64,000 nt of DNA, from positions 82,561-146,560 of the forward strand of contig JASEFX010000003.1 in NCBI GenBank assembly GCA_030018265.1, given 5' to 3'. Made by a program: the position numbers and the translations under genes. Below the pieces are notes generated by a model. That model did not search any database, had not been told where the DNA came from, and saw only the letters and a list, made by a program, of their open reading frames with translations. Shown in pieces: positions 1-64,000 of this stretch (within the stretch, counting starts at the first letter, position 1; every line of letters begins with the position of its first letter). This stretch comes from Candidatus Saccharicenans sp. (GTDB lineage Bacteria > Acidobacteriota > Aminicenantia > Aminicenantales > Saccharicenantaceae).

Positions 1-252
1 GTGGCCACGGGAAGCCAGAGCGGCGGCAAAATGTCCCTTCCCGGTGCCAGCTTCCAGGATGCGTCCGGAAAGCTCACCGGCCACCTGGATAACAGCCTCT
101 CTTTCCTTCTCAATGTTATAACCGAAAGTGGCATAAATTTGTCTTCTTCTTTCAATCTGGCTGAGCGCCTGATTCCCCTGTGCCTCCTCATTTCTGTTTC
201 TGGCGGAAGAATTGTCTTCCGATACGCCCTCTTTCCTTTCATCTTTATTCAT
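1..252 (-). CDS. SAM-dependent class I methyltransferase, N-terminal part (truncated by window start)
   Basis: Minus-strand open frame from ATG at 252 to the window edge, not in the ORF track: MNKDERKEGVSEDNSSARNRNEEAQGNQALSQIERRRQIYATFGYNIEKEREAVIQVAGELSGRILEAGTGKGHFAAALASRGH. ILEAGTGKGHFAAALA is a SAM-binding motif I. Confidence 0.75.
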   Translation of the reverse strand, partial: MNKDERKEGVSEDNSSARNRNEEAQGNQALSQIERRRQIYATFGYNIEKEREAVIQVAGELSGRILEAGTGKGHFAAALASRGH

Positions 253-552
253 GACTGCCTCGCTCCGTGGATTTCATATCTAAATCTAAAATATCCGGTG
301 CCATCAATCCTGTCAATTACATTTGACTATCAAAAACAATATTGCGATACGTGGATGCTAACTAAAAAACCAGCCAGGCCTGAACCTGAATTCAGAATCC
401 AGGATTCAGGAATGAAATGACCGGGAAGCAGGAAAAAGGTTACAAATTTTATTAGCAGTCAGGAAAAATAAAGGTAAAATAATAAACCTTAAGGATGAAG
501 TTACGCTTGAAATAAAACCAGAACAAAAAAACAAAATTACAATAGGTGGTGG

Positions 553-2772
553 ATGTCGATGAAAATTAAAACTCAAGCCATTATCATCGCCGGTATCATT
601 CTGCTTTTACCGTCTTTTATTATGGCCGGAACAACCATCAGGGGGCAGGTCATCAGCTCAACCGGTCTCCCCGTAAATCAGGCCGTAATCATTCTGACCG
701 GAACCGAGCTGACCGCCATAACTGACGATCAGGGACATTTTAACCTGGAAATTCCATCAGAACAGAGGCGCTTCAGGATAAAGGTGAAACATCCAGACTA
801 TTTCGAGCAGGAGTTTCAGGTCAGCCTGTCTTCATTCGGACAGCCTATCCTCCTGGTGCTCACTCCTTTCGTTCCGCAGAAAGAGGAAGTGGTGGTGACA
901 GCCACCCGTTTTCCCGAACCGGCTGTTTCGGTTCCGGCAGCTGCAGCGGTTATCAGCCCGGTAACCATAGAGGAAAAACTTCCTTCCCATATCACCGAGA
1001 TCGTTCAGGAACATACCGGAGTCAGCACCATTGGTTCAGGAGGTTTTTCCATCGTTCCTTCCATCCGCGGTCTGGCCCGGAGGAGAATCCTGCTTCTGGT
1101 GGATGGAGCGCGTCTTTCCAGCGACCGCAGGACAGGCCCGAATGCTTCTTTTATCAATCCGGAAGACCTGGCTCGAATAGAAATTCTGCGCAGTCCCTCG
1201 TCGGTATTCTACGGTTCGGATGCGATCGGGGGCATAATAAATTTCCTCACCTATACCCCGCCGGCCGAAGACCATATCAGAGTCAAAGGCAATCTGAAGT
1301 ACGGGTCGGTAAATAACGAACGGGAAGTCAATCTCTCCGTGTCAGGTGCCGGTCGCGGCCTTGGTTATTATTTCTCTCTGAGAAACGACGAAGCCGATAA
1401 TTACAGGGCGCCCTCGGACGAGGTTCCGCTTTCTTATTTCACCCAGTCGAGCCTTTTTGGCAAGCTGGTAAAATTTTCTGATAAAAGAGACATCAGCCTG
1501 AGCTTTTTGATGGGCCGGGGAACGGACATCGGAAAACCGGCAAATAACAGCGACAGCCGTCCGACCTGGTATCCGCGGGAAAACCAGAATCTCCTGCAGT
1601 TTGACTGGAAGGAAAAATCCCTCGGAAGCAAAGCACTGCTTCATTTTCATTTTTATCTGAATCCTTATTTCCTTGAGACTCGCGCTGACCGGATACAGAA
1701 TTCAGTAAAACGACAGGAAAGTTACGCCAGAACAGAAAGCACTGATTTCGGTCTTCAGCTTTCATTCGAATATAAACTGGCTACTGAACTCCGTCTGAAC
1801 GCCGGCGCTGACCATTATGCCCGGGCCAGGGCTAAAGCTTACAATCGCTATCTGAATTTTAACAGCTCGGGAATCCTGACCGAAACCATTGAAGAATATC
1901 CATACGAAGACGGGCGAAGAAAGGATTCAGGCCTTTTCCTGACGCTTGATTACTCCGGCTTTCCCCGTGTGGACCTGGTAGGCGGATTCAGGCTGGACTC
2001 CTTGAGGTCCAGCGCTCTGACCGGAGGCCAAACGATTTCTACCCGCGATGAAGCTCTGACCGGTTTCCTGGCTGCTTCCTACCGGATATTTTCAGGCGGT
2101 TCTCTCTTTGTCAGTTTTTCCCGCGCTTACCGTACACCCGACATCAACGAGAAATATTACACAGGCATTACCGGCCGCGGTTTGATCATCGCCAACCCTG
2201 AACTCAAAAACGAATCCAGCTTGAATTTCGACGGCGGTCTCAAGTTTACCGGTCGGCGTCTGTTTCTGGGCTTTTACGGATTTTCTTACAGCCTCAACAA
2301 CCTGATCGAAAGATATCTTATAGACCCGGCCAACCAGATTTACACCTACGACAATGTCGACCGGGGGCGGATCAACGGTGTTGAACTCGAATGGGAATTC
2401 TATCCGCTGGCCAGGTTCTCCATCTTCGGAAATGGTTTCCTTTACGAAGGTAAAAGCAGACTGAATGATACTCCATTGAACGACATCCCGCCGCACAGGC
2501 TGATACTCGGGATTAGAATCTGGCATAACCGCTGGAACCTGGAAGTAAACAGTTTTCTCCAGGCAGAAAAGAAAAATCCCGGTCCCTCGGAAATAGCCAT
2601 CCCCGGATATGGTCTGCTCAACCTGAAAGCCAGCTATAGCCTTAATCGCTGGTTCAAGCTTAACCTCAGGGGCAACAATCTGCTCGACAGAGAATATTTA
2701 GCTCGCCCTGACCCTGACGCCCGGGTTGAACCCGGAAGAAATTTTCTGATCGGTCTGGCTTTTGCCTATTGA
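553..2772 (+). CDS. TonB-dependent outer-membrane receptor with N-terminal carboxypeptidase-regulatory-like domain
   Basis: Signal peptide, CarboxypepD_reg-like repeat, plug (EEVVVTATRFPEP, SIRGLARRRILLLVDGARL) and beta-barrel with terminal aromatic residue (LIGLAFAY). Confidence 0.9.
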   Translation: MSMKIKTQAIIIAGIILLLPSFIMAGTTIRGQVISSTGLPVNQAVIILTGTELTAITDDQGHFNLEIPSEQRRFRIKVKHPDYFEQEFQVSLSSFGQPILLVLTPFVPQKEEVVVTATRFPEPAVSVPAAAAVISPVTIEEKLPSHITEIVQEHTGVSTIGSGGFSIVPSIRGLARRRILLLVDGARLSSDRRTGPNASFINPEDLARIEILRSPSSVFYGSDAIGGIINFLTYTPPAEDHIRVKGNLKYGSVNNEREVNLSVSGAGRGLGYYFSLRNDEADNYRAPSDEVPLSYFTQSSLFGKLVKFSDKRDISLSFLMGRGTDIGKPANNSDSRPTWYPRENQNLLQFDWKEKSLGSKALLHFHFYLNPYFLETRADRIQNSVKRQESYARTESTDFGLQLSFEYKLATELRLNAGADHYARARAKAYNRYLNFNSSGILTETIEEYPYEDGRRKDSGLFLTLDYSGFPRVDLVGGFRLDSLRSSALTGGQTISTRDEALTGFLAASYRIFSGGSLFVSFSRAYRTPDINEKYYTGITGRGLIIANPELKNESSLNFDGGLKFTGRRLFLGFYGFSYSLNNLIERYLIDPANQIYTYDNVDRGRINGVELEWEFYPLARFSIFGNGFLYEGKSRLNDTPLNDIPPHRLILGIRIWHNRWNLEVNSFLQAEKKNPGPSEIAIPGYGLLNLKASYSLNRWFKLNLRGNNLLDREYLARPDPDARVEPGRNFLIGLAFAY

Positions 2773-2808
2773 ACCGGCATGGAATGAAAAAAATAAAAGG
2801 AGGAGCTG

Positions 2809-3123
2809 ATGAAATTTAAGACATTATTTTTGAGCAAAGCTCCGGATGCCCGGCCTGAAATGCATAAAGCCGCGGTCGAAACCGAGAAAATGAAATTGTG
2901 GGTCCAGGTGGTCAGAAACACAGAAGAAGCAGTGGAGATTGTCCGCAAGCTGCTCGCAGAGGAAGGGCTTCATTCTGTTCTTCTCTGCCCCGGCTTTTCC
3001 CACCAGGAAGTGGCCAGAATCCAGGAAGCGGCCGGACCTTCAATTTCGGTCAGCGTCGCCCGGGGAGATGGACCTGGCAACCGGGTCATCGGAGAAGTTT
3101 TTCAGAAGATAGGCTGGCATTGA
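2809..3123 (+). CDS. Small conserved protein, DUF6506-like
   Basis: 104 aa with good RBS (aggaggag); pattern ...VVRNTEEAVEIVRKLLAEEG...LCPGFSHQEVARIQEAAG resembles the DUF6506 family from memory. Confidence 0.5.
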   Translation: MKFKTLFLSKAPDARPEMHKAAVETEKMKLWVQVVRNTEEAVEIVRKLLAEEGLHSVLLCPGFSHQEVARIQEAAGPSISVSVARGDGPGNRVIGEVFQKIGWH

Positions 3124-3197
3124 TTTCTGCAGCCCGGGCATCTTTCTGAAAAACAGAAAAAGCCAGGTTATTTCTCGCTGCTTAAGAGACCGCAGGA

Positions 3198-3809
3198 TTA
3201 AAGCGTAATTCTTACTCCCCCGTGAACCACTCCTTTGTAACCGCCGCCGACCTCGCCAAAAAGAGCTATTCTATTCCCCAGTCTGAATCCAAGCAGGGTT
3301 ACCTGAACCACCGGGTAAGCGCTGGAAGATTTTTCGGTGTCAGAATATCGATACTCTCCTTTCCTGACGGTAACGCCTGCGCCCAATCCGGAATAAAGGC
3401 AGAAATTTTCCCTGTTTATGTAGCGAAAATCTATTTCCAGGGCGCCTGTGTAATAATTTTCGGTGTAAGTGCCGACCGGGTTTCCTGACATGGCCAGATT
3501 GCCTGAAGCCCGGTCTGCGGCAAACGTCAAACCGAGCCCTAACCTTGAACCCCCCGAATACTTATAGCTGAAGACAAAAGCTCCGGGGTATTTATTGTCA
3601 ACTTTCGCCGCCTCTCCCAGCGTGAGGCTGATCAGGATAACGTTGGTAAAAATATCGACAATCTGGCTGGTGGTCACCGTTCCGTATCCGGCAGAAAATT
3701 CGTGTCTCTTCTGCTGGCTGTAAGCTGGACCGGCCAGGGAGAATATCATCATGACAACTATTCCGACGGCAGTCAGTTTCCAGAGAAATTTAAGCTTTTG
3801 GGAAAACAT
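3198..3809 (-). CDS. Outer-membrane beta-barrel-like protein, hypothetical
   Basis: Signal peptide, alternating amphipathic strands, glycine/aromatic rich. Confidence 0.6.
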   Translation of the reverse strand: MFSQKLKFLWKLTAVGIVVMMIFSLAGPAYSQQKRHEFSAGYGTVTTSQIVDIFTNVILISLTLGEAAKVDNKYPGAFVFSYKYSGGSRLGLGLTFAADRASGNLAMSGNPVGTYTENYYTGALEIDFRYINRENFCLYSGLGAGVTVRKGEYRYSDTEKSSSAYPVVQVTLLGFRLGNRIALFGEVGGGYKGVVHGGVRITL

Positions 3810-3950
3810 TTGCCCTCCTTTATTTTTATTAAATATATCAAAAGACGAATACAGTTTTCAAACGATATATTAAAGAGCAATTTTGTTGCGCAGCTGAATT
3901 AAAGAAAACCGCTTTATCACGTTCTATTTTTTCAGCGCTAACTTAACTCG

Positions 3951-3979
3951 TTGACATCGAATCGATAAATTCGTAAAGT
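3951..3979 (+). promoter_or_regulatory. Predicted sigma70-type promoter of sensor kinase gene (TTGACA-17-TAAAGT)
   Basis: TTGACA at 3951-3956, TAAAGT at 3974-3979, start codon at 3997. Confidence 0.5.
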
Positions 3980-3996
3980 AAAAACGGGCAAAGGGA

Positions 3997-6900
3997 ATGG
4001 AAAACAAACCGGAAGAGGGCATTCAACGGAAAAAGAGAATCCTTCTGGTTGAAGATGAGGCTATCATCGCTCTGATGGAATCAGAACTTCTCCAGAGCGG
4101 CGGTTACGAAGTCATCACCGCCCTGACCGGTGAACAGGCTCTCCAAATCTTTCAAGCAGACCCGTCTATCGACCTGGTTTTAATGGATATCGACCTGGGT
4201 CCGGGTATTGACGGTGGAGAAACCGCCAGGCGGATGCTGGCGCAAAGAGACGTTCCTGTGGTCTTCATTTCCAGCCACACCGAACCGGAAATCTTAGCCA
4301 GAACTGAAGCTATCACCTCTTACGGATACATAGTGAAAGGATCCAGCGAAACAGCCATTTTCGCCTCGCTCAACATGGCCTTCCGCCTGCATGCGGCCCA
4401 TCAGGAGCTCCTTAGGAAGAAAGCTGAACTTGAAGAACTGGCTGAAAATCTCAGCCAGGCTGTAAACAGGCTGATGGAAACCCAGAAACAACTGCTGGAA
4501 AACCAGCAGAAACTCCAGAAAACCACCGAGCATCTGGAGGCAATCCTGAATTCCCTGCCCGACCTGCTGTTTGAATTTGACGAAAACATGACCATCTTAG
4601 AGGTGAGGGCGCCAAGACCGGAGCTTTTATACAGACCGCGGGAAGAAATCGTGGGCCGCAGGATCACCGACGTTCTACCGGAAGATGTTTCCGGTTTGCT
4701 GAAATATACCCTGGAGGAAGCAACAGAAAAAGGCCTGGCAGAAATAGATTACAGCCTGACCATTTCCGGCAAAACGCGTTATTTTGAAGCCAACATCAGC
4801 CGGATGGGAGAAAGACAGCCAGTAAAGAACAGGTTTGTGGCTCTGATAAGAGAGATTACCGACAGAATTGAAGCCCAGCTCGAACAGCAGAAAACGGAAA
4901 TCCGCTTCTGCCGCCTTTTCCAGACAATGCAGGAAGGCGTGGCCATACACCGTTTGCTCAGGGACGCGCTAGGACAACCCGTTGATTATCAGGTGGTCGA
5001 AGTGAATAAAGCCTATGCCAGGCACACCGGCATCCCGGTAGAAAAAGCCGTCGGGCAGAAGGCCTCTGAACTTTATGGCTCGGGTCACCCTCCGTTCTTT
5101 CAGCATTACCTGGAATCTTTGGAAACAGGACAGCCTGTTTCCTTTGAATCGTACTTTGAACCTCTCCAGCGGTATTTCAAAATCACCGCCTTCCCGATGG
5201 GCGAGGACCTTTTTGCCACCGTGTTTGAAGATATAACAGACAGGAAAAAAGCCGAAATGGAACTTCGCGAAAGAGAGGAAAGATACCGGCTGATCTTTGA
5301 AAACGCTCCTCTCGGAATTCTCCAGTTTGACCGGAACAGCGTAATAACGGAATGTAACGAGGCATTTGTCAGAATAATAGGTTCCAGCCGGGAAGCGCTG
5401 ATCGGTTTTAACATACTTGAAAGAACAAAAGACGAAAAAGTTAAGGAGGCGGTAAGGGAAGCCCTGGCCGGTCGGGTCGGTTATTACGAAGGCATATATC
5501 ATTCAGTAACCTCAAACAAATCCACGCCGGCCAGAGGATTTTTTGCTGGAATTTTTGACCCGAACGGAAACTTTATAAGCGGGATCGGCACTTTTGAAGA
5601 TTTCACTGAAAGATACCGGATGGAAAGTGCGCTGAGAAACTCCGAAGCGATGCTCCAGGCCTTTATCGAAAGCCCCGCTTATTCTCTAATTTTCCTGGAC
5701 GCCGTAGGCTCGATACTGAAATTCAACAGAATTGCCAGCGAGAGGATGAAAAGTATTCTGGGGCTGGAATTGAAAACAGGTGAAAAACTGATAAACTTGC
5801 TGCCTGAAGAATTCAAAAACACCTTCAGCCGCAACCTGGAAAAGGTCAGGGCCGGAGAAAAAGTCACCGTGGAAAGAAGAATTCAGTCGATATCCGGGGA
5901 GATTTACTGGTATTCTTTCCATATGGCGCCCGTTTATGCCAGCTCGGGCGAACTCGCGGGAATCTTTTTCTCGGCCGAGGAGGTAACCGAAAGAAAAAGG
6001 GTTGAAGAATCCCTGCGACAGAGTGAGGAAAGGTTCAGGACTATTTTCGAGCATTCGGGCGTGGCCATGCTGGTTATAGACCCGGGAACCGGAAATATCA
6101 TCGATGCCAACTATCAGGCTGAATCTTTCTACGGTTACAGCCGTGAGCAATTGAAAAAGATGAACATCCGGCAGATCAACACCCTCGCTCCAGACCGTAT
6201 CCAGGAACTCATGGCCGGAGCTAAGGAGAAAAAAATAAATTACTTTGTTTTTCAGCATCGTCTGGCCTCGGGCGAACTGAGGGAGGTCGAGGTCCATTCC
6301 TATCCGATCATGTTTGGTGAGAAAAAGTACCTCCTTTCGGTAATAATTGACCTCACCCGGCGCTTGAAACTTGAACAGCAGCTGAAAAAGGCGGTTGAGG
6401 AAAAGCAGGCGATCCTGCGAGAACTGCAGCACAGAATCAAAAATTCTTTTGCTCTGATCAACTCCATCATCAACCTGGAACTCCAGCGTCCTGGAAAAAA
6501 AGAAGGTCGGGCGAGGCTGGAAAGCCTGAAGCATAGAATTTTTTCCATCTCGCGGGTATATGACCTGCTGAGCGCCGGCGAAAGGTATCAGGAAATCAGT
6601 CTAGACCGGCTGCTGAAAGAAATCAGCCAGGCAATTCTCAGGGCTTATTCAACCAGGCAGGCGGTAAATTTAACCCTCGAGCTTGAGCCGGTTACCATCG
6701 AAGTGAAAACAGCTCTGCCGCTGGGTTTGATCGCCACGGAAATAATTACCAATTCCCTGAAATATGCCTTCTCCGGCCGCACTGAAGGGGAAATAAGGCT
6801 GAAGCTGAAAAAAGCCGATCAGCAACTTCAGCTGGAAATTGCCGACAACGGCATCGGCCTGCCCGGTGACTTTTTCACCATGTCCTCTGCGGGACTTGGA

Positions 6901-7035
6901 CAGGAAATCATAAAAGCGCTGGCCGACCAGATTGAAGCCCGGCTCGAAGTTGAATCCAGACCCGGTGAAGGCACTTTATTCCGTCTGACGCTTCCGCTGA
7001 TTTCTGAAAAAGATAGCAGCAACCTGACGCATTAA
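3997..7035 (+). CDS. Hybrid sensor histidine kinase: N-terminal receiver, multiple PAS domains, HisKA_2-type dimerisation domain and HATPase
   Basis: Receiver RILLVEDEAIIALM...VLMDIDLG; several PAS/PAC blocks (ITDRKKAEMELREREERYRLIFENAPLG); LQHRIKNSFALINSIINLEL H-box; NGIGLPGDF ATPase. Confidence 0.9.
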   Translation: MENKPEEGIQRKKRILLVEDEAIIALMESELLQSGGYEVITALTGEQALQIFQADPSIDLVLMDIDLGPGIDGGETARRMLAQRDVPVVFISSHTEPEILARTEAITSYGYIVKGSSETAIFASLNMAFRLHAAHQELLRKKAELEELAENLSQAVNRLMETQKQLLENQQKLQKTTEHLEAILNSLPDLLFEFDENMTILEVRAPRPELLYRPREEIVGRRITDVLPEDVSGLLKYTLEEATEKGLAEIDYSLTISGKTRYFEANISRMGERQPVKNRFVALIREITDRIEAQLEQQKTEIRFCRLFQTMQEGVAIHRLLRDALGQPVDYQVVEVNKAYARHTGIPVEKAVGQKASELYGSGHPPFFQHYLESLETGQPVSFESYFEPLQRYFKITAFPMGEDLFATVFEDITDRKKAEMELREREERYRLIFENAPLGILQFDRNSVITECNEAFVRIIGSSREALIGFNILERTKDEKVKEAVREALAGRVGYYEGIYHSVTSNKSTPARGFFAGIFDPNGNFISGIGTFEDFTERYRMESALRNSEAMLQAFIESPAYSLIFLDAVGSILKFNRIASERMKSILGLELKTGEKLINLLPEEFKNTFSRNLEKVRAGEKVTVERRIQSISGEIYWYSFHMAPVYASSGELAGIFFSAEEVTERKRVEESLRQSEERFRTIFEHSGVAMLVIDPGTGNIIDANYQAESFYGYSREQLKKMNIRQINTLAPDRIQELMAGAKEKKINYFVFQHRLASGELREVEVHSYPIMFGEKKYLLSVIIDLTRRLKLEQQLKKAVEEKQAILRELQHRIKNSFALINSIINLELQRPGKKEGRARLESLKHRIFSISRVYDLLSAGERYQEISLDRLLKEISQAILRAYSTRQAVNLTLELEPVTIEVKTALPLGLIATEIITNSLKYAFSGRTEGEIRLKLKKADQQLQLEIADNGIGLPGDFFTMSSAGLGQEIIKALADQIEARLEVESRPGEGTLFRLTLPLISEKDSSNLTH

Positions 7036-7159
7036 AAACCGGCCGGTGTGATTTTCTCCAGGCTGATTTTAGAGAAGCTCAGCGCAGAAGAGTTTATTTT
7101 TGCCCTTCCAGCCGGTCCTGAAACATTTTATCATCCGCGGTTTGAAAGTTTGAAGTCAA

Positions 7160-9478
7160 TCATTCACATCCGGCGGAAATCACCAATTTTCTCAGAAAGC
7201 TGACTGCCTGGTCGCAGCGACGGAAGACCGGCAGGCCGTTTTCTTCTAAGTACTGGCAGAGAGGGTCGTAAAGTTTCCCGGCATCAATGTTGACCACAAA
7301 AGGCTTATCCGTGCGGCGGAATAACTTTATCAACCGGTCAGCCAGACTCCCTTCATCGAAAATATTTTCTTTATGGTTTTCGCCCGGCGGCAGCGTTTGC
7401 AGGGCGGCCGTCATCGGGACACACGAGACCACGGCGCTATCAATATTCTCATCGTCCAGGATCGCTTCGACACACCCGCAGAAGGCGGCGTCATCGGCCA
7501 TCGGCGTGACATCAAGCGGGTTGTGCACATCCTGCAGCCGGTCAATTCCCAGCGGCTGCAGAGCCTTCAAAATTCTGGCTACGGTTTTTTCAGAAAACTC
7601 AGCCAGCTTCAGCTGGCCTTCCGGACCGCGAATGTTATCGGCCATGATGACCGATTCAAAGCCGGCGTTGGAAATCAAACCAACCCGGCAGCCGCTGAAT
7701 TTCTTGCCCTCAAGCGTGATCATTCCTTTGATGAAATTTTCAAATTCCTCAATCGTCTCGGCCACCATCACTCCTGCCTGAGCGAACAGCGCCCTGGACA
7801 CAGCGTAATCGCCGGCAACCGAGGCGGTATGGCTGGCCGTGGCTTTTCTGCCTTCCGGACTTCTTCCGGATTTATAAACCAGAACCTTCTTCCCGGCTTT
7901 TACCGCCAGCCTGGCTGCTTCCACAAACCTCCAGCCGTCACCCGGTTTAAGTCCTTCGGCGTAGACCGCAATCAACCTGACTTCCGGACGGTCCTTCAGG
8001 TAGTTCAAATAATCTCCCAGCGTCAGGTCAAGTTGATTTCCGGCGGAAATGGCGTAAATCGGCTCGAAACGATTCTGGTTGCTCATCCTGGAGAGCATAA
8101 AGGCTCCGCTCTGACTGACGATGGCCAGTCCAGCCTGAATTCCTGCAGGACGCCTGAACTTATATTCAGGAATGAAGGTACTATCGTATTTACCTGGAAT
8201 GGAAATAATGCCCAGACAGTTGCCGCCGTTGACCACCGGAGCGGGCTTACCTTTTTTACGTCTTTCCAGAAGCAGATTTCTGATTTCGCTCTCAATATTC
8301 TCAGTTCCGGCCTTCTCTCCGAGTCCGCCGGCTATTATGATCACCGACCTGGCCTTCTCCTTTTCCACCAGATCCTTCATTACCGGATAAACCATCTCGG
8401 CTCCAAGGGTAAGGATGAAAAGGTCAACGGTCTCAGGGAGGCTGGCCACATCGGGAAAGCAGCGGCAGCCCTCGATGCACTCGAGGCCGGGTTTGACCAC
8501 ATAAATCTTCTCTCGCGGAAAACCGTTCTGAATGATATTGTTCAGGATGATGTGGCCGACATTCATCTTCTCGGAAACTCCGATAATGCCGATCGACTGT
8601 GGTTCAAGAAGATGCCTGATCTGATCGACGGGCCTTCTGAAAAGGTCCATCTTCCGTCGGGAAAAGCGGCAGAGCCCGTCAAGAGGTATCAGCCTGCCCT
8701 TCCTTATGACCAGAGGATTCACCTCAAGCTCTTCCAGAGTAAAGTCAGTCCGCCTGTTGAAGGGAGAAAAATCAGAAGCCAGCCGCTGGAAAACCTGAAC
8801 GGCTTCAAGAATCGTCTCTTTTTTAAGCGGAGCCGGACATCCGCGGAAATCCCTGGCCACTTTTCCGTATACAGCCAGCGGTTCGAGCACCGAAATGATT
8901 TTTTCCCGGGACAGGCCTTCTGCCGGCAGAATGGCCAGACCGCGGTTTTCTTTAAGATGTTCGTTAAGATATTCCACGTCCAGACCGCCACCTCCGAAGG
9001 TGACCACCGGCCCGAAATCCTGAGAAACCCGGAGACCCAGAAGAAGTTCCGCACCAAAGCCGAGCTGGACGAAATCGACCAGTTCCACCACCAGAAATCC
9101 CCTGATCGAATCAGCCACTTGTTCCGCAGTGATTTTTTCTCGAGCGTAAAGACGGCTGTATTTTTCGGGAATTTCCCGGTACATTCTCCGGGCAGCAGCC
9201 TGAACTACCTTCACGCTGGCTTTGACCACAGCCACCCCGCCAACGTCTGATTTATGCAGAATCAAGGGCGAAACAACCTTCACCACCACCTTTTCGGTCC
9301 CGAGAGCCTTCAACTTAGAAGCGGAAAGAGCGCTTCCCTTTCTCAGGAAAAAATGCTTCGGGACGGGAAAGCCCCCGGCCCTGAGCAGGTGATAAACTTC
9401 CGGTTCAAGCAGAAAATTACGACCTTCCTTCTCAGCTTTTTCCAGGATAGAATTAATCACGCTGGCTGAAATTTTCAT
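7160..9478 (-). CDS. ADP-forming acetyl/acyl-CoA synthetase, ATP-grasp (beta) domain N-terminal to CoA-binding (alpha) domains
   Basis: N-term ATP-grasp (VVVKVVSPLILHKSDVGGVAV), then CoA-binding (LLEPQSIGIIGVSEKMNVGHIILNNI) and succinyl-CoA-ligase-like domains (VSQSGAFMLSRM, TASHTASVAGDYAVSRALFAQAGV). Confidence 0.88.
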   Translation of the reverse strand: MKISASVINSILEKAEKEGRNFLLEPEVYHLLRAGGFPVPKHFFLRKGSALSASKLKALGTEKVVVKVVSPLILHKSDVGGVAVVKASVKVVQAAARRMYREIPEKYSRLYAREKITAEQVADSIRGFLVVELVDFVQLGFGAELLLGLRVSQDFGPVVTFGGGGLDVEYLNEHLKENRGLAILPAEGLSREKIISVLEPLAVYGKVARDFRGCPAPLKKETILEAVQVFQRLASDFSPFNRRTDFTLEELEVNPLVIRKGRLIPLDGLCRFSRRKMDLFRRPVDQIRHLLEPQSIGIIGVSEKMNVGHIILNNIIQNGFPREKIYVVKPGLECIEGCRCFPDVASLPETVDLFILTLGAEMVYPVMKDLVEKEKARSVIIIAGGLGEKAGTENIESEIRNLLLERRKKGKPAPVVNGGNCLGIISIPGKYDSTFIPEYKFRRPAGIQAGLAIVSQSGAFMLSRMSNQNRFEPIYAISAGNQLDLTLGDYLNYLKDRPEVRLIAVYAEGLKPGDGWRFVEAARLAVKAGKKVLVYKSGRSPEGRKATASHTASVAGDYAVSRALFAQAGVMVAETIEEFENFIKGMITLEGKKFSGCRVGLISNAGFESVIMADNIRGPEGQLKLAEFSEKTVARILKALQPLGIDRLQDVHNPLDVTPMADDAAFCGCVEAILDDENIDSAVVSCVPMTAALQTLPPGENHKENIFDEGSLADRLIKLFRRTDKPFVVNIDAGKLYDPLCQYLEENGLPVFRRCDQAVSFLRKLVISAGCE

Positions 9479-9516
9479 GGCTCCTCCCGGGAGATAATAA
9501 ACCTGACTGCCTGTTC

Positions 9517-10101
9517 TTAAAGTCCGCGAGCTCTGGCCGCTTCCCGGCCGAGGTCAAAAGCTTTCAGGTTAACCTGAACTATCTGCGGACCTCTTCTTTC
9601 AAAAAGAACCTGAATGTATTTCTTTAAAGATTCCTCTTTCACCGGAAGAAAGAGCGAAGCCGCGCCGAGCATGACCATATTCTGGGCCCGGACACTGCCG
9701 GCCTCGCGGGCGATCTTTTCAGAGTCTATGAGCACATGGACCGGAACCTTTCTAATTTCCCGGTAAATTTCTTCGAGCACCGGATAATCAGAAATGTTCT
9801 GGTAAGGAGTGCTGCTGGAAATTACCGCCCCGTCCGGTTTGAGGTATTCAAAATAGCGGAGGGTCTCCAGCGGCTCGACGCTCAAAATCATGTCTGCCTG
9901 ACCGAGAGGAATCAGGTCGCTATAAATCTGTCCGACGGAAAGTCGCAGATGAGATTGGACCGCTCCACCTCTCTGGGACATGCCGTGAACTTCCGCCTGT
10001 TTGAAATTAAGACCTTCTTCCAGAGCCGCGTTGTCGATGACAAAAGCAATCGACAGGATTCCCTGCCCGCCAACACCGGCCAGAATGATGTCGTATTTCA
10101 T
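9517..10101 (-). CDS. iorB: Indolepyruvate ferredoxin oxidoreductase beta subunit
   Basis: MKYDIILAGVGGQGILSIAFVIDNAAL...AEVHGMSQRGGAVQSHLR. Start set at the internal MKYD rather than the track start at 10140. Confidence 0.9.
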   Translation of the reverse strand: MKYDIILAGVGGQGILSIAFVIDNAALEEGLNFKQAEVHGMSQRGGAVQSHLRLSVGQIYSDLIPLGQADMILSVEPLETLRYFEYLKPDGAVISSSTPYQNISDYPVLEEIYREIRKVPVHVLIDSEKIAREAGSVRAQNMVMLGAASLFLPVKEESLKKYIQVLFERRGPQIVQVNLKAFDLGREAARARGL

Positions 10102-10103
10102 CG

Positions 10104-11702
10104 TTAACTCCTTTTCTTTTCGCCAACAATCTGGATGCATTCCCTTCTGGCGATGATGACCGATACTCCGTGATAATGGAGTTCTTCTTTTATTACCTTA
10201 ACATTTTCCTGATGATTTTTCGGGAGCGGCACAATCACTCTGATATGTTCCGGAGCCACACCCAGCCCGGCAATCAGCCGGTCGAGAGGTTCACCGGTGC
10301 CGAAGCTCGGCTGCGTTCCGGTCATGGCCACCGTTCCGTTATCTAAGATTATGACCGTCATATCAGTATTGGAATGCACAGCATCCAGCAACGGAGTGAT
10401 GCCTGAATGAGCGAAGGTGGAGTCGCCGATCACCGCCACCGAAGGATAGATTCCAGCTTCCGCCCCACCCTTGGCCATCGATACGCTGGCCCCCATGCAG
10501 ACGCAGGTGTGGATGGCATTGTATGGGGGAAGCGCCCCCAGGGTATAACAGCCAATGTCGGAAAAAACCACCGGCCTGGCAAATCCTTTCAGCGCTTCAT
10601 TCAAGGCCTTGTAGGTATCAGCGTGGGGACATCCTGTGCAGAGCTGCGGTGGTCGGGGCGGGAGCTTCAGATCGCCCGACGGCAGTCTGGGATTTTCAGC
10701 CAGACCGAGAGCCCTGGCCACCAGATCCGGGGTGAGTTCCCCGCTCTGAGGCAGCGCGCCGTCCAGCTTCCCGCGAATTCTTTTCCCGGGTATTCCTGCT
10801 ATTCCCCTTATAAATCTTTCGACAAAAGGATAGCCCTCTTCAATCACCAGGATTTCTTCCACTCTGTCAATGAGTTCCAGAAGTTTCTTTAACGGAAAAG
10901 GATAGGTGGAGATTTTCAGGAAGGAGGGCTCGGAAGGAAGAAGGGCTGCCACCTCTTTGAAATAATTATAGGCAATTCCCGTTACCACCACCCCTAACTT
11001 CCCGCCGTCAGTGTTCAAGCACAGACGGTTGTAGGGGGTATTCTCCGAATAATCTAGCAAATCCTTCTGTCTTTCGAGCAGCAGGTTGAACCGGCGTCGG
11101 GCATTGGTCGGCAGAAGCGTCCAGTCCTGCCATGTTCCGTAAGGAAAATCCCGGTTTTTTTCCCGCGCGGGCGCCGGTTCGACCGGAGCCCGGCTGTGGG
11201 CCAGCCGGGTGACCAGCCTGATCAAAACCGGAATATGAAATTTTTCCGACAGATCAAAAGCTTCCCTGGTCATATCGTAGGCTTCCTGGTGACTGGCCGG
11301 CTCTAAACAGAGTATGCGGGCAAAATCAGCGTAATAACGGCTGTCCTGCTCATTCTGAGAAGAATGCATGCCAGGGTCATCAGCCGAAACTACCACCAGC
11401 CCGCCGTTTGCCCCGGTGACGGCAGCGTTGATGAAGGGGTCAGCCGCGACGTTGAGTCCGACATGCTTGAAGGAAACAAGAGCTCGCTGGCCGGCAAAAG
11501 AAACGCCGAGAGCTTCCTCGCAGGCTACTTTCTCATTCACGCACCATCTGGCAATATATTTCTGGTTGCCGTCAGACCTGGATATCAGATATTCCATGAT
11601 TTCAGAAGCCGGTGTCCCTGGATAGGAATAGGCAGCGGTCAGACCGGCGTCAATCGCCGCCTGGGCTACCGCCTCGTCTCCGAGAAGAACAATTTTTGGC
11701 AT
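10104..11702 (-). CDS. iorA: Indolepyruvate ferredoxin oxidoreductase alpha subunit (TPP-dependent)
   Basis: LLGDEAVAQAAIDAGLTAAYSYPGTPASEI..., PQLCTGCPHADTYKAL, VIGDSTFAHSGITPLLDAV, ILDNGTVAMTGTQP. Confidence 0.93.
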   Translation of the reverse strand: MPKIVLLGDEAVAQAAIDAGLTAAYSYPGTPASEIMEYLISRSDGNQKYIARWCVNEKVACEEALGVSFAGQRALVSFKHVGLNVAADPFINAAVTGANGGLVVVSADDPGMHSSQNEQDSRYYADFARILCLEPASHQEAYDMTREAFDLSEKFHIPVLIRLVTRLAHSRAPVEPAPAREKNRDFPYGTWQDWTLLPTNARRRFNLLLERQKDLLDYSENTPYNRLCLNTDGGKLGVVVTGIAYNYFKEVAALLPSEPSFLKISTYPFPLKKLLELIDRVEEILVIEEGYPFVERFIRGIAGIPGKRIRGKLDGALPQSGELTPDLVARALGLAENPRLPSGDLKLPPRPPQLCTGCPHADTYKALNEALKGFARPVVFSDIGCYTLGALPPYNAIHTCVCMGASVSMAKGGAEAGIYPSVAVIGDSTFAHSGITPLLDAVHSNTDMTVIILDNGTVAMTGTQPSFGTGEPLDRLIAGLGVAPEHIRVIVPLPKNHQENVKVIKEELHYHGVSVIIARRECIQIVGEKKRS

Positions 11703-11749
11703 TTCTTCATTCCTTAAATAAAATTTTGAAGCTGACAGATTTAGTAAAT

Positions 11750-11779
11750 AGCATACAATTTATATCTTAAAGCTGTCAA
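11750..11779 (-). promoter_or_regulatory. Predicted promoter of iorA-iorB-acd operon (TTGACA-18-TATGCT)
   Basis: Minus strand TTGACA (11779-11774) and TATGCT (11755-11750). Confidence 0.5.
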
Positions 11780-11882
11780 GGAAATAAGAGTTGCCCATTT
11801 TCCACTATTCCTATAGAATTATGGTAAATTATTTATGTCCGGTATATAAACGGGGAAATCATAACCCGGGAAGGAGGCTTAA

Positions 11883-12335
11883 ATGTTCAGAATTTCAACC
11901 AAGGGACGTTACGGCACCCGGCTGATGCTAAATCTGGCCATGCACTTCAGCGAGAAATCGCCGGCCAGGTCGTTGAAGGAGATCGCCGAAGAAGAGGACA
12001 TCTCCTTACGGTATCTGGAACAAATTATAATCCCTCTTCGCGACCACCGCCTGGTAATAAGCCAGCGGGGGGCTGGAGGAGGTTACACTCTGACGAGGCC
12101 GCCAGCAGCCATAAAACTCAGCGAGGTGCTTCAGGCTGTCGAGGGCAACTGCTGTCTGGTGGAATGCGTTGAGGATGAACGCCTCTGCAAGCGGGCCTCC
12201 TACTGCGCGGCTCATGAAATCTGGAAAGAGGGTACACGGGTGATGAAAAACTACTTCGATTCGATAAGCCTTCAGGACATGGTGAAAATAGCTGAAAAAA
12301 AGAGCCGCCGGAAATCAAAGTCGCTGAAGAGCTGA
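11883..12335 (+). CDS. Rrf2-family transcriptional regulator, possible Fe-S ligand cysteines
   Basis: FRISTKGRYGTRLMLNLAMHF...ISLRYLEQIIIPLRDHRLVISQRGAGGGYTLTRP; Cys cluster CCLVECVEDERLCKRASYC. Confidence 0.92.
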   Translation: MFRISTKGRYGTRLMLNLAMHFSEKSPARSLKEIAEEEDISLRYLEQIIIPLRDHRLVISQRGAGGGYTLTRPPAAIKLSEVLQAVEGNCCLVECVEDERLCKRASYCAAHEIWKEGTRVMKNYFDSISLQDMVKIAEKKSRRKSKSLKS

Positions 12336-12351
12336 AAGAGACCGGCAGAAA

Positions 12352-13695
12352 ATGCTCACAGGAGTGTGGTATTTCTTAACTTCCATCAGGCTGGCCATCG
12401 TTCTTCTGATCTTAATTATTCTTCTGTCGATAGCCGGAAGTCTGATTCCCCAGGAACAGGAACCGGAATTTTATCAGAAATATCTGCCGAAAATTTCCGG
12501 GTTGATTCTTTTTCTCGAATTCCATCACCTTTATCGCTCTCCCCTGTTCCTCAGCCTGGTCTTTCTGTTTCTTCTGAATCTGTTATTCTGCAGCCTGAAA
12601 CAGCTTCCGGCAAAATTTCGCCGGCTTAAAACCACAACAGGAGATCACCCTCCGGGCAGAATGTACAAGCTGTCGACGGAGGATAGCTTGAAAATAGATA
12701 AATGGCTGAACCGGGAAATCCTGTCGCTTGAATCTGTTTTGAGAAAAAAGGGATTCCGGACAAAAACCATCGAGGAAAGCGGGCAGAAATTCTTTCTGGC
12801 AAGAAAGGGTATCCCCGGACTCTTCGGGCCGGAGCTGGTCCACCTGGGGTTGATCATCATCATCATGGCCGGATTAATTTCCGCCCTTTTCAGCCAGCGA
12901 ATCACCCTGGCCTTTCTCGAGGGACAGACCGAAGAGATCCCGGGCAAAAACTTCGCTCTGCGCCTTGACCGCTTCACCACAGAATATTACCCCGATGGAC
13001 AGGTAAAAAGCTGGATCAGTGAGGTCTCGGTAATAGAAAACGGTCAGGTGAAATTGCAGAAGACGATCAGAGTAAATCATCCGCTTAAATTCGGCGGATT
13101 GAGTTTTTTTCAAATGGGTTACGGGCAGGATTGGGATCGGGCTTCGGTCGAGCTTCAGGTAAAACTGTCTGAGGAGAAAAACATAAAAATTGATATCAGA
13201 ACAGGAGAAAGCCTGACTTTTGAGGAAGGCTACAGAATCAGAATTTTATCTTTCGTTCCAGATTTTCAATTAGAGGCCAGCGGTCGAGTGGAAACCCGTT
13301 CGACTGAACCCCTAAACCCCGCTGCCCTGGTGGAAATCACTCATCACAGCGAGCAGGTTTTTCTCGGCTGGGTGTTTGCCCGGCAGCCGGAGCGAAAAGA
13401 CCTCCATAAACGAACCAGAGCGGAGGTTGAAGTTCGTCTGGTTAATTTTTCCGCTCCAACTTTTTCCGTGCTGGAAGCTTCTTCCGACCCGGGCACCGGT
13501 CCTGTCCGGGCAGGATGCATTCTTATGCTGCTTGGCCTTCTGACCTCATTTTACCTCCCATTCCGCGAGATCCGCATAAAGCAACAAGCCGGAAGCCTTC
13601 CGGAGCTTTATTTTTATTCGAGAAAACAGGCCGAAAGTTTTCAGGAAGAACTGGCTGTTCTTCTCGGCCTGAATAAAAAAACTTCAAAGGGTTGA
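12352..13695 (+). CDS. Cytochrome c biogenesis protein ResB family
   Basis: TM helices, SIRLAIVLLILIILLSIAGSLIPQ, GLSFFQMGYG. Confidence 0.88.
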   Translation: MLTGVWYFLTSIRLAIVLLILIILLSIAGSLIPQEQEPEFYQKYLPKISGLILFLEFHHLYRSPLFLSLVFLFLLNLLFCSLKQLPAKFRRLKTTTGDHPPGRMYKLSTEDSLKIDKWLNREILSLESVLRKKGFRTKTIEESGQKFFLARKGIPGLFGPELVHLGLIIIIMAGLISALFSQRITLAFLEGQTEEIPGKNFALRLDRFTTEYYPDGQVKSWISEVSVIENGQVKLQKTIRVNHPLKFGGLSFFQMGYGQDWDRASVELQVKLSEEKNIKIDIRTGESLTFEEGYRIRILSFVPDFQLEASGRVETRSTEPLNPAALVEITHHSEQVFLGWVFARQPERKDLHKRTRAEVEVRLVNFSAPTFSVLEASSDPGTGPVRAGCILMLLGLLTSFYLPFREIRIKQQAGSLPELYFYSRKQAESFQEELAVLLGLNKKTSKG

Positions 13696-13699
13696 AAAC

Positions 13700-14512
13700 A
13701 TGAGCGAATATACTCTGCTTCTGGCCGCCTTTTTGATTTATTTTCTGGTTATGGCCATGGGTTTTTTAAACCTGTTCAAGGGAAAGCAGGAAATCTCCAG
13801 GATCTCCTGGTACTTAGCTGTTTTCGGTTTTGCCCTGCATTCACTTTCTCTCCTGGTAAGGACAGTAAGTAGCCGCCAGGCTCCGTTCACCAGCATGTAC
13901 GAATCGGTTAACTTCCTCGGCTGGAGCTGCGTGCTGGCCACGATCATTTTTATCCGAAAATACCGGCTGCAAAAAACTGCCCCCTATCTCTGGCTGTTGG
14001 TGGTGGCGCTGATGGCTCTGGCTTCCTCGCCTGCCCTCCCTAAAGAAGTGACCCCGCTGGTTCCGGCGCTTCAAAGCTACTGGCTCTGGCTCCACGTCTC
14101 GGTGACTCTTCTGGGAGAAGCTTTCCTGGCGGTGGCTTTTGTCGCCAGCATTCTCTACCTGCTTTCAGCCGAAAAAGAGACAGCGGAAGAAAACTCCTCC
14201 GGAAGGAAAGAAAGACTTGACTTTATCGCCTACCGGGCGGTGACTGTCGGCTTTCCGCTGTTCACGCTTGGAGCCCTTGTTTTCGGAATGATCTGGGCAA
14301 GTAAAGCCTGGGGCCGCTACTGGGGCTGGGACCCCAAGGAAGTCTGGTCTCTGATCACCTGGCTTTTTTATGCCCTTTATCTTCACACCAGGCTGGTGCA
14401 CGGCTGGAGGGGAAAGAAGTCAGCCCTCATCGCCATCCTCGGCTTCCTGGCTGCTCTTTTTACTTTTTTCGGGGTCAATTATCTCCTCCGTGGACTCCAC
14501 AGCTATGTGTGA
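13700..14512 (+). CDS. Cytochrome c biogenesis protein CcsA/ResC
   Basis: WGRYWGWDPKEVWSLITWLFYALYLH tryptophan-rich haem-handling motif. Confidence 0.93.
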   Translation: MSEYTLLLAAFLIYFLVMAMGFLNLFKGKQEISRISWYLAVFGFALHSLSLLVRTVSSRQAPFTSMYESVNFLGWSCVLATIIFIRKYRLQKTAPYLWLLVVALMALASSPALPKEVTPLVPALQSYWLWLHVSVTLLGEAFLAVAFVASILYLLSAEKETAEENSSGRKERLDFIAYRAVTVGFPLFTLGALVFGMIWASKAWGRYWGWDPKEVWSLITWLFYALYLHTRLVHGWRGKKSALIAILGFLAALFTFFGVNYLLRGLHSYV

Positions 14513-14785
14513 AAAAGTTCCGGGAAAGCCATGCTGAAATAATATTGCCTGAGAAAGCCTAAGGAGCTATCCCTGTTGTTGCATTCTCTCCCGTTTCCGG
14601 CTCCGTGCAGGGTTAGCCGGACCGGCTGGATTATTTTGAAAGGCCCGGCTTTATAAAAGCGGTCGCGGATAACAGTATCTGCTATCGAGCTTCATCTCCT
14701 TCAGCCAGCTTTTCCCCTGAACTGAATGACCGCAAGAGACAGCTTCTGCTCTCGCCGGGACCTCAATCTCGTCCAGGCCTGGCAT

Positions 14786-15667
14786 TCACAGAGCCATCCG
14801 CTCGGCCGCTTCTATGGTATTCATCAGGAGCATGGTAACCGTCATCGGACCGACGCCGCCCGGAACCGGGGTTATCGCCGCAGCTTTTTCCTTGATGGCT
14901 TCAAAATCACAATCGCCAACCAGTTTGAAACCTTTTGGTGAGTTGGGGTCGGGCACACGGTTGACACCGACATCGATTACCACACAGCCCTCGGGAACCA
15001 TATCGGCGGTGATGGCCTTCGGCGCACCCATGGCCGCCACCAGAATTTCTGCCTGAAGGGTGAATTTTTTCAGGTCAGGAGTCCCCGTATGACATATGGT
15101 TACGGTGGCGTTGGCGCCGGGTTTTTTCTGCATCAGCAGAGCGGCCAGTGGTTTGCCGACTATGTTGCTCCGACCGCAGATTACCACGTGTTTGCCTTCA
15201 GGACTGTATCCGCTGCGCACCAGCATCTGCTGGACTCCGTAAGGCGTGCAGGGCAGCGGGCATGGTTCTCCCCGGAGAAGCTTCCCGAGGTTAATCGGAT
15301 GGAAACCGTCGACATCCTTCTCCGGAGATATATAATTGATAACTTTTTCAGTGTTTACCCATTTCGGCAGAGGCAGCTGCACCAGAACTCCGTGGAATCT
15401 CGGGTCCCGGTTCAGACGGTCCACGGTTTTCAGAATTTCCTCTTCGGAAGATTCGGCCGGAAGATGTACTGTCTCTTCAAAAATTCCCACCTCCTCAGCC
15501 CCTTTTGCTTTAGCCGTGACGTAGGAAACAGAAGCCGGGTCCTCGCCCACCAGTATAACACCCAGCCCCGGAGTAATGCCCTTTTTCTTGAGAGCAGCCA
15601 CCCTTTCCTTCAACTCTTCTCTTATCGAAGCTGCAACTTCTTTACCTGAGATTATTTTCGCTGCCAT
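14786..15667 (-). CDS. folD: Bifunctional methylenetetrahydrofolate dehydrogenase/cyclohydrolase
   Basis: GVILVGEDPASVSYVTAKAKGAEEVGI, HVVICGRSNIVGKPLAALL, TPVPGGVGPMTVTMLLMNT. Confidence 0.96.
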   Translation of the reverse strand: MAAKIISGKEVAASIREELKERVAALKKKGITPGLGVILVGEDPASVSYVTAKAKGAEEVGIFEETVHLPAESSEEEILKTVDRLNRDPRFHGVLVQLPLPKWVNTEKVINYISPEKDVDGFHPINLGKLLRGEPCPLPCTPYGVQQMLVRSGYSPEGKHVVICGRSNIVGKPLAALLMQKKPGANATVTICHTGTPDLKKFTLQAEILVAAMGAPKAITADMVPEGCVVIDVGVNRVPDPNSPKGFKLVGDCDFEAIKEKAAAITPVPGGVGPMTVTMLLMNTIEAAERMAL

Positions 15668-15820
15668 TTTTTACCTCCCTTTTTTTAATGCGTTAGTAAA
15701 TTAGCCGAAGAGACTCTCTGAGTCAATAAATATTTCATGAACATTTTCCGGCTCTTCGGTCAGCAGACGCGTTTTAACATTTTCTGGATTGAGGTTGAAC
15801 CGGCAGGCACCATGCTTCCA

Positions 15821-16969
15821 TCAATTTCCCGAGAGTCTCCGCTCAAGAAGCGGATTTTCTTCAGGATCAACCACTACGATGAAATCTCTATCCTGCTTGG
15901 CCCTGAGAAGAGCCCGGTCAGCCAGAGCGTAACAGCGGAAGAGATCGCGTACTTCCGGACCGAACAGCACACAGCCGACGGAAAATGTTACCTGCGATTC
16001 AATTCCGCGGTTTATCGATTGAAACTCGGCCTTCAGCTTGGAGAAAATGTTCCAGAGGTCGTTCTCGTTTCTGACGCCCGGGAAAAAGAACCCCAGTTCG
16101 TCCCCACCAAGCCGTCCGATCAGGTCGGAAGACCTCATTTTCCGCCTTATAGCCTGTCCCAGGCTCATCAGTATCTCATCCCCCAGAGGATGGCCCAGGG
16201 TGTCGTTAATCTCCTTGAACCGGTCTAAATCAAGTATGCAGAAAGACAAGCGACTTCCGGCAGCTTCTTCTCGGGCAAGGTGGCGCTTGACCTCATCCAT
16301 GAAGAAACCGCGATTCAGAAGCCCGGTCAGGCTGTCGACCTCAGCCAGCTGACGCAGAGAAATGGTGTGGAGAAAATTATCGCGATGAAGCTTCTCCAGA
16401 TAATAAGACACGGCCATGCCTATGAGGTTGGCTGAAACCAGAAAAAAATTGTTGTTTACAAAAACATAACCAGGTAGCGGGTTCACCACCAGGCTGACTG
16501 TTTCAAACCCCAGGATAATGATAAAACCGTTGACTGAAGCCCGGATAAACCTGAGACCCAGGAAGGTGTAATTGTAGATGATCACCAGCATCAGCCCCTG
16601 GGAATAAAGATAGGAAGCCGGGGCCGGAATTATGGCCAGCATGGCCAGAATTCCACCGCCTCCCACCAGGATGACAGCTGAGGTGATTTCCTGGTAATAG
16701 CGGATGATAATTTTTTTATTGAAGGAGAGAATAAAGCAGGCCACCATCACCGGGTTCACCAGGGCGAATCTGATAAACCAGATTTTTGGCCAGATAGCTC
16801 CCACACTCACTGAATCCAGAATGGCAAAAATAGAGTATAAAAAAATCCCCAGCAACAGCGCCCAGCGAAATCTGATTATTACCCTCTGGTGGTAACTCTC
16901 CAGGAATTTTGCTTCCAGCTCAGGGGATCTGAAGGTCAGGGTTACCGGGTTGGAAGTGGCTTCAGACAT
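15821..16969 (-). CDS. Membrane-bound diguanylate cyclase (GGDEF)
   Basis: Several TM helices then DSLTGLLNRGFFMDEV...DLDRFKEINDTLGHPLGDEIL...RLGGDELGFFFPG. Confidence 0.92.
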   Translation of the reverse strand: MSEATSNPVTLTFRSPELEAKFLESYHQRVIIRFRWALLLGIFLYSIFAILDSVSVGAIWPKIWFIRFALVNPVMVACFILSFNKKIIIRYYQEITSAVILVGGGGILAMLAIIPAPASYLYSQGLMLVIIYNYTFLGLRFIRASVNGFIIILGFETVSLVVNPLPGYVFVNNNFFLVSANLIGMAVSYYLEKLHRDNFLHTISLRQLAEVDSLTGLLNRGFFMDEVKRHLAREEAAGSRLSFCILDLDRFKEINDTLGHPLGDEILMSLGQAIRRKMRSSDLIGRLGGDELGFFFPGVRNENDLWNIFSKLKAEFQSINRGIESQVTFSVGCVLFGPEVRDLFRCYALADRALLRAKQDRDFIVVVDPEENPLLERRLSGN

Positions 16970-17183
16970 TTCCAGAACTCATACCGTCGTTAAATTCGTC
17001 AGAATTATATTATCCGCAATCAAACAAATCAACGAAAATTTGATGGTCAGGGGCCTGTGACCCCGGAAAAAATCACCTTTGAATATTGGAAAAGACTGGT
17101 TATTTTCCCTTTTCTCCATCAGGTTTGCCTGATAGAATTAAATATGCTAAAATTTTTCCGGCATTCGAGAAAAGGAGAAAACC

Positions 17184-17939
17184 ATGTCCGGACATTCTAA
17201 ATGGCATTCCATCAAACATAAAAAGGCGGCGGTAGACGCGAAGAGAGGCAAGATATTTACCAAGTTGATCAGGGAAATAACCGTCGCGGCCAAGATGGGT
17301 GGAGGCGACCCGGAGAAAAATCCCCGTCTGCGCAAAGCCATAGCCGATGCCAAGGCCGTCAATATGCCTTCCGACAACATCAAAAGAGCGATTATGAAAG
17401 GCACCGGCCAGCTTGAGGGCGAAGCTTTTGAAGAAGTGGTTTATGAGGGATACGGACCAGGCGGAGTGGCCATTTACATCACCGCTCTGACTGACAACAA
17501 AAACCGTACGGTGGCTGAGCTCAGACACATCTTCTCCAAGTACGGAGGCCGGATCGGCGAGTCTGGCTGTGTCGCCTGGATGTTCAAGCGCCAGGGTTAT
17601 ATAGACGTTGACAAATCAAAAGTTGACGAGGAGAAACTGCTGGAAATAGCTCTGTCCGCCGGTGCTGACGACGTCCGGGACGACGGCAGCAATTTTGAAA
17701 TAATCACCACGCCGGAAAATTACGAAGCCGTGCTGGAGGCTCTGAAGCAGAATAACATCGAAATCTCCGCTTCCAACGTCGGTTATCTGCCGCAGAACTA
17801 CGTGAAACTTGAGGGCAAACAGGCCGAACAGTGCTTGAAGTTGATTGAAGAGCTCGAAGACCACGATGACGTTCAATCAGTATCCGCCAATTTCGACATA
17901 GACGAAGAAGAGATAGCCAGGTACTCCGCTGCCAGCTAA
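17184..17939 (+). CDS. YebC/PmpR family protein
   Basis: [50 protein letters not shown]. Confidence 0.96.
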
Positions 17940-17955
17940 CTGTATGGCCCGTTAG

Positions 17956-18468
17956 ATGAGGGTTCTCGGCATAGACCCCAGCCTGCAATCGACGGGATTC
18001 GGCATAGTTGAAAACCGGGGGGATATCCTGCAGGCGGTGGTTTATGGCATAATCAGGACCGACCGCCGCTCGGAGTTTCATCACCGATTGAACGAAATCC
18101 GAACGGAGCTGGAGAAGGTCATAGATCAATTTTCACCGGAAGAAGTGGCCATCGAAAACCCCTTCTATGCGCGCAACGTCAGGACGGCCATTTCCCTCGG
18201 CCAGGTAAGAGGCGCCGTGCTGGTGGCCGTGGCTTCAAGCCAGCGGCCGCTTTTTGAATACTCAGCGCTGGAAATCAAAAAGGCGGTTACCGGCTACGGC
18301 CAGGCAGAAAAGGATCAGGTTCAGCGCATGGTAAAAATTCTTCTGAACCTTGAGGATGACCGCCTGCCGCTGGACGCATCCGACGCGCTGGCCGCGGCTA
18401 TCTGTCATCTTAACAACAGACTGCTGACCATCCAACTGGACGGCGAGAGGGAACGAAACAGAAAATGA
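17956..18468 (+). CDS. ruvC: Crossover junction endodeoxyribonuclease RuvC
   Basis: MRVLGIDPSLQSTGFGIVE...EEVAIENPFYARNVRTAISLGQVRGA...DASDALAAAICHL. Confidence 0.96.
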   Translation: MRVLGIDPSLQSTGFGIVENRGDILQAVVYGIIRTDRRSEFHHRLNEIRTELEKVIDQFSPEEVAIENPFYARNVRTAISLGQVRGAVLVAVASSQRPLFEYSALEIKKAVTGYGQAEKDQVQRMVKILLNLEDDRLPLDASDALAAAICHLNNRLLTIQLDGERERNRK

Positions 18469-19052
18469 TCGCTTACCTTAAAGGAAAAATTCTGAAGAAA
18501 AAGCCCGGTGAGGTGGTGGTGGAGACCGGTGGCGTCGGCTATTCCCTGCTGATTCCTCTTTCCACCTACTTCAAACTTGGAGAGGAAGGAAATCCGGTGG
18601 AACTTCTGGTTTACACCCACCTGACGGACGATTCGCTCCAGCTTTTCGGATTCCTCACGGGGGAAGAAAAGAGCCTTTTTCTCAAGCTGATTTCCATCTC
18701 GGGAATCGGACCAAAAATGGCCATAAACATACTCTCCGGAATAGAACCACGGGAACTGGAAGAAGCTGTGCGGGAAACCAACGTCACCCGTCTGTCGATG
18801 ATTCCAGGCATCGGCAAGAAAACCGCACTGCGGGTGATCATGGAACTGGCCGATAAAATGGAGAAAAAAGAAAAAGTTCTCTCCCGCCGGGAATCGAAAG
18901 AAAGAGAGGACCTGATTTCTGCCCTGGTGAACCTTGGCTTCCGGCGCAAAGAATCCGAACAGGTGGTGGACCTGACCATCGGCAGCCTCGGCCCCCAGGC
19001 CGGTTTCGATACTTTGCTGAGAGAATGTCTGAAAAAGATGTCCAGAATCTAA
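18465..19052 (+). CDS. ruvA: Holliday junction helicase subunit RuvA
   Basis: [35 protein letters not shown]...[13 protein letters not shown]. Confidence 0.96.
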
Positions 19053-20092
19053 GGAGAAAAATTCAGCTGAGGAAAAAAATGCCCGCGATTCTGACTCCGG
19101 TTAAAACTCGAGAGGACATTCTTTTTGAAGACAGCCTGCGGCCGCAGAAATTTGACGATTTCATCGGCCAGGAGAACGTCAAAAACAACCTGAAAATCTT
19201 CATCGAAGCCGCCCGCAGAAGGAACGAACATCTCGACCACGTGCTGCTTTACGGTCCGCCCGGACTCGGCAAGACCAGCCTGGCTTACCTGATTTCGAGA
19301 GAGCTTGGCGTCGGCATAAAGCCCACCTCCGGACCGGTAATCGAAAGGGCGGGGGACCTCTCGGCTATTCTAACCAGCCTCCAGGACAGGGAAATCCTTT
19401 TCATCGACGAGATACACCGTTTGCATCCCTCGCTGGAAGAACTTCTTTATTCGGCTATGGAAGATTTCAGCCTCGATGTCATTATCGGTCAGGGACCGGG
19501 AGCCCGCAGCCACAAACTGAGGATAAAGAGATTTACTCTGGTGGGAGCCACCACCCGGGCCGGCAAAATATCAGCTCCGCTGCGCAGCCGCTTCGGCATC
19601 GTTCACCGGCTGGACTACTATCAGGAAGAAGACCTGAAAAAGATCATTCTGCGTTCTGCCCGAATTCTCGGCGTGAAGATAGATAGCAGCGGCGCCGAAG
19701 AAATTGCCAGAAGGGCCCGCGGAACCCCGCGTATCGCCAACCGTCTGCTGCGTCGCGTAAGAGATTATGCCGAAGTTAAGGGCGACGGCCGGATAGACGA
19801 AAAAATCGCCCGCCAGGCGCTCGACCGGATGGAAGTGGATGTCCTCGGACTGGACGAAATCGACCGGAAAATTCTTACGACGATAATGGAAAATTTCGGA
19901 GGCGGACCGGTCGGCATCAACACCATAGCTGCGGCTATCGATGAAGATAAAGATACCATAGAATCCATCTACGAGCCCTATCTCATGCGACTCGGTTTTC
20001 TCGAAAGAACCCTGCGCGGCCGAAGGGTAACGCCAAAGGCTTACGAACATCTCGGTTTCAAACCTCCAGCCGGCCAGAAAAAACTTTTCTGA
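19025..20092 (+). CDS. ruvB: Holliday junction helicase RuvB
   Basis: [26 protein letters not shown]...[17 protein letters not shown]...[18 protein letters not shown]. Start overlaps the ruvA end; the internal ATG at 19080 is an alternative start. Confidence 0.96.
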
Positions 20093-20102
20093 AAAATTCC
20101 CG

Positions 20103-21158
20103 ATGAGCGAAAAAATACATTTGAAAGATTACGATTATGAACTGCCGCCGGAACTGATCGCTCAGGAACCGCTGCCCGCCCGCGATGAATCGCGGATGAT
20201 GGTGGTCTACCGGCCAGAGCAAAGATTTGAGCACCGCCGTTTTCGGGAAATAGTCAATTTTTTCCAGAAGGGAGACCTGGTGGTGCTGAATGACTCGAGG
20301 GTAATACCGGCGAGAGCCTGGGCCCGCCGGGAAAAAGACAGTGAGAGATCCATAGAATTCCTTTTCATCAAAGAACAGGAGCCAGGCCTCTGGGAGGTCC
20401 TCTGCCGCCCGGCAAAAAAAGTCAGAGAGGGAGACCGCCTGATGTTCGAAAGTTCGCTCGGAGCCAGAGTGGTCGGGCGAGGCTCAGGAGGACTTCGTCT
20501 TATTCAATTCAACACCACTGAGGTTCTGTCCGCATTGAAAAAGATAGGCGTTCCTCCCCTTCCCCCCTACATCAAACGCCGGAGGGGAGATCCAAGGTTA
20601 AAAAGCATAGACAGAGAAAGATACCAGACGGTCTATGCCCGGAAAGATGGTTCGATAGCGGCCCCGACGGCCGGTCTGCATTTCACAGAAAGCATCCTGC
20701 AGGATTTGAAGGAAAAAGGGGTGCAAATACACTATGTCACCCTGAATGTCGGGCTGGCCACTTTTCAGCCGGTCAGGGTGGAAAAAATAACTGAACATAA
20801 AATGCTCGAAGAATCTTTCTTTATCAGCCAGGAAACGGCCGAAGCCATAAACCAGGCGAAGAAGGAAGGCCGGCCGGTAACCGCAGTAGGTACGACGGTT
20901 GTCAGAACCCTGGAGAGCGCCTGGAATGAGGAAACCGGGCTTGAACCGGGCGAAAGAAAAACCAGACTTTTTATCTACCCGGGTTTCAGGTTCAGGGTGG
21001 TCGATAGAATGCTGACTAATTTCCATCTGCCCCGTTCTACCCTGCTGATGCTGGTCAGCGCCTTTGCCGGCTATGAGCTGACCGTGGCTGCCTACCGGGA
21101 AGCCGTAAACGAACGCTACCGGTTTTTTTCTTACGGCGATTGCATGCTGATAATTTAG
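20103..21158 (+). CDS. queA: tRNA preQ1(34) S-adenosylmethionine ribosyltransferase-isomerase
   Basis: YDYELPPELIAQEPLPARDESRMMVV...PTAGLHFTESILQDLKEKGVQIHYVTLNVGLATFQPV. Confidence 0.96.
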   Translation: MSEKIHLKDYDYELPPELIAQEPLPARDESRMMVVYRPEQRFEHRRFREIVNFFQKGDLVVLNDSRVIPARAWARREKDSERSIEFLFIKEQEPGLWEVLCRPAKKVREGDRLMFESSLGARVVGRGSGGLRLIQFNTTEVLSALKKIGVPPLPPYIKRRRGDPRLKSIDRERYQTVYARKDGSIAAPTAGLHFTESILQDLKEKGVQIHYVTLNVGLATFQPVRVEKITEHKMLEESFFISQETAEAINQAKKEGRPVTAVGTTVVRTLESAWNEETGLEPGERKTRLFIYPGFRFRVVDRMLTNFHLPRSTLLMLVSAFAGYELTVAAYREAVNERYRFFSYGDCMLII

Positions 21159-21165
21159 AAAATCT

Positions 21166-22536
21166 TTAGCCTTCGATGATGTCCAGCGGTGGCGTGGTCT
21201 TCCAGGCGCCACGGGTAAAATCAGGAAACTTTACCGGTTCGGAATTCCTGGCCACAGATTTTTCGCTCAGAGCGGAAACGGCGCTCCAGGCCGCCGCATC
21301 GTAAACATTCATATCCATCGGAGATCCGGTTCTCAAACATTGAATCAGCCGGTAATCTTCTATGTAATCCATTCCACCATGACCGCGTCCCTCGCCTTTT
21401 TGACTCAGCTTCTTCCAGAGAGGATGCTCGAATTCAGCCGCGTAATTCTCGATGTCTTCCCAGCGGTGAGAAGGACTGCGGCCTTCCACATAAATCCGGT
21501 TCGGCCATTTCTGGAGAATTCCCTTCGTCCCCTGGATCAGATGAATGCGCGAATACGGGCGGGGCAGGTTGGTGTCGTGAATGAGAATTATGGTTTTCCC
21601 GAGTTTCGTTTTGATAAGAGATGTGTTGACATCCCCAAGAGCGAATCTTTCTCTGGCCTGAGGTGAATCCGGTCCGAACTTTTCCAGCGCATATAGCTGG
21701 AGTCCGCGCGAGGGAGAGCTCATCGACACCAGATAATCGAAAGCATCTCCCCGGTTGACATTCATGCACTGGGCCACCGGACCAAGACCGTGCGTCGGGT
21801 AGAGGTTGCCGTTTCTCGTCCAGGAATGCTGCCGCCTCCAGAGTCCTTCCCCTTCGCTGCTGAATTTCACCTCACGCAGGTCGTGGAGGTAACCGGCTTC
21901 AGCATGCAGGATCTCGCCCAGAAGACCTTTCCTCACCATGTTCAGGCTCATCAATTCAATCCGATCGTAGCAGCAGTTTTCCATCATCACGCAATGCTTC
22001 TTATATCTCTCGGCCGTCTCTACCAGCTCCCAGCATTCTTCAAGAGTTACCGCCGCCGGCACTTCCGTGGCGGCGTGTTTGCCGTTTTTCATGGCCGCCA
22101 CACACACGGGCACATGCCATTCCCAGGGTGTGGCCGTAAACACCAGGTCCAGCTCCTCCTCCTCACACATGCGCTTAAAATCCCACGGTCCGCGGGAATA
22201 ACCCTTCGGACGGGGAAAACCGGTGTCTTCCACCAGTTTCTGAGCTCTCAGGACCTTCTCTTCCACGATGTCACAGACAGCTTTTATCTCCACACCTTCA
22301 ATGTTGAGAAAATTCATCAGGTGAACTGTGCCCATTCCTCCGATGCCCACCATCCCCACCCGGACCACCTCGATCGGTTTGCAGGCAAAAAGAGGTCCAT
22401 AATCCGAAGGAATTTCTGGTCGGGCTTCCAGACGACCGGCACGGGCACCGAGAAAAACTCCAGCCGCGCCGGTCAGCGTGATTTTGAGAAAATCTCGCCG
22501 GGTATTATTCACCCTGCTTTCTCTTTTTTCATCCAT
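21166..22536 (-). CDS. Tat-exported Gfo/Idh/MocA-fold protein, GH109-like (putative alpha-N-acetylgalactosaminidase)
   Basis: Twin-arginine NTRRDFLKITLTGAAG; Rossmann GMVGIGGMGTVHLM; ENCCYDRIELMSLNMVRKGLLGEILHAEAGYLHDLRE and YPTHGLGPVAQCMNVNRGD resemble GH109. Confidence 0.75.
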   Translation of the reverse strand: MDEKRESRVNNTRRDFLKITLTGAAGVFLGARAGRLEARPEIPSDYGPLFACKPIEVVRVGMVGIGGMGTVHLMNFLNIEGVEIKAVCDIVEEKVLRAQKLVEDTGFPRPKGYSRGPWDFKRMCEEEELDLVFTATPWEWHVPVCVAAMKNGKHAATEVPAAVTLEECWELVETAERYKKHCVMMENCCYDRIELMSLNMVRKGLLGEILHAEAGYLHDLREVKFSSEGEGLWRRQHSWTRNGNLYPTHGLGPVAQCMNVNRGDAFDYLVSMSSPSRGLQLYALEKFGPDSPQARERFALGDVNTSLIKTKLGKTIILIHDTNLPRPYSRIHLIQGTKGILQKWPNRIYVEGRSPSHRWEDIENYAAEFEHPLWKKLSQKGEGRGHGGMDYIEDYRLIQCLRTGSPMDMNVYDAAAWSAVSALSEKSVARNSEPVKFPDFTRGAWKTTPPLDIIEG

Positions 22537-22588
22537 CTCCGCTTACCTCCTCATCAGGTTTAATATTTACGGTTGAAGATGTTCAAGA

Positions 22589-23200
22589 TTAAAGCTTAAA
22601 GCCCAGTCCGCCCAGAAAACTGAAACCGGCCAGGTTAACATTCTCACCACCAGAAAGTAATGAACGAAATCCTGTCGGAATTAACTCCCAGTTAGCTCCG
22701 GCTCTCAGGAACAACCTGCCGGTCAACCTGAAATCGGCGTTTATTTCTCCCCGAAAATGCAACCTTTTTCCACGGGAAGAAAGATCAACGTCCAGCCAGC
22801 TTTCTTCGTAAACAGAATATGCCACGCCAGCCCCGGCCGCCAGCTGAAGACGTCCGGCAAGCACTCTATATTTCAGAAGAAAAGGAAAGGACCAGCGGGA
22901 AAAACTGACAGGAAATGAGGCCGGGTCTCCTTCAATCGTCAGAGCTTCTCCCTGACCTTTAGCCAGCACAATACCGGTAGCCAGGCCAAAATGATTTCCG
23001 GCATAAAATTCAGCCGCCAGACCGAACAGGTTTAACCCTCCGTACACCTCCCGGAACTCAGTCTGACGAAAATTAAAAAGGCCGGATGAAGCCAGCAACC
23101 TGAATTCTCTGGCTTCGGTTACCGCTCCCGCGCTCAAATATAAAAGTATAAAAACCAGCGCGGTCTGTCTGAAAAGCAAAAGTCCTGAGTTTTTCTTCAT
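22589..23200 (-). CDS. Outer-membrane beta-barrel-like protein, hypothetical
   Basis: Signal peptide, amphipathic beta-strand pattern, terminal GGLGFKL. Confidence 0.55.
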   Translation of the reverse strand: MKKNSGLLLFRQTALVFILLYLSAGAVTEAREFRLLASSGLFNFRQTEFREVYGGLNLFGLAAEFYAGNHFGLATGIVLAKGQGEALTIEGDPASFPVSFSRWSFPFLLKYRVLAGRLQLAAGAGVAYSVYEESWLDVDLSSRGKRLHFRGEINADFRLTGRLFLRAGANWELIPTGFRSLLSGGENVNLAGFSFLGGLGFKL

Positions 23201-23205
23201 GTTTT

Positions 23206-24906
23206 TCAGTTTCTGGATAGGTTAAAGAACCCGGATAAAAAACCGGAAAGGGCGGCAGAAGACCTTGTCCCGGCATTTACCGGAATCACCCGGCTGAAAT
23301 TACTTTCACGTCCGAGACTGTCTACGGCCGTAACCGCATAATAAAAAACCGCCTCGCTGCCCAGAAGCACATCGATAAATCGTGTGGCGGCCACCGGAGA
23401 CTGATTAATTTTTTCAAAACCCAGGTAGGCACTGGAACTCCGGTAAACGTTATACCCGGCAGCTCCTGGAACTTCTCTCCAGAAAAGTTCGACAGCCTTC
23501 AGATGATTAAAAATTGAGGCGTAGGTGCCGGTCCTGAAATTAAACTCCGCCGGAGTGCCCGGCCAGCCGGGTTTTATGAGCTGAGCCAGGACCGCCAGAC
23601 CGGAAAGAGAACTCCTGACCGCCTGCCGGTAAAATTCGAAATCAAGAGTGTCAACGGTATCAGTGGTTTTATGGTAGTAAGGGTTTGGCACGCTGGCGTC
23701 CTCAATAAGACACACTGCCGGAATTCCCCTGTCCCAGAAGGAGGCGTGGTCCGAGTAAACAAACGAAGGGTCTATAATTTTTTTCGGTGGAAGCGGTCCA
23801 TAAACCGAGGTCAGCGCGGAGATTTTTTCCACCAGCCAGCCGGAACTCCTGTCGCCTATTATGTCCAGATCTTCAGGCAGCAGGTCCGCGTAGGCAATCA
23901 TATCCAGGTTAATGACCGCGATTATATTTTCTGCCGGATTGAGTTTCTCCTGGACGTAACGCAGACTGCCCACCAGTCCCTGTTCTTCGGCCGAAAACAG
24001 AATGAACCTCACAGTGAAATCGAGCGGCCGACTTATCAGAAGTCTGGCCGCTTCCATCACCGCAGCCGTGCCTGAACCGTTGTCGTCAGCCCCGGGAGCC
24101 AGAGTCCAGCGCTGGTTGGAAGTGGAATCATAATGAGCGCAGATTATAACCACCTGTTCGGGATAAGTCTGGCCGCGGATTTCAGAAATGACATTACGAC
24201 ACAGATAACCGCTGTAAGTAAAATCGTGAAAATTGACGGGAAGCCCCAGGCTTAGAAAATAATTATAAAGATACTGCGCTGCCTGAAGGCAATTATCCGT
24301 CAGAGCATAACGAGTGTTAAAATTCTGCAGGTCTGTGACCTTATTTCTCAAGCTCTCGGCTGAAACTTCTGAAACCAGCTGTTCGTAAGCATCTTCTTTA
24401 AAAAACAGCCAGGTGTATTCCTGCGGCAGGCAGGCGTGAGCAGCCAGCGTTCTCCCCCGCTGCGGAAGAAGCCGCCTTTTTACAGAAACCGGAATTTCCT
24501 CCAGCTCTGAAACTTCTCTGAGAATCAGGAGATAATCATCCCCTTCAAGGAATACCGGTTGAAAACTTCGCTGAAGAAAATCCAGATCCTCGGGTCCGAT
24601 CGCTCTGACCAGAGCATAAAATCGGTCATACCGATAAAAAGCGATTGTTCTGAAAACAAAACCTTTATTTCTGAGCTTTATGATTTCATCGCGACCGAGG
24701 CGCAGCAGATAACTCTGCTCCAGTTCCTGCAGACACTCAATACTTTCCTGCTGCAGAAAATATTCGAGCCAGGGCTGTTGCTTTGGCACCTGCACCAGCC
24801 TCAGTGTCCAGGGTAGCCGGGGAGAAAACGTGCTTAACGAAAAAAATAATAGAGAAGCAAGAAAAATCAGCTGCCCCCTTTTTTCTTTCATACTGAAAAT
24901 TCTCAT
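23206..24906 (-). CDS. M28 family zinc aminopeptidase with C-terminal Fn3-like region, secreted
   Basis: VVIICAHYDSTSN...PGADDNGSGTAAVMEAARLL...FILFSAEEQGLVGSLRYV...YSDHASFWDRGIPAV; signal peptide. Confidence 0.9.
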   Translation of the reverse strand: MRIFSMKEKRGQLIFLASLLFFSLSTFSPRLPWTLRLVQVPKQQPWLEYFLQQESIECLQELEQSYLLRLGRDEIIKLRNKGFVFRTIAFYRYDRFYALVRAIGPEDLDFLQRSFQPVFLEGDDYLLILREVSELEEIPVSVKRRLLPQRGRTLAAHACLPQEYTWLFFKEDAYEQLVSEVSAESLRNKVTDLQNFNTRYALTDNCLQAAQYLYNYFLSLGLPVNFHDFTYSGYLCRNVISEIRGQTYPEQVVIICAHYDSTSNQRWTLAPGADDNGSGTAAVMEAARLLISRPLDFTVRFILFSAEEQGLVGSLRYVQEKLNPAENIIAVINLDMIAYADLLPEDLDIIGDRSSGWLVEKISALTSVYGPLPPKKIIDPSFVYSDHASFWDRGIPAVCLIEDASVPNPYYHKTTDTVDTLDFEFYRQAVRSSLSGLAVLAQLIKPGWPGTPAEFNFRTGTYASIFNHLKAVELFWREVPGAAGYNVYRSSSAYLGFEKINQSPVAATRFIDVLLGSEAVFYYAVTAVDSLGRESNFSRVIPVNAGTRSSAALSGFLSGFFNLSRN

Positions 24907-24967
24907 TTTCCTAATTTATAAAATTCAAAAAGACAATTCAACCTGAGATTGAAAATCGATTGAGATC

Positions 24968-24995
24968 TTGACATCCAGGACATTTTGCTTAAAAT
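24968..24995 (+). promoter_or_regulatory. Predicted sigma70-type promoter of trp leader/trpB2 (TTGACA-16-TAAAAT)
   Basis: TTGACA 24968-24973, TAAAAT 24990-24995; predicted TSS near 25002, just upstream of the leader ORF. Confidence 0.6.
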
Positions 24996-25017
24996 TATAA
25001 CGATTTTCGGTTGTAAG

Positions 25018-25107
25018 ATGAGAGAGAATATTAATTTCGTTAAAAGCCTCCTCCTTACCGTCTCCTCCTCTTCCGCTAATTCCTCCTGGATCTGGTGGGC
25101 GGCTTAG
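25018..25107 (+). CDS. Putative tryptophan-sensing leader peptide upstream of trpB2
   Basis: 29 codons plus stop, below track cut-off: MRENINFVKSLLLTVSSSSANSSWIWWAA*. Three Trp codons in four near the stop; promoter just upstream, trpB-family gene 91 nt downstream. RBS is weak. Confidence 0.7.
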   Translation: MRENINFVKSLLLTVSSSSANSSWIWWAA

Positions 25108-25195
25108 TCCGCCCTGAGTCTGCGTCTATTTACCATACCCAATTAAACAACTTGATTAAGACTTTTGACTCTTCAAATCAAAAAGCCAGGAGGAA
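25080..25195 (+). promoter_or_regulatory. Putative translational attenuator: leader anti-SD (25080-25089) complementary to trpB2 SD (25186-25195), with two intervening hairpins
   Basis: TTCCTCCTGG (25080-25089) is the exact reverse complement of CCAGGAGGAA (25186-25195). Internal hairpins: GGGCGG-CTTAGT-CCGCCC (25097-25114) and TTGATTAAGA...TCTT(CA)AATCAA (25152-25181). Confidence 0.5.
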
Positions 25196-25198
25196 AAA

Positions 25199-26500
25199 AT
25201 GAAAAGATACGATTCGAGAAAAACAAGCTATTTGCCGGAAAACTTTTACAACATCAAGGCTGACCTGCCGGAGCTTCCTCCCCCGCCGCTTAACCCGGCC
25301 ACCGGTCAGCCGCTGCGGCCGGAAGAGCTTGAACCTGTGTTTCCACGCGCTTTTATCCAGCAGGAAATAAGCGCCGAACGCTTCATCCCGATTCCTCCGA
25401 AAGTTCTGGAAATCTTTTCCATCTACCGCCCGACTCCTCTGATTTACGCTTCAGCTCTGAGAAAATACCTGGACACGCCGGCCAGAATTTTTTACAAATA
25501 TGAGGGCGTCGGCCCCGCCGGCAGCCATAAGACCAACACCGCTCTTGTCCAGGCTTACCTGGCCTCACAAGAAGGCACAACAACTCTAACCACCGAGACC
25601 GGAGCCGGCCAGTGGGGGTCAGCTCTTGCTTTCTCCTGCCGACAGTTTGGAATCAACGCCCGGGTATTCATGGTCAGGTCCAGCTACCGGCAGAAACCCG
25701 GTCGACGCATAATGATAGAATTGTTCGGAGCTCAGGTTCTGGAAAGCCCCAGCCCGACCACCGCCTCAGGTCTCCGCTTTTACGAGAAAGACCCGAACCA
25801 TCCGGGAAGCCTGGGAATAGCCATCTCCGAAGCTGTGGAAGCGGCCGTAAGCCAGCCTGAAACTAAATATTCTCTCGGTTCGGTTCTTGACGCCGTCCTC
25901 ATGCACCAGACAGTCATAGGACTTGAAGCCATGAAACAGTGCGAGGAGTTTGGCATCGAGCCAGACCTGGTGGTCGGTTGTGTCGGCGGCGGCTCGAATT
26001 TTGCCGGCCTCAGTTTTCCGTTTCTCGGGAAAAGGCTGAGAGAGAAGAAATCAGGACCCCGCTTCCTGGCGGCTGAACCGGAAGCCTGTCCTTCCATCAC
26101 ACGAGGTGAGTTGAAGTACGACCACGGCGATACTGCCGGATTTACACCGCTTCTTTTCATGCACACGCTCGGAAAGGATTTTGTCCCGCCCGCCATTCAC
26201 GCCGGCGGACTCAGGTATCACGGAATGGCTCCTCTGGTCAGTCATCTGGTGAAGCTCGGACTGGTGGAAGCGAAAGCTTACTCGCAGAAGCAGATCTTTG
26301 CCGCGGCTGAGCTCTTTCTTCGCACTGAAGGCATTCTCCCGGCTCCGGAATCAGCCCACGCCATTGCCGCCGTGATAGATGAAGCACTGGAAGCCAGGAA
26401 GTCCGGGCGGGAAATAAACATTCTTTTCAACCTTTCCGGACACGGCTTTCTCGATATTAACGCCTACGACCGGACGGTGTCAGGAAACGGACATGGTTGA
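25199..26500 (+). CDS. trpB: Tryptophan synthase beta-like protein, TrpB2 type
   Basis: YRPTPLIYASALRKYLDTPARIFYKYEGVGPAGSHKTNTALVQAYLA...LTTETGAGQWGSALAFSCRQFG; long N-terminus and the PLP lysine context typical of TrpB2. No trpA adjacent. Confidence 0.93.
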   Translation: MKRYDSRKTSYLPENFYNIKADLPELPPPPLNPATGQPLRPEELEPVFPRAFIQQEISAERFIPIPPKVLEIFSIYRPTPLIYASALRKYLDTPARIFYKYEGVGPAGSHKTNTALVQAYLASQEGTTTLTTETGAGQWGSALAFSCRQFGINARVFMVRSSYRQKPGRRIMIELFGAQVLESPSPTTASGLRFYEKDPNHPGSLGIAISEAVEAAVSQPETKYSLGSVLDAVLMHQTVIGLEAMKQCEEFGIEPDLVVGCVGGGSNFAGLSFPFLGKRLREKKSGPRFLAAEPEACPSITRGELKYDHGDTAGFTPLLFMHTLGKDFVPPAIHAGGLRYHGMAPLVSHLVKLGLVEAKAYSQKQIFAAAELFLRTEGILPAPESAHAIAAVIDEALEARKSGREINILFNLSGHGFLDINAYDRTVSGNGHG

Positions 26501-26540
26501 GAATGATCGAAAAATCTGCTGAAATCGCCTTCGGTCCTGC

Positions 26541-26577
26541 AAAAAAAGCGGGGAGCAGAGTCTTCCCTGCTCCCCGC
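26541..26577 (-). terminator. Rho-independent terminator (strong for the minus strand, possibly bidirectional)
   Basis: GCGGGGAGCAG (26548-26558) / CTGCTCCCCGC (26567-26577), 11-bp stem, 8-nt loop, flanked by A7 at 26541-26547 (U7 on the minus transcript). Confidence 0.9.
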
Positions 26578-26593
26578 AAAATTCCTTTTTTGC

Positions 26594-27567
26594 TTAATTG
26601 GTGGAGACCAGATGATTTCTCAGCTCGGTTCTCACCTGTTCTATCGTCTTCTTTATCTCATTCATATAATCCTGGGCACACAGTTGAATGGCTTTTTTGA
26701 TTCCATAGCGGGCGATTTCCAGCGCCTGGTCGGGCGAGACCTCCACCCCGACAAACTTTCTCAGATATTCCACCCCGAGTTCAGCCATTTCCTCCGAAAG
26801 AGCCTGAAAGGCCTCAGGTTCAGGCCGGGTTAGAACCGCTCCGTACTGAATCATCGCCCGGCGGAACCGCCATTCATTCTCACGGATAATTCTATTATAC
26901 TCGGAGTTGCCAGAAGCTCTGATTAACAACTCGGGAAAACTCCGGCCTCTGGTCACTGCCGCCACGATAATCTTCTCGCCGATCTTCGGGTCCAGACGCT
27001 TTATTATAAGGTCCCCGGCACATTCCACCAGTTGATGGCACATTTCCATCCTCAGAGCAAAATGCTCTGGATGTTCATTAAGCAGCCCCAGGTTCCTGAA
27101 ATAATTATCCATGGTCGGGTCAGAGTTAAGAGAATAAGCCTTGATAATTACATATCCAGGTTCCAGGTTGCCCGGAAAATCAGGTGGAGGTGTAATAGTC
27201 AGCGCCCGGCGGTGAGCTGTCGAATCAGCTCCCCGGACATCATTGTGAGCCACAAAACCAAGTGCCAGAGCCTTCTGGTTATCAACCCACCTGGCCTTTT
27301 CCCGGACGGTCATAAAACCTTCCTGGCCCGGGAGCCCGCGGGTAAAAGCCCTGAGAGTCTGATCGCGCCAGCCAGGTCAAAGTTGTAGTTAAAAAGGTCC
27401 GGCGCCATCAAGCCGTACATCTCCTGAAAATTCGGATAGATATTCCACCATCCGATGGATCTGGCCATAAAGGCGTGAGTAGCTGATCCCCAGCAAAAAC
27501 CTGATGTAACCAGAATCAGGTTAAAAACCGCCATTATTACCAGATAACTAAAACTTCGCTTGACCAT
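26594..27567 (-). pseudogene. Zn-dependent phospholipase C/S1-P1-like protein split by a frameshift
   Basis: Two ORFs (27310..27567 and 26594..27313) are continuous if the frame changes near 27362-27370: WGSATHAFMARSIGWW...YGLMAPDLFNYNFDLAG[fs]DQTLRAFTRGLPGQEGFMTVREKARWVDNQKALALGFVAHNDVRGADSTAHR. Confidence 0.65.
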
Positions 27568-27826
27568 CTTATACCTCCTTTTAATTTTTAACCCCGCTTC
27601 TGTTTTTCACGAGAGGCTCTCATTAATATTTTACAAAAGTCATTTTTCTTCCTTTGAAAATTTTTTACAAAAAAATCTGCTTAACCGTTTCCCGAAATCC
27701 AGAGAGGCTAAATCAGGAGCTGCAACTTCGCTCTTAAAAAATAGATTCTATAAAAATCATACGTCGGCGCAGGGAAAAACTATAAATATTCTTCCGCACC
27801 AGCAGAAATACGCTTCTGCCCTGACT

Positions 27827-29209
27827 TCAGACTTCCTCCATCCGGACGGTAAAATGCCGGAGGTACGGCGATTCTCTGACTATTCGCAGGCCCCTGACCT
27901 TATCACGGTTTTTATACAATTCGATTATGGCTTCAGCCACGTATTCGAGGTGGGCAGAAGTGTAAACTCTCCGCGGTATGGATAAACGCACCAGCTCCAG
28001 GCGCGGGAAGATCTCCTTCCCGGTCTTTCTGTCCTTCCTGGCAAACATCACTCCGCCAATTTCCACCGCTCTGATTCCGGCTTCGCGATAAAGGGCCACA
28101 GTCAGAGCCCAGCCTGGATACTGGTGTCTCGGAATATGAGGAAGAAATCGGTCCGCCAGCAGGTAAACGGCATGACCTCCGAACGGTTTGAAGACCGGCA
28201 CTCCAGCCTCGTCCAGAAGCTGTCCGAGATAGGCCACCTGATTTATCCTGTATTCCAGATAGTCCTCTTCCAGAACTTCTTCCAGTCCACGGGCTATAGC
28301 CTCCAGGTCGCGCCCGGCCAGCCCGCCATAAGTCGGGAAGCCCTCGCTGAGTATCAGCAGGTTTTTAAGTTTCTCTGCCAGCTGGTCGTCATCCAGGGTG
28401 ACAAACCCTCCGATGTTGACCAGAGCGTCTTTTTTCGCGCTCATCGTCGCTCCCTGTCCGTAGGAAAAAACTTCCTGGGCGATTTCCAGGATTGACTTGT
28501 TCTCATAGCCCTTCTCCCGGCGCTTGATGAAATAGGCGTTTTCAGCGAAGCGGCACGCATCAAAAAACAGAGGAATCCGGTATTTTTTGCAGACCTGGCT
28601 GACCTCCTTTATATTTTTAACCGAAACCGGCTGTCCTCCCCCGCTGTTGTTGGTTATGGTCATCATCACCAGAGGAATTTTTTCCGGTCCTTTTTTCTCT
28701 ATGAATTTCTTCAACCGGGCGACATCCATGTTCCCTTTGAAAGGATGAATCGAGTCCGGGTCGTAAGCTTCTTCTATCACCAGGTCAACAGCCTGAGCTC
28801 CGCGAACTTCAACGTTCGCCCGGGTGGTGTCGAAATGAATGTTGTTCGGAACGTAATCCCCTTTTTTCACCAGTGCTTCAAAAAGAATCCTCTCGGCCGC
28901 CCGTCCCTGATGGGTGGGGATGACGTGTTTGAAGCAGAAAATGTTTTTGACGGCCGATTCGAAATTAAAAAAGTTCCTGGCGCCGGCGTAGGACTCGTCT
29001 CCGACCATCAGCCCGGCCCACTGATTATCGCTCATGGCTGAGGTGCCCGAGTCAGTGAGCAGGTCGATAAAAACCTTTTCAGCCGGAATGTTAAACACGT
29101 TGTAACCGGCCTGTTTCAGAATATTTTCTCTCTCGCGCCGGTCAGGTAGCTTTACCCTTTCCACCGTCTTAATCCGAAAAGGCTCCACCGGCGGTTTTGC
29201 TTTGCTCAT
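27827..29209 (-). CDS. Tryptophanase / tyrosine phenol-lyase family PLP enzyme
   Basis: LLTDSGTSAMSDNQWAGLMVGDESYAG...IPTHQGRAAERILF...TITNNSGGGQPVS...SYGQGATMSAKKDALVNIGG. Confidence 0.92.
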   Translation of the reverse strand: MSKAKPPVEPFRIKTVERVKLPDRRERENILKQAGYNVFNIPAEKVFIDLLTDSGTSAMSDNQWAGLMVGDESYAGARNFFNFESAVKNIFCFKHVIPTHQGRAAERILFEALVKKGDYVPNNIHFDTTRANVEVRGAQAVDLVIEEAYDPDSIHPFKGNMDVARLKKFIEKKGPEKIPLVMMTITNNSGGGQPVSVKNIKEVSQVCKKYRIPLFFDACRFAENAYFIKRREKGYENKSILEIAQEVFSYGQGATMSAKKDALVNIGGFVTLDDDQLAEKLKNLLILSEGFPTYGGLAGRDLEAIARGLEEVLEEDYLEYRINQVAYLGQLLDEAGVPVFKPFGGHAVYLLADRFLPHIPRHQYPGWALTVALYREAGIRAVEIGGVMFARKDRKTGKEIFPRLELVRLSIPRRVYTSAHLEYVAEAIIELYKNRDKVRGLRIVRESPYLRHFTVRMEEV

Positions 29210-29244
29210 ATTATTACCTCACTTAAAAGATGATTAAATAATAT

Positions 29245-29263
29245 AAAAATCTGCCAGATTTTT
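29245..29263. repeat. Perfect palindrome between pfkB-like and tryptophanase-like genes (possible attenuator/processing hairpin)
   Basis: AAAAATCTGCCAGATTTTT. Confidence 0.6.
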
Positions 29264-29266
29264 CAC

Positions 29267-30166
29267 TTAAAATTTACTCATCCGGCGGAAATCGTTGTAC
29301 CTCCGGATGACCTCGAGTTCGCTGGCCCGGAGCAAACTGTCGACGCCAAAATCCTCTATCACCAGCGAAGCCACCACGTTGCCGTACACCGCCGCCCTCC
29401 GGAGCTCTCGCTGATGGAAACGGCCGATGCTGTCTAAATATCCAAGGAAAGCACCGGCAAAAGCATCTCCGGCTCCGGTCGGGTCGACCACCTGTTCGCA
29501 GGGATTGGCCACCACTCCGAAGACAAAGTTTTTTCCGAAGAGCATCGCTCCGTGCTCGCCTTTTTTGACCACCACCACCCGGGGACCTTTTTCCAGAAGA
29601 TTTTTGCCGGCCCGGATGAGGTTCAGCTCTCTGGCAATCAAGCGACATTCTTCATCGTTGACAAAAAGAATGTCGACTTTCTGCAGGGCCTGAATCAGCG
29701 CCAGAGGCTTATTTTCTATCCAGTAACGGATCGTGTCCATGGCCACAATCTTCGGGCGGGATAACTGACGGAGAATAAAATCATGATTTTCCGGGTCAAG
29801 GTTCGAGAGAAAGACAATTTCAGCCCGACGGTAACTTTCGGGAAGCACCGGCTTAAAATCCTGGAGCACGTTAAGCTCAGTCTTTAAGGTCGTCCTGACA
29901 TTCGGATCGTGGGCGTACCGCCCGTGCCAGTGCAGGGTCTTTCCCCTTTTCACCCTGACCCCGGCCAGATCAATTCTTCTTTCCCGCAGTTTATCAAGGA
30001 ATTTTCGCGGAAAATCCCGCCCGACCACGGAGACCAGCATCGGCCGGGTAAAAAAGCTGGCGGCAAGGGCGGCATAGGTGCCGGATCCACCTATAATTTT
30101 TTCCCGCCTGTCCCACGGCGTCTCTATGGTATCAAAAGCCAACGAACCTACGATTACCAGACTCAA
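29267..30166 (-). CDS. PfkB family sugar/nucleoside kinase
   Basis: GGSGTYAALAASFF...VVDPTGAGDAFAGAFLGYL. Confidence 0.92.
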   Translation of the reverse strand: MSLVIVGSLAFDTIETPWDRREKIIGGSGTYAALAASFFTRPMLVSVVGRDFPRKFLDKLRERRIDLAGVRVKRGKTLHWHGRYAHDPNVRTTLKTELNVLQDFKPVLPESYRRAEIVFLSNLDPENHDFILRQLSRPKIVAMDTIRYWIENKPLALIQALQKVDILFVNDEECRLIARELNLIRAGKNLLEKGPRVVVVKKGEHGAMLFGKNFVFGVVANPCEQVVDPTGAGDAFAGAFLGYLDSIGRFHQRELRRAAVYGNVVASLVIEDFGVDSLLRASELEVIRRYNDFRRMSKF

Positions 30167-30180
30167 GGCTTCTCCAGAAC

Positions 30181-31062
30181 TCAGGAAATATATCTGGAAA
30201 TAAGCGGCGCCAGCTTTTTAACTGTCTCCGGGTTCATCGTTTCCCTGGAAGTCACTATGGCGTTCTTCAGAGCCTCGCGGCAGAGGCAGCTTTCTCCTTC
30301 GATACGGTCTATGGTTGATACCGCTTTTTTGATTATTTCCCTGGCGTGTTCGATGTTATATTTTAAGTTTTCCAGCACCAGCTCGACGCTGACAGATTCT
30401 TCCTCGCTCTTCCAGACGTCGTAATCAGTCACCAGGTTCATCGTGACGTAACAGATTTCAGCTTCGCGGGCCAGCCGGGCTTCCGTGGCCGCGGTCATTC
30501 CGATGACATCCGCCTGGAGAAGACGGTAAACTCGGGACTCGGCCCTGGTGGAAAAAGCCGGTCCTTCGATGCAGACATAAGTCCCGCCAGGATGGACCCG
30601 GAGCTGCAGGTCGCGGGCTACCAGATACAGGTGGCGTGAAAGAACCGGGCAGACCGGATCGGCAAAACTGATGTGGCCGACCACTCCCTCTCCGAAAAAA
30701 GTATTCGGCCGGTGCGTCCGGTCGATAAACTGGTCCGCCAGCACTATGTCCCGGGGCCTGATTTCTTCTTTCAGCGAACCGACCGAATTAACTGAAATCA
30801 ACTTCTCTACACCGAGCAGTTTGAACCCGAAAATGTTTGCCCGGTAGTTGACCTCAGAAGGCAGCAAACGATGTCCCTGGCCATGGCGGCTGAGAAAGGC
30901 CACCGTCACTCCCTCCAGTTCCCCGATAACATAGCTGTCGGAAGGCCGGCCAAAGGGTGTGTCCAGTTCAACTGTTTGCAATACTTTCAGACTGTCTATT
31001 TTATAAAGACCTGTCCCGCCAAGAATACCAACTTTTACCTTCGGCAGATTGCTTGTATCCAT
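30181..31062 (-). CDS. mtnP: S-methyl-5'-thioadenosine phosphorylase
   Basis: VGILGGTGLYKIDSL...FLSRHGQGHRLLPSEVNYRANI...GMTAATEARLAREAEICYVTMNLVTDYD. Confidence 0.93.
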   Translation of the reverse strand: MDTSNLPKVKVGILGGTGLYKIDSLKVLQTVELDTPFGRPSDSYVIGELEGVTVAFLSRHGQGHRLLPSEVNYRANIFGFKLLGVEKLISVNSVGSLKEEIRPRDIVLADQFIDRTHRPNTFFGEGVVGHISFADPVCPVLSRHLYLVARDLQLRVHPGGTYVCIEGPAFSTRAESRVYRLLQADVIGMTAATEARLAREAEICYVTMNLVTDYDVWKSEEESVSVELVLENLKYNIEHAREIIKKAVSTIDRIEGESCLCREALKNAIVTSRETMNPETVKKLAPLISRYIS

Positions 31063-31198
31063 TTTTCACCTCTTGAAGCTATTGATATATAACTAAATGA
31101 CGCTGAGAGTCAAGATTAAACCCGGAATTTTAAGCTGTCTTTTTGATTTTTCAGACAAAAACAGCTATTCTTTTATCAAACCTTTCTGGCAGGTGGAG

Positions 31199-32386
31199 AT
31201 GAAATTCATCTATTTTGATTGTTCAGCCGGCGCCAGCGGGGATATGATTCTGGCTTCGCTGCTGTCTCTCGGTGTGTCTCTGGAAGAATTCAAAAAGGCA
31301 ATAGCCAGTCTGAAGCTGAAGGTTGAAATTCAAGCCCGCAAAGCCACTTCGAACGGAGTATCCGGACTGCGGATTGAGGTGATCACCCGGGAGAAAGAAA
31401 GCAGCAGAAATTTTTCGGAAGTAAAAAGAATAATAGAAAACTCCGACCTGCCAGTTTCAGTAAAGAAAAATGCCACCAGGGTCTTCAGAAGGCTTTTCCA
31501 GGCGGAAAGTCTGGTTCACGGTCGGAGCTTCAGAACCACCCACCTGCATGAAGCGGCCGCTGACGATGCTCTGGTGGATATCGTTGGAACTTGCTGGCTT
31601 CTTGAGCGCCTCCAGGTGAGCCAGGTCTATTTTTCCCCGGTAAACGTGGGGCGAGGTTCTGTCGAAACCAGCCACGGTCTTCTGCCTGTTCCGCCGCCGG
31701 CGGTGGCCGAATTGATGAAAGGGTTTCCGGTTTACAGCAACCGGGAAGAAGTTGAGCTGCTCACGCCCACCGGAGCAGCCATTCTGACCACCCTCGGCCG
31801 GAGCCTGAGTCAATGGCCGGAATTCATTTACGAAAAAATCGGTTATGGACTCGGACACCGGCAGTTGAAGTTTCAGCCAAACGTCCTCCGGGCTTTTTAC
31901 GGACCGATCGAAAGTTTTAAGCCAGAAAAAAGAATCATGGTGGTGGAAGCCAACCTCGATGATGCTTCTCCACAGCTGCTTGGAAATTTTCTCAACCTGG
32001 CTCTGAAGCTTGGAGCTTTAGAAGCGTTTCTGACACCGGTGGTGATGAAAAAGAACCGTCTCGGGAGCAAATTGACCCTGATAGCTGAGCTTGATAAAAT
32101 AGACAGGCTGATTGAAGCTATTTTTCAGGAAACCACCACCATCGGATTAAGATACTATCCGGTCGAACGCAGAGTCCTCCGGAGAGAAACCAGAGAAATT
32201 GACTGGCGAGGACAGAAGGTAAGGATCAAAGTCAGCTATCTCGGGGAGGAGGTCGTAAATTTTCAACCAGAATTTGACGATTGTCTCCGGGCCGCCGAGA
32301 AACTGAATCTACCGGTCAAGATGGTTATCAATGAGGTTATGAAAAAAATAAAATTGAGAGGAAAAAATGGCCAGGAAAAGAAATAA
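31199..32386 (+). CDS. larC: Nickel-pincer cofactor biosynthesis protein LarC family
   Basis: [26 protein letters not shown]...[23 protein letters not shown]...[16 protein letters not shown]...[17 protein letters not shown]. Start at 31199 preferred over 31097. Confidence 0.9.
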
Positions 32387-32987
32387 AGTCGCCCGGCCGA
32401 AAAAAATGGATCCGTTGAAAATAGAAAGAGCCGTTCGTCTGTTTCTTGAAGGTATCGGCGAGGACCCCGACCGTCCAGGTTTGAAAGGAACACCAGGAAG
32501 AGTGGCCAGAATGATTGAAGACATCCTGGGCGGAACTCTCATCGACCCGCTCGAAGACCTCGAAGTCATCCAGGATGAAAGACACGATGAGATGGTTCTT
32601 ATCAGGAATATTCCTCTTTACTCTTTCTGTGAACACCATCTTCTTCCTTTTGCCGGAGTGGCCCATGTAGCCTATATACCAAAGGACGGAAGAATCATCG
32701 GGTTGAGCAAGATAGCCAGACTGGTGGACACCCTGGCGCGAAGGCTGCAGGTCCAGGAAAGGCTGACCAAACAGGTGGCTGACATTCTCAACGCCGCACT
32801 CAATCCGCTCGGGGTGATGGTGGTGATAGAAGCTGAGCATCTCTGCATGTCGATGCGCGGGGTCAAAAAACCGAAAGCGATAACCGTAACTTCAGCTGTC
32901 CGGGGCTCGTTCCGCACGAATCCGGCCACCCGGACTGAAGCCATGATGCTAATCAAGGGAGGGATGCCAGGTGGAAGGGAAATTTAA
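32367..32987 (+). CDS. folE: GTP cyclohydrolase I
   Basis: [19 protein letters not shown]...[28 protein letters not shown]...[15 protein letters not shown]. Confidence 0.96.
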
Positions 32988-34917
32988 AAACACATTCTAC
33001 GTGACCACTCCAATCTATTATGTGAATGACGTGCCCCACATCGGGCACGCTTATACCACGATCATCGCCGACGCTCTCGCCCGCTACCAGCGTCTTTGCG
33101 GGAAAAAAGTTTATTTCCTTACGGGGACAGATGAGCACGGCCAGAAAATTGAAAAGGCTGCGGCCGAGAAAGGAATGTCTCCGAAGGAGCTGGCCGATCG
33201 GGTGGTGGTCAGGTTTAAGGAGTTATGGCAGAAGTTAAACATTTCCTATGACTATTTCATCAGAACGACCGAAGAGTTTCATGAACGGGGAGTGCAGAAA
33301 ATCTTCCAGAAGCTTCTGGAGAAGGGAGATATCTATAAAGGGAAATATCAGGGATGGTACTGCGTCTCGGAAGAAAATTTCCTCTCCGAAGATGTGCCTC
33401 TTGAACCTGATGGCAGCAAGATATGCCCTGACTGCGGACGCCAGGCCACCCTTCTGGAGGAAGAAAGCTACTTTTTCCGGCTGTCCGCTTACCAGCAACC
33501 GCTGCTCGATTTTTACGCCGCCAACCCGCAGTTTGTCCGCCCGCAGAGCCGGATGAACGAGGTAGTCAGTTTTGTCCGGCAGGGTCTGAAAGATCTGAGC
33601 ATCACCAGAACGACCGTGCGCTGGGGAATCCCGGTGCCGGGCGACCCGAAACATACCATTTACGTCTGGTTCGACGCGCTTCATAATTACGTTACCGGAG
33701 CCGGTTATGACTGGAATCCCGAGCTGTTTGAAACCTTCTGGCCGGCTGACGTTCACCTGATTGGCAAGGATATTCTCAGGTTCCATGCGATCTTCTGGCC
33801 TGCCTTCCTGATGGCTGCCGGCTTTCCCCTGCCGCGCACAGTATTTGGACACGGCTGGTGGTTGAAGGACGAAACGAAGATGTCCAAGTCTAAAGGCAAT
33901 GTTTTAGACCCGCACCTGATTCTGGAAAAAGTCGGGGCCGACGCCCTGCGCTACTTCCTGCTGCGGGAAGTTCCTGTAGGGCTGGATGGAAGTTTCTCCC
34001 ACGAGGGTTTTGTCCACAGGGTAAATTCTGACCTGGCCAATGACCTTGGTAACCTCGTTCAGAGAACACTGACCATGGTTTTCAATTATTTTGATGGAGA
34101 AATACCAGTTCCAGGTGAGGAGCAGGACTCTGACCGTAAACTGGCCGAACATTTCGAAGAAACCGCGGCCCGCGTTTATGCGCTGTACGACGATTACGCT
34201 TTGAGCCGGGCTCTGGAGGAGATCTGGGTTTTCCTCAATGCGGTAAATAAATATCTGGCTGACCAGGAACCCTGGAAACTGGCGAAAAAAGCGGAAGAGA
34301 AAAATCGCCTGGCCAGAATTCTTTTCCAGGCGCTGTGTGCGGTGAGAGGAGTGGGCTACCTGATCTATCCGGTCATGCCGGAAACCGCCGAAAAGATTTG
34401 GAACTTTCTGGGAGAAAGCAAAAAACCGGGTGAGGTGCTCAAGAGTTGGTTTAATTTTTACCATCTGACTTCAGGGAACAGGATCAGGAAACCTGAAGCG
34501 CTATTCCCGAGAATTGACCTGATGGAGTTTATCGGGGAGGTGGAAAAACCCGGAAAAGCGATAGAAAGCCGGAAAAAACCGGAGGAAAAGATGGAATACA
34601 TAACTTACGACGAATTCAAAAAAATGGACCTCAGGGTGGCCAGAGTCCTGACCGCTGAGAGAATCCCGGGAACCAGCAAACTGCTGAAACTGCAGATCGA
34701 CCTGGGCAACGAAACCAGGCAGATAGTGGCCGGGGTGGCTGAAACTTATTCGCCTGAAGACCTGGTCGGGAAGGAATTCATCGTCATTGCCAACCTGAAA
34801 CCGGCGGTCATCCGGGGTGTGGAATCCCAGGGGATGCTGCTGGCGGCAGAAATTGACGGCAAGGCGATAATTCCCTTCTTCGACCGGGAAGTGCCGCCGG
34901 GAACAAAAGTGAAATAA
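32971..34917 (+). CDS. metG: Methionyl-tRNA synthetase with C-terminal tRNA-binding domain (GTG start)
   Basis: [24 protein letters not shown]...[12 protein letters not shown]...C-terminal EMAP-like [27 protein letters not shown]. Confidence 0.97.
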
Positions 34918-34953
34918 AAACTCGATACAAAAAAAGGCAGGCCTGACCTCAAA

Positions 34954-35598
34954 TCACTTTTCATAAAGAAAAGCCCGGATTTCAGAAGCTGGAATTTTGC
35001 CCTCTCTCAGACATACGGGCTCTTCAGAGGTAAGGTCAACGATGGTGGAGGGCTTTTCCCCTGGCGTTTTCCCCCCATCGATAAAGAGATCAACACTTTC
35101 CCGGAAGAGTTCATATGCTTCAGCAAAATTGTCCACAGGCGGCTGCCCGCTGAAGTTAGCACTGGTGGAAATCAGCAGACTTCCGCTCTTTTTTACAAGC
35201 TCCCGCAGCCAGTCAACAGGCGGCACCCTGACTGCCAGCGTTCTCTGAGGACCCAGAAGAGCCGCAGGAATAATTCCTTCTTTTGCCCGGATGACCAGGG
35301 TGAGAGGACCTGGCCAGAAGCGCCCGGCAAGCCTGTAAAAAATCTCCCCGGGCTGTCCGGCAAATTGCAGAACCATCTCCAGGTCAGAAGCAACATAAGG
35401 CAGGAGCTTGCCCGGTTCTCTCCCCTTCAATTCGAACACTTTATTACCTACAGCCTCCAGAACGGCCAGGCCACCGAGACCGTAGAATGTTTCTGTCGGA
35501 TAAACTATGATGGCACCCTGGCGCAGTCTGAGCGTGAGATATTCAACCTCCTCCGGCGCCAGACGATTTTCCCGCAAACGAAATATTTCTGAACCCAA
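34954..35598 (-). CDS. Sua5/YciO/YrdC (threonylcarbamoyl-AMP synthase) family protein, probable TTG start
   Basis: GAIIVYPTETFYGLGGLAV...KGREPGKLLPYV...LISTSANFSGQPP; SD GGGAGG just upstream of TTG at 35598. The track start at 35673 is less likely. Confidence 0.9.
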   Translation of the reverse strand: MGSEIFRLRENRLAPEEVEYLTLRLRQGAIIVYPTETFYGLGGLAVLEAVGNKVFELKGREPGKLLPYVASDLEMVLQFAGQPGEIFYRLAGRFWPGPLTLVIRAKEGIIPAALLGPQRTLAVRVPPVDWLRELVKKSGSLLISTSANFSGQPPVDNFAEAYELFRESVDLFIDGGKTPGEKPSTIVDLTSEEPVCLREGKIPASEIRAFLYEK

Positions 35599-35763
35599 CT
35601 TTACCTCCCGAGGTAATTTGAGAATACCCGAAAAGACACTGCCTTTCAAGCAAAAATGTACAGATGTCTCCAAAAATGAACAGGTACAGAAGCTATTTCC
35701 TGGATTTTTTTGATATCAGAACTGGCACATTGTTTGCTATAATGAAGGGGTGAGGAGGTAAAA

Positions 35764-36519
35764 ATGAAAAAAGCGGTCATTACAGCGGCTTTGATTCTTC
35801 TGATTCTTCCTGTCGTGGCTTCAGCAAATATCTTTAATATTCGCTATGGGTATTTTGTTCCCCGGATGAGCGGCGGTCAGGACAGCCTGTGGACGATCGA
35901 ATTTGACAACATGAGCTTCAAGAAATCAGCTTACCAGGGTGGAATGTTAGGGTTATCCTACGAATATTTCGTTAACCGTTATCTCAGTCTCGAATTCGGA
36001 ATTGATTTTTATAGCCGTCAGCGAGGCGGCTGGTACAGAGATTACAGCCAGTACAAAGTCGACAGCATGTATTTTGCCTTTCCGGACCCGTTCGGTCAGC
36101 CCATCATTCACAGCTTTCATGTTTCCGAGACACCGCTTTCACTGGCGGTAAAAATAACTCCACTCGGCCGAAGGGTAAGGTTTGTTCCTTACTTTGGCGG
36201 GGGAGTCGGTCTGTATTTCTGGACGGTAAGAATTCAGGGTGAAATCATAGATTTCTCAGACCCCTGGATTTATCAGGATCCCTATGGAGACATCACCGTT
36301 TACCCGGTCTATTATTCCCTGCTTGAAGAAAGCAACAGAATTTCGCTCGGCGGAGTGGCCTTCGCCGGAGTCATGATTCCTGTGGGCGCCCGGACAACTC
36401 TTGACCTGGGAATCCGCTACCATATGCTGAAAGCCAGCTTCCGGGAATCATTTGAAGGGTTTGAAAAATTCGACCTCAGCGGCTATTCCCTGAGCGCCGG
36501 GCTCAACTTCTGGTTCTGA
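35764..36519 (+). CDS. Outer-membrane beta-barrel protein (OmpW/OprF-like), hypothetical
   Basis: Signal peptide, FVPYFGGGVGLYFW, YSLSAGLNFWF terminal strand. Confidence 0.65.
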   Translation: MKKAVITAALILLILPVVASANIFNIRYGYFVPRMSGGQDSLWTIEFDNMSFKKSAYQGGMLGLSYEYFVNRYLSLEFGIDFYSRQRGGWYRDYSQYKVDSMYFAFPDPFGQPIIHSFHVSETPLSLAVKITPLGRRVRFVPYFGGGVGLYFWTVRIQGEIIDFSDPWIYQDPYGDITVYPVYYSLLEESNRISLGGVAFAGVMIPVGARTTLDLGIRYHMLKASFRESFEGFEKFDLSGYSLSAGLNFWF

Positions 36520-36541
36520 CCCATCTCAGCTCTTCCAGATA

Positions 36542-36582
36542 AAGGCCGGGTTGTCTGCGGATGACCCGGCCTTCTCCTTTTT
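36542..36582 (+). terminator. Rho-independent terminator
   Basis: AAGGCCGGGT (36542-36551) / ACCCGGCCTT (36564-36573) stem followed by ctcctttttt-type T tract. Confidence 0.85.
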
Positions 36583-36633
36583 AGGCCTGTTTGATTTCAG
36601 GCAGATGGTCTCAGCTTCTCTTCAGAGGCATGT

Positions 36634-37467
36634 TTAATATCGGCTTATTTTTTCCAGGTAGGAACGGGCTTCTTCCAGACGCCCTCTCTTTATGAAACCA
36701 TCGGCGAGAATTCGACACTTCCTTTTTATTTCCGCGATGATCAACTCTTTATCTTCTTCCTTCTCAGCCAGAGCCAGCGCTTTTTCCAGAGCCTGCACCC
36801 GCCACCTGTCCATACCCCAGTATTTCTTTGAAAGCTGATCCTGATGCCCTCCCCGCTTTACGATAAGAGGAGACAGCAGGCAATGGTAGGGAAAACGAAG
36901 AGCAATGCGCAGACCGAGATCGTAATCTTCACAAACAGGAAGGCTTTCGTCAAAATCGCCTATTTCCTCAAACAGCTCCCGCCGGAACATCGCTGAGGAA
37001 AGGCTGAGCAAGCAGAGAGGTAGAACCTTATCCAGGACCCATCCGGAAAATTTCTGATGTCGTTTTCCCTGATTCACCCTGCGTCCATTTCTGATCCAGA
37101 TTTCCTCTGTCAGACAGAAACGAGCATCCGGGAAAGCCTTCAGGTAACTGATCTGAATCTGGGTTTTATTCGGAAGCCAGAGGTCATCAGAATCAAGGTA
37201 GGCGATAAAATCTCCTGCAGCCATCTTCAGGCCATAGTTCCTGGCCGCGCTGACCCCACCATGCTGAAGGCGGAAATATTTTATCCTGGGATTTTTTTCC
37301 ACATACAGACCGACCAGTTCAGACGTCTCATCGGTGGAACCATCATCGACAATAATCAATTCCCAGTCGCCGGGATTTTTTTGAAAATAACTCTGAGCCA
37401 GAACCGAATCTATAGCTTCAGCCAGGAAAGAAGCTCTGTTATAGGTGACAACGATGGCTGAGACCAT
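36634..37467 (-). CDS. Glycosyltransferase family 2
   Basis: VSAIVVTYNRASFLAEAIDSVLAQSY...LIIVDDGSTDETSELV...AYLDSDDLWLPNK. Confidence 0.94.
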   Translation of the reverse strand: MVSAIVVTYNRASFLAEAIDSVLAQSYFQKNPGDWELIIVDDGSTDETSELVGLYVEKNPRIKYFRLQHGGVSAARNYGLKMAAGDFIAYLDSDDLWLPNKTQIQISYLKAFPDARFCLTEEIWIRNGRRVNQGKRHQKFSGWVLDKVLPLCLLSLSSAMFRRELFEEIGDFDESLPVCEDYDLGLRIALRFPYHCLLSPLIVKRGGHQDQLSKKYWGMDRWRVQALEKALALAEKEEDKELIIAEIKRKCRILADGFIKRGRLEEARSYLEKISRY

Positions 37468-37470
37468 GGG

Positions 37471-38358
37471 TCAGCGCCGGAATTCCTTATCCACCGGATG
37501 GCTTAATTCAAGATTGAAAACCAGCCATCCCCAGGCTGAATCCGCTTCCACTTTCAATTTCAGAGAAAATGCCGGCCGGTCCTTTTCCATCTCGTCTCTC
37601 AGCTCCCGTCCCTGCTCGAAGAAGTCCAGCATCAGCGGAAGAGTGAAAGCCTTGCTTTCGCCCGCAGCCAGCGCCTTATCTCCAGGCAGAAAACCCTGAT
37701 AAACAAGTCTTCCGGCCAGCGACAATTCACAGAAAATTTTCTGAATCAGAAGGTCGTAAGGATTCGGGTTGTTGAGAGAAAACCGAAAATCAAAATCAGC
37801 ACCGCCGATGGTCAGGCCTCTTACCAGAAGTGGCAAAAATTTTATTTCCGGCAGTCGAAAAATCGGAAATTCTGATTTAAGAGCAAAGCTCAGCCTTTCG
37901 CTTTTTTTCCTTTCATCCTGAAAAACCATTTCTCCGGCCAGGCGGCAGCTGGCCTGCCTCGAATTTGCCGTTATAAAGGGCTCCAGATAGTTGTAATTGA
38001 TTCGAACCGGAAAACTGATGACGGTTTTCTGGCCGGCAGGAAGTTCGATCTGTATGTCAAGAGAAACCGAATGCCTGAAATACTCCTTATCGTTAATTAA
38101 AACCGTATAATCGTAAGAAACCAGGCCGTAATGTCTGGATGAATTGTTGGTCAGTTCCACCAGGAAAGATAAGGTTAATCCAGATTTTTCGATTCCGCTG
38201 ATCCTGGTTTCTTTCAAGCTGAATTCAATGTTTTTTCTGGCTGCGGCCGTTTCAGCTGAAGAGAGACAGAAAAAGAAAACCGCCGCCGCTATCAGGAGTG
38301 CGACAATAAAATTTCTAACATGTACGGACATTTTTGAACAGCCAGCAACTGAAAACAA
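37471..38358 (-). CDS. LEA type-2 / WHy-domain-like exported protein
   Basis: Signal peptide; two repeats of the type LTFLVELTNNSSRHYGLVSYDYTVLINDKEYFRHSV and FRFSLNNPNPYDLLIQKIFCELSLAGRLVYQGFL. Confidence 0.6.
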   Translation of the reverse strand: MFSVAGCSKMSVHVRNFIVALLIAAAVFFFCLSSAETAAARKNIEFSLKETRISGIEKSGLTLSFLVELTNNSSRHYGLVSYDYTVLINDKEYFRHSVSLDIQIELPAGQKTVISFPVRINYNYLEPFITANSRQASCRLAGEMVFQDERKKSERLSFALKSEFPIFRLPEIKFLPLLVRGLTIGGADFDFRFSLNNPNPYDLLIQKIFCELSLAGRLVYQGFLPGDKALAAGESKAFTLPLMLDFFEQGRELRDEMEKDRPAFSLKLKVEADSAWGWLVFNLELSHPVDKEFRR

Positions 38359-38493
38359 ATTTTCCCGGCCGGGGGCCGGTAGATAAAAATACCCTAAAAG
38401 CTTCAGTTTTACAAGACGCCCGAAAATTTCTCTGGATATTCGTTAGTTTTGGTAATAAACTAAAATGAAAAAAATGAGTCAGGGAGGTATGAA

Positions 38494-41220
38494 ATGAACC
38501 GGCTTCGAACAACGACCGTCTGCCTTATCATTCTGACCTTCATCTCCTCTGTATTATTAATTGCCCGGGAGAACAATAAGACATTAACTCCCTGGACTGT
38601 GGACGATGTGATCAACCAGGAAAGAGCTTCCAATTTTCAGATATCTCCGGACGGAACTCGAGCGGTCTGGGTTAAAAACGTCCCGGACAGAGAGAAAGAT
38701 GGCCGGATTTCCCATCTTTTTCTTAGCTATCTTGACCGGGAAGCGCCGCCCATTCAGCTGACCCGCGGAAATTCCTCCGAAAGCAGGCCCAGATGGTCTC
38801 CTGACGGCCAGAAGATCGCTTTTCTCAGCAACCGACAGGAAGCCTCCGGCGGAGCCTCAAAAGAGGAAGAAGGGAAGGGACAGCAGCTCTGGTTGCTGGA
38901 CCTTCGCGGCGGGGAACCGTGGAAGCTCACTTCCCTGGAATTCGGAGTGATCGCTTACGACTGGCTCGACCATGACCGCTTCCTGATTCTCGCCCGGGAG
39001 CCAAAAACTCTGCGCGAAATTATGGATAAAGAGAAGAAAGACGATTCGATCGTTTTTGAAGATCAGGAACATATGATTCCGCAGCGGTTGTTTATATACT
39101 GCCTCAAGGAAAAAACCTGGCACCGGGTAACTGAGAATCGCGATCAGATAACCTCCTTCTATCTCTCCCCTGACCGAAGGATGGTGGTAACCAGAAACAA
39201 TCAGAGCGTCAGCTACGAAGTGGACAAAAAAATCAAGCCCAGATATTTCCTGATAAACCTTCAGGATAAATCAACACGTGAGATTTTCCCGGATCCGTTT
39301 TTCAAACCAAGAGACATTTTCTGGGACCGGAACAACCAGGGATTTTATTTTACCGTTCTGAGAACTGTAGACCCGGTTAATGAAACTTCAGGAGCAGAAT
39401 TTCTTTATTATTACGACCTTAAAAGCGGCCAGCACCGGGAAATTGACCTCGACTGGGACCGCGGGTTGATGGGCAGAGACCTGGTGGTGCGAGAGGATGG
39501 ATTTCTGGCTTTTCTGGCGAACGGAGCGATTCCCAAATGGAGGAGGTATTATCGCCAGGGTGACACTTTCATCCATAAAGAACTCTCAGGCAACCACTAT
39601 CCTCACATTTTCGAACTGATAGTTCAGGAGAACGGCAACCGGGCGGTTTACTTCCACACTACCGCCTCCAGACCGGGTCAGTGGTTTTCCGCTCTGCTGG
39701 AAGATGCAAAAATCGCCGGAGAAATCCAGCTGACCGACTTGAATTCTCACCTTAAAAACAAGAAACTCGCCCGTACGGAAATCATTCGCTGGAAAGGAGC
39801 CCTCGACGAAGAAGTTGAAGGTTTGCTCTATTATCCCCACGACTATCAGCCAGGCAAAAAATATCCTCTCTTCCTGAACATTCATGGCGGGCCGATGAGT
39901 CTGGACATGGATGCGTTTGAGGAATCCTATGCCTATTATCCAAACATTCTTGCCCAGAAAGGCTGCTTCGTCCTGATGCCCAATTACCACGGCTCGACCG
40001 GTTATGGACAGAAATTTGCCGAATCAATCCGTGGTCATTATTACGAATACGAAATTGAGGACATGCTGAAGGGCATCGATTATCTGGTGTCCAGGGGGAT
40101 GGTAGATCCGGACCGGCTGGGAACGATGGGCTGGTCAAACGGCGGCATTCTCAGCATCGGTCTGGCTGTCTGGACCGACCGCTTCAAGGTGGCTGGAATC
40201 GGCGCGGCTGACGTTAACTGGATCAGCGATTACGGCACATGCGCTTTCGGAGTCAGTTTTGATAATTACTATTTCCTCGGGCCGCCCTGGGAAAGGACCG
40301 AGTATTACATCAAAAACTCCCCGCTGTTCCATTTCAAGGACATGAAGGTGCCGACGATCATTTTCCACGGGACTGAGGACACCAACGTGCCGTTCGGCCA
40401 GGGAATGGAACACTATCGGGCTCTCAAGGAAATTGGAAAAGCCCCGGTGCGCTTCATCATATTCCCGGGTGAACCTCATGGTCTGAGAAAACTCAGCCAT
40501 CAAAGAAGGAAAATGGAAGAAGAGCTGGCCTGGTTTGACCGCTATTTCTTCAAAACCTTTCAGCCAGAAAACGAGGCGCTGAAATCGGGTTCTCCTCTCG
40601 ACCTGGCCCTCAAAGCTCAGAAATTCAGCCGGAGCGGGCTGGCCTACGGGCGGATGGTTAAAGGAAAGCTGATACCGGAAACAGTTCGCTGGCAGGACCT
40701 GGAAGTCGGCAGATTTGAAGTGACCCGTGCCCAGTGGAAGGCTTTCGACCCTGGCTATCAATTTGAACCCGGCACCGAAAATTATCCCGTTTCCGGAATA
40801 TCCTTTGAACAGGCGAAAAAATACGTCGAATGGCTGAGCCGGCTAACAGGAGAAAAATACCGTCTGCCAGCTGAAGATGAATTTCGTCGGCTCCAGTCAA
40901 CTGCCAGCGGACAGGACAACACTCTGGATTACTGGGCAGGATATCCGATTAATTTTGACGACGCGCAGCTTTTGAAAGAAGTAATAGCCCGGCTGAAGGG
41001 ACAGTCTCCGCTGCTGCTGCCCGTTGACAGGTTCTCCCCGTCCACAGAAAGCCTTATTTTTGGAATCGGCGGAAACGTGGCCGAATGGACGGTGGACAGC
41101 CAGGGACACGGAAAAGTTATGGGACTGAGCGCGCGGCATAGGGCAAAAGCCGATGAAGCCTACCAGGCCCCCCCGGCCGAATACATCGGGCTGCGCGTCT
41201 ACAAAGAGGTCAAAAAATAG
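38494..41220 (+). CDS. S9 family prolyl oligopeptidase/acylaminoacyl peptidase fused to C-terminal FGE/SUMF1-like domain
   Basis: S9: GWSNGGI nucleophile, HGTEDTNVPFGQG, GEPHGL. C-term: LEVGRFEVTRAQWKAF...YPVSGISFEQAKKYVEWLSRLTGEKYRLPAEDEFRRL...GNVAEWT...GLRVYK. Confidence 0.88.
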   Translation: MNRLRTTTVCLIILTFISSVLLIARENNKTLTPWTVDDVINQERASNFQISPDGTRAVWVKNVPDREKDGRISHLFLSYLDREAPPIQLTRGNSSESRPRWSPDGQKIAFLSNRQEASGGASKEEEGKGQQLWLLDLRGGEPWKLTSLEFGVIAYDWLDHDRFLILAREPKTLREIMDKEKKDDSIVFEDQEHMIPQRLFIYCLKEKTWHRVTENRDQITSFYLSPDRRMVVTRNNQSVSYEVDKKIKPRYFLINLQDKSTREIFPDPFFKPRDIFWDRNNQGFYFTVLRTVDPVNETSGAEFLYYYDLKSGQHREIDLDWDRGLMGRDLVVREDGFLAFLANGAIPKWRRYYRQGDTFIHKELSGNHYPHIFELIVQENGNRAVYFHTTASRPGQWFSALLEDAKIAGEIQLTDLNSHLKNKKLARTEIIRWKGALDEEVEGLLYYPHDYQPGKKYPLFLNIHGGPMSLDMDAFEESYAYYPNILAQKGCFVLMPNYHGSTGYGQKFAESIRGHYYEYEIEDMLKGIDYLVSRGMVDPDRLGTMGWSNGGILSIGLAVWTDRFKVAGIGAADVNWISDYGTCAFGVSFDNYYFLGPPWERTEYYIKNSPLFHFKDMKVPTIIFHGTEDTNVPFGQGMEHYRALKEIGKAPVRFIIFPGEPHGLRKLSHQRRKMEEELAWFDRYFFKTFQPENEALKSGSPLDLALKAQKFSRSGLAYGRMVKGKLIPETVRWQDLEVGRFEVTRAQWKAFDPGYQFEPGTENYPVSGISFEQAKKYVEWLSRLTGEKYRLPAEDEFRRLQSTASGQDNTLDYWAGYPINFDDAQLLKEVIARLKGQSPLLLPVDRFSPSTESLIFGIGGNVAEWTVDSQGHGKVMGLSARHRAKADEAYQAPPAEYIGLRVYKEVKK

Positions 41221-41234
41221 GTAAAATACCTCTG

Positions 41235-42689
41235 ATGGAAAAGATGAGGCCAGACTTCCGACATCGAGAACTTTTCGTCCGGTTGTTCGGACCGGATGTT
41301 TATGCGGTCGGAGGTTTTGTCCGAGACAGACTCCGGGGAGTGGATACCGGGGAAGTTGACCTCCTGATCCAGGGACACCCGCTCGAAGAAATAGTTGAAA
41401 AGCTTAAACCGCTGGGGAAAGTCGACCTGGTCGGCAAAAGCTTTGGAGTAATCAAATTCACTGTCGACCAGCATACCTACGACATCTCGCTGCCCCGGAC
41501 TGACGAACCCGCTCCGTCCGAAGGCAGCCAGCAGCGCGGGCATAAGGATTTCATCATCAAGGCCGACCCCTATCTTCCCCTGGAAAAAGATCTGGAAAGA
41601 CGCGATTTCCGCTGTAACAGCATAGCCATCAGGTTGTCCGACGGCACGCTGATCGATCCCTTTAACGGAGCAGAAGATATAAGAAAAAAAATAATCAGGC
41701 TGACCAACCCGCAGGCTTTTCCTGACGATCCCCTGCGGGTTTTGCGCGCCGCCCGGTTTGCTTCGGTGCTGGAGTTTTCAGTGGACCCGGAAATCTATCT
41801 GGTGGCCAAAGAAATAGACCTGAAGGGCCTCAGCGTGGAGAGAGTAAACGAAGAGCTTTTCAAAATTCTCCTGCAATCCAGACGTCCCTCCCGTGGTTTG
41901 AAGGAGATGCTCAAGCTGACGGTGTTAAAAAAGCTTTTTCCTGAACTTTATCGTCTGACTTTTTCCATCCAGGATGCCATTTTCCACCCGGAAAAGGATG
42001 AGTTCGGGCATCATACCGTCTGGGCCCACACCCTGCTCACAGTTGACCAGGCTAAAGCCATAGCTGAATTTACAGCACTCGAACCTACCCGGAAGCTGGC
42101 TCTTCTCCTGGCTTCCCTGCTCCACGATGCCGGAAAACCCGGCACCGCCGACTGGGAGTTCAAAAAAAACAGGCTGGTCATCACCAACAACGGCCATGAT
42201 CTGCTCAGCGAAAAGATAGCCAGAAAGTTTTTCGTCAGACAGAAAATCTTTTCCTGGAACGGATACAATCTGCGAGCGGTAGTGCCTCTGTTGATCAGGC
42301 ATCACCATCGTGCCTCCGAGATCTGGGCTAACCGGGAGCAGGTGACCAAAAAAGCCTTCAACCGACTGGCGGCCGACATCAAAGGCGAGATTGACCTTTT
42401 GATCTATCTCGACGCCGCCGACCGTGCCGGACGAAAAAACAGAATCGTAACCGCACTTGATCGCCAGGCCAGATGGTTATTCAGAAAATTTGAAGAGCTG
42501 AAGGTCAACCGGGAAACCATCAAGCCGCTGATCATGGGCAGGGATCTGATCAAACTCGGCATGGAACCCGGACCGGAAATGGGGAAAATTCTAAAAAAGC
42601 TCTACCGCTGGCAGCTAGACAATCGGTTCGAAACCAGGGCCGAAGGGCTGAAGCTCGCCCGAAAACTCCTGGAGGAAAGAAAGAAATGA
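41235..42689 (+). CDS. CCA tRNA nucleotidyltransferase / poly(A) polymerase family with HD domain
   Basis: YAVGGFVRDRLRGVDTGEVDLLIQG...RRDFRCNSIAIRLSDGTLIDPFNG...LLASLLHDAGKP. Confidence 0.93.
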   Translation: MEKMRPDFRHRELFVRLFGPDVYAVGGFVRDRLRGVDTGEVDLLIQGHPLEEIVEKLKPLGKVDLVGKSFGVIKFTVDQHTYDISLPRTDEPAPSEGSQQRGHKDFIIKADPYLPLEKDLERRDFRCNSIAIRLSDGTLIDPFNGAEDIRKKIIRLTNPQAFPDDPLRVLRAARFASVLEFSVDPEIYLVAKEIDLKGLSVERVNEELFKILLQSRRPSRGLKEMLKLTVLKKLFPELYRLTFSIQDAIFHPEKDEFGHHTVWAHTLLTVDQAKAIAEFTALEPTRKLALLLASLLHDAGKPGTADWEFKKNRLVITNNGHDLLSEKIARKFFVRQKIFSWNGYNLRAVVPLLIRHHHRASEIWANREQVTKKAFNRLAADIKGEIDLLIYLDAADRAGRKNRIVTALDRQARWLFRKFEELKVNRETIKPLIMGRDLIKLGMEPGPEMGKILKKLYRWQLDNRFETRAEGLKLARKLLEERKK

Positions 42690-43654
42690 GCATTCTGGTT
42701 ACTGGCGGAGCCGGCTATATAGGCTCGCACACGGTGAAAGAGCTTTTGAAAAAAAATTATGAAGTAATCGTTCTCGACAATCTCAGCAGCGGCCATCGCG
42801 AGCTTGTTCCCGGAGGACATTTCATTCAGGCGGACCTGTGCTCAGCCGCCGAGTTAAAAAAAGTATTCAGCGATCACCGTATCGAGGCGGTCATGCACTT
42901 CGCCGCGCTCATTCAGGTGGGAGAATCCTGCGCCGATCCACAAAAATATTACCGTCACAATCTCCTTTCCACACTGAACCTTCTGGAAGCCATGCTGGAA
43001 GCCGGAGTTAAATATTTCATCTTTTCCTCCAGCGCAGCAGTTTACGGAGAACCAAAGGAAATTCCGATAAGAGAGGACCACCCGCTAAATCCTGCCAGCC
43101 CCTATGGAGTAACCAAAGAGATGGTCGAGAGGATTCTCCCCGATTACGACCGAGCTTACGGGCTAAAGTACGTTTCTCTCAGATATTTCAACGCCGCAGG
43201 CGCCGACCCGGACGGGCAGATGGGAGAATGGCATCAGCCGGAAACCCACCTGATTCCGAATATCCTGCTTCACCTTCTTGGCCGCAACCCCGATTTTCAG
43301 GTTTTTGGAAACGATTTTCCGACCCCGGACGGTACGGCCATCAGGGATTACATCCACGTAACCGACCTGGCGATCGCTCATATCCTGGCGCTGGAAAGAT
43401 TGCGTCTGGAAAATAGCAGTCAGGCCATTAACCTTGGTTCCTCGCGCGGCCATTCGGTGCTCGAAGTGATCAGGACCGCCGAAAAGGTTACCGGGAAGAA
43501 AGTTAACCTTAAATTCGGCCCCAGACGTCCGGGAGACGTACCGGTGCTTCTGGCCTCAAGCGAAAAGGCCGAAACCTGGCTCGGATGGAAGAGAAACTTT
43601 TCTGAACTCGAATTTATCATCGAAAGTGCCTGGAGATGGCATCAACGCCACTGA
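42686..43654 (+). CDS. galE: UDP-glucose 4-epimerase
   Basis: MSILVTGGAGYIGSHTVKELLKKNYEVIVLDNLSSGH...SSSAAVYGEPKEIPIREDHPLNPASPYGVTKEMVE. Confidence 0.95.
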   Translation: MSILVTGGAGYIGSHTVKELLKKNYEVIVLDNLSSGHRELVPGGHFIQADLCSAAELKKVFSDHRIEAVMHFAALIQVGESCADPQKYYRHNLLSTLNLLEAMLEAGVKYFIFSSSAAVYGEPKEIPIREDHPLNPASPYGVTKEMVERILPDYDRAYGLKYVSLRYFNAAGADPDGQMGEWHQPETHLIPNILLHLLGRNPDFQVFGNDFPTPDGTAIRDYIHVTDLAIAHILALERLRLENSSQAINLGSSRGHSVLEVIRTAEKVTGKKVNLKFGPRRPGDVPVLLASSEKAETWLGWKRNFSELEFIIESAWRWHQRH

Positions 43655-43731
43655 AGCCGTTGTCTGATGCCTGAAGGCAATTGATTAATCCAGGCTATGA
43701 TGGTATAAACATTAAGCTGGAGTTAGGTTAA

Positions 43732-45372
43732 ATGAAATACAGAAATCATTTTTTTCTGATAATTGTTGCCGTTATCCTTATTTTGAATTTTTCCTGTTCA
43801 TCTTCAACCCGGAAAACCAACCTGCCAGGGAGTCAACCGTCCCCGGCTCTAAGAGGAGATGTTCCGACCTTATCTTCCGGTTCGGACCAGACCGGAGCTC
43901 AACCTGAAGTAATGAAACAGCAGGCCGAAGCCAGGGAAGAAGCAACAGAAAAAACCGACCAGGAAGCGCAGGAAAATTCTATTCCGACGGACGAAATTTA
44001 TTCACTCATCCAGGAAGCCCAGAAAGCTCTGGAAAAGGAAGAGCTGGATGAAGCTTTGAAACTCCTGGATAAGGCCTATTCGGTTCTCTTGCGAATCGAA
44101 GCCGAACCTGACTCCGCGCTTTATCAGGAAAAAAACGACCTGAGGATTCTGCTGGCTCAAAACATTCAGAAGGTATACGCCTTTCGCCTGCCACCGCCGC
44201 TGACCAACCATAAAACTATCCCCCTGGTCGAAAACGACTGGGTTCTTAAAGAAATTAAATCGTTCCAGACGGTCGAACGAAAGTTTTTTGAAGACGCCTA
44301 TCGCCGGTCCGGTCTCTACCGGCCGATGATTGTTGAAGAACTGAAGAAAGCAGGTTTGCCGGAAGAGCTGTCCTGGCTACCTCTGATAGAGAGCGGCTTT
44401 AAGCCGCGCGCCTTATCGACCGCTCGAGCGCTCGGGCTCTGGCAGTTCATCGCCTCTACCGGCTACCGCTACGGTCTGAAAAGAGACAGGTTTACAGATG
44501 AAAGAATGGATCCGCTTAAATCTACCAGAGCAGCCATCCGCTACCTGCAGGAACTGCACGACTTTTTTGGCGACTGGACAACGGCGATCGCCGCATACAA
44601 TTGCGGAGAAATCAGGGTACAGAATGTTATCCGGGCGCAGAGGATAAACTATCTGGATAACTTCTGGGACCTGTTTACCAACCTTCCTTACGAGACCGCC
44701 AGATATGTCCCAAGATTCATAGCCACGCTGTTGATCATTGAAAATCCGGAAAAATACGGCTTCAGCCTGCCACAGCTCGAACCAGCTTTCGATTTCGAAA
44801 CAGTCAGGGTGCAGAAACCGGTAAAACTGGCGACCCTGGCCAGCCGCCTGGGAATTTCTCAGGAAATTTTAGTTCAGCTCAACCCCGAACTGCGGCACGA
44901 TTCCACACCGAACTACGAATACGAACTCCGTGTACCCGCCGGTTACGGGGAGCAAACTCTTGCTTTCTTAAACGAACTGCCCAGCTGGTTACCGCAGGAA
45001 GCAGTATTCGGCTGGCACGTGGTGAAAAAAGGAGAAACGCTGGGTTCGATTGCTAAGCGCTACCGGACAACCGTTCAGGCGATCGTCCGTCTGAACAACC
45101 TTAAGAACCCCCGGCTGATCTATCCAGGTCAGAAATTGAAAATACCCGGAAGAGTCCAGGGATTGATTCAGGCTGACGATGATGGAGGGTCCACCACTGC
45201 CCCATCTTTCCCTGATAACAGGAATACCACTTATGTGGTCAGAGCCGGAGACACTCTTTACCAGATTTCCAGAACATTTGGAGTCAGTGTGGACAAAATA
45301 AAAAAGGATAACAATCTTGATTCCGACAATCTGATTCCAGGGCAAAAACTGATTATCAAAAGCGGGCATTAA
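43732..45372 (+). CDS. Membrane-bound lytic murein transglycosylase D-like, LysM repeats
   Basis: Lipobox [43 protein letters not shown]; two LysM ([47 protein letters not shown]). Confidence 0.93.
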
Positions 45373-45407
45373 TTTTAATTATTATAAAATTTCTGGAGGG
45401 GAAGAAA

Positions 45408-46340
45408 ATGAAGCCAGAGAAGAGGGTTCTTTTCCATTTATCGTTCACAGTCATTTCGATTCTGATGCTGTCGGGACTTCTGGCCGCAGCCGGGGTTGAC
45501 AGCAAAATCAACCAGCTGGAAAACCAGCTGATGACCAGAATTTCCAGCCTGAAGGATTCCTTCGACGGCCTTCTGGGTCTGGCGGTAAAAGATCTGACCA
45601 CCGGCAGAACCTTTTTCCTCAACGAAAATGAAGTTTTTCCTCAGGCCAGCTCAATAAAAATAGCCATTCTGCTTGAGGTTCTGAAGCAGGCTGAAGAGAA
45701 TCGCCTGCGACTGGACGAATTTATCGAGTTGAAAGACGAGCATAAAGTTGGAGGAGGGCCGATTCTGGTTTACCTTGGCTATCCCTCGCTGAAAATTTCC
45801 ATCCGGGATCTCTGCGTTCTGATGATTGTTCTATCTGATAATACCGCCACCAATCTTCTCATCGAGCGGGTCGGCCAGGAATCAGTTAACAGAAGATTAG
45901 CCTCGCTCGGACTAAACCGGACAAGACTTCAACGCCGGATGATGGACCTGAAAGCCGCTGAAGAAGGTCGCGAAAACATTTCCACGCCAAAGGAAATGAT
46001 GATGCTTCTGGAAAAAGTCTGGCAGGAGAAAGTTCTTACGCCTGAAAACCGCCAGCTTTTCTTTGACCTTCTGTCATTGCCAAAGGACAGTCCTCTGCAG
46101 AAGGCCGTTCCTGAAGGAGTAAAAGTGGCCGACAAACCGGGAGAGCTCGAAGCCGTTCGCTGCGATTCCGGACTGGTCATCCTGAAGAAAAAGCCCTACA
46201 TCATATGCGTGATGACCACCTACCTGGGTCCGGATGAGGACGGAAATGACATCATCAGAAAAATAGGCAAGCTGGTCTACCGGCACTTCGACCGCCTGGA
46301 AAGGTCAAGCGAATACGGGCGAATTATTTCTGAAAAGTGA
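45408..46340 (+). CDS. Class A beta-lactamase-fold serine hydrolase, exported
   Basis: SSIK (SxxK), SDN (LSDNTATN), KPG at the usual K-T/S-G position (VADKPGELEAVRCDSG). Confidence 0.85.
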   Translation: MKPEKRVLFHLSFTVISILMLSGLLAAAGVDSKINQLENQLMTRISSLKDSFDGLLGLAVKDLTTGRTFFLNENEVFPQASSIKIAILLEVLKQAEENRLRLDEFIELKDEHKVGGGPILVYLGYPSLKISIRDLCVLMIVLSDNTATNLLIERVGQESVNRRLASLGLNRTRLQRRMMDLKAAEEGRENISTPKEMMMLLEKVWQEKVLTPENRQLFFDLLSLPKDSPLQKAVPEGVKVADKPGELEAVRCDSGLVILKKKPYIICVMTTYLGPDEDGNDIIRKIGKLVYRHFDRLERSSEYGRIISEK

Positions 46341-46352
46341 TTCCTTTGTATT

Positions 46353-47486
46353 TTACCATTCAGGAATAACCGGTTCCACTCCGAGTCCCGGTTTTTCAGA
46401 AAGTTTCCAGCGATCGCCATCAAGCGTCAGACCGCGGAATGGATCGTTGGTGACAAGTATGTTACCGTCGAGGTCAGCATAGTCGAAAAGCGGAGTCAGA
46501 GTGGCCGCGGCGGAAATGGCCAGGGAGCTTTCGATCATGCAACCTATCATCAATTTCAGACCGTGAGCCCGGGCCACAGAAACCATACGGAGAGCCTCCT
46601 GCAGGCCGCCGCATTTCATTAATTTTATGTTGATTCCGTGAAAGGCAGAAGCCAGCGCCGGAATATCTTTTACCTTATGCACACTTTCATCGGCAAAAAT
46701 AGGCACAGACACTCTTTCTTTAAGCCAGCGGTGGTCCTCAAGATTATCGGCCGGCATCGGTTGTTCCACAAACTCCACTCCCCTTTCGGCCAGCCAGTTA
46801 ATCATCTCCAGCGCCTGCTGGCGATCCTTCCAGCCCTCATTGGCGTCGACAATCAAGGGACGATCGGTAACCGCTCTGATCGCTTCTATGTGTTTCTTGT
46901 CATCCGGAACTCCGACCTTGATTTTGAGCCTCCTGAATGCCGGCGCGGCCAGAGCCGTTTTTTGCATTACCTCTGCTTCGTCTATGCCAATCGAATAAGT
47001 GGTCGGCAGGGTCTTTTCCGGATTCAGACCGAAAAACCGATATAGTGGAATCCCGAGATTCTTTCCTATCCAGTCCAGGATAGCCATATCCAGCGCGGCC
47101 TTGGCCGCATTCTGCCCGGGAGAGAGAGCTTCGAGTTCCTGCCAGCGATCCTGATATTCCCAGAAGTCTTTCTCCAGAACCGGCAACGCCCGCCGGATGA
47201 ACTCTTCATTGCTCTCGGCGCTTTCAGAATATCTGGGGATGGGCGCGGCCTCTCCGTAACCGGTAATTCCATCTTTTTCCAGGCGTACCAGGACGTTCCT
47301 TCTTGTCGTCCAGGTGCCGCGGGAAAGGGTCCAGGCCTGACGCAGCTTCAGCTCATAGATGGTGGTGGTAATCCTGAGAGAACCTCTTTTCGCCACCGAT
47401 TCCTTCCTGACAGTTTGCCGGCAATCAGCCAGAAAAGATGAGGCCACCAGCAATCCTCCGATTTTCAAAAAGTCTTTTCTTTTCAT
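46353..47486 (-). CDS. Exported dipeptide (L-Ala-D/L-Glu) epimerase, enolase superfamily
   Basis: Tat-like leader MKRKDFLKIGGLLVASSF; RRLKIKVGVPDDKKHIEAIRAVTDRPLIVDANEGW...EQPMPADN...ADESVH...NIKLMKCGGLQEA. Confidence 0.88.
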   Translation of the reverse strand: MKRKDFLKIGGLLVASSFLADCRQTVRKESVAKRGSLRITTTIYELKLRQAWTLSRGTWTTRRNVLVRLEKDGITGYGEAAPIPRYSESAESNEEFIRRALPVLEKDFWEYQDRWQELEALSPGQNAAKAALDMAILDWIGKNLGIPLYRFFGLNPEKTLPTTYSIGIDEAEVMQKTALAAPAFRRLKIKVGVPDDKKHIEAIRAVTDRPLIVDANEGWKDRQQALEMINWLAERGVEFVEQPMPADNLEDHRWLKERVSVPIFADESVHKVKDIPALASAFHGINIKLMKCGGLQEALRMVSVARAHGLKLMIGCMIESSLAISAAATLTPLFDYADLDGNILVTNDPFRGLTLDGDRWKLSEKPGLGVEPVIPEW

Positions 47487-47603
47487 CCAGCCCTCCTGAG
47501 GCTTCTAATATAATAAATAAAAATTCGTTTGACAATTTAATTTCCGGTAACTTCTATATTTTTTTGCCAGAAGATATAGTATAAAATCAACCTGAAGGAG
47601 GAA

Positions 47604-48518
47604 ATGGAGATGAAAAGCAAAGCTATGGCTGTTGCCATCATGGCTATTCTTACCTTAACCTCAATCAGCTGTTCATCTGTCTCGGTGGGAAATCCAGCTG
47701 CCGGTGTGATCATTAATCCGGTGGAAAACATGTACTCAGGACCGGACGATGAACTTGACGTGGTCAGCCAGACCCTTCTCGGAACCAGCGTCAAAATTTT
47801 ACAGAGCAAACGGGATTCCAGAAAACAGGTCTGGTATGAAATAGAAACGCCTGACACCTATCACGGCTGGGTGCGTGGAAACGCCCTGAGGCTTTACCGG
47901 AGCGATGAAAAACCATACGCGGCAGAAGGGCAGGTTCTGGAAATCACCAGTCTGATCGCTTACCTTTATGAAACTCCTGACGTCACCAAAAAGAAGCCGC
48001 TTCTGTTCGCTCCGATCAGCTCTGTTCTGGCGCTGGAGAAATTTGAAGGCCGGTGGGGAGAAGTGCTGCTTCCCGACGGTCGCAAGGCTTTCATTCAGAT
48101 GGGAGACGGTCAGGTCAGAGAGGCCCCCTTCAAAAGACAGAGACTTTCGCCCGAGGAAATGGTGGACCTGGCCAGAAGGTTTCTCGGCCTTCCATATTTC
48201 TGGGGAGGAACGAGCCCTCTGGGCCTTGACTGTTCCGGATTTGTGCAGCTGATCTACCGGCTGAGCGGAGTGGAGATTTTAAGGGACGCTGACATCCAGT
48301 TCACCAGCTCCGGCTTGCTGGAGGTTCCACACGGTCAGGAAAGAACTGGCGACCTGGTTTTCTTCGGCCGCAACAGGATCACCCATGTCGGAATGATGAT
48401 AAACGAAAAAGAATTCATCCATGCCACCACTTACCAGAAGCCGGTAGTTCAGATTTCAGATCTGTATGATGAATACTGGCAGAATCTCTATAAGGGATGC
48501 CGGCGACCAGGAGACTGA
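47604..48518 (+). CDS. NlpC/P60 endopeptidase with SH3-like domains, lipoprotein
   Basis: SISCSS lipobox; GLPYFWGGTSPLGLDCSGFVQLIYRLSGVEILRDADIQF...GDLVFFGRNRITHVGMMI. Confidence 0.93.
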   Translation: MEMKSKAMAVAIMAILTLTSISCSSVSVGNPAAGVIINPVENMYSGPDDELDVVSQTLLGTSVKILQSKRDSRKQVWYEIETPDTYHGWVRGNALRLYRSDEKPYAAEGQVLEITSLIAYLYETPDVTKKKPLLFAPISSVLALEKFEGRWGEVLLPDGRKAFIQMGDGQVREAPFKRQRLSPEEMVDLARRFLGLPYFWGGTSPLGLDCSGFVQLIYRLSGVEILRDADIQFTSSGLLEVPHGQERTGDLVFFGRNRITHVGMMINEKEFIHATTYQKPVVQISDLYDEYWQNLYKGCRRPGD

Positions 48519-48630
48519 GTTCTTAAAAATGGAAATTATTAAATCAAAAGTACCGGGATCACCAAGAATAAATTTTGCTGTTCAATGAGCTGGCCTTAGC
48601 TTTACCACGACAGGCAAAAGCAGCCTGTAT

Positions 48631-48656
48631 GTTATTTTTATCAGTTATTTTTATCA
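48631..48656. repeat. Tandem 13-bp direct repeat (GTTATTTTTATCA x2) overlapping the rplQ stop
   Basis: 48631-48643 and 48644-48656 identical. Confidence 0.9.
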
Positions 48657-49070
48657 AGCTGTCTTTTTCGCCCTGGTTTTTTCCTTGTCTGATTTCTTAA
48701 TCTTTTTCTTGTACTCAGCTCCCAGAAGCTCAAGCATGGCCATCTGAGCGCCATCACCTGAACGCAGGCCGAGTTTGACGATTCTGGTATATCCACCCGG
48801 CCGCTCTTTGAAGCGCGGTCCAAGTTCCGAAAAAAGTTTCTGAACCACCGCTTCTTTCATCAGAAAAGCCAGAGCCTGACGACGGGCATGTAAGGTATTT
48901 CTTTTGGCCAGAGTGATCATCTTTTCAGCCAGCGGTCTGGCGGCTTTGGCTTTGGCCAGAGTGGTCTTGATTCTTTCCTTTTCCAGAAGAGAGGTTACCA
49001 GATTTCTGAGCAAAGCCCGACGATGGGCTGTGTCTCTCCTGAGTTGATAGCGTTTCACCCGGTGTCTCAT
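48654..49070 (-). CDS. rplQ: 50S ribosomal protein L17
   Basis: [57 protein letters not shown]. Confidence 0.97.
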
Positions 49071-50098
49071 GCTTCCAGCTCCTTATCGCTTTTGCTCTGC
49101 TTGATTAATGTCTGAACCTGCTCCAGCAATCTGGGATGCAATTCCAGATTCAATCCCAATCCCAGACTGGCCAGTTTCTCCTTTATTTCATTAAGAGATT
49201 TGCGGCCAAAATTCTTTGTTTGAAGCAGCTGGTCCTCAGTTCTCTGAACCAGTTCATACACATAAGTGATTCCAGCAGCCCTGAGGCAATTGCTGGCTCT
49301 GACTGATAGCTCCAGATGGTCGATGGTGCTGGCCAGAACTTCTGCCTTGTCCAGATGGGGTATCTCTTTTCCAGGCGCGACCACCTCCTTTTCCACCGGC
49401 TCGTCAACGATATTCAGGAAGATGGTCATATGGTCTCGCATGAGTTTTGCCGCCCGGGAAAGAGCTTCAGTAGGTCTGATGGCTCCGTTGGTCCAGATTT
49501 CCAGAGTCAGGCTTTCATAGTCGACTCTTTTTCCCACTCTGGCCGGTTCCACCGTATAATTAACCTTAAGAACCGGGGAATGGGATGAATCAAGCGGGAT
49601 AAAGTCTACGCTCAGCTCGCTGTCAAAATTCTGATCGGCCGTCACGTAACCGCGGTTATTCTTAACCACCATTTCCATTTCCAGTTTGCCGTCCTCATCC
49701 AGGGTGGCAATATGAATGTCAGGCTTCAGTATTTCCACGTCAGAATCATGGACGATATCACCCGATTTCACTTCAGCCGGACCGGAAATTTTCAGCGTCA
49801 TTCTTCTGGGCTCGTTGACTTTAAGCTTCAGCGGAATCGATTTAAGGTTGAGGATTATGTGAGTGACATCCTCAACCACTCCCGGAATGGTGGAAAATTC
49901 ATGCAGGACACCCGCTATCCTGACCGCGGTGATGGCTGCCCCGGGGATCGAGGACAACAGAATTCTTCTGAGCGAATTCCCGACGGTGATGCCGTAACCC
50001 CGTTCAAACGGCTGCGCTTGAAAACGGCCGTAAGTATCGCTCAGTGTTTCATAATCGCACTCTAAGAATCTTGGTCTCTGGAAACCAAGTTCAGTCAT
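49067..50098 (-). CDS. rpoA: DNA-directed RNA polymerase subunit alpha
   Basis: [31 protein letters not shown]...C-term [48 protein letters not shown]. Confidence 0.98.
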
Positions 50099-50142
50099 GG
50101 TTCCTCCTTCACGGGAAGGACAGGTCTAAGGCACCTTCCCCG

Positions 50143-50769
50143 TTATTTCGAATAAAGCTCAACCACCAGATGCTCTTCAACCGGAATGGTGATATCCTGT
50201 CTGGTGGGCAGGGCTACCACTTTCCCCTGGCAGTTATCCCAGTCCGCCTGCAGCCAGCCGGGAAGAGTTTTACTGCGGTTAGCTTCCACAACTGCCTTAA
50301 AATTCTCGTTCTTAACGGATCCGGGTTTTAAAGCCACCACGTCTCCCACCTCGACCACGTAAGAAGGTATGGTCACTTTCTGATCATTTACCAGGATATG
50401 CCCGTGGGTAATTATCTGCCTGGCATGCGCTCTGGAAAGGGCCAGCCCCATAAGATAGACAACATTATCCAGCCTTCTTTCGAGCAACGTCAGCAGATTC
50501 TCACCGGTTATTCCTTTCATCTTTTCCGCCCGCTCAAAGAATAAACGGAACTGTCTCTCTGAAATACCATAAAATCTTTTCAGCTTCTGTTTCTCTCTGA
50601 GCTGCAGCGCATAACCGAGCACTCTCTTTCTCATCCGTCCATGTGGACCGGGAGCGTACGGACGTCTCTCCAGCGGGCATTTATCGGTCAGGCACTTATT
50701 GCCTTTCAAAAAAAGCTTGGTTCTTTCCGTGCGACAAAGTCGGCAATCAGGTCCAGAATATTTCGCCAT
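50143..50769 (-). CDS. rpsD: 30S ribosomal protein S4
   Basis: [44 protein letters not shown]. Confidence 0.97.
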
Positions 50770-50781
50770 GATATCTCTCCT

Positions 50782-51168
50782 TTATACTCTCCTTCTTCTT
50801 GGCTGTCGGCAGCCATTGTGGGGAATCGGAGTCACATCCCGGATAGACTTGATTTCAAGTCCGGCAGCCTGAAGTGCCCGGATGGCTGACTCACGTCCGG
50901 CACCTGGCCCTTTAACTCTGACATCCACATAGCGAACACCGTGTTCTCTGGCTTTGCTGGCCACTTCCCTGGCCGCCAGCTGAGCGGCAAAAGGAGTGCC
51001 TTTTCTGGCTCCTTTGAACCCGGAGGTGCCGGAACTGGCCCAGCAGATGGTGTTGCCCTGCTGGTCGGTTATGGTAATTATGGTGTTGTTAAAAGTTGAT
51101 TGGATACTAGCCACTCCGTAGGTAACTTCCCTTTTAACTTTTTTCTTTTTTGTCCTGGCTTTTGCCAT
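50782..51168 (-). CDS. rpsK: 30S ribosomal protein S11
   Basis: [48 protein letters not shown]. Confidence 0.98.
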
Positions 51169-51185
51169 GAAATCTCTCCCTCAAA

Positions 51186-51566
51186 TCAGGCTTTCTTCTC
51201 TTTAAGTTTCTTTATTCGCTGTCCGCGCGGTCCCTTTCGGGTGCGGGCATTGGTTCTGGTTCTCTGACCTCTGACCGGAAGGTTGCGTTTATGGCGCAAT
51301 CCGCGGTAGCAACCGATGTCGATCAACCGCTTGATATTCTGAGCCACTTCCTTCCTGAGTTCGCCCTCAACTTTTTCCCTCTTCTCGATAATCTGGCGAA
51401 TTTTGTTAATCTCCTCTTCAGTCAGATCCTTAACTTTCTTGTTCCTGTCAACCCGGGCTTCCTCCAGGATTTTGATGGCTTTGGACCTTCCGATTCCGTA
51501 AATATAGGTCAAGCCGATTTCAACCCTTTTTTCCGATGGAAGTGTGACACCTGCTATTCTTGCCAT
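51186..51566 (-). CDS. rpsM: 30S ribosomal protein S13
   Basis: [30 protein letters not shown]...[26 protein letters not shown]. Confidence 0.98.
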
Positions 51567-51577
51567 GGTCTCCTCTT

Positions 51578-51691
51578 TTATCCTTGTCTTTGTTTATGTT
51601 TGGGGTTTGAGCAGATAACTCTAACCACCCCTTTTCTTCTTACGATTTTACAATTGCGGCAAATCCTCTTAACCGATGCTCTAACCTTCAT
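51578..51691 (-). CDS. rpmJ: 50S ribosomal protein L36 (absent from the ORF track)
   Basis: Minus-strand translation [37 protein letters not shown]. Confidence 0.96.
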
Positions 51692-51699
51692 CTTGCACC

Positions 51700-51918
51700 T
51701 CACTTAAACCTGTAAGTGATACGCCCTTTGGTTAAATCATAAGGCGATATTTCCACCAGCACCCTGTCTCCGGGCATGATCCGGATGAAATTCTTTCTCA
51801 TACGGCCGGAGATATGGGCCAGAATAACATGTTTATTGGCCAGCTCTACTTTGAACATGGCGTTGGGCAGACTTTCCAGCACAACTCCTTCAATTTCAAA
51901 CACGTCAGTCTTAGGCAT
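51700..51918 (-). CDS. infA: Translation initiation factor IF-1
   Basis: [66 protein letters not shown]. Confidence 0.98.
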
Positions 51919-52702
51919 TGGCTCTGCTCCCGACGTTCAGCCAGCTGGCATTTCCACTGTCCAGGGTGAGAATTTCCACACCCCGGTCCGTCAATGCCAC
52001 CGTATGTTCATAGTGAGCTGAAAGGCTTCTATCCCTGGTAACCGCCGTCCAGCCGTCCTCCAGGATTTCAATCTCCCAGTTTCCGGCGGCAATCATCGGC
52101 TCGATAGCCAGGGTTAAGCCTTTCTTTAATTTTGGCCCATGTCCCGGCAGTCCGAAATTTGGCACCTGTGGTTCCTCATGCAGACTCCGTCCGATGCCGT
52201 GTCCGACAAAAGCTCTGATGACCGAAAATCCCGCTGCTTCCACTTCTTTCTGAATGGCCGCAGAAACGTCAGACAATCTGTTTCCAGCTTTCAACTCGCT
52301 CAACCCGCTGAAGAAAGCTTTCTCCGCCACTTCTATCAGCCGGAGAGCCTGTTCAGATACCTTTCCAACGGGCACCGTCAGAGCAGCGTCACCATAAAAC
52401 CCTTCATAGACGACGCCAAAATCAAGACTGACTATGTCTCCTTCCTTCAACCGTCGGCTGGAAGGAATGCCGTGAACAATCTCTTCGTTTATCGAAACGC
52501 ATAGAGAAGCCGGATAACCGCGGTAGCCCTTGAAAGCTGGAATGGCACCCAGCTCGCGCGCCCGGCTCTCCGCATAGAGGTCAAGTTCTCTGGTTTCCAG
52601 ACCGGGTCTTATCATCTGCTTCAATTCTGACAGAATTCTGGCCACAATCTGAGAACTCTTTCTCATCATTTCTATCTCAGCTTCAGATTTATAAACGATC
52701 AT
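51911..52702 (-). CDS. map: Methionine aminopeptidase type I
   Basis: [42 protein letters not shown]...[18 protein letters not shown]. Confidence 0.97.
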
Positions 52703-52725
52703 TTCCGCTTCGATTTGCCCTGATT

Positions 52726-53361
52726 TTAATTCAGCCTGCTATCGATTACTGATTTTACTTCCCGGAAGACTTCCTCCGGGGTTTTCTCTCCATCGATTCT
52801 GAAAAGGACCCCTTTCTTTGAGTAATACTCGATAAGGGGTCCGATTGTTTCCCGATAAATCCTGAAGCGCTGGCTGACGACTTCAGGACGGTCGTCATTT
52901 CTAACAGTCAGTCTGGCACCGCAGGCCTGGCACTGACTGAGTTTATTATTATTTATATTATACACAGTTCCGCACTGAAGGCAAACCAGCCTGCCGGCCA
53001 GCCTCTGTTTTAAAGCCTCTTCAGAAACCTGGATTTCTATGGCTATCTCAGGCCGGCTGCCGTCTACTTTTTCCAGCAAAATAGCCTGATTCAGAGTTCT
53101 GGGAAAACCGTCGAGGACATAGCCCCGCTTACAGTCAGGCTGAGCGATTCTGCTCCGGACTATCTCCAGCACAATGTCGTCAGCCACCAGTTCTCCAGCT
53201 TCCATGATTTTTTTAACTATCTTTCCCAGTGCCGTATCCTTTTCCACCTCGAGACGCAGGAGATCGCCGGTAGAAATCCTCGGGAAACCATAGTGGCGTT
53301 CTATCATCTCGCCCTGCGTTCCCTTGCCGCTGCCGGCCGGTCCCAGGAGGATTATCCTCAT
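52726..53361 (-). CDS. adk: Adenylate kinase with zinc-type LID
   Basis: MRIILLGPAGSGKGTQGEMI...ISTGDLLR...CLQCGTVYNINNNKLSQCQACGARL. Confidence 0.97.
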   Translation of the reverse strand: MRIILLGPAGSGKGTQGEMIERHYGFPRISTGDLLRLEVEKDTALGKIVKKIMEAGELVADDIVLEIVRSRIAQPDCKRGYVLDGFPRTLNQAILLEKVDGSRPEIAIEIQVSEEALKQRLAGRLVCLQCGTVYNINNNKLSQCQACGARLTVRNDDRPEVVSQRFRIYRETIGPLIEYYSKKGVLFRIDGEKTPEEVFREVKSVIDSRLN

Positions 53362-54740
53362 CCCCTTCTCCCTCTAATACGACCGCTTCTCAGGAAGCCG
53401 TCGTAATGACGCATGACCAGCTGGGCTTCAATCTGCTGGAGAGTATCCATGGCCACACCAACCACAATCAGAATTGAAGTTCCGCCAAAGTAAAAATCTA
53501 CATTCAAACCCTGAGTAAACCATTTCGGCAGGTTGGCTTCAAGGAAAGGACCGATCCAGGGCAGCGCGCCCACTTTGAAACCGGTCATGAGAAATTCAGG
53601 CAAAATGGCAATGGCTGCCAGATAAACCGCTCCAACCAGTGTTATCCGGCTTAAAACTTCATCTATGTAATCAGCCGTGTTTTTACCGGGCCTGATTCCG
53701 GGGATAAAACCGCCGTATTTCTGAAGGTTTTCGGCCACGTCGTTCGGATTGAAAATAATCGAGACGTAAAAGTAAGTGAAAAAGATAATTGAAGCAATGT
53801 ATATCAGATTGTAAAGCGGCATGCCCATGCCGAACTGTCTGGCTATCATCTGAAGAATCGGAGCGTTGGAAAAATTGGCTAAGGTAGCCGGAATGGTGAT
53901 GATGGATGCCGCAAAAATGATGGGAATAACACCACCGGTGTTAACCCTTAACGGAAGATGGGTGCTCTGACCGCCATAAACCTTCCGGCCTATTACCCTT
54001 TTCGCGTAAGAAACCGGTATCCGTCGCTGACCCCTTTCGACAAAAATTATAAATGCGATCACCGCCAGCATCAGCACCCCGAGGAAAATAATCCGCAGGG
54101 GGTCCATATTGCCTGTCCGCAATCCTGTAACCAGGCTGTTGATACCGCTGGGCAGGCCAACCACTATTCCCGCAAAGATAATCAACGAGATGCCGTTGCC
54201 TATTCCCCGTTCGGAGATCTGTTCTCCCAGCCACATGATAAAGGTGGTGCCGGTGGTCAGCGTCAGCATCGTCAGCAACCTGAATCCCCAGCCAGGATTG
54301 GGAACAATCTTCGCGCCGGTCGGGCTGGTCAGGCTTTCAAGGAATATGGCGATTCCAAATGATTGAATCAAACAGATGACCAGCGTCCCGTACCTTGTAT
54401 ACTGGGTGATTTTCTTTCGCCCCAGCTCGCCTTCTTTGGAGAGTCTCTCGAGATAGGGCCAGACCACAGTCAGCAGCTGCAGTATGATCGAGGCGCTGAT
54501 GTAGGGCATGATGCCGAGCGCAAAGATAGTCATCCTGGACATGGCTCTTCCGGAGAACAGGTCGTAGAACCCGAGAATTGAGCCTTTCTGAGTCTGCCAG
54601 AACTCAGCCAGAGCGTCGGCGCTCACGCCGGGGTTAGGAATCTGCGCCCCGATGCGATAAACCGCCAGAAGCAGAAGTGTGTAGATGACCCTTTTCCTGA
54701 GGTCAGGAATACTGAAAATGTTGCGAATGCTTTCTAACAT
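53358..54740 (-). CDS. secY: Preprotein translocase subunit SecY
   Basis: FSIPDLRKRVIYTLLLLAVYRIGAQIPNPGVS...ALGIMPYISASIILQLLTVVWP...GISLIIFAGIV. Confidence 0.98.
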   Translation of the reverse strand: MLESIRNIFSIPDLRKRVIYTLLLLAVYRIGAQIPNPGVSADALAEFWQTQKGSILGFYDLFSGRAMSRMTIFALGIMPYISASIILQLLTVVWPYLERLSKEGELGRKKITQYTRYGTLVICLIQSFGIAIFLESLTSPTGAKIVPNPGWGFRLLTMLTLTTGTTFIMWLGEQISERGIGNGISLIIFAGIVVGLPSGINSLVTGLRTGNMDPLRIIFLGVLMLAVIAFIIFVERGQRRIPVSYAKRVIGRKVYGGQSTHLPLRVNTGGVIPIIFAASIITIPATLANFSNAPILQMIARQFGMGMPLYNLIYIASIIFFTYFYVSIIFNPNDVAENLQKYGGFIPGIRPGKNTADYIDEVLSRITLVGAVYLAAIAILPEFLMTGFKVGALPWIGPFLEANLPKWFTQGLNVDFYFGGTSILIVVGVAMDTLQQIEAQLVMRHYDGFLRSGRIRGRRG

Positions 54741-55186
54741 TATTCTTTCCCGATAACGATGGCTTTGCCCCCGCTTTCTTCAATCTTTTTGATCGCGGAT
54801 TGAGAGAAAGCATGAGCTTTTATGGTTTTCGGTGAGGACAAATCCCCCCGGCCAAGGACCTTCACGAGTTCTGATTCGGAGTGAATCAGACGATGTTCCA
54901 CCATTTCTTTCAACCCGATTTCGTTCAGTGGAAGTTTGTCCAGCCGGTCGAGATTAACTTCGGTGTATTCAACCCTGAATTTGTTAGTAAACCCGCGCTT
55001 TGGAAGACGCCGGTGAAGCGGCATCTGTCCGCCCTCAAAGCCCCATTTCCTCTTGTAACCGGCTCCGGCCTTCTGTCCCTTATGACCGCGCCCGGCGGTT
55101 TTCCCAAGACCGGAGCCCGGTCCCCGACCGCGCCTTTTATCGCTCTTCCTGGCACCCTGAGCTGGTTTCAATTTACTGAGATTCAT
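54740..55186 (-). CDS. rplO: 50S ribosomal protein L15
   Basis: [41 protein letters not shown]. Confidence 0.97.
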
Positions 55187-55380
55187 GGTTTATCTATCTC
55201 CTCTACTTCGAGCAAATGAGAGATTTTCCGGATCATTCCTCTTATTTCCGGGCAATCCTTCCGGATCACCTGGGAATTCAATTTCCTCAATCCCAGACCG
55301 TAGGCCACCAGACGGTGCTTCTGAGGATGACCTATCAAACTTCTTACCAGCTTAATCTTAAGATATTTTTCTTCTTTCAT
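55183..55380 (-). CDS. rpmD: 50S ribosomal protein L30
   Basis: [53 protein letters not shown]. Confidence 0.95.
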
Positions 55381-55392
55381 CTCAGCCTCACC

Positions 55393-55932
55393 TCAAGCTC
55401 TGGTTTTATCTTCTTCTTTTTCTTTTTTGCCCCTGGCTCTCATCACCTCTTCCGGACTCTTCAGCTTCTTGAGAGCAGCTATGGTGGCATGGGCCACGGT
55501 TATCGGATTGTTGCTGCGGATTGACTTGGTTAATATATCCTTGACTCCAGCGAGTTCAAGAATCACCCGAACAGCACCCCCGGCAATTACTCCCGTTCCT
55601 CTGGAGGCCGGCCTGAGAACAACGATTCCGGCATCTGCCTCCCCTTTTACAATATGAGGAATGGTGGTGCCCACCAGAGGGACGTCAATCATATGCTTTT
55701 TTGCGTCCTCCACCGCTTTGGCAATAGCCTGAGGAACTTCACGAGCCTTTCCCAGACCTATCCCTACCCGACCTTTCTCGTTACCTACAGCTACCAGAGC
55801 CGAGAAGCTCAGATTTTTTCCGCCCTTGACCACCTTGGTTACCCTTCTGATAGAGATAACCTGGTCTTTTAGCTCAAGGTCTGAACTGATAACTTCGTCC
55901 AGTTTTTCCAGTTCTTCGTGTTCCACTATCAT
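55393..55932 (-). CDS. rpsE: 30S ribosomal protein S5
   Basis: [57 protein letters not shown]. Confidence 0.97.
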
Positions 55933-55946
55933 TCCTCCTTAACCGG

Positions 55947-56321
55947 CTAAAACACAATGCCTTCAGCCCTGAGGGCTTCAGCCAGAGCCTTGATCCGGCC
56001 GTGATACGGATAGGCGCCACGATCGAAAACGATCGTATTGATATCTTTTTCTTTGAGCCTTTTAGCCAGAATAGACCCCAGGAAGGTGCAGGCTTCCTTG
56101 CTCTTGAAGCACTTCAGCTGTGCTTTTATTTCCTTTTCCAGCGTCGAAGCTGAGGTTATAACTTTTCCGGAAACATCGTCTATAACCTGAGCGTAAACAT
56201 AGCGGTTGGATTTATTCACCAGCACCCGGGGTCTTTCCGGAGTACCGCTGATCTTTTTCCTGATTCTTTTCCTGATTCTCTGCTTTCTGATTTTTTTGAT
56301 TTCACTTTTTGACTTAAGCAC
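55947..56321 (-). CDS. rplR: 50S ribosomal protein L18 (probable GTG start overlapping rplF stop)
   Basis: LKSKSEIKKIRKQRIRKRIRKKISGTPERPRVLVNKSNRYVYAQVIDD; GTGCTTAA overlap with rplF. Confidence 0.93.
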   Translation of the reverse strand: MLKSKSEIKKIRKQRIRKRIRKKISGTPERPRVLVNKSNRYVYAQVIDDVSGKVITSASTLEKEIKAQLKCFKSKEACTFLGSILAKRLKEKDINTIVFDRGAYPYHGRIKALAEALRAEGIVF

Positions 56322-56859
56322 CGCCCACCCCCGCTTTTCTTTCTTTCTTGATGAGAACTTCACCCACTATCCGGATGCCCTTCTGTTTGTAGGGATCCGG
56401 CGGCCTGAACCTCTTGATGGTTTCAGCCACCTGGCCAACTTTCTGCTTGTCAATTCCCCGGACTGTCAGCAGGGTTGGCTTTTCAGCCACAATTTCGATA
56501 CCTTCCGGTATTTCATAGACTACCGGTTTGGAATAACCAACGCTCAGCTCCAGCCTGTTTTTTTCAACTTTGGCTCTGTAACCGACACCGGTGATTTCCA
56601 GCTGCTTGGAAAATCCCTGCGACACTCCGATGACCGCATTGCTGGCCAGCGCCCGGCATAACCCATGGAACTGCCTGGTTTGCTGCTCCTCATTCTCCCG
56701 GGTGAAAATCAGCCTGTTGCTCTCAACCTCAGCTTTAATACCGGGAAAAAGAGGAGAAGTGAGTTTGCCGAGCTTGCCTTCAACTTCAATATGATCAGGG
56801 TGAATTGTTACCTTGACTCCTGCCGGGATGTCGATCGGCTTCTTACCAACTCTTGACAT
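56314..56859 (-). CDS. rplF: 50S ribosomal protein L6
   Basis: MSRVGKKPIDIPAGVKVTIHPDHIEVEGKLGKL...PPDPYKQKGIRIVGEVLIKKERK. Confidence 0.97.
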   Translation of the reverse strand: MSRVGKKPIDIPAGVKVTIHPDHIEVEGKLGKLTSPLFPGIKAEVESNRLIFTRENEEQQTRQFHGLCRALASNAVIGVSQGFSKQLEITGVGYRAKVEKNRLELSVGYSKPVVYEIPEGIEIVAEKPTLLTVRGIDKQKVGQVAETIKRFRPPDPYKQKGIRIVGEVLIKKERKAGVGGA

Positions 56860-56880
56860 CTTAATACCTCACCTTCTTAT

Positions 56881-57279
56881 TTACCAGATTTCACACAGGA
56901 CTTCGCCACCGACTCCTAAGTCTTCAGCCTGTTTATCAGTCAGGATGCCCCGCGAGGTGGAGATGATCACCACTCCCAGACCGTTCAGCGATTTCGGTAT
57001 CGAATCTTTCGTGCAATAAATGCGGCATCCGGGCTTGCTTATCCGGCGAAGTCCGGTGATCACACTCTGATTATCGTCGGTATATTTCAGAACGATGTTC
57101 AGGACACCCTGTTTGTTGTCCTCGATTACTTTGTAGCTTTTTATGTAGCCTTCTTCCTTCAGTATCCTGGCGATCTCCACCTTCAGGCGGGAAGATGGGA
57201 TGTTGACTTCTTTCTTCTTCGCCCTTATCGCATTCCTGATTCTGGTTAACATATCGGCAATTGGATCGGTCAGACTCAT
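56881..57279 (-). CDS. rpsH: 30S ribosomal protein S8
   Basis: MSLTDPIADMLTRIRNAIRAKKKEVNIPSSRLKVEIARILKEEGYI. Confidence 0.98.
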   Translation of the reverse strand: MSLTDPIADMLTRIRNAIRAKKKEVNIPSSRLKVEIARILKEEGYIKSYKVIEDNKQGVLNIVLKYTDDNQSVITGLRRISKPGCRIYCTKDSIPKSLNGLGVVIISTSRGILTDKQAEDLGVGGEVLCEIW

Positions 57280-57301
57280 GTTCGTATCCTTTCCCTGGAA
57301 T

Positions 57302-57487
57302 TTACCAGGAAGATTTTATCAACCCGGGAATTTCTCCCTTCAGCGCCAGCTGTCTCAGACAGAGACGGCAGAGGTCAAATTTTCGATAATAGCCTCTCGG
57401 CCGCCCGCACAACCGGCATCTGTTCCGGTGCCTTATGGCATACTTGGGCTTTCTCTGATCCTTTACCATTTTTGCTATGGTAGCCAC
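57302..57487 (-). CDS. rpsN: 30S ribosomal protein S14, type Z (zinc)
   Basis: [43 protein letters not shown]. Confidence 0.98.
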
Positions 57488-57504
57488 GTTTTACCTTCCT
57501 TTCC

Positions 57505-58047
57505 TCAGGATTCTCGGAACGGCATGCCCAGTTTCTTCAGAAGGGCATACGCTTCCTTATCGTTCCGGGCCGTGGTGACGATAGTGATGTTCATGCCCCG
57601 CGGCCTCTCTACCTTGGTATAATCTATTTCAGGAAACACCAGCTGGTCCTTGAGACCCAGAGTGTAATTGCCGTGTCCGTCAAAGGAATTAGGAGAAACT
57701 CCCCTGAAATCCCTGACGCGCGGCAGAACTATGTTAACCAGCCGGTCGAAAAATTCATACATCCTTTTCCTTCTCAGAGTAACCATGCAGCCAATAGGTT
57801 GTCCCTTGCGCACATGGAAAGCGGAAATCGACTTTTTTGCCCTGCGAACAGCCGGCCACTGACCGGTGATCAGGCTGAGCTCGGTTTTGGCCACATCCAG
57901 AAGCTTTATGTTCTGAGTAGCATCGCCAACCCCGACGTTAATCACGATCTTCTCCAGCCTGGGCACCGCCATGGGATTCTTAATCCCCAGTTCTTCCTGG
58001 AGCTCCTTGATTATCTCTTTTTTATAACGCTCGTATAACCTGCTCAT
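57505..58047 (-). CDS. rplE: 50S ribosomal protein L5
   Basis: [61 protein letters not shown]. Confidence 0.98.
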
Positions 58048-58058
58048 CTTTTAACCTC

Positions 58059-58391
58059 TCAGGTTCTCTCTAAATTGGTTTCGCATCGGGCGCAAATCCT
58101 GATTTTTGTGCCATCCTCCAGGACTTTGTGCCTGAATCTGACTCCACGACCGCATTCCTGGCAATAGAGCATCACCCTGGAAACGTGTATCGGCGCTTCC
58201 TTTTCCATTATGCCGCCCTGGATGTTCCGGCTGCGGTCCGGTCTGACAAAGACCTTGACGAAATTGACTCTCTCCACCAGAACTCGATTCTTCTCCGGGA
58301 AAACACGCAGAATCTTACCTGTTTTCCCGCGATCCTTTCCGCTGCGAACAATGACCACATCATTTTTCTTGAACGGGAAATTAGCCATCAC
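58059..58391 (-). CDS. rplX: 50S ribosomal protein L24
   Basis: [46 protein letters not shown]-terminal CxxC...CxxC. Confidence 0.95.
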
Positions 58392-58756
58392 AGCACCTCC
58401 GGTGCCAGAGAGATGATCTTCATGAATTTCTTTTCCCTCAGCTCGCGAGCCACCGGACCGAAAACACGCGTTCCCACAGGCTCTCCCTGCTTGTCGATTA
58501 TCACCGCGGCGTTGTCATCAAACCGGATGTAAGAGCCATCCTTCCGCCGTATCTCTTTTCTGGTGCGCACGATCACCGCCCTGACCACTTTCCCCTTCTG
58601 GATCTTGCTGTCGGGGTCAGCTTCTTTGACCGAAGCTGAAATAACATCACCCACAGTGGCCACTCTCCCAACTCCTCCGCCCAGAGGGGTAATGGCCATG
58701 ATCCTCCGGGCTCCGGAGTTATCCGCTACCTTGAGCATCGTTCTCATCTGAATCAT
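58388..58756 (-). CDS. rplN: 50S ribosomal protein L14
   Basis: [27 protein letters not shown]...[13 protein letters not shown]. Confidence 0.98.
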
Positions 58757-59067
58757 GTTAGCCCACCTTCATTTTTTTCCGTCTCGCTTTCGGTCTCTAT
58801 TTCTCTGGAAGCTAAACCTATAATCTCAGCCACCCGCCATCTTTTCAGTTTGCTGATCGGCCGCGTCTCGACAATTCTGACCAGATCACCCACCTGGCAC
58901 TTCTCATGTTCATCGTGCACCAGGAAAACCTTTCTTCTCTTGATCGTTTTCTTGTATAGCGGGTGCCTTTCCAGCCTTTCCACCATAACCCTCAGGGTCT
59001 TGGCTGACCTTTTGGCCACCACCACACCCACTTTCGTTGTTAGTCTTTTCTGGCGTTTAGCTTCCAT
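58753..59067 (-). CDS. rpsQ: 30S ribosomal protein S17
   Basis: [67 protein letters not shown]. Confidence 0.96.
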
Positions 59068-59070
59068 GGT

Positions 59071-59271
59071 TTATTCCGTCCCTTTTTTCTGAAATTCTTT
59101 CAAAAGAGTCTTTATTCTGGCTATATCCCTTCTGACATTCCGTATCTTCATCGGATTATCAAGCTGGCCGATAGCTTTCTGGAAGCGCAGCTTGAACAGC
59201 TGATCTTTCAATTCTTCCTCTTTTTGTTTTAATTCTTCTACCGATAATTCTCTCAATTCTCGGATCTTCAT
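59071..59271 (-). CDS. rpmC: 50S ribosomal protein L29
   Basis: [57 protein letters not shown]. Confidence 0.97.
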
Positions 59272-59696
59272 CTTATCTCCCTGTTCTCTCTTGAAATGAA
59301 TCTTGTTTTCATAGGAAGTTTATGGGCTGCCAGGCGCATAGCTTCTCTGGCCACCTCTTCTTCCACTCCCTCAATCTCAAAGATAATCCGACCGGGTCTG
59401 ATGACATCAACCCAGAATTCAGGGTCTCCCTTACCGCGTCCCATCCTGGTCTCGGTCGGCTTCTTGGTCACCGGTTTCCAGGGAAAGACCCTTACCCACA
59501 TTTTACCGCGCTTCTTCAGAAATCTGGTGATGGTCACGCGACCAGCCTCTATTTGCCTGGCCGTCAGCCAGCATGGCTCCAGCGCCTGAAGTCCGTATTC
59601 ACCAAAAGCCAGCTCGCAACCGCGAAGCGCCTGTCCCCTCATCCGGCCCCGCTGTTGCTTTCTGTACTTTACTTTTTTCGGCATCAACATGGTCAA
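59268..59696 (-). CDS. rplP: 50S ribosomal protein L16
   Basis: [51 protein letters not shown]. Confidence 0.97.
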
Positions 59697-60361
59697 ATCT
59701 CCTCAGTCTCGATGATTTGAGATGAAACTCTGGGTTTATCAACGTCGCCGCGGTAGATCCAGACCTTTATTCCAATCTGTCCGTAAGTGGTAAAAGCTTC
59801 GGTAAAAGCATAATCTATATCCGCTCTGAGCGTTTGCAGCGGCAAGCGACCTTTCAGATACCATTCAGTCCTGGCTATTTCCACTCCTCCAAGACGCCCG
59901 GAGCACATGACCTTCACACCCTGGGCTCCTGTCTTCAAAGCCATTTCCACTGCCCTCTTCATCGCCCGCCGGTAAGAAATGCGCTTCTCAAGCTGGGTGG
60001 CAATGCCCTCGGCCACCAGCGTGGCATCCAGCTCTGGTTTATCAACTTCTTTGATGTCAACGTAGACTTCTCTGCTGGTAATACCTTCAAGCATGTGCTT
60101 CAAGTTTTCTATTTCCTTCCCGCCCCGGCCGATGATGATTCCGGGTCTGGCCGTGTTGATGATCACGATGACCTTGGGACCTACTCTTTCCACCTCAACA
60201 CTGGCAATTCCGGCATGACCGTATTTTTCTTTTACCGCTTTCTTGATCTGCAGGTCTTCATGCAAAAGCCTGGCATAATCCCGACCTCTGGCAAACCAGC
60301 GGGAAGTCCACTGTTTGTTGAAACCCAAACGAAAACCGATTGGATGTGTCTTCTGTCCCAC
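59693..60361 (-). CDS. rpsC: 30S ribosomal protein S3
   Basis: [39 protein letters not shown]. Confidence 0.98.
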
Positions 60362-60364
60362 GGT

Positions 60365-60727
60365 CTATCTCCCTTTTTTTTCGTCTAAGTAGATTTTGAC
60401 ATGACTCATTCTTTTTAGCACCCGGTAGGCTCTACCCATTGGCGCCGGCCGGATTCTCTTCATGGCCGGTCCCTGATCGATCTGTATCTTCGCTATGTAC
60501 AGGTTATCCACATCAACTCCCGGCGCCTTCTGCTGAGCATTGGCAATGGCCGAACGCAGCACCTTTTCCAGGATCGCGCTGATCTTTTTCTTCTCGTTAA
60601 ACTTCAGTATCGTTAGAGCTTCTCCGACCAGTCTGTTCCTGATCAGGTCAGCCACCAGACGCCCTTTCTGCGGACTCATCCGCACATAACGGGCAACAGC
60701 TTTGGCCAGATATTTTTCTTTTTCCAT
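60365..60727 (-). CDS. rplV: 50S ribosomal protein L22
   Basis: AKAVARYVRMSPQKGRLVADLIRNRLVGEALTILKF. Confidence 0.97.
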   Translation of the reverse strand: MEKEKYLAKAVARYVRMSPQKGRLVADLIRNRLVGEALTILKFNEKKKISAILEKVLRSAIANAQQKAPGVDVDNLYIAKIQIDQGPAMKRIRPAPMGRAYRVLKRMSHVKIYLDEKKGR

Positions 60728-60729
60728 GG

Positions 60730-61020
60730 CTACTTACCTACTTTAAGTTGTCGGGCAGTTTTTGAAGTATGTCCCTTGAATGTTCTGGTGGGCGCGAATT
60801 CACCCAGTTTGTGACCGACCATCTGCTCGGTTACATAGACTGGAATGAACTTGCGTCCGTTGTGAACACCGAAGGTCAGGCCCACCATTTCCGGAACAAT
60901 GGTCGACCGCCTCGACCAGGTCTTGATTACCTGGCGCTTATCTTTGGCCGACAGAGCAGCTTTTACTTTCTCCATCAGTTTCGGGTCAACATAGGGACCT
61001 TTTTTAAGCGACCTGCCCAT
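60730..61020 (-). CDS. rpsS: 30S ribosomal protein S19
   Basis: [19 protein letters not shown]...[52 protein letters not shown]. Confidence 0.98.
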
Positions 61021-61022
61021 AA

Positions 61023-61850
61023 TTACTTACTCCTTCTCTTTATAATAAAGGCCTGAGTTCTTTTATTTTTCCTGGTCTTATAACCCTTGGTCGGGATGCC
61101 TTCCGGACTTACAGGATGACGACCACCCTTGGTTCGACCTTCACCACCACCGTGGGGATGGTCTATCGGGTTCATAGCAGTACCCCTGACCGTCGGTCTG
61201 ATTCCGAGCCACCGGGTGCGGCCAGCCTTTCCCGTGCTGATATTCTGATGATCCAGGTTGGCCACCTGGCCGACAGTGGCCCGGCAATCAAGATGAACAA
61301 GCCGGATTTCGGAGGAAGGCAACCTCAACTGGGCATAATCACCCTCTTTGCCCAGAATCTGGGCACCTGAACCGGCCGCCCTCGCCAGCTGGCCACCTTT
61401 TCCGATCTTCAACTCGACGTTGTGAACTATCGTTCCCACCGGGATGTAGCGCAGCGGCATGGCGTTGCCGGGAAGTATATCCACCTGACTGTTGGAGGAA
61501 ATTATGGTGTCGCCCACCTTCAAATTGAGAGGCGTGAGAATATACCTTCTTTCACCATCGGCATATTTTACCAGCGAGATAAAAGCGGAACGGTTCGGGT
61601 CGTATTCTATGGTCTCCACCACGCCCGGAACGTCGATCTTGTCGCGCCTGAAATCGATAATCCGGTACATCCGCTTGTGCCCGCCGCCCCGATGTCTGAC
61701 CGACAGGTGACCGCGATTGTTGCGACCACCGCTCTTCTTCAGCGGAACAAGCAACGGTTTGTATGGCTTATCGGTCGTCAACTCTTCAAAAGTCAGACCC
61801 GTGCGGTGACGTAATCCTGGAGTAACTGGCTTGTAAACTTTAATACCCAT
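61023..61850 (-). CDS. rplB: 50S ribosomal protein L2
   Basis: [33 protein letters not shown]...[21 protein letters not shown]. Confidence 0.98.
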
Positions 61851-61852
61851 GG

Positions 61853-62149
61853 TTATACTGCCTCGAAGAATTCAATCATTTTTTCGCCGGGTTTAAGCTT
61901 TACATAAGCTTTCTTTCTGTCTTTTGTACGGCCAAGGTTCCGGCCCAACCGCTTGGTTTTTCCCTTGACCTTGACAATGGTGACGCTTTCCACCTTTACT
62001 TTGAAAAGCTCTTCCACGGCTTTCTTAACTTCAATCTTGTTGGCGTCTGGAGAAATTTCGAAACACACCTGACGGCTGTCTTCTTTAAGTCTGGTGCTCT
62101 TCTCGGTGATCCACGGCCTCAAAATTACATCTCTCGGATCTCTGGTCAT
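61853..62149 (-). CDS. rplW: 50S ribosomal protein L23
   Basis: [62 protein letters not shown]. Confidence 0.96.
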
Positions 62150-62763
62150 TTCAATCTCTCCACCAGGGAATTAAACGAGCGCTGGCTGAAAACCAGCCAT
62201 CGGTACCTGAGGACATCGTAGATGTTCAGGTTTTCATCATCGACTGCCTTAACCTCAGGGATGTTCCTGACCGCCAGATAGAGGTTTCTGTTCTCACGAT
62301 CATCCACAATCAGGGCCGAGTCGATGTTCAGGCTCTTCAACCAGCTGGCCGCGATTTTTGTCTTGGGTTCTTCAATTCTGATCTCATCTATGATCAGAAG
62401 GTGATTTTCCGCCAGCTTGGCGCTCAGAGCCGACTTCAGAGCATTCTTCTTTGCCTTCTTCGGAATGGAATAGCTATAATCCCTGGGCTTCGGTCCGAAA
62501 ACGGTTCCGCCATGGCGCCAGAGAGGAGACCTGATGCTTCCAGCCCGGGCTCTTCCGGTTCCTTTCTGTCTCCAGGGTTTCCGGCCACCACCGCTCACTT
62601 CTCCACGATTTTTGGTACAGGCTGTCCCCTGTCTCTGGTTCGCCAGATAATTGACCACCGCCTCGTATATCAGGTGATCCTTAACCGGATAGAAAAATAC
62701 CTCTTCCGGCAGGTCCACTTCCTGAACGGGCTTTCCGCTTTTGTCCAGCACTTGTAGTTTCAT
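62146..62763 (-). CDS. rplD: 50S ribosomal protein L4
   Basis: NQRQGTACTKNRGEVSGGGRKPWRQKGTGRARAGSIRSPLWRHGGTVFGPKPRDYS; start at MKLQVLD rather than 62781. Confidence 0.96.
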   Translation of the reverse strand: MKLQVLDKSGKPVQEVDLPEEVFFYPVKDHLIYEAVVNYLANQRQGTACTKNRGEVSGGGRKPWRQKGTGRARAGSIRSPLWRHGGTVFGPKPRDYSYSIPKKAKKNALKSALSAKLAENHLLIIDEIRIEEPKTKIAASWLKSLNIDSALIVDDRENRNLYLAVRNIPEVKAVDDENLNIYDVLRYRWLVFSQRSFNSLVERLK

Positions 62764-62777
62764 GGCACACTCTTCAC

Positions 62778-63425
62778 TCATGAAGTTTTAGCTTTGAATG
62801 AGCTTTTCTTAATCAGAACCACTCCGCCGTTGGCTCCGGGGACGGCTCCTTTTACCACCAGAAGATTGTTTTCCTTATCTATCTGGACCACTTTAAGGTT
62901 ACGAACGGTCACCCGGTCACCACCCATCCGTCCGCCCATTCTCATTCCTTTTAAAACCCGGGAAGGAAAGGATGAAGCTCCTATCGATCCCGGTCTCCGG
63001 TGAAACATCGAGCCGTGAGCTGCCGGGCCACCGGCAAAGCCATGTCTTTTCACCACGCCCTGAAAACCTTTTCCCTTGCTGATACCGACCACATGAACTT
63101 TTTCTCCAACTTCAAAAATATCAACCAGAACCTGGTCTCCTTCCTTCAGGTCCACCGAACCTTTATACTTAACCTCTTTCAGTACTTTCAGCACAGGGGA
63201 TTCCGCTTTTTTGAAATGTCCCAGTTCGGGTTTTCTCGGCTTTTTCTTCGGCTTTTCCACCAGACCCAGCTGAATGGCTTCATAGCCGTCCTTTTCTTTT
63301 GTTTTTTTCTGGATAACCGTACAGGGCCCGGCTTTTATGACGGTCACAGGAATAACATTTCCCTCTTCGTCAAACACCTGGGTCATACCGACTTTTCTTC
63401 CGATAATGCCTTCAATCATGGTCAT
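62778..63425 (-). CDS. rplC: 50S ribosomal protein L3
   Basis: [30 protein letters not shown]...[40 protein letters not shown]. Confidence 0.97.
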
Positions 63426-63739
63426 TCTCCTGCGCCAAAGGCTTTGATCTCAACATCGATGCCAGCCGGCAGGTCAAGTTTCTGAAGTTCTTCGATGGTT
63501 TCGTTGCTGTATTCGCTGATGTCAATCAATCTTTTATGAATCCGCAACTCAAAATGTTCTCTCGACCTTTTATCGACATGCGGGGAACGAAGAACGCAAA
63601 ATCTCTGCACCTTGGTTGGAAGTGGAATCGGTCCGGAAACTTTCGCTCCTGTTCTTCTCGCCTTGATGACAATATCCTTAACAGATTTGTCTAACAATCG
63701 GTGATCGAATGATTGGAGTTTAATTCTTATCTTTTCCAT
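63422..63739 (-). CDS. rpsJ: 30S ribosomal protein S10
   Basis: [74 protein letters not shown]; start at MEKIR, not 63841. Confidence 0.97.
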
Positions 63740-63779
63740 GGTCGTTCCTCGTTCTCCATTTTGTTTTCCTAATCCCTTT

Positions 63780-64000
63780 CTATTCGAGTATTTCGGTGAC
63801 CGTTCCGGCGCCGACCGTCCGTCCGCCCTCTCTGATGGCAAACCGCAATCCCTTCTCCATCGCCACCGTCGTGATCAGCTCCACCTCAATGTTCACGCTG
63901 TCGCCCGGCATCACCATCTCCACTCCAGCCGGCAGCTTCACCGTCCCGGTCACGTCCGTCGTCCGAAAATAAAACTGCGGACGATACCCGGTGAAAAACG
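63780..64000 (-). CDS. tuf: Elongation factor Tu, C-terminal part (truncated by window end)
   Basis: Minus-strand translation [72 protein letters not shown]; not in the ORF track. Confidence 0.96.

Follow-up and report, generated by a model that had tools for sequence, protein, structure and literature searches.

The question raised by this locus is whether a short open reading frame (ORF) that ends in tryptophan codons, located ahead of a stand-alone trpB2, is a leader peptide governing this gene, and in which way it could do so. The locus lies in a 64 kb stretch of DNA (64,000 nucleotides, referred to as the window) from a genome of 2.37 Mb in 105 contigs, 91%-complete, of Candidatus Saccharicenans, which is placed by NCBI in the class Candidatus Aminicenantia. 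The elements of the locus are the following:

24968 to 24995, forward strand: sigma-70-type promoter formed by TTGACA (24968-24973), a spacer of 16 nt and TAAAAT (24990-24995), detected by consensus scan (11/12) and found in the same place in trpB2 orthologues.
25018 to 25107, forward strand: leader peptide ORF, MRENINFVKSLLLTVSSSSANSSWIWWAA and a stop, 29 codons from ATG (25018-25020) to TAG (25105-25107) by direct reading and translation; its Trp-codon end is kept in all same-subfamily orthologues.
25087 to 25098, forward strand: sensor codons TGG ATC TGG TGG (Trp-Ile-Trp-Trp), with TGG at 25087, 25093 and 25096, followed by GCG GCT TAG; the form W-x-W-W or x-x-W-W is present in most of the class.
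25097 to 25114, forward strand: constant hairpin GGGCGG-CTTAGT-CCGCCC, supported by pairing in the alignment and by the covariance models R1 (built on trpB2 leaders) and R2 (hairpin plus linker).
25199 to 26500, forward strand: stand-alone trpB2, the putative regulated gene, encoding a TrpB-like PLP enzyme of 433 aa by its NCBIfam matches; its ATG at 25199 is separated by 91 nt from the leader TAG.

We confirmed by direct reading and consensus scan the ORF, its Trp-rich end, the promoter and the 91 nt gap that the original prediction had described, and its assignment of the downstream gene to trpB2 also held, with NCBIfam matches to TIGR01415 (605 bits) and PRK12391 (656 bits), both over the cut-offs. 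The genes flanking trpB2 on either side are located on the opposite strand, and therefore it is probably transcribed alone. The promoter by itself carries little weight, shuffles of the region yielding about 0.8 such promoter-like sites, so that one site is close to chance level. The leader is the sole short ATG ORF with such a terminal Trp cluster on both strands of the window; dinucleotide shuffles of the window gave a mean of 0.17 ORFs of this type and a maximum of 1, with 1 seen. A chance origin within a single window is not negligible, and it is conservation that decides for a real leader, which was taken as such because every examined orthologue of the same trpB2 subfamily has one.

Orthologues of trpB2 were collected in the family, the order and the phylum, and their upstream regions were compared. 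In the class, 51 of the 51 copies of the same subfamily (24 in the family, 19 elsewhere in the order and 8 outside the order) showed a leader with Trp codons directly followed by a GGGCGG-N6-CCGCC(C/U) hairpin. The common layout consisted of a short ORF, terminal Trp codons, the hairpin and a stop codon in the loop or just after it; the last Trp codon and the hairpin columns were nearly invariant and the other columns drifted. This was the comparison that the original prediction had suggested as its check, and the finding it had named as a refutation, orthologous regions devoid of short ORFs with tandem Trp codons, did not appear: the rest of the peptide drifts and the Trp codons before the stop stay. 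The tandem pair was lost in L013, in which both hairpin arms are also altered and the frame continues beyond the hairpin, with Trp codons kept. It is thus very likely that the element is a real, conserved leader-peptide attenuator, the translation of the leader and its response to amino acid limitation being inferred from sequence. Upstream of TrpB2s more distant than this subfamily the element was mostly missing. Two loci of a different TrpB2 subfamily (L113 and L114) have a leader ending SWWFR before its stop and then a hairpin of the UGGUUCCG/CGGAACCA type with the stop in the loop, that is, the layout of the class leaders in different hairpin letters. Also beyond the same subfamily, the hairpin is retained in L132 and L208, where the spacing between the Trp codons is wider.

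In the window the hairpin overlaps the last Trp codon and the Ala codons, and the stop codon is within the loop. Pairing was maintained in 294 of 294 cells (100%) in 49 sequences, and compensated stems were GGGGGG/CCCCCC in L013, GGGUGG/CCACCC in L253 and UGGGCU/AGCCCA in L258, with L259 of the same type. The paired hairpin and its compensated variants thus provide one feature required of a ribosome-mediated attenuator, a structure lying over the sensor codons whose folding would be altered by a stalled ribosome. Searches against Rfam gave no match at gathering score in positions 15000-36000 of the window and just an irrelevant minus-strand match at E up to 5 in 24900-25260; in the regions of eight relatives there was no match to the element, and only a cobalamin riboswitch was detected elsewhere. 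The latter (108 bits, L199:2647-2815, minus strand) lies downstream of asnA. A known RNA family (T-box, Trp leader or others) was rejected on the absence of an Rfam match.

The exact hairpin pattern occurred at 60 loci across 85,488 species. Those outside Aminicenantes were read as chance, being mostly inside longer frames, with two possible exceptions, and the presence of the element in other phyla was rejected on that basis. L034 and L065 are exact matches outside Aminicenantes located in short frames. With R2 at E<=1e-4, matches among 396 Acidobacteriota genomes were restricted to this class. No other leader copies were found in the own genome of the window; a second GGGCGG-N6-CCGCCC there (C12) was discarded, as it is the stem of an ordinary inverted repeat without sensor codons. 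Weak covariance matches without a fitting leader or gene (L203, L207, L242, L243, L254-L256, L260 and L263) were likewise attributed to chance.

The original prediction had admitted as its weak point the lack of a strong Shine-Dalgarno (SD) sequence before the leader ATG. Considering only the 58 leaders where promoter and in-frame ATG were measurable, the first in-frame ATG was found 5-12 nt past the -10 box in 53, with a median of 8 nt. This spacing, judged from sequence alone, is of the leaderless-mRNA type and would explain the missing SD in the relatives. The window copy stays an exception: it lacks a good SD, and 22 nt separate the -10 box from its ATG, an outlier among its relatives.

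The leader of trpB2 is not isolated. R1 matched in 70 of 143 genomes of the class, with second copies preceding other genes, and R2 recovered further leaders beyond these. The codons changed with the gene. Taking the 8 codons that end at the hairpin, the mean number of Trp was 2.7 both before trpB2 (n=55) and before trpE (n=3), whose leaders end WSW, WLW or NWWW; aroF leaders (n=6) had means of 3.0 Phe, 2.0 Tyr and 1.0 Trp, asnA leaders (n=12) a mean of 3.6 Asn, and the cysK leader (n=1) 3 Cys. Leaders ending FYFW, FYYW, FRYW and similar stand before aroF (DAHP synthase) and aroB, and apparently a single leader reads there all three aromatic amino acids. The asnA leaders carry Asn runs from NNN to NNNNNN, plus one NANRNMN, and a CSCHCW leader is located upstream of a cysteine synthase of the cysK/cysM type. 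NCBIfam confirmed the downstream gene in nine cases taken as representatives, namely aroF in three, asnA in three, trpE in two and cysteine synthase in one; the remaining genes were assigned by reading-frame resemblance. The individual loci where Phe/Tyr/Trp leaders with this hairpin, or one equivalent to it, precede aroF(-aroB) are L192, L193, L194, L196, L198, L205, L258 and L259; those with Asn-codon leaders and the hairpin before asnA, in several families, are L199, L200, L202, L204, L241, L251, L252, L253, L257, L261, L262 and L264. The leader ACSCHCW before cysteine synthase (L195/L244) is the sole Cys example.

This match between codons and gene bears on the simplest rival explanation, that the Trp cluster is chance or that the hairpin alone is conserved and the Trp codons are incidental to the GGUGGGCGG sequence. 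In its favour, some bases belong both to Trp codons and to the hairpin (TGGGCGG), which in most members has a Trp codon fused to it. Against it, conservation extends to Trp codons beyond the hairpin, the count in the window exceeds that expected by shuffling, and before genes unrelated to tryptophan the codons become Asn, Cys or Phe/Tyr with the hairpin unchanged. Because the codons switch with gene identity, the incidental reading is refuted, and we regard this rival as all but excluded. The trpB2 leader is interpreted instead, by inference from the sequences and without experiment, as one member of a modular family of leader-peptide attenuators in which the hairpin is constant and the codons are matched to the gene. 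The idea of the original prediction, a Trp-codon leader regulating trpB2, was supported, yet the locus is one of a larger family. No description of this leader family in Aminicenantes was found in the literature searched, with most subscription journals outside its scope.

Descriptions of classical attenuators usually deal with one operon at a time, in which leader and terminator evolve jointly. In this family a single module of hairpin and stop codon is kept and the sensor codons are swapped for trpB2, trpE, aroF, asnA and cysK, which makes the family a natural series for separating the sensing part of an attenuator from its switching part. It also renders an amino acid regulon legible from DNA alone in a class whose members are mostly uncultured.

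Regarding the trpB2 leader, the likely reading is ribosome-mediated attenuation of the stand-alone gene, with charged tRNA-Trp as the signal sensed. What the sequences show is the ORF and its conservation, the hairpin, the complementarity to the SD, the match of codons to genes and the non-detection of TrpA and indole-3-glycerol phosphate synthase (IGPS); that the leader is translated, that ribosomes stall on it, which way control runs, that the output is translational and that indole is salvaged are inferences. Leaders of this kind are established to work by stalling at their sensor codons, and the switch of codons with the downstream gene strongly implies it here. Two further features enter at this point:

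25080 to 25089, forward strand: anti-SD TTCCTCCTGG, overlapping two Ser codons and the first Trp codon, a perfect complement over 10 bp of 25186-25195.
25186 to 25195, forward strand: SD of trpB2, CCAGGAGGAA, predicted to be sequestered by the anti-SD.

Transcription would start just upstream of the short leader ORF. With ample Trp-tRNA, the ribosome would pass the Trp-Ile-Trp-Trp codons, stop at the TAG inside the hairpin and depart; the hairpin and, in this genus, the helix between anti-SD and SD would then form, with poor translation of trpB2 as a result. With scarce Trp-tRNA, the ribosome halted on the Trp codons would cover the anti-SD and the 5' arm of the hairpin, the SD would be left free, and the TrpB2 made would convert indole and serine to tryptophan.

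The anti-SD:SD duplex of the window copy was calculated at -19.4 kcal/mol, and the pairing also appeared in RNA folds. Over the genus, pairing of leader and SD exceeded that of shuffles (mean z -2.4, Stouffer -9.7), and each SD paired better with its own leader than swapped SDs did (P 0.004; 0.026 without near-duplicates). In silico, 70% of the ensemble in the genus had the SD paired upstream of the Trp codons, a share that fell to 8% with a ribosome on them, yet masking a stalled ribosome raised the mean unpaired SD only from 0.09 to 0.22. The window copy hardly responded to this masking (from 0.00 to 0.03). The effect is small because further CCUCCUCC tracts upstream and pyrimidines downstream can pair too, above all in the window copy. 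There was little or no excess pairing in 3 of the 16 genus copies (L012, L016 and L017, with z of 0.0, 0.1 and -1.1). Considering all this, a translational output for trpB2 in this genus is predicted, without experiment, as the option that we favour by a narrow margin. Beyond the genus the linker is instead the more usual partner of the SD; z was near 0 both in g3/g4 and in class members outside the order, and -0.7 in the other families of the order. The anti-SD:SD pairing was thus rejected as a class-wide mechanism, being absent or weak outside the genus, and therefore the class-wide output step must differ or vary.

A first rival for the output is transcription attenuation, where the ribosome on the Trp codons would decide whether RNA polymerase terminates at a U-tract of the linker about 20-28 nt past the hairpin. 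The Trp-codon arm UGGUGGG would be the 5' arm, a CCCACCA-like distal arm would precede the U-tract, and the proximal hairpin would pause the polymerase or compete. In support of it, the U-tract is at a near-constant distance (about 20-28 nt) in most trpB2 leaders, and terminator-like arms are seen in L005-L007 (UGGUGGG...CCCACCA-UAUUUUU), L018 (GGUGGGCGG...CCGCCCAUCC-CUUUUUU) and L013 (UGGGGG...CCCCCA-UUUUU); pairing just 5' of the U-tract reached shuffle p<0.1 in 37% of leaders, with 10% expected. However, the best pairing of the whole linker was only weakly above shuffles (mean z -0.57), U-tracts occur in relatives without a clear local hairpin, and the window copy has neither U-tract nor terminator-like site in 24800-25300. 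The asnA leaders have AAU/AAC sensor codons without a distal complement, and several of their linkers are just about 60 nt long. Moreover, the same arm would also be blocked by a ribosome that pauses at the stop codon. As a class-wide mechanism, the terminator armed by Trp codons is partly supported and inapplicable to the asnA leaders; it is kept as a rival that we consider unlikely.

A second rival is Rho-dependent attenuation, in which the C-rich, G-poor linker would be a rut site exposed by ribosomes that terminate and protected by stalled ribosomes coupled to the polymerase. In the class as a whole, C makes up 32% and G 10% of the first 30 nt past the hairpin (34% and 8% when the genus is left out), and the linkers of asnA, aroF, trpE and cysK leaders look alike in composition. 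Nevertheless, a ribosome stalled on the sensor codons leaves the linker uncovered, so that it is not evident in which direction control would run, and the linker is less skewed in the genus (28% C, 13% G). This rival appears very unlikely. Outside the genus, what stays constant is the hairpin, the C-rich, G-poor linker and, in trpB2 leaders, the U-tract, and these would suit intrinsic or Rho-dependent termination, with no decision between them. For the genus, the preferred reading remains the translational one.

A bolder reading is that the class Aminicenantia uses one constant RNA cassette as a plug-in attenuator whose sensor codons set the amino acid (Trp, Phe/Tyr/Trp, Asn or Cys), with an output shared by all targets that is neither terminator switching of the E. 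coli type nor simple SD occlusion. The cassette, within this same joint reading, would be the GGGCGG-N6-CCGCC hairpin, the adjacent stop and the C-rich, G-poor linker, read by micro-ORFs of the leaderless type. We advance it as a proposal that may well fail, the balance being against it.

By comparison with described systems, among the nearest are the trpL-type transcription attenuators of E. coli trp and of the Corynebacterium and Streptomyces trp operons (PMC1262725). They share a short leader, tandem Trp codons near the stop and Trp codons in the 5' arm of a hairpin; unlike them, the window locus showed no 3:4 terminator or 2:3 antiterminator, its target is a stand-alone trpB2 and the constant hairpin is reused with other codons. 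A Rho-independent terminator with U-tract competing with an antiterminator was not found at 24800-25300. The label trpL-type, given in the original prediction, thus holds for the sensing step and fails for the output step, because no terminator/antiterminator of the E. coli type is visible at the window locus and pairing of leader and SD is better supported in the genus. In other Acidobacteriota, three loci (L141, L146 and L151), read by eye, have WWW leader ORFs and a GC-rich terminator with U-tract before trpB2 and have the appearance of classical attenuators; these leaders differ from those of the class, and therefore stand-alone trpB2 acquired Trp-codon leaders of at least two designs.

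As a switch, the leader of this genus resembles rtpLP of B. subtilis, by which anti-TRAP translation is controlled (Chen and Yanofsky 2004, cited in PMC4027176). There too a leader peptide region reportedly governs downstream translation initiation in response to uncharged tRNA-Trp, although the genes are different and no shared sequence is known. The mycobacterial leaderless polycysteine short ORFs (Canestrari et al. 2020, cited in PMC9031893) are similar as sensors, in that a small ORF of the leaderless type, with runs of codons for the sensed amino acid, attenuates the genes behind it; they differ in phylum and, as described there, concern only Cys, and they are not known to have the constant GGGCGG hairpin. 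In the actinobacterial LEU element upstream of leuA (PMC1262725), consecutive sensor codons form a base stem with the SD of the gene behind them, and the switch of this genus resembles it in that respect, but the element has a pseudoknot inside the stem and a different sequence, and reported mutations speak against simple leader-peptide control.

Neither TrpA nor IGPS was found in the 91%-complete own genome, and both are present in only 5 of 34 genomes of the family. The role inferred for TrpB2, salvage of tryptophan from indole and serine, fits these absences. The apparent control by tryptophan supply gives a regulatory role to a stand-alone TrpB2 in bacteria without detected TrpA, and it fits the recovery of tryptophan from indole. 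A possible source of this indole lies nearby, outside the switch:

27830 to 29209, reverse strand: lyase of the tryptophanase / tyrosine phenol-lyase type, convergent with trpB2 (NCBIfam PRK13238, 701 bits).

This lyase is below the equivalog cut-offs for TnaA and Tpl. It may supply indole as substrate of TrpB2, or its product may be phenol. Finally, a GC-rich inverted repeat with A/T-rich flanks was observed at 26540-26590 of the window, between trpB2 and the next, convergent gene, and it is likely the terminator shared by both.

Follow-up and report, generated by a model that had tools for sequence, protein, structure and literature searches.

The regulatory logic of ermC is that of translational attenuation, and in translation-type T-boxes and in TRAP it is Trp supply that governs access to the Shine-Dalgarno (SD) sequence of trp genes. 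The leaderless polycysteine short open-reading frames (ORF) of mycobacteria (Canestrari et al. 2020) are cited as translation attenuation (PMC13236596). Trp leaders of Corynebacterium and Streptomyces act via transcription terminators (PMC1262725), as does the leaderless trpL of S. meliloti (PMC7298713). Searches of an open-access library turned up no Trp leader acting on the translation of its gene. Here we analyze a candidate for such a system upstream of trpB2, using a stretch of 64,000 nucleotides from a Candidatus Saccharicenans genome (the window) and related loci of the class Aminicenantia.

The trpB2 gene is solitary in the window, with large ORFs flanking it on both sides on the opposite strand (Table 1). 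Its product scores 656 bits against NF009057 and 605 bits against TIGR01415, has 6hul chain B as its closest PDB match and is ~80% identical to the TrpB2 of its nearest named relatives, Candidatus Saccharicenans (Aminicenantes) genomes. We consider it fairly probable that this stand-alone gene is controlled by a Trp-sensing, ribosome-mediated translational attenuator. Ribosomes would translate a leader ORF of 29 codons close to the start of the transcript; with ample Trp-tRNA the ribosome would complete the leader and depart, allowing UUCCUCCUGG to pair with the trpB2 SD and block translation, and with scarce Trp-tRNA it would stall on UGG-AUC-UGG-UGG, mask this anti-SD and open the SD.

Table 1. 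Features of the trpB2 upstream region, in window coordinates
Feature	Start	End	Strand	Remarks
Sigma-70-type promoter TTGACA-16-TAAAAT	24968	24995	+	11/12 consensus positions matched
Leader ORF MRENINFVKSLLLTVSSSSANSSWIWWAA, then stop	25019	25108	+	Trp codons at 25087, 25093 and 25096; no SD upstream
Anti-SD arm UUCCUCCUGG	25080	25089	+	Within leader codons; 3′ end is the first Trp codon
GC hairpin GGGCGG-CUUAGU-CCGCCC	25097	25114	+	5′ end within last Trp codon; loop holds stop codon
C-over-G, U-rich spacer	25115	25170	+	AGUCUG near 5′ end; similar stretch 3′ of the hairpin in several clades
trpB2 Shine-Dalgarno region CCAGGAGGAA	25186	25195	+	Complementary to anti-SD
trpB2	25199	26500	+	TrpB-like PLP enzyme; NF009057, TIGR01415

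A search of the genome to which the window belongs recovered neither trpA (PF00290) nor indole-glycerol-phosphate synthase (PF00218). Because this genome is 90.6% complete, we regard the absence of trpA and trpC from the host as likely rather than certain. Across the class, trpA is missing from 126 of 143 genomes and indole-glycerol-phosphate synthase from 127 of 143, both being present in all 14 control genomes. In a host without trpA and trpC, TrpB2 is probably an indole-salvage enzyme, the lone protein presumably making Trp from external indole, and a switch responding to Trp starvation fits this role. In three genomes of the class that possess a trp operon, trpE is preceded by a different, Tyr/Trp-rich leader ORF (MCKWLKDIEMTHLYWYYWYWYAQRVGR, MRLRNFSQTHLHRYYWYWFMKRVGR and MGERERKIIILINSEIHPRYYYWWYMRVGL; at about position 5685 of L201, 3604 of L206 and 184 of L204, all on the - strand). 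Its ATG lies near a TATAAT box, AGACCC repeats are conserved downstream of it, and it is possibly a joint Trp/Tyr attenuator.

Orthologous trpB2 upstream regions were gathered from public genomes and from 143 Aminicenantia genomes, yielding 60 distinct loci after deduplication. A leader ORF with Trp codons is present in all 60, and we therefore conclude that the leader ORF is real. The Trp codons lie close to the end of the ORF or, in L092, ahead of the hairpin described below; at this end the encoded peptide usually reads W-x-W-W-A (SSWIWWAA in the window), extended outside Saccharicenans by x-x-S/T-A-R/L/Q. A few more distant TrpB2 genes of the class, with 55% identity (L137, L138, L141, L142), are likewise preceded by Trp leaders, and at TrpB2 loci of other phyla such leaders appear only as a chance-like match in 2 of 55. 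In most genomes, TGGTGGGCGG-n-CCGCC is found a single time, at trpB2; none of seven inspected off-target matches had a comparable leader, and a search of viral contigs returned nothing.

Relatives carry an equivalent promoter at the same position as that of the window, and in 53 of the 60 loci its -10 box ends 5–12 nt upstream of the leader ATG. With the transcript start predicted from the promoter, the leader ORF is very probably leaderless in most relatives. The window departs from most of them: 22 nt separate its leader ATG from the -10 box and no SD precedes it, so that the route by which this leader would be translated is less clear than in relatives. An in-frame AUU at 25004-25006, 15 nt upstream of this ATG, lies 8 nt past the -10 box, the position of the relatives' leaderless ATG. 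By eye, additional hairpins can be drawn within the leader ORF in clade V (GGACAGC/GCUGUCC, e.g. L018 and L020) and in some Saccharicenans (GAUGCAC/GUGCAUC, e.g. L002 and L006).

The original prediction rested on an exact complementarity between the leader and the trpB2 SD, and this holds: TTCCTCCTGG (25080-25089) is the precise reverse complement of the SD region, and its last three positions (25087-25089) are the first Trp codon. Leader (25019-25089) and ribosome-binding site (RBS) share no complement longer than these 10 nt, a length reached in 0.60% of 3000 dinucleotide-shuffled leaders (mean 5.98). Both the minimum-energy and the centroid folds of 25010-25230 contain the exact 10-bp helix (z -2.1). 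Being pyrimidine-rich, the leader forms a fairly good duplex with any SD; 13.5% of the 37 other RBSs in the window pair with it as well as or better than its own SD. The complementarity might be a by-product, a U/C-rich leader pairing with any purine-rich SD, and any action of the leader might take another route. The pairing of leaders with other RBSs speaks for this explanation, as does pairing that is mostly at chance level except in Saccharicenans and two f5 sequences. It leaves two observations unaccounted for, namely that synonymous recoding under the codon use of the clade abolishes both pairing and switch with the peptide unchanged, and that partners swapped within the genus pair worse. 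We give it little credence.

These observations come from partner-swap and synonymous recoding tests, which took the place of a fixed-register covariation count because the register of the helix varies between species. Over the 60 loci, swapping partners makes the leader/SD duplex less stable (-11.7, sd 0.31, vs -13.0 for true pairs; 0 of 5000 permutations), and a breakdown by clade locates this difference in Saccharicenans. There, the mean duplex energy over 16 sequences is -19.0 kcal/mol, compared to -17.5 when partners are swapped within the clade (p 0.0008) and -13.5 when the same peptide is synonymously recoded with the codon use of the clade (mean z -2.1). L001 pairs UUCCUCCUGG with CCAGGAGGAA and L092 pairs UCCUUCUUGG with CCAAGGAGGA, each over 10 bp; both arms differ between the two, with three two-sided changes, and helix length is kept. 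Pairing is weak in four sequences of the Saccharicenans clade (L008, L094-L096). At the level of sequence, the conservation of leader and promoter, the pairing and, in Saccharicenans, a bias of synonymous sites towards the pairing can be regarded as demonstrated.

Conservation of the pairing stood within Saccharicenans, where it is kept while both arms change, but not in most of the class: the other clades for the most part pair no better than chance even though they retain leader and hairpin. Within-clade partner swaps were not significant in clades U, V, W and X. A class-wide anti-SD was considered and rejected, the clade-by-clade test being negative in T, U, V, X and Z, weak in W (L134 and L110 only) and positive in Y. 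The anti-SD is a trait of Saccharicenans and a few others, and as such leaves the class-wide role of leader and hairpin unexplained; since most clades keep these two elements without an anti-SD, the conserved core must act differently there.

Clade U (L013-L016, L019, L022, L127, L131, L133, L149, L150) presents a different arrangement, in which the trpB2 start is predicted to pair just past the leader stop (CUGAAAAUC with GAUUUUCAG, CCAU with AUGG). From the leader stop codon onwards, these sequences carry UGAAAAUC, CCAU and UUUUUC, for which trpB2 codons 4-7, its start codon and its SD are potential partners. According to the folding prediction, this pairing may be an alternative way to close the trpB2 start; covariation is apparent in one column only, and in the model a Trp stall leaves the pairing closed.

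Stalling was modeled by computing how much it costs to open the RBS, both for free RNA and with the Trp codons covered by a ribosome footprint, in a folding model that ignores co-transcriptional kinetics and trailing ribosomes. When folded under such a mask, the leader has its anti-SD covered by a ribosome stalled at the Trp codons. In Saccharicenans, the modeled Trp stall reduces the opening cost by 2.97 kcal/mol on average, compared to 0.39 ± 0.33 (maximum 1.16) for 30 synonymously recoded leader sets, and the RBS of the free leader is computed to be costlier to open than in the recoded sets (12.6 vs 10.1 ± 0.35). For the window, the modeled cost is 10.8 when free and 5.1-7.9 with a stall at Trp. 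Predicted relief is nearly independent of footprint size, and a simulated stall early in the leader yields none. In a second family, represented by two sequences (L023, L024), the modeled relief is 4.17 vs 0.46 ± 0.62 for recoded leaders; the single members L134 and L110 of clade W respond to the simulated stall, and clades T, U, V, X and Z show no group-level response. The attenuator model originally put forward is supported for Saccharicenans, where pairing surpasses swaps and recodings and the modeled stall frees the RBS, but it does not extend to most of the class, which lacks the pairing. From these features we infer that the leader is translated, that ribosomes stall on it, that the system responds to Trp and that control is exerted at the translational rather than the transcriptional level.

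The GC hairpin of the window, with arms at 25097-25102 and 25109-25114, is present as first described. A GGGCGG/CCGCC hairpin directly follows the last Trp codon in 59 of the 60 loci, the exception being L092, where the Trp codons precede a hairpin rebuilt as GGGGGGG/CCCCCC. With near-invariant arms elsewhere, L092 is the sole informative case for hairpin covariation. The stop codon falls in the hairpin loop in most Saccharicenans and past the 3′ arm in most others; its position shifts and the hairpin stays, which argues that the hairpin is kept as RNA. One possible role in the window is a shortening of the loop that separates the anti-SD and SD arms. A second, AU-rich hairpin at 25152-25181, proposed to help fill this loop, is weak: it consists only of TTGATT/AATCAA around an 18-nt loop, lies outside the minimum-energy fold and shows no visible conservation among relatives.

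Abutting the Trp codons, the GC hairpin would open under a stalled ribosome, and could on this account be read as the terminator of a classical intrinsic-terminator attenuator. We deem this very improbable. Consistent with the initial assessment, nothing terminator-like is found on the + strand between promoter and trpB2 in the window and no U-tract follows the hairpin; in relatives, the nearest U-run lies ~20-25 nt downstream of it. An Rfam search at gathering and permissive thresholds returned no credible family, including no Trp_leader and no T-box match.

The spacer beyond the hairpin bears on a further explanation, in which completion of the leader would let Rho load on the C-rich, G-poor stretch past the stop and terminate before trpB2, an outcome that a stalled, coupled ribosome would prevent. 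In the 35 nt past the hairpin, C exceeds G in all clades (e.g. 0.27/0.02, 0.45/0.17, 0.26/0.04), and mildly so in the window, where (C-G)/length over the spacer is 0.113, compared to -0.022 ± 0.076 for 14 other upstream segments. Termination by Rho would account for the conservation of leader and hairpin where the anti-SD is missing, and might coexist with translational attenuation, as E. coli toiL-topAI illustrates that the latter can be coupled to Rho termination (PMC12121999). This compositional signal is nevertheless weak and unspecific, the putative rut would be left uncovered by a ribosome stalled at Trp, and the Saccharicenans bias towards leader/SD pairing goes unexplained; we view this explanation as unlikely. 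A motif resembling AGUCUGUCC occurs in the spacer at 25115-25125 and at the equivalent place in several clades, outside the SD pairing.

Translational attenuation through the anti-SD remains our preferred reading for Saccharicenans. More tentatively, the loci may represent Aminicenantia-wide, leaderless Trp-leader attenuators of lone trpB2 genes, combining a fixed sensing core (leader peptide, Trp codons and the near-invariant GGGCGG/CCGCCC hairpin) with an exchangeable output: the anti-SD in Saccharicenans and one other family and, elsewhere, either a locally sequestered start codon or an exit of the Rho type. If true, an uncultured bacterial class would join those with leader-peptide control, here of an enzyme that probably salvages indole in cells lacking the Trp pathway, and the loci would offer a natural series, with the same sensor with or without the anti-SD, in which to study how attenuators change their output. 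In Saccharicenans, a ribosome short of Trp would probably turn the stand-alone enzyme on.

Among known systems, attenuators of the ermC type share with the proposed one a leader-stalled ribosome that frees the sequestered start of the next gene; erm leaders sense a drug together with the nascent peptide and control an rRNA methylase (PMC11264731), whereas the proposed sensor here is an empty tRNA. The trp attenuators of Actinobacteria and S. meliloti trpL also have two or three UGG codons in their leader peptide genes, and trpL is leaderless, as most Aminicenantia leaders very probably are, but they act through a terminator on a trp operon gene, and here there is a lone trpB2 and no terminator (PMC1262725, PMC7298713). 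Compared with the classical trp attenuator (Rfam Trp_leader), the Trp codons are thus present and a terminator with U-tract is missing. With Trp supply setting access to the SD, the proposed mechanism also resembles translation-type T-boxes and TRAP; unlike T-boxes, these loci match no T-box or other known RNA family, and the translated leader is the likely sensor. The nearest precedent in design is provided by the mycobacterial polycysteine leaderless attenuators, in which a short leaderless ORF strings together codons for the amino acid that the genes downstream supply (PMC13236596). They involve Cys, Actinobacteria and operons, rather than Trp and a single trpB2, and their description in PMC13236596 mentions no hairpin comparable to the class-wide GC hairpin found here. 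With a run of Trp instead of Cys codons, the Aminicenantia leader would work alike without being a member of the polycysteine type.
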